From: Methanospirillum hungatei
GTDB taxonomy: Archaea; Halobacteriota; Methanomicrobia; Methanomicrobiales; Methanospirillaceae
Assembly: GCF_020216685.1 (NCBI RefSeq)
Contig: NZ_JAIWNS010000033.1
Location: 1 to 10,000, forward strand
Direction of reading: 5' to 3'
Length of the DNA: 10,000 nt
Positions 1 through 10,000 of this stretch are shown one piece after another (within the stretch, counting starts at the first letter, position 1; each line of letters begins with the position of its first letter). The position numbers and the translations under genes are program-made. The notes below the pieces were generated by a model. It ran no database searches. It was not told the DNA's origin and worked only from the letters and a program-made list of their open reading frames with translations.

Positions 1-1
1 G

Positions 2-529
2 ATAGTTTTTGAAAAAGGGTACCAGCATGTGCGGATGGATGACATTGCGAGGGAAGCAGGAATTTCCCGACCAACCCTCTACCTCTATTATAAAAACAAA
101 GAAGCCCTGTTTCTTGAGATCATCAAATCCATCATCGCCGATGTCAGTTCTATGGCGCAAAAGACCATCCAATCCGGTGAGATCCAGTCCTTTGGAGATT
201 TTTTCGCAGAGGCCAATAACCGGTACAGGGACCAGTTTGCGATTGTCTTTGAAGTAATGGCAGGACTCCCAAAAAAACACCTGATTATTTCAGAGATTTC
301 CCGGCTTCATGATGAGATGATACATCAGATCGCAATGTACCTTTCGATGCGGTTTCCTGACCGGCCAGTGAAATCTGACCCGGAGATTATGGCGAACGCC
401 ATGCTTGCCCTGTTTATTGGTCTGCAGATAAGGCAAAGACTCGGTCTTGATCCGAAAACGGCAGCACAGGTATGGGAAACGGTGATATCAGCTCCGTTTC
501 AAATTAACAGCAAAATACATACTCTATAG
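2..529 (+). CDS. TetR/AcrR family transcriptional regulator, 5' end outside the window
   Basis: A one-component repressor family: an N-terminal helix-turn-helix binds DNA and a C-terminal all-helical domain binds a ligand and dimerises. The frame is open to the left edge and reads IVFEKGYQHVRMDDIAREAG, matching helix 1 and the turn of the TetR DNA-binding domain. The GTG at 29 is therefore internal, and the real start lies before base 1. The recognition helix segment ISRPTLYLYYKNKEALF follows and is highly typical. The remaining roughly 130 residues form the poorly conserved effector domain, so the ligand cannot be named. The stop is TAG at 527-529. Only about 15-25 residues should be missing. 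Next along, on the opposite strand, are a small lysine-rich gene and a flavodoxin/ferredoxin gene; whether the regulator controls them is unknown. Confidence 0.93.
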   Translation: MVFEKGYQHVRMDDIAREAGISRPTLYLYYKNKEALFLEIIKSIIADVSSMAQKTIQSGEIQSFGDFFAEANNRYRDQFAIVFEVMAGLPKKHLIISEISRLHDEMIHQIAMYLSMRFPDRPVKSDPEIMANAMLALFIGLQIRQRLGLDPKTAAQVWETVISAPFQINSKIHTL

Positions 530-577
530 TCCTAAAAACAGTTTGACCCTATATTGAGATGAAAAGGAGATTATATG

Positions 578-583
578 AAAAAA
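578..583 (-). terminator. Oligo-T terminator candidate after the lysine-rich gene
   Basis: A run of six T on the minus strand about nine bases beyond the stop of the 45-residue gene. No stable hairpin precedes it. Oligo-T alone can terminate archaeal transcription. This is weak by itself but agrees with minus-strand expression here. Confidence 0.35.
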
Positions 584-591
584 CTGGGGAT

Positions 592-729
592 TTATTTTAT
601 CTTTTTCTCAAGTTTCTTGAGTTTTTTCTTGGCAGAGTCACTCCCCGCTGCGGCCTGCTTTGCGAGATCTTCTGCCTTTGCCTTCTTCTCTCTGTTCAGC
701 TTTACCAGTTGTTTTTTACTTGTTGGCAT
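592..729 (-). CDS. Small lysine-rich basic protein, 45 residues
   Basis: Unrecognised small protein beginning MPTSKKQLVKLNREKK. It consists almost entirely of Lys, Ala, Glu, Leu and Gln and ends in a Lys-rich amphipathic helix (KKKLKKLEKKIK). There is no membrane segment. It could be a nucleic-acid-binding or ribosome-associated peptide, but that is a guess from composition. A GGAG lies about 11 bases before the ATG at 729, a slightly long spacing. Six T residues follow on the minus strand about nine bases after the stop (plus positions 578-583), as expected for archaeal termination. A competing 52-residue plus-strand frame (575-733) overlaps it. That frame looks hydrophobic mainly because it is the complement of lysine codons, although an AAGGAGA precedes it, so the strand choice is not certain. 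Confidence 0.55.
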   Translation of the reverse strand: MPTSKKQLVKLNREKKAKAEDLAKQAAAGSDSAKKKLKKLEKKIK

Positions 730-851
730 GTAACTCGTTGCTCCTAGGGGGTTCTATTTGCTTTTTTCCTTTAAACATATGCCTGTCCCGATAACCCAAT
801 ATGAACCGACATATCCTTTTGGAGCCACGAAATTACCAACAATCAGCCCAA

Positions 852-1580
852 TCACAGATATATCCGGCTCTTCTTTTTGTTCATCTCCTCTTTGGTGATA
901 TGCTCTCCTTTCAGTTTAAACTCCCAGCTTGGAGACATATCATTTATCCTAAGCACTCCTTCAGGGCACCGAAGCACACATCCAAGACAGGCAATACACC
1001 GGGACAGGTCAGTCTCCCCCGTCGTTGCATTTATGGCTCCGGTCAGACAGAACTCCTCACCCTCCCGGCACATACAGCAATCCGCCCCGTTCCGTGTTGG
1101 CACCTGTGTAAGAATCCTGAACCGGAACCCCTCTATCTGGTCAAGTAATTTTTCCGGATGACAGGTCTTTTCCAGCTCGCCAACCAGATTGGTATCCTTT
1201 CCGGAGAATCGGGCATAGATTATCTCGGCATACTCCCGTGCGACTGCAAAATCGGATTCATCCGGACGACCCTCCATCGCCTTCCAGCCACCGATGTAGA
1301 AGGTATGAAATGCGAGAAACTCAGCGGATGATACGACTGAAAACCCCTGTTGCTGAAGGAGCTGACAGGGGGTATAATGTGCCGGGTGAATCTGAAATCC
1401 GCCGTAGGTGAGGAATATTGCACATTTTTTCCCATCTCCGGAAAGATTGGGGATCCATTCTCGAACCACCCGGGGGATTCGCCAGGAGTGAACCGGTGAT
1501 CCAAGTATCAGGGCATCATATGGTGTGCAGTCAAAACCCTTCTCCCGTGCACCATGGGGAGTAATATCAATCATATCCAC
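852..1580 (-). pseudogene. EFR1-type flavodoxin/ferredoxin fusion, 5'-truncated and missing a cluster cysteine
   Basis: Proteins of this family join an FMN-binding flavodoxin-like domain to a C-terminal two-cluster [4Fe-4S] ferredoxin and are thought to carry electrons in anaerobes. Visible here are the flavodoxin middle (YDALILGSPVHSWRIP, then FLTYGG) in residues 20-130 and a ferredoxin part from about 165. The second cluster motif is complete (CIACLGCVLRCP). The first reads C-C-M-C-R-E-G-E-E-F-C, where the third ligand of CxxCxxCxxxC is Gly (GGT at 1059-1061, codon 174). The N-terminal strand and the S/T-G-x-T phosphate loop that binds FMN are absent. Flavodoxin-like sequence (SLNRLEDLGCNVD) runs upstream of the GTG at 1580 but soon meets GNAT sequence of the opposite strand and a TGA near 1637. 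The remaining frame is open, so a shortened protein could still be made, but two key losses favour a pseudogene. Confidence 0.8.
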
Positions 1581-1600
1581 ATTGCACCCGAGATCTTCCA

Positions 1601-1930
1601 GGCGGTTCAGTGATTGCTGTATGTGCCACCGCCATGATCAGCGAAGGGGTCATGGAGATAAAAAACATCGCGATAAGAGAGGACTGGCAAAATAAAGGGG
1701 TCGGATACCGGTTCTTATTGGATATCATAGATTAGGCCAGGGAACAGGGATGTTCAGAACTCATCATCTGCACCGCTGATTGTGCAAAGAAGCAGTTATA
1801 CCTCTATCAGAAGGTGGGGTTTCGTATATCTGAAATTGTTCAGGATTATTATCGGAATCACTATCCAGATCCCATTATTGAAAATGGAATAGAACTAAAA
1901 GATATGGTTATTCTGAAAATGTATCTTTGA
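1601..1930 (+). pseudogene. GNAT family N-acetyltransferase remnant, 5'-truncated with internal TAG
   Basis: GNAT enzymes move an acetyl group from acetyl-CoA to an amine. The frame reads VCATAMISEGVMEIKNIAI, a typical strand 4. It is followed by REDWQNKGVGYRFL, which carries the Q/R-x-x-G-x-G acetyl-CoA loop, and later ICTADCAKKQLYLYQKVGFR, the usual C-terminal helix and strand with YxKxGF. TAG at 1733-1735 interrupts the helix after the CoA loop (LLDIID-stop-AREQGC), where Glu or Lys is usual; GAG to TAG is one base change. Reading continues in the same frame to TGA at 1928-1930. The first third of a normal enzyme of about 150 residues is missing, and the sequence runs directly into the truncated flavodoxin gene of the opposite strand. 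The substrate cannot be told. Confidence 0.85.
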
Positions 1931-2125
1931 CCGAAGGTGGATGAGATCAAACTTATTTCATGACTCATAATTTAAAGGAATTTTTAGAGGTTTCCTCTCA
2001 ATTGTTGGATCAAATCTAAAAATATATTTCATCTGGATAGTAATATTAATCATAGACAGGATAGGAATGTGTAGGAAATATTGTTGAATAATATAGTAAA
2101 GAAAGGATAAATATCTAATTAAATT
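1931..2125 (+). promoter_or_regulatory. AT-rich promoter region of the MNT/HEPN cassette
   Basis: Very AT-rich spacer with no coding potential seen. Two TATA-like stretches are present: AAAAATATAT near 2018-2028 and AATAATATAG at 2087-2096. The second is centred about 34 bases before the ATG at 2126 and, with no ribosome binding site close to that ATG, suits a leaderless or nearly leaderless archaeal transcript. A short hairpin (AGAGG/CCTCT, 1986-1998, loop TTT) lies nearer the GNAT remnant. Box assignments are by eye. Confidence 0.4.
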
Positions 2126-2494
2126 ATGAATCAAGTAAATATTACACTCAATGATACCTATCCAGGACAATTACTTCCTCCGTCAATAAAAGAGGCAATC
2201 ATTCGATTCGCTTGTAAAATTAAAGATGAATTTCCAGAAAAAATCGTCCAAATTATCTTATACGGCTCGTATGCCAGAGGAGATTTTCATCAGGGTTCTG
2301 ATGTCGACATACTGGTTTTAACTACTGATGACTCTTGGAATATAAAAAAGCGAATAATGGCCATTGGGTTTGATATGTATCCAGATATGGGAATTATTGT
2401 CTCTGCGAAAGTAATGACAGATGAACAATTCAGGATGATGAAAGATTTTTTATTCATCCGGCAAGTGTCAAAGGACGGAATTGCAGTTGTCTGA
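2126..2494 (+). CDS. MNT-type nucleotidyltransferase, putative antitoxin of a HEPN/MNT pair
   Basis: A minimal nucleotidyltransferase of the DNA polymerase beta superfamily, 122 residues. The catalytic signature is complete: GSYARG at 47-52 (the GS loop that binds nucleotide), SDVDILVL with Asp59 and Asp61, and a third acidic residue in PDMGIIVS (Asp87). In studied MntA/HepT pairs the MNT partner adds AMP to the HEPN toxin and neutralises it; the same role here is inference. The next gene is a HEPN protein overlapping it by 8 bases, so the two are surely co-transcribed. No good Shine-Dalgarno is seen before the ATG. The cassette converges with a replication operon and may serve defence or element stability. 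Confidence 0.92.
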   Translation: MNQVNITLNDTYPGQLLPPSIKEAIIRFACKIKDEFPEKIVQIILYGSYARGDFHQGSDVDILVLTTDDSWNIKKRIMAIGFDMYPDMGIIVSAKVMTDEQFRMMKDFLFIRQVSKDGIAVV

Positions 2495-2876
2495 CAATAA
2501 AGAAATCACCCTCCTTTTTCATAAATCATATGAAAAACTCTCTGTGGCTGAAGAACTGCATAAAAATGGCCATTATGAAGATGCTGTCTCCCGGAGCTAT
2601 TATGCCTTGTATTATGCAGCCAAAGCTCTGCTCTCTTCAAAAGGAATTATTACAAAAACCCACAAAGGACTCATTACTCAAATCAGTGACCATTATGTGA
2701 ACACTGGCCTTATGGATCATCAGATTTGGCATACTCTGGCCTATGCCGAATCCTTAAGAGAATCGGCAGATTATGGCACTGGAGAGCAGATAACCGAGGA
2801 AATATCACTGGACGTTATTGAAGAGAGCAAAAAATTCATTCAGATATGCGAAATTCTTGTTTCACGACAAAAATAG
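2487..2876 (+). CDS. HEPN domain protein, putative toxin of a HEPN/MNT pair
   Basis: All-helical HEPN protein of 129 residues, most like the UPF0332/PF05168 type. It has an N-terminal KSYEKLSVAEEL helix, the typical SRSYYALYYAAKALL helix (residues 35-49), KTHKGLI, and a last helix with LRESADYG (90-97). Many HEPN toxins are RNases with an R-x4-6-H motif. Here Arg91 is followed by ESADYG with no His at the expected spacing, so RNase activity cannot be assumed. The TTG at 2487 is preferred over the TTG at 2481 because AAGGACGGA ends about eight bases before it, a better spacing. Either start overlaps the MNT gene, implying translational coupling. Stop is TAG. Known MNT partners modify a Tyr close to the HEPN active site; Tyr96 is a candidate only by position. 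Confidence 0.9.
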   Translation: MSDNKEITLLFHKSYEKLSVAEELHKNGHYEDAVSRSYYALYYAAKALLSSKGIITKTHKGLITQISDHYVNTGLMDHQIWHTLAYAESLRESADYGTGEQITEEISLDVIEESKKFIQICEILVSRQK

Positions 2877-2896
2877 GGTTTAACAATTGGTTCAGG

Positions 2897-2917
2897 ATCC
2901 CAGACAAAATATGGGAT
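2897..2917. terminator. Stem-loop between convergent transcripts
   Basis: ATCCCA (2897-2902) pairs with TGGGAT (2912-2917) around a nine-base loop. It sits in the 46 bases between the end of the HEPN gene and the end of the leftward operon. The minus strand also has T5 just beyond, complementary to the HEPN 3' end. It may serve both directions, but the stem is short and lacks a strong T tail on the plus strand. Confidence 0.3.
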
Positions 2918-2922
2918 GGATA

Positions 2923-3285
2923 TCAACAATACACTATTACCTCCCTTTCCCCCTCCTCTCCCCTACCATCCTGACCCCTCTCCACAAGCCGGACAGGATT
3001 TACCGCTTCGGTCGGCATCCGGCCACCAAACCCCCGGGGTCCCTTGTACACTCCGTCGGGAGAGAGATCCCGATCATATTCTTTGAGCCAGTAAAACTGA
3101 TGGTGGTATAAATACACCCCTTTCGTGTTTGAATCCCTCCGCTCCACCAGTTCATACCCGATGAGTTTTCCAAACTGCTGAAATTTATTTCCTATAGTTT
3201 TTACCGGAAACCGGGAAGAGAGGCTGATATAAAGTGTTTTTCGGACATACGAATAATTCAGTGGATTATCAAGCCAGGTAATCAT
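2923..3285 (-). CDS. Hypothetical 120-residue protein, third gene of the replication operon
   Basis: Not recognised as a named family. Residues 15-65 (YVRKTLYISLSSRFPVKTIG to GVYLYHH) alternate helices and a beta hairpin as in a small winged helix, suggesting DNA binding, by eye only. From about residue 75 the chain becomes low-complexity, rich in Gly, Arg, Glu and Pro, ending EEGEREVIVYC; the DNA there is a long pyrimidine-rich tract on the plus strand (about 2941-2990). That tail may be a genuine disordered end or the product of a frame change. The ATG at 3285 overlaps the helicase stop as ATGA and is preceded by AAAAGGAG at eight bases, so it is translated with the helicase. Its position suggests a replication accessory or copy-control protein. 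Confidence 0.7.
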   Translation of the reverse strand: MITWLDNPLNYSYVRKTLYISLSSRFPVKTIGNKFQQFGKLIGYELVERRDSNTKGVYLYHHQFYWLKEYDRDLSPDGVYKGPRGFGGRMPTEAVNPVRLVERGQDGRGEEGEREVIVYC

Positions 3286-5366
3286 AATGATTTCTCCTTT
3301 TCATACAGATATTTCAATTCATTTAGATGGTTCTGACAGACCTGGTTATACGGCCGGTCCGGAATCTGGTACATCACAGATGTACGGGTAGAAGCAGTGC
3401 ATCCCTTACACCTGCAGTATAATTCTGTCCGGTCATCATCAGGAATAGGAATATAGGCATCGACCGGAAGATCCTGACTCATACCATGATATGCGGCAAA
3501 TTCCTGAAAGGTAGGAAACTCTGAAAGGCATGGCGATGTGGTTTCGTGAGCAGGCTGCATAAGATCATCTCCAGACTTACAGGATCTCTTTGCATCATTA
3601 CCAGTCGGTTTCATAAACGATTCAATACCGGTAATCTCTGACTGGAGGACCTGATATTCAGAGCCTCTCAGGCATTCCGGACAATCGGGGATCGCTCCAC
3701 CAGACTCATCATAATAATACCGTTGCATAATCTCCAGCCATTTCCGTCTGGTTGGAATCTCCATTGCCCGGATATTTTTTATCCCATGTGCAGTCTGAAC
3801 CCGTTTCTGTCTGCTCACCATACCAATGCCTCCAAGAGCCCGGGAGACACTTTTTGAACTACACTTTAAACCTTCGGTTATCATTTTGGAGGTAACCGCC
3901 TGAATGCGTCCTTGATAGTAATATTTACCAAATTCTGGATCGCTCATCAGGATTTCATCTCCCAATGCCAGGGAAAGAACATAATTGAACATAATACCTT
4001 CATACGATTCAGCCCGTGTCCGCTTGATCTCCTGCTGCCGGTTATTGAGGTACCGTAAAAACCGCTCCTGCCCGTCAGGAAAGAGAGTCAGAATAATAGA
4101 GAGAGGTCGTGCCATCTGTTTTAACCGTCCTTCAATCCCTTTTCCGATACAGGAGAGCATGCATTCTTCTGAAACACGGGGCCAGTGCTCAAGGACAAAC
4201 CTTGCAATAAGAGCCCTGATTTCTGCTACCTCCTCTGCATACGAGGATGGAAGTTCAGGTGGAATATCCTCCCGTGTCGTCTCATCCGGAGAGAAGGAAA
4301 GACACCGACCCTCGGTTGCTGAATCCTGGAACGGCTGCCTCATGGCGATGAGTTTGGGACCAAACGGATCAAAGAGATGAACCTGCGAAATGTCGTTTTT
4401 ATCGGTCAGGATGAAGAAATTATCCTTCTCAAATCCGAGATTGAGGTACTTGATAAGAGACGACGACTGATCACCTTTCAGATCTGATTCATCGATAAGG
4501 AGTGTTCCCATCCATTTCTCTTTAAACCGCATGATACCGGAGATTGAAGACGCTCCTGATGCCCGGATAGGATAGAAACAGAGGTCAGAGATGACTTTTA
4601 AAAACCGACTCTTTCCTTTCCCGGTATCACCAAGGAACCGGAGATAGGGCGTGGTGCTGCACTTTGAATAATACCAGGTATACAGGATGTAGTAGACAAA
4701 TAACTCATAATCATGCTCTTCAGCATCCAGGTATCTGAACAGGTGATTCCTGATTCGGGTATATAATGCTCCGGGTGGCAGAAGTTCTGCCTTTTCCAAA
4801 AGATCAGTCCGTGGAATTCCGACAATATAGGTGGTCGTGCCCCGATCCTGATGAACGGGAAGCTCCGGAGGGACCGTGACTATACCGGACGGATCGGTCT
4901 CTTCGCTCGAAAATACCACCTTGCCGTCCTGCAGGTGAGCATATGAATACCGGACATCCGGACTGATACAGGTAAGATAGAGGGCCCCGTCTTTCTCAAA
5001 AAACGGAATATGCCTGATTATCTCCTCTTCATCCGTGGAATCAAACATTTTCACAGTTTTGATATAGGAATATGCCAGATCCTTGATCTCCGAAAGAGCC
5101 TCATAATCCAGTTGCTGATACTCTTTCAGCTTCTTATTCCGCTTCTGCAGGGTTTTCATAACAGCATCGGAGGGTTTCCGGTTAGAGATCAGGTAGACGG
5201 CAATATCCCAGAATTCCTGTCTTATATCTCCTTCTTCAGAGGGATCCGTGGGAAAGAGGTATGCACCGGATTCTTTCACCTTTGAATAGGACCGGTCTTT
5301 TGCCATACCTAATGCTCTTCTCATCGTATCAGTAAACGGCGAGTGGATTGTCATCACTTCGGTCAT
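3282..5366 (-). CDS. AAA+ / SF3-like replicative helicase with winged-helix and zinc motifs
   Basis: A 694-residue P-loop ATPase likely to unwind DNA for the mobile element's replication. It has an N-terminal domain (to about 230) without recognisable motifs, then Walker A GDTGKGKS (246-253), Walker B LLIDESD (289-295), a polar sensor-like LTDKND (320-325), and Arg in AMRQPF and EGRCLSF that could act as arginine fingers. A winged-helix-like part lies around 480-535 (MITEGLKCSSKSVSRALGGI). Cys clusters follow: CPEC (562-565), and CRCKGC (651-656) with CQNH (677-680), probably binding zinc. The order resembles plasmid and virus helicases paired with Prim-Pol. The ATG at 5366 is chosen over the ATG at 5390 because GGAGGAG lies a few bases upstream and because it forms an ATGA overlap with the primase stop. 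Starting at 5390 would add eight residues. Confidence 0.88.
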   Translation of the reverse strand: MTEVMTIHSPFTDTMRRALGMAKDRSYSKVKESGAYLFPTDPSEEGDIRQEFWDIAVYLISNRKPSDAVMKTLQKRNKKLKEYQQLDYEALSEIKDLAYSYIKTVKMFDSTDEEEIIRHIPFFEKDGALYLTCISPDVRYSYAHLQDGKVVFSSEETDPSGIVTVPPELPVHQDRGTTTYIVGIPRTDLLEKAELLPPGALYTRIRNHLFRYLDAEEHDYELFVYYILYTWYYSKCSTTPYLRFLGDTGKGKSRFLKVISDLCFYPIRASGASSISGIMRFKEKWMGTLLIDESDLKGDQSSSLIKYLNLGFEKDNFFILTDKNDISQVHLFDPFGPKLIAMRQPFQDSATEGRCLSFSPDETTREDIPPELPSSYAEEVAEIRALIARFVLEHWPRVSEECMLSCIGKGIEGRLKQMARPLSIILTLFPDGQERFLRYLNNRQQEIKRTRAESYEGIMFNYVLSLALGDEILMSDPEFGKYYYQGRIQAVTSKMITEGLKCSSKSVSRALGGIGMVSRQKRVQTAHGIKNIRAMEIPTRRKWLEIMQRYYYDESGGAIPDCPECLRGSEYQVLQSEITGIESFMKPTGNDAKRSCKSGDDLMQPAHETTSPCLSEFPTFQEFAAYHGMSQDLPVDAYIPIPDDDRTELYCRCKGCTASTRTSVMYQIPDRPYNQVCQNHLNELKYLYEKEKSL

Positions 5367-6337
5367 GATCTCCTCCGTGATCTCTTCCATGCAATCCGTT
5401 CTAAAAACCTGACTTCAGGCTTTTCCCGATTCAGCACCTCCAGATGTTGTTTCATCACAGCCGAATCATATGTCCCACCACAGGGCATGATTCCTCGGCA
5501 TATGGCATCCCAACCGGCTGCATCATACCCGGCAGCACACCGGAAACAGTAGACAACGCCTTTTTTGGGGTTCATAGCCACATTTCCTCCTGGTGACGTG
5601 CTCCCATGAACCGGGTGTACTCCCCGGATCTCGCTTCCCGCTATCCTGGCATCCCGTGGGAGGGTATCCATGACGGAGAGACCATACCGCTCGGTAATTG
5701 TCTTTCCTCTGCTCTGTACAGGGGCACGATAGTCCGGTTCAGGGATCGAATCAGCGATGGCCGGGCATATAATTCTGGTGATTTCCTCAATTTCTGACCA
5801 TCTAACGGTCATTATGGACGCATCTGGATCATATATTTCATACCGGTTCCCATTCGGATGCAAAGAGAGAGGCCCGATACACTGGCCACCGGTTTTCTCT
5901 AACCCGGCCGGGAAGAAGAGTTCAACGATGGTCTGGTCCCTATCGCTTCGGATGGGGAGTTTATGCCCCCGGTAGTGGTCCGGTATATCCGGACAGGAGA
6001 TGATTGCCCGGTATTTACGCCGGTCAGGCCATGCTGAATACCGGAATGTCTCTCTGACCAGATCCTTCCCGCCTGCTCCATGAAAGGTATCGGCATCATC
6101 CACGTCAAGGGAGAGGAGATCGGAACAGGGAGCAGGATAATACCCATAATTCCCGCCATGTAGCAGATGGACGGCCAGAATGGGATCATCATGACGTCTT
6201 CCCTGTGATACCAGGTTCCAGCCCTTATACGTCGGGCCCTTCTCCCCGGCCGGGACCATGACATAGAGCAGGTCTTCACGCTGCATCTGCCAGGGTATGC
6301 AGGATCCATGGGGTACAGAGGTTGTTGTGTTACTCAT
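5363..6337 (-). CDS. Bifunctional DNA primase/polymerase (Prim-Pol, AEP superfamily) with CHC2-like zinc motif
   Basis: Likely makes primers, and perhaps extends them, for replication of an integrated plasmid or virus. The 324-residue chain starts like other Prim-Pol domains (VMVPAGEKGPTYKGWN). It then has the metal-binding D-x-D in LLSLDVDDAD (Asp78, Asp80), KYRAIISCP, and the conserved S-x-H region PLSLHPNGNRYEIY (His160). Residues 239-270 resemble a DnaG-type zinc finger: HPVHG, a spacer containing NPKKGVVY, then CFRC. His241 stands where Cys is standard, giving H-x2-H and C-x2-C ligands. The last 40 residues are basic and carry no known motif. A GGGGG-containing site precedes the ATG at 6337 by about five bases. 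The helicase follows with an ATGA overlap, and the pair probably forms one primosome. Confidence 0.88.
   Translation of the reverse strand: MSNTTTSVPHGSCIPWQMQREDLLYVMVPAGEKGPTYKGWNLVSQGRRHDDPILAVHLLHGGNYGYYPAPCSDLLSLDVDDADTFHGAGGKDLVRETFRYSAWPDRRKYRAIISCPDIPDHYRGHKLPIRSDRDQTIVELFFPAGLEKTGGQCIGPLSLHPNGNRYEIYDPDASIMTVRWSEIEEITRIICPAIADSIPEPDYRAPVQSRGKTITERYGLSVMDTLPRDARIAGSEIRGVHPVHGSTSPGGNVAMNPKKGVVYCFRCAAGYDAAGWDAICRGIMPCGGTYDSAVMKQHLEVLNREKPEVRFLERIAWKRSRRRS
5367..5377 (-). promoter_or_regulatory. Strong ribosome binding site that sets the helicase start
   Basis: GGAGGAG, read on the minus strand within the last codons of the primase gene, lies about four bases before the ATG at 5366. It is the best Shine-Dalgarno match noticed in the window. 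It supports reinitiation at the ATGA junction rather than initiation at the ATG at 5390, which has only GGATTG upstream. Confidence 0.6.
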
Positions 6338-6546
6338 TGAGTCCCCCTCTGATCCTCAAAGCATCATGGATGTTATAGATCCAGTTGAAAGATGGTTCGT
6401 CACTCGTTTTTTAATAATGCCTAGATTTTTCATTTTTTCTCAATCCTGTCGTTATTGGCGTTTTACCGTACCGACTGTCGTGAAAAAGAACACCTGTGTG
6501 CTCATTTCTCTCTATTCTCGTTATTCGTGCTTCCATATAAGTCTTA

Positions 6547-6558
6547 GTATTATAATAC
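6547..6558. repeat. Perfect 12-base palindrome GTATTATAATAC
   Basis: Self-complementary over all 12 bases and placed directly upstream of the 14-base repeats. It may be a dimeric protein site or overlap a TATA element. In such AT-rich DNA a chance origin is quite possible. Confidence 0.45.
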
Positions 6559-6567
6559 CATGTATTA

Positions 6568-6609
6568 ATTCATAGAAATATATTCATAGTAATAATTTCA
6601 TATACATAG
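6568..6609 (+). repeat. Three tandem 14-base iteron-like direct repeats
   Basis: The units are ATTCATAGAAATAT, ATTCATAGTAATAA and TTTCATATACATAG. The core TTCATA begins at 6569, 6583 and 6597, exactly 14 bases apart. The array ends three bases before the ATG of the 300-residue gene and covers its expected promoter. It could bind that gene's winged-helix product (autoregulation) or a replication initiator. Confidence 0.6.
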
Positions 6610-6612
6610 GTC

Positions 6613-7515
6613 ATGACTGAAGGGAGAACGCGAGGCCAGAAGAATAATCCGGGAGTTACGAAACGGAAAATTATTGAGATTATCTTAAAGCAGTCTGAAC
6701 CTACCCCAGAACCGGTGATTCGGGACAGTATTGCGAGCGATCTTGGGATAAAGGAACCAAAGAGTACTAAAATACAACTCGCCGCTGCAAAGGAAGAAGG
6801 GATTCTCCTGAAAGATACAAAAAGCGGCGTGAATTACTGGGATATTGATTTTACATCCGAGGCTCTTCTTGGATATGTTATTGACATCATCACCCTGATG
6901 CCGGAGGAGGATCGGGTCCCGTTCTTCTCTTCTTTATATGTTCAGGACCTGGTACTGAAAATGGCCGGTTTTATGGCACGGACAAACCGCCAGGGGGAAC
7001 AATCCGGGTATAGAGGCACTCAAATCTCTGAATACTGGGGGTTTTTACAGAGTGAGCCGATTCATGAGACTCTGGATGAAGAACTTCCTCAGGACGTTTG
7101 GAAAGCCGTTCAATTTTACCGATGGGTTGTAACCCATTCTCCTTCTTTCTTCCTTTATCAGTTTCAGGATGCGGCTCGTATCAGCCCATACCTTGAATTG
7201 ATCCTGGGATCACAGATGCTCAAAACCGAATGGAAGGATTATGATTTTCTTTATTTTGTCGGGACCATGGGGCTTATTATTGATTACAGCCGGTCAGATG
7301 AGAGATACCATGATGAGATTGCTGCATTCCTGGCCAAGAATTCTATCGACATCTTCAATCATACATCCTTAAAATATCCGGACCGGTTATTCTTGAATAT
7401 GATACGGGCACATGAGATGATGCAGGAGAGGCACCCGGTCTGTTCGGGTGAGACCATAACACAGAAGTCATTTCGTCTGGATCCTCAAATATTTCGTAAA
7501 TTTCAGGGTTTTTAG
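6613..7515 (+). CDS. Hypothetical 300-residue protein with likely N-terminal winged helix
   Basis: No named family is recognised. Residues about 15-80 (KRKIIEIILKQSEPTPEPVI, then SDLGIKEPKSTKIQLAAAKE and EGILLKD) look like a winged helix-turn-helix with a final hairpin (VNYWDIDF). The remaining about 220 residues are rich in aromatic and helical segments without a known motif; there is no transmembrane stretch and no Cys cluster. The ATG at 6613 has no good Shine-Dalgarno, fitting leaderless translation. The gene is divergent from the primase operon, and three 14-base repeats sit immediately before it. This suggests an element-encoded repressor or replication initiator, an inference from position and the DNA-binding domain. 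Stop is TAG, with T-rich sequence about 70 bases downstream. Confidence 0.78.
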   Translation: MTEGRTRGQKNNPGVTKRKIIEIILKQSEPTPEPVIRDSIASDLGIKEPKSTKIQLAAAKEEGILLKDTKSGVNYWDIDFTSEALLGYVIDIITLMPEEDRVPFFSSLYVQDLVLKMAGFMARTNRQGEQSGYRGTQISEYWGFLQSEPIHETLDEELPQDVWKAVQFYRWVVTHSPSFFLYQFQDAARISPYLELILGSQMLKTEWKDYDFLYFVGTMGLIIDYSRSDERYHDEIAAFLAKNSIDIFNHTSLKYPDRLFLNMIRAHEMMQERHPVCSGETITQKSFRLDPQIFRKFQGF

Positions 7516-7527
7516 GAAATGGAGGAA

Positions 7528-7554
7528 TTGTAACAGTTGTAACAGTTGTAGCAG
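7528..7554 (+). repeat. Three 9-base tandem repeats TTGTAACAG
   Basis: TTGTAACAG occurs twice exactly and a third time as TTGTAGCAG, starting 13 bases after the stop of the 300-residue gene. The unit is a multiple of three and could have been coding. It may be a small expanded microsatellite or a protein-binding site. Confidence 0.65.
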
Positions 7555-7578
7555 CTCTATGGAAAAGAGACCTTCTAA

Positions 7579-7590
7579 ATTTTTATTATT
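7579..7590 (+). terminator. T-rich terminator candidate after the 300-residue gene
   Basis: ATTTTTATTATT lies about 65 bases after the stop at 7515 and before the next remnant. No hairpin was found. Archaeal termination needs only T-richness, so this is a weak candidate. Confidence 0.3.
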
Positions 7591-7609
7591 GACGTGTATG
7601 TATTCTCAT

Positions 7610-7780
7610 ATGGATGAAAAACCTCTCACTATTGGCGAAGATCTCATAAGCAAGATTTAAGAAGCCGGTACCTCGCATATATTTGGTGTTCCGGGAGATG
7701 TAAAAAAGTATTCGTTGATAATTGAGGATGTACCAGATGCAGATATTACGAAAGTACCTTATTCTGCGTCAAGAGAATGA
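7610..7780 (+). pseudogene. Remnant of a thiamine-diphosphate enzyme (indolepyruvate/pyruvate decarboxylase-like N-terminus)
   Basis: The translation MDEKPLTIGEDLISKI, TAA (7658-7660), then EAGTSHIFGVPGDVKKYS matches the first 45 or so residues of the decarboxylase/acetolactate synthase family. There a helix of the type YLIxRLxEAG precedes the strongly conserved HIFGVPGD strand and turn of the Pyr domain. The TAA falls inside that helix. The frame ends with TGA at 7778-7780 after SASRE, about where the family's catalytic Glu region begins. Nothing after it resembles the other 500 residues. This is a decayed 5' fragment and not expected to be functional. The parent enzyme's substrate cannot be told. 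Confidence 0.7.
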
Positions 7781-7784
7781 CACT

Positions 7785-8198
7785 ATGAATCCTGTAAAAT
7801 TTTTATCCTTTTTTTGGGCTCTTTCTCCTCCTCAATCTCCCATGACTCTGTGCTCCAGAGGAGGGGCCGGTTTTGTCGCATATGTTCAGAGTGGAAGTAC
7901 GACAATCATAGAAGATCATGATGGGACTCTGGAACTTACCGTTCATGACATTATTCCCATTTTTACCTGGCATCGGGAAAAGAGCTTTTTTTCCTATTGA
8001 AGGGCTATCGGGGGTATCGTATCCTCTGAATGCTACGGGGCTATTTTCCGGCTCAGATACTGATTCTGGAGGGTTTTTTGTAATTTCTAACCTCTCACTC
8101 GCTGAAGAGAATACGAATTTTTTACAGCACATGTACCGCCACATGAATTTTATGAAGGTGACGTATTGAGAACGTGTATAGGTAACAGAATACTGTGA
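7785..8198 (+). pseudogene. Probable secreted-protein pseudogene, frame broken mostly at poly-T tracts
   Basis: No single frame covers this stretch, but protein-like segments follow one another across two frames. They are MNPVKFL (from the ATG at 7785); a hydrophobic FFGLFLLLNLP after a T7 tract at 7809-7815, like a signal peptide and followed by TGA at 7843-7845; FVAYVQSGSTTIIEDHDG and ELTVHDIIP back in the first frame; IEGLSGVSYPLNATGLFSGS and ISNLSLAEENTNF in the second frame after a T7 tract near 7986-7992; and VPPHEFYEGDVL in the first frame again after a T6 tract at 8118-8123, ending with TGA. The family is not recognised with certainty. It may be real decay or homopolymer error, though the TGA favours decay. 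Confidence 0.5.
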
Positions 8199-8229
8199 GT
8201 TTTTCAAATGGAGAACGATATCATGATTG

Positions 8230-8243
8230 CAGGATATATCCTG
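8230..8243. repeat. Perfect 14-base palindrome CAGGATATATCCTG
   Basis: Self-complementary over 14 bases with a GC-containing border, so less easily a chance product than the AT-only palindromes nearby. No gene is close enough to name a regulator; it could be a remnant operator. Confidence 0.45.
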
Positions 8244-8441
8244 AAGGGCCCCTCATCCCTCCGCAGAATACTCAAAGCATGAGTTATGATTTAGATATTG
8301 CATTGTACAATACTATTTGAATGGTGGGGCGAGGCCCTGTAAATTGACATGGCAGAAATTTAATCCGAACTGATTTCCATCTCTATCGTTTTTTCAGATA
8401 TGGGCGAGGACTAGTAATAACATGAATGCTTATGAATTTAT

Positions 8442-8447
8442 AAAAAA
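8442..8447 (-). terminator. Oligo-T terminator candidate after the 162-residue gene
   Basis: Six T in a row on the minus strand about 18 bases beyond the stop of the leftward 162-residue gene, in an AT-rich context without a hairpin. This fits archaeal oligo-T termination. Confidence 0.4.
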
Positions 8448-8464
8448 CGGAAATACTTTTAATT

Positions 8465-8953
8465 TTATATCAAGCCCGAATCCGCGGATTTTTGGACACA
8501 TGCCACGTATTCAGCAACCAGATAATAATTATTCAGGTCATCTTCGTCAAGACCACGAAATACGAATAGCTCATCCCAGAGCTGACTGCTCCCCTCGACC
8601 ATGAAATATCCGGATTCAAGTTCAAAACCAACAATGATATCACATCCCTTGAATATCTCATCCTGATTTTCATAGAGCCTTTTTTCGGTTCCGGTATTTT
8701 TTATCTGGAAGACCTGTAGCAGGGGGATTTTGTCTGAAGGAATCTTGTGAGCGTAATACTCGTTCAAAGTTACATTATCATAGACGATCCGGAGTAGGTT
8801 TTGTTCGGTTCGTTCTATAACCGGATAGTTCTCCTTCAGGTATACAATGACGTCTTGTATGGGTTTGTTGTTGGGTTTGAGTTTAGGCCTGTAGGTGTCA
8901 TAGGTTTCCCTCCAGTTTCGAACCATTTCCGGGGTTGGTTCCTGCATGAGCAT
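8465..8953 (-). CDS. Hypothetical 162-residue protein
   Basis: Family not recognised. The chain looks like an intact soluble domain. A basic start (MLMQEPTPEMVRNWRETYDT) is followed by a helix VIVYLKENYPVIERTEQNLL, then alternating strands in LLQVFQIKN, CDIIVGFELESGYFMVEG and WDELFVFRG, and a final helix LVAEYVACVQKS. There is no signal peptide, membrane segment or metal motif. A second ATG at 8947 removes only two residues and cannot be excluded. No ribosome binding site is seen. AGAATATAGG on the minus strand, about 45 bases upstream, is a possible TATA element. It stands alone between decayed sequence and another leftward gene, and its size and acidic strands would suit a small accessory protein, but no function can be assigned. 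Confidence 0.7.
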   Translation of the reverse strand: MLMQEPTPEMVRNWRETYDTYRPKLKPNNKPIQDVIVYLKENYPVIERTEQNLLRIVYDNVTLNEYYAHKIPSDKIPLLQVFQIKNTGTEKRLYENQDEIFKGCDIIVGFELESGYFMVEGSSQLWDELFVFRGLDEDDLNNYYLVAEYVACVQKSADSGLI

Positions 8954-9176
8954 AATTAGGTGAAAGATATCTCACTCATGAATAATCAATGAATCCTATA
9001 TTCTTGCCGAGTCATATCGATGAAGGGGGAGCAATCCCAAAATCGTGAATTATTGCCCTTCTTTTTCAACCATCTCCCCTACTCGTAGAACTTTTCCAGG
9101 CTGCTTAAAGCATTCAATGGCATCCAACATATCCAATATACGAGTAATTAAGTTTTTTTGACACTGTCTTCTACGG
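8954..9176. other. Spacer between two leftward hypothetical genes, with a possible small remnant
   Basis: Holds the upstream region of the 162-residue gene and a 26-codon minus-strand frame described separately. No RNA gene or strong repeat was found. A T7 run on the plus strand (9153-9159) is in the wrong orientation to end the leftward gene at 9177. Confidence 0.4.
9050..9130 (-). pseudogene. Possible winged-helix remnant or 26-residue small ORF
   Basis: The frame upstream of and including the ATG at 9130 reads LITRILDMLDAIECF, then KQPGKVLRVGEMVEKEG and TAA at 9050-9052. The pattern of an amphipathic helix, then KPGKxLxVGEhxEK, is that of the first two helices of small archaeal winged-helix proteins. 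The recognition helix should come next but the frame stops. In another frame a further peptide follows (FWDCSPFIDMTRQEYRIH). No ribosome binding site is obvious; translation could follow from the upstream gene ending at 9177. It may be a frameshifted relic. Confidence 0.35.
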
Positions 9177-10000
9177 TTATTTTTCTCCTCTTTCTTCTTT
9201 CAATTTATTGATCTTTTCTTTCAGTATAAACTCTAATTTCGCCCTGATTTTTGCATTCTGTTCATATTCATAGGTAACTAAATCCTCGTCCTTTCTTCGT
9301 ACCTGTTCATACACATCTGTATATGATTTCTTTAGATATTGCTGAATGTCGACACCTTTCTCTCTTGGAATTAAATCCTGTAATGTTTTAAGTTGATATC
9401 GCTCAGTCGCTGTGAATTTTTTCTCCATCCGATTCCATACGGTATCACATGCTTCCTCATAAGGCACTCCTTGCAGCTCTAATTTTTTCACTTCTTCCAA
9501 GAATTCCTTACCTTTTGTACTGATAAGAGTATTCGTACCCATTACATCGTCACGAATTGCTTTTGCTACTTTTTCGGGGAAATCGAGGGGACTGCTTGGA
9601 ATCCTTAATATATTTGTGCCAATCTCTTTTATGGTATCAATAAGAAGTTCAGATAATTTTTCATCGTCATATGTGCCTATTGAATCGATATCAATATCCG
9701 GATATTCCGTTTCATAAATGTCAATATGCCTATTTATCTGATCCTGAATTTGTCCAGCCAATTCTGGATCATCCTTGAGCACAGATATTATATCTTCACT
9801 TGATGCATCAATATTCCATTCCTGCTTGATAAAGGAAGCCTGATTATCTAAATCAGGTGTTTCTTTTTGCTTTTTTTCTCCGATCTCGTCAATTTTTTCT
9901 TTATCTGAAGAGGTCTTTTCTTCCGAAGATTCCTCTGATGTATCTTTTGTTATCACACCAGTCAGAGCTCCGGCAAGGTCCAGAGAAGAACTACTGATTA
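9177..10000 (-). CDS. Hypothetical acidic, helix-rich protein, N-terminus outside the window
   Basis: Not recognised. A GTG at 9956 would give 259 residues, but the frame stays open to the right edge (upstream residues SLDLAGALTGVITK), so the true start is probably outside. From that GTG, the first 40 residues are a charged low-complexity stretch (Ser, Glu, Lys), likely disordered. An acidic part follows (DIYETEYPDIDIDSIG), then a middle domain with DFPEKVAKAIRDD and EACDTVWNRMEKKFTATERY. A long charged amphipathic C-terminal helix ends KEKINKLKEERGEK, probably a coiled coil. There is no membrane segment in the visible part. The stop is TAA at 9177-9179. Orientation matches the next gene (162 residues) 223 bases away, but the gap argues against tight coupling. 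The function is unknown. Confidence 0.75.
   Translation of the reverse strand, partial: ISSSSLDLAGALTGVITKDTSEESSEEKTSSDKEKIDEIGEKKQKETPDLDNQASFIKQEWNIDASSEDIISVLKDDPELAGQIQDQINRHIDIYETEYPDIDIDSIGTYDDEKLSELLIDTIKEIGTNILRIPSSPLDFPEKVAKAIRDDVMGTNTLISTKGKEFLEEVKKLELQGVPYEEACDTVWNRMEKKFTATERYQLKTLQDLIPREKGVDIQQYLKKSYTDVYEQVRRKDEDLVTYEYEQNAKIRAKLEFILKEKINKLKEERGEK

Follow-up and report, generated by a model that had tools for sequence, protein, structure and literature searches.

According to passages of PMC4234260, RSF1010 has separate repeat-binding, helicase and primase proteins (RepC, RepA and RepB') together with direct repeats, and pRN1-type plasmids carry Prim-Pol, helicase and winged-helix domains in one protein, with a transcriptional repressor as part of the minimal replicon and a downstream stem-loop as the likely origin. 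Passages of PMC4158269 on archaeal "dark-matter" islands describe small integrated Prim-Pol elements in a related methanogen; in the arCOG07809 protein Mpal_2033 of Methanosphaerula palustris, primase, helicase, HTH and zinc finger are found in one protein (PMC4158269). In SSV1, protein F55 binds short tandem repeats at virus promoters, including its own, at sites overlapping the TSS and BRE, and early genes are kept silent, as described in the pertinent part of PMC5569661. Bacterial grounded (cryptic) prophages are virus remnants stuck in the chromosome, for which passages of PMC6379469 give the proposal that they are kept for immunity.

The locus considered here, from Methanospirillum hungatei, has parts of the same kinds in a different arrangement. 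The window, which is the whole stretch of DNA analysed, is a complete 10-kb contig of a 3.0-Mb genome in 300 contigs. On its minus strand lie genes for a Prim-Pol-type primase with a DnaG-like Zn ribbon (5363..6337), a putative AAA+/SF3-like helicase (3282..5390) and a DUF6009 protein (2923..3285), the last gene of the replication operon. A 275-bp gap, the sole long non-coding stretch within the module, separates Prim-Pol from a divergent plus-strand gene (6613..7515) for a 300-aa protein with a predicted winged helix and a helical C-terminal part, which has 79% identity to Mhun_1660 (M. hungatei JF-1) and 69% to a protein of M. stamsii. The three parts of the pRN1-type protein are thus all present, but as three separate genes rather than a single polypeptide; the parts are also similar to those of the Mpal_2033 elements, likened by description, whereas in Mpal_2033 four domains are joined. 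Within the gap are three TTCATA direct repeats (6569-6574, 6583-6588 and 6597-6602; array 6569..6602, plus strand) and a 12-bp palindrome, GTATTATAATAC (6547..6558), a candidate second regulator site or TATA-like element. We judge it probable, by a modest measure, that the array is an autoregulatory operator of the 300-aa protein, with probable control of the replication operon, and the best reading of the module is as a stripped ("grounded") replication module of a provirus.

The initial annotation had drawn attention to a TTCATA triplet of fixed 14-bp period beside a 12-base palindrome in AT-rich DNA. Both features are there, with repeats beginning at 6569, 6583 and 6597, the palindrome at 6547-6558 and a G+C content of 21% in the final 80 bp ahead of the 300-aa ATG. 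The array had further been placed between the divergent operons; it does lie in their gap, yet not midway, being next to the 300-aa start codon (-44 to -11, that is, 11-44 bp before the ATG), with 232 bp between it and the start of Prim-Pol. This is directly before the 300-aa ATG, where the suggested self-operator would be expected. A period of 14 bp does not amount to an integral number of turns of the helix, which counts against an operator. An RNA element was also sought, and Rfam at the gathering threshold gave no match.

That the repeats are a product of chance in AT-rich DNA can be given next to no credence. In 5000 dinucleotide shuffles of the gap, or of its AT-rich last 72 bp, any 6-mer present three times at equal spacing arose in 0.16% and 0.52% of cases, respectively, and the triple 6-mer together with a palindrome in none and in 0.08%. 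A 12-bp palindrome arose in 8.3% and 13.8%, and the palindrome is therefore unremarkable taken alone, a point in favor of chance, as is the less extreme result of a cruder test, in which 150 bp were examined for the longest exact repeat spaced 11-16 bp apart (window P 0.024; four module loci P 0.024-0.039; second-copy locus L044 of genome G001, P 0.997). What refutes chance is conservation. Four array-bearing loci can be compared, the window, L041 (G003), L043 (G001) and L045 (G009), and all four keep the palindrome and all three TTCATA units at exactly 14 bp. Across the gap, 55 of 66 columns are invariant in 6547-6612 as compared with 83 of 230 in the rest (Fisher p 7e-12), with an intermediate stretch at 6497-6546 (60-70% invariant per 20-column window). 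Within the array itself, 31 of 34 positions are identical in the four genomes, as against 132 of 384 four-fold codon sites taken from the helicase, Prim-Pol and 300-aa genes, counting only codons that agree at the first two bases. This conservation is decisive evidence that the array is real, and because it has been kept nearly unchanged in four related genomes, the array is probably the docking site of the 300-aa protein.

Conservation also had to be sought beside homologues of the 300-aa gene, since the initial annotation held that repeats not conserved there, or homologues without replication genes, would speak against its proposal. The outcome is mixed. The array with its 14-base spacing accompanies four of the five full-length 300-aa homologues, as had been anticipated. 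All five adjoin Prim-Pol/helicase genes; in the fifth locus, L044, those genes are broken and TTCATA is absent. L044, the second copy in G001, has a Prim-Pol without its middle, a split helicase and a 300-aa homologue whose frame is complete at 300 aa (identity 65% to the window protein and 91% to P0009; L044 5529-9570). It may represent either decay or a regulator with another site, and an intact 300-aa gene with no TTCATA is a point against the operator reading.

The distribution of the array bears on whether the 300-aa protein is involved at all. The protein might play no part, and the repeats might instead serve a host regulator or form an unusual promoter, a reading that we consider very unlikely. 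Such a site would be in keeping with the AT-richness of archaeal core promoters, with the TATA-like core of the palindrome and its three further occurrences in 12 genus genomes (one in G003, two in G010), and with array look-alikes, carrying three mismatches, at three other places. However, more sites would usually be expected of a host regulator, and the exact 21-mer occurs in the same 12 genomes at the four loci and nowhere else; with up to three mismatches it is found also in a second register at each locus and at the three other places, and a reversed control likewise gives three matches. One and the same 21-mer, differing from the array by three mismatches, is present in two genomes, at G000:C294:2321-2341 and G001:C1:1751563-1751583. 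Among 232 genomes of the order, the three-repeat pattern is present in only six, the four with module loci and two others, G130 and G155 (reversed control, 1). IMG/VR has 42 stretches with TTCATA three times at 14-bp spacing. Ten window proteins have no relative at E 1e-3 encoded in these stretches or in L113 and L114, the loci of the two other order genomes, and the occurrence of the array in viruses was set aside as background. None of the 90 array matches counted starts with TTCATAGnAATA.

The repeats flank a TATA-like box ahead of the 300-aa gene. The candidate TATA box, AATATATT (6577..6584, plus strand, -36 to -29 from the ATG), overlaps the start of repeat 2. In 183 upstream regions, which are not independent of one another, the hexamer TATATA is most frequent in the bin -40 to -31 relative to the ATG (nine matches, 0-4 in other bins), whereas AATATA, the hexamer within AATATATT, has no clear peak (three at -40 to -31, four at -50 to -41, 0-3 elsewhere), a difference that weighs against the operator reading. 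Since TATATA peaks there though AATATA does not, the promoter position of the 300-aa gene at the array is plausible, and a TATA box inside the array is suggested only tentatively by these counts. For the Prim-Pol/helicase operon, the putative TATA box is CTTATATG on the minus strand (6534..6541); its plus-strand form, CATATAAG, is present in three of four aligned loci, and one base differs in the fourth. If true, this box implies a leader of about 170 nt.

The adjoining gene had been taken to encode a winged-helix protein, and structure prediction agrees, pointing to a DNA-binding protein. The AlphaFold model used (18 sequences, pLDDT 69.8; an earlier one from 15 sequences, pLDDT 50.6, was set aside) has a confidently predicted winged helix at residues 13-78 and parts of low confidence in the remainder. 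Foldseek with this model gave no match reaching E 0.001 in PDB or BFVD. By hhalign, the protein has a weak, remote similarity to the regulators of elements L046 (probability 91%) and L052 (69%), and no relation was detected to the regulators of L049, L050 and L051, which again counts against the operator reading. With the L046 regulator as query, a reverse search recovers the 300-aa loci (E 1e-5 to 5e-4); because frames of about 125-131 aa in five genomes match the same query with similar E-values, the likeness may come from a shared winged helix alone, and the support it lends to an operator is reduced to that extent.

Against JF-1, similarity changes abruptly in the 300-aa gene (window 6951-7515, residues about 110-300), with dS 0.35 before the change point and 1.0 after it, which looks like a C-terminal domain swap. 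The C-terminal part on its own, lacking the winged helix, also turns up at the end of a G006 contig and among the proteins of a 114-member cluster (L047 8925-9405; protein P0015).

The replication operon is conserved. The direct Pfam matches of Prim-Pol are weak (Prim-Pol E 0.12, Zn ribbon 0.07), and its relatives in L049 and L052 match PF09250 above cut-off (2e-9 and 7.5e-12). Residues D78, D80 and H160 are invariant in all eight aligned sequences, and these correspond to DxD and H residues that we take to be catalytic in PF09250 primases, so that assignment to the Prim-Pol family (PF09250) appears sound from alignment. The helicase has a Walker A motif (GDTGKGKS) and a Walker B motif (LLIDESD), both read by eye, no significant family or PDB match, and relatives in L046, L049, L050 and, in part, L051 and L052. 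DUF6009 matches PF19472 with 47.1 bits (cut-off 28.6). Pairwise dN/dS among six genome pairs is 0.07-0.27 over the four module genes (DUF6009 0.07-0.12, helicase 0.11-0.20, the 300-aa gene 0.17-0.20, Prim-Pol 0.17-0.27), and all four are under purifying selection. A defence system was considered and rejected, as PADLOC at E<=0.1 gave no match for DUF6009, the helicase, Prim-Pol or the 300-aa protein.

An alternative reading is that replication starts at the array. Iteron repeat units are commonly near 17-22 bp, and iteron initiators have the Rep double winged-helix fold. Like iterons, the repeats of the array share one orientation, are evenly spaced and lie in AT-rich DNA next to a gene for a candidate initiator, but they number three, with a period of 14 bp. 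In the 300-aa protein, one winged helix is predicted with confidence, and parts of the remainder have low confidence. In an iteron-type origin, the 300-aa protein would bind the repeats as initiator, melt the AT-rich DNA and load helicase and Prim-Pol, with self-repression as a by-product; we regard this as possible, if rather doubtful. It would draw on the position of the array in the sole long non-coding stretch of the module, on the invariant Prim-Pol residues and selection described above, and on two BFVD fold matches named replisome organizer, with probabilities of only 0.23 and 0.20; yet among the 50 PDB matches listed in either of two fold searches no replication initiator was noticed. 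The window also recalls RSF1010 as described in passages of PMC4234260, in that its direct repeats stand in AT-rich DNA next to winged-helix, helicase and primase genes that are separate from one another, but it has only three 14-bp units, is chromosomal, and is likened by description, not by protein sequence. In the pRN1 family, by contrast, the essential element described in the same passages is a stem-loop downstream of the gene rather than iterons. The repeats moreover lie 11-44 bp ahead of a start codon, where a promoter is expected, and the four array-bearing copies sit amid shared chromosomal genes. The plasmid origin initially suggested is thus not borne out as the main reading and becomes the second choice, given the chromosomal neighbours and the position before the start codon; nor was a strong integrase match found near the array-bearing loci with one query integrase, and integrase-bearing elements have replication genes similar to these. 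Operator and iteron origin could also both be roles of the array at once. A chromosomal origin was rejected, with two above-cut-off orc1/cdc6 genes (TIGR02928) far off in each of two genomes (G003, 0.52 and 2.74 Mb, module at 1.88 Mb; G001, 0.86 and 2.09 Mb, module at 3.31 Mb).

The module, present also in M. hungatei JF-1 and M. stamsii, is embedded among chromosomal genes that recur, in partly overlapping sets, around the four array-bearing loci. Upstream in G001, M. stamsii and G010 is a gene for an acetyltransferase, of which the window and JF-1 have scraps; a tetR gene is common to the window and JF-1 loci; a ThDP enzyme is found in G001 and G010, with a scrap in the window; a metallo-hydrolase is common to G001, M. 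stamsii and G010, and a 162-aa protein to these three and the window; and JF-1 and G001 have further downstream genes in common. The simplest reading of these comparisons would be one fixed chromosomal site with much local rearrangement. In G010, both flanks are present, the module is gone, and two scraps remain, one of MNT and the other a displaced C-terminal piece of the 300-aa gene, so that loss of the module is likelier than a site never occupied.

The surroundings offer several further observations. A nucleotidyltransferase/HEPN pair (PF01909, PF05168) occupies window 2126-2876, its first member also matching PADLOC PDC-S09 at 1e-19, and other toxin-antitoxin-like pairs adjoin the module in G001 and M. 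stamsii. In L041, 10196-10807 is a chimeric open frame in which the start of an acetyltransferase is fused to a HEPN end. The ThDP-dependent enzyme scrap (7580-7699, named by eye) is complete beside the module in G001. The 162-aa protein (8465-8953), without a known family, is near the module also in G001 and M. stamsii, and G010 has one full and one fragmentary copy. The 273-aa end ORF (9177-9998), a 510-aa frame in G001, matches Terminase_6C only below threshold (16.3 bits, cut-off 22.6) and is probably not a terminase.

Clues to where such a module could come from are provided by related Prim-Pol/helicase genes in five other loci: L046 and L052 (both G008), L050 and L051 (both G020) and L049 (G003). 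Both genes are recognisable in L046 and L049, the helicase only in L050, and Prim-Pol with just a portion of the helicase in L051 and L052. The gene order in L046, L050, L051 and L052 is integrase, a divergent gene of 258-286 aa, then Prim-Pol and/or helicase; no integrase is seen near the genes of L049. The divergent genes may be of HTH type, to judge by a few Pfam matches, above cut-off in L052 (FaeA), sub-threshold in L046, L049 and L050, and none in L051. L046 also has a large terminase (phrog_7579, 1.8e-49); terminase-like genes in the other elements were read by eye. The window module is like the four integrase-bearing elements in its divergent HTH-type gene and its Prim-Pol and/or helicase, and differs in that neither the integrase that they carry nor the terminase confirmed in L046 is confirmed in it. 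No integrase, terminase or virion match was found above cut-off with Pfam in 10 of the 32 listed window ORFs, or at significance with PHROGs in six; the module thus departs from a complete tailed-virus provirus, which has integrase, terminase and virion genes. Derivation from a provirus is accordingly proposed as an interpretation of these resemblances, and the module would differ from the bacterial grounded prophages in being archaeal and reduced to about four genes and a candidate operator. Direct repeats at 11-16 bp upstream of the regulator exceed chance in L046 (P 0.001) and L051 (P 0.0015) and stay within it in the other three elements, L052, L050 and L049 (P 0.57, 0.32 and 0.98), which is another point against the operator reading. 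Separately, L051 6374-6428, upstream of its regulator gene, has two direct-repeat pairs in inverted arrangement.

Taking the array as an autoregulatory operator, we infer binding, repression, operon control, promoter positions and immunity along the following lines. The operator would lie directly upstream of the 300-aa gene, probably within its own core promoter, with the TATA box between repeats 1 and 2 and repeat 3 near the start site. The 300-aa protein would bind the three repeats, cover the TATA box and start site and so block the promoter and limit its own synthesis. By spreading, or by DNA looping, in the direction of the palindrome and divergent promoter, it may also set expression of the Prim-Pol/helicase/DUF6009 operon; since no array is found at the Prim-Pol start, this control is something that we infer. 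The likeness to SSV1 F55, as the relevant part of PMC5569661 describes it, lies in tandem repeats at the regulator's own promoter, with blocking proposed for the window. F55, however, belongs to a spindle virus of crenarchaea and is a ribbon-helix-helix protein of 6.3 kDa, and the window encodes a 300-aa predicted winged-helix protein on a euryarchaeal chromosome.

The module as a whole would be the replication and immunity unit of a tailed-virus-like provirus that has lost its integration and virion genes. Selection would keep the module on the chromosomes of Methanospirillum, where, by analogy with the grounded prophages, it may confer immunity to related viruses. Scans of IMG/VR, which rest on few peptide patterns, gave no relative of the 300-aa protein, the helicase, the L046-regulator alignment or the helicase alignment, and no virus carrying the 300-aa regulator or helicase; no target virus for immunity is seen for want of such relatives of the protein and helicase. 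In a bolder version, which we think unlikely, a domesticated provirus module predating the split of the four species would act against related viruses as a device for immunity and decoy replication. It would comprise a winged-helix regulator, a three-repeat operator and an intact Prim-Pol/helicase pair without integration or virion genes, along with an exchangeable C-terminal sensing domain, in keeping with the C-terminal part that looks swapped in JF-1.

The silencing of methanogen proviruses has, to our knowledge, been little studied. In open-licence full-text literature, no paper was found on Mhun_1660 or on DUF6009, and no title among the matches listed describes the module. At this locus, a single small unit contains a conserved replication operon together with a candidate regulator and the probable operator of that regulator, and it raises the question of why selection keeps a virus-type primase and helicase without adjacent exit genes.
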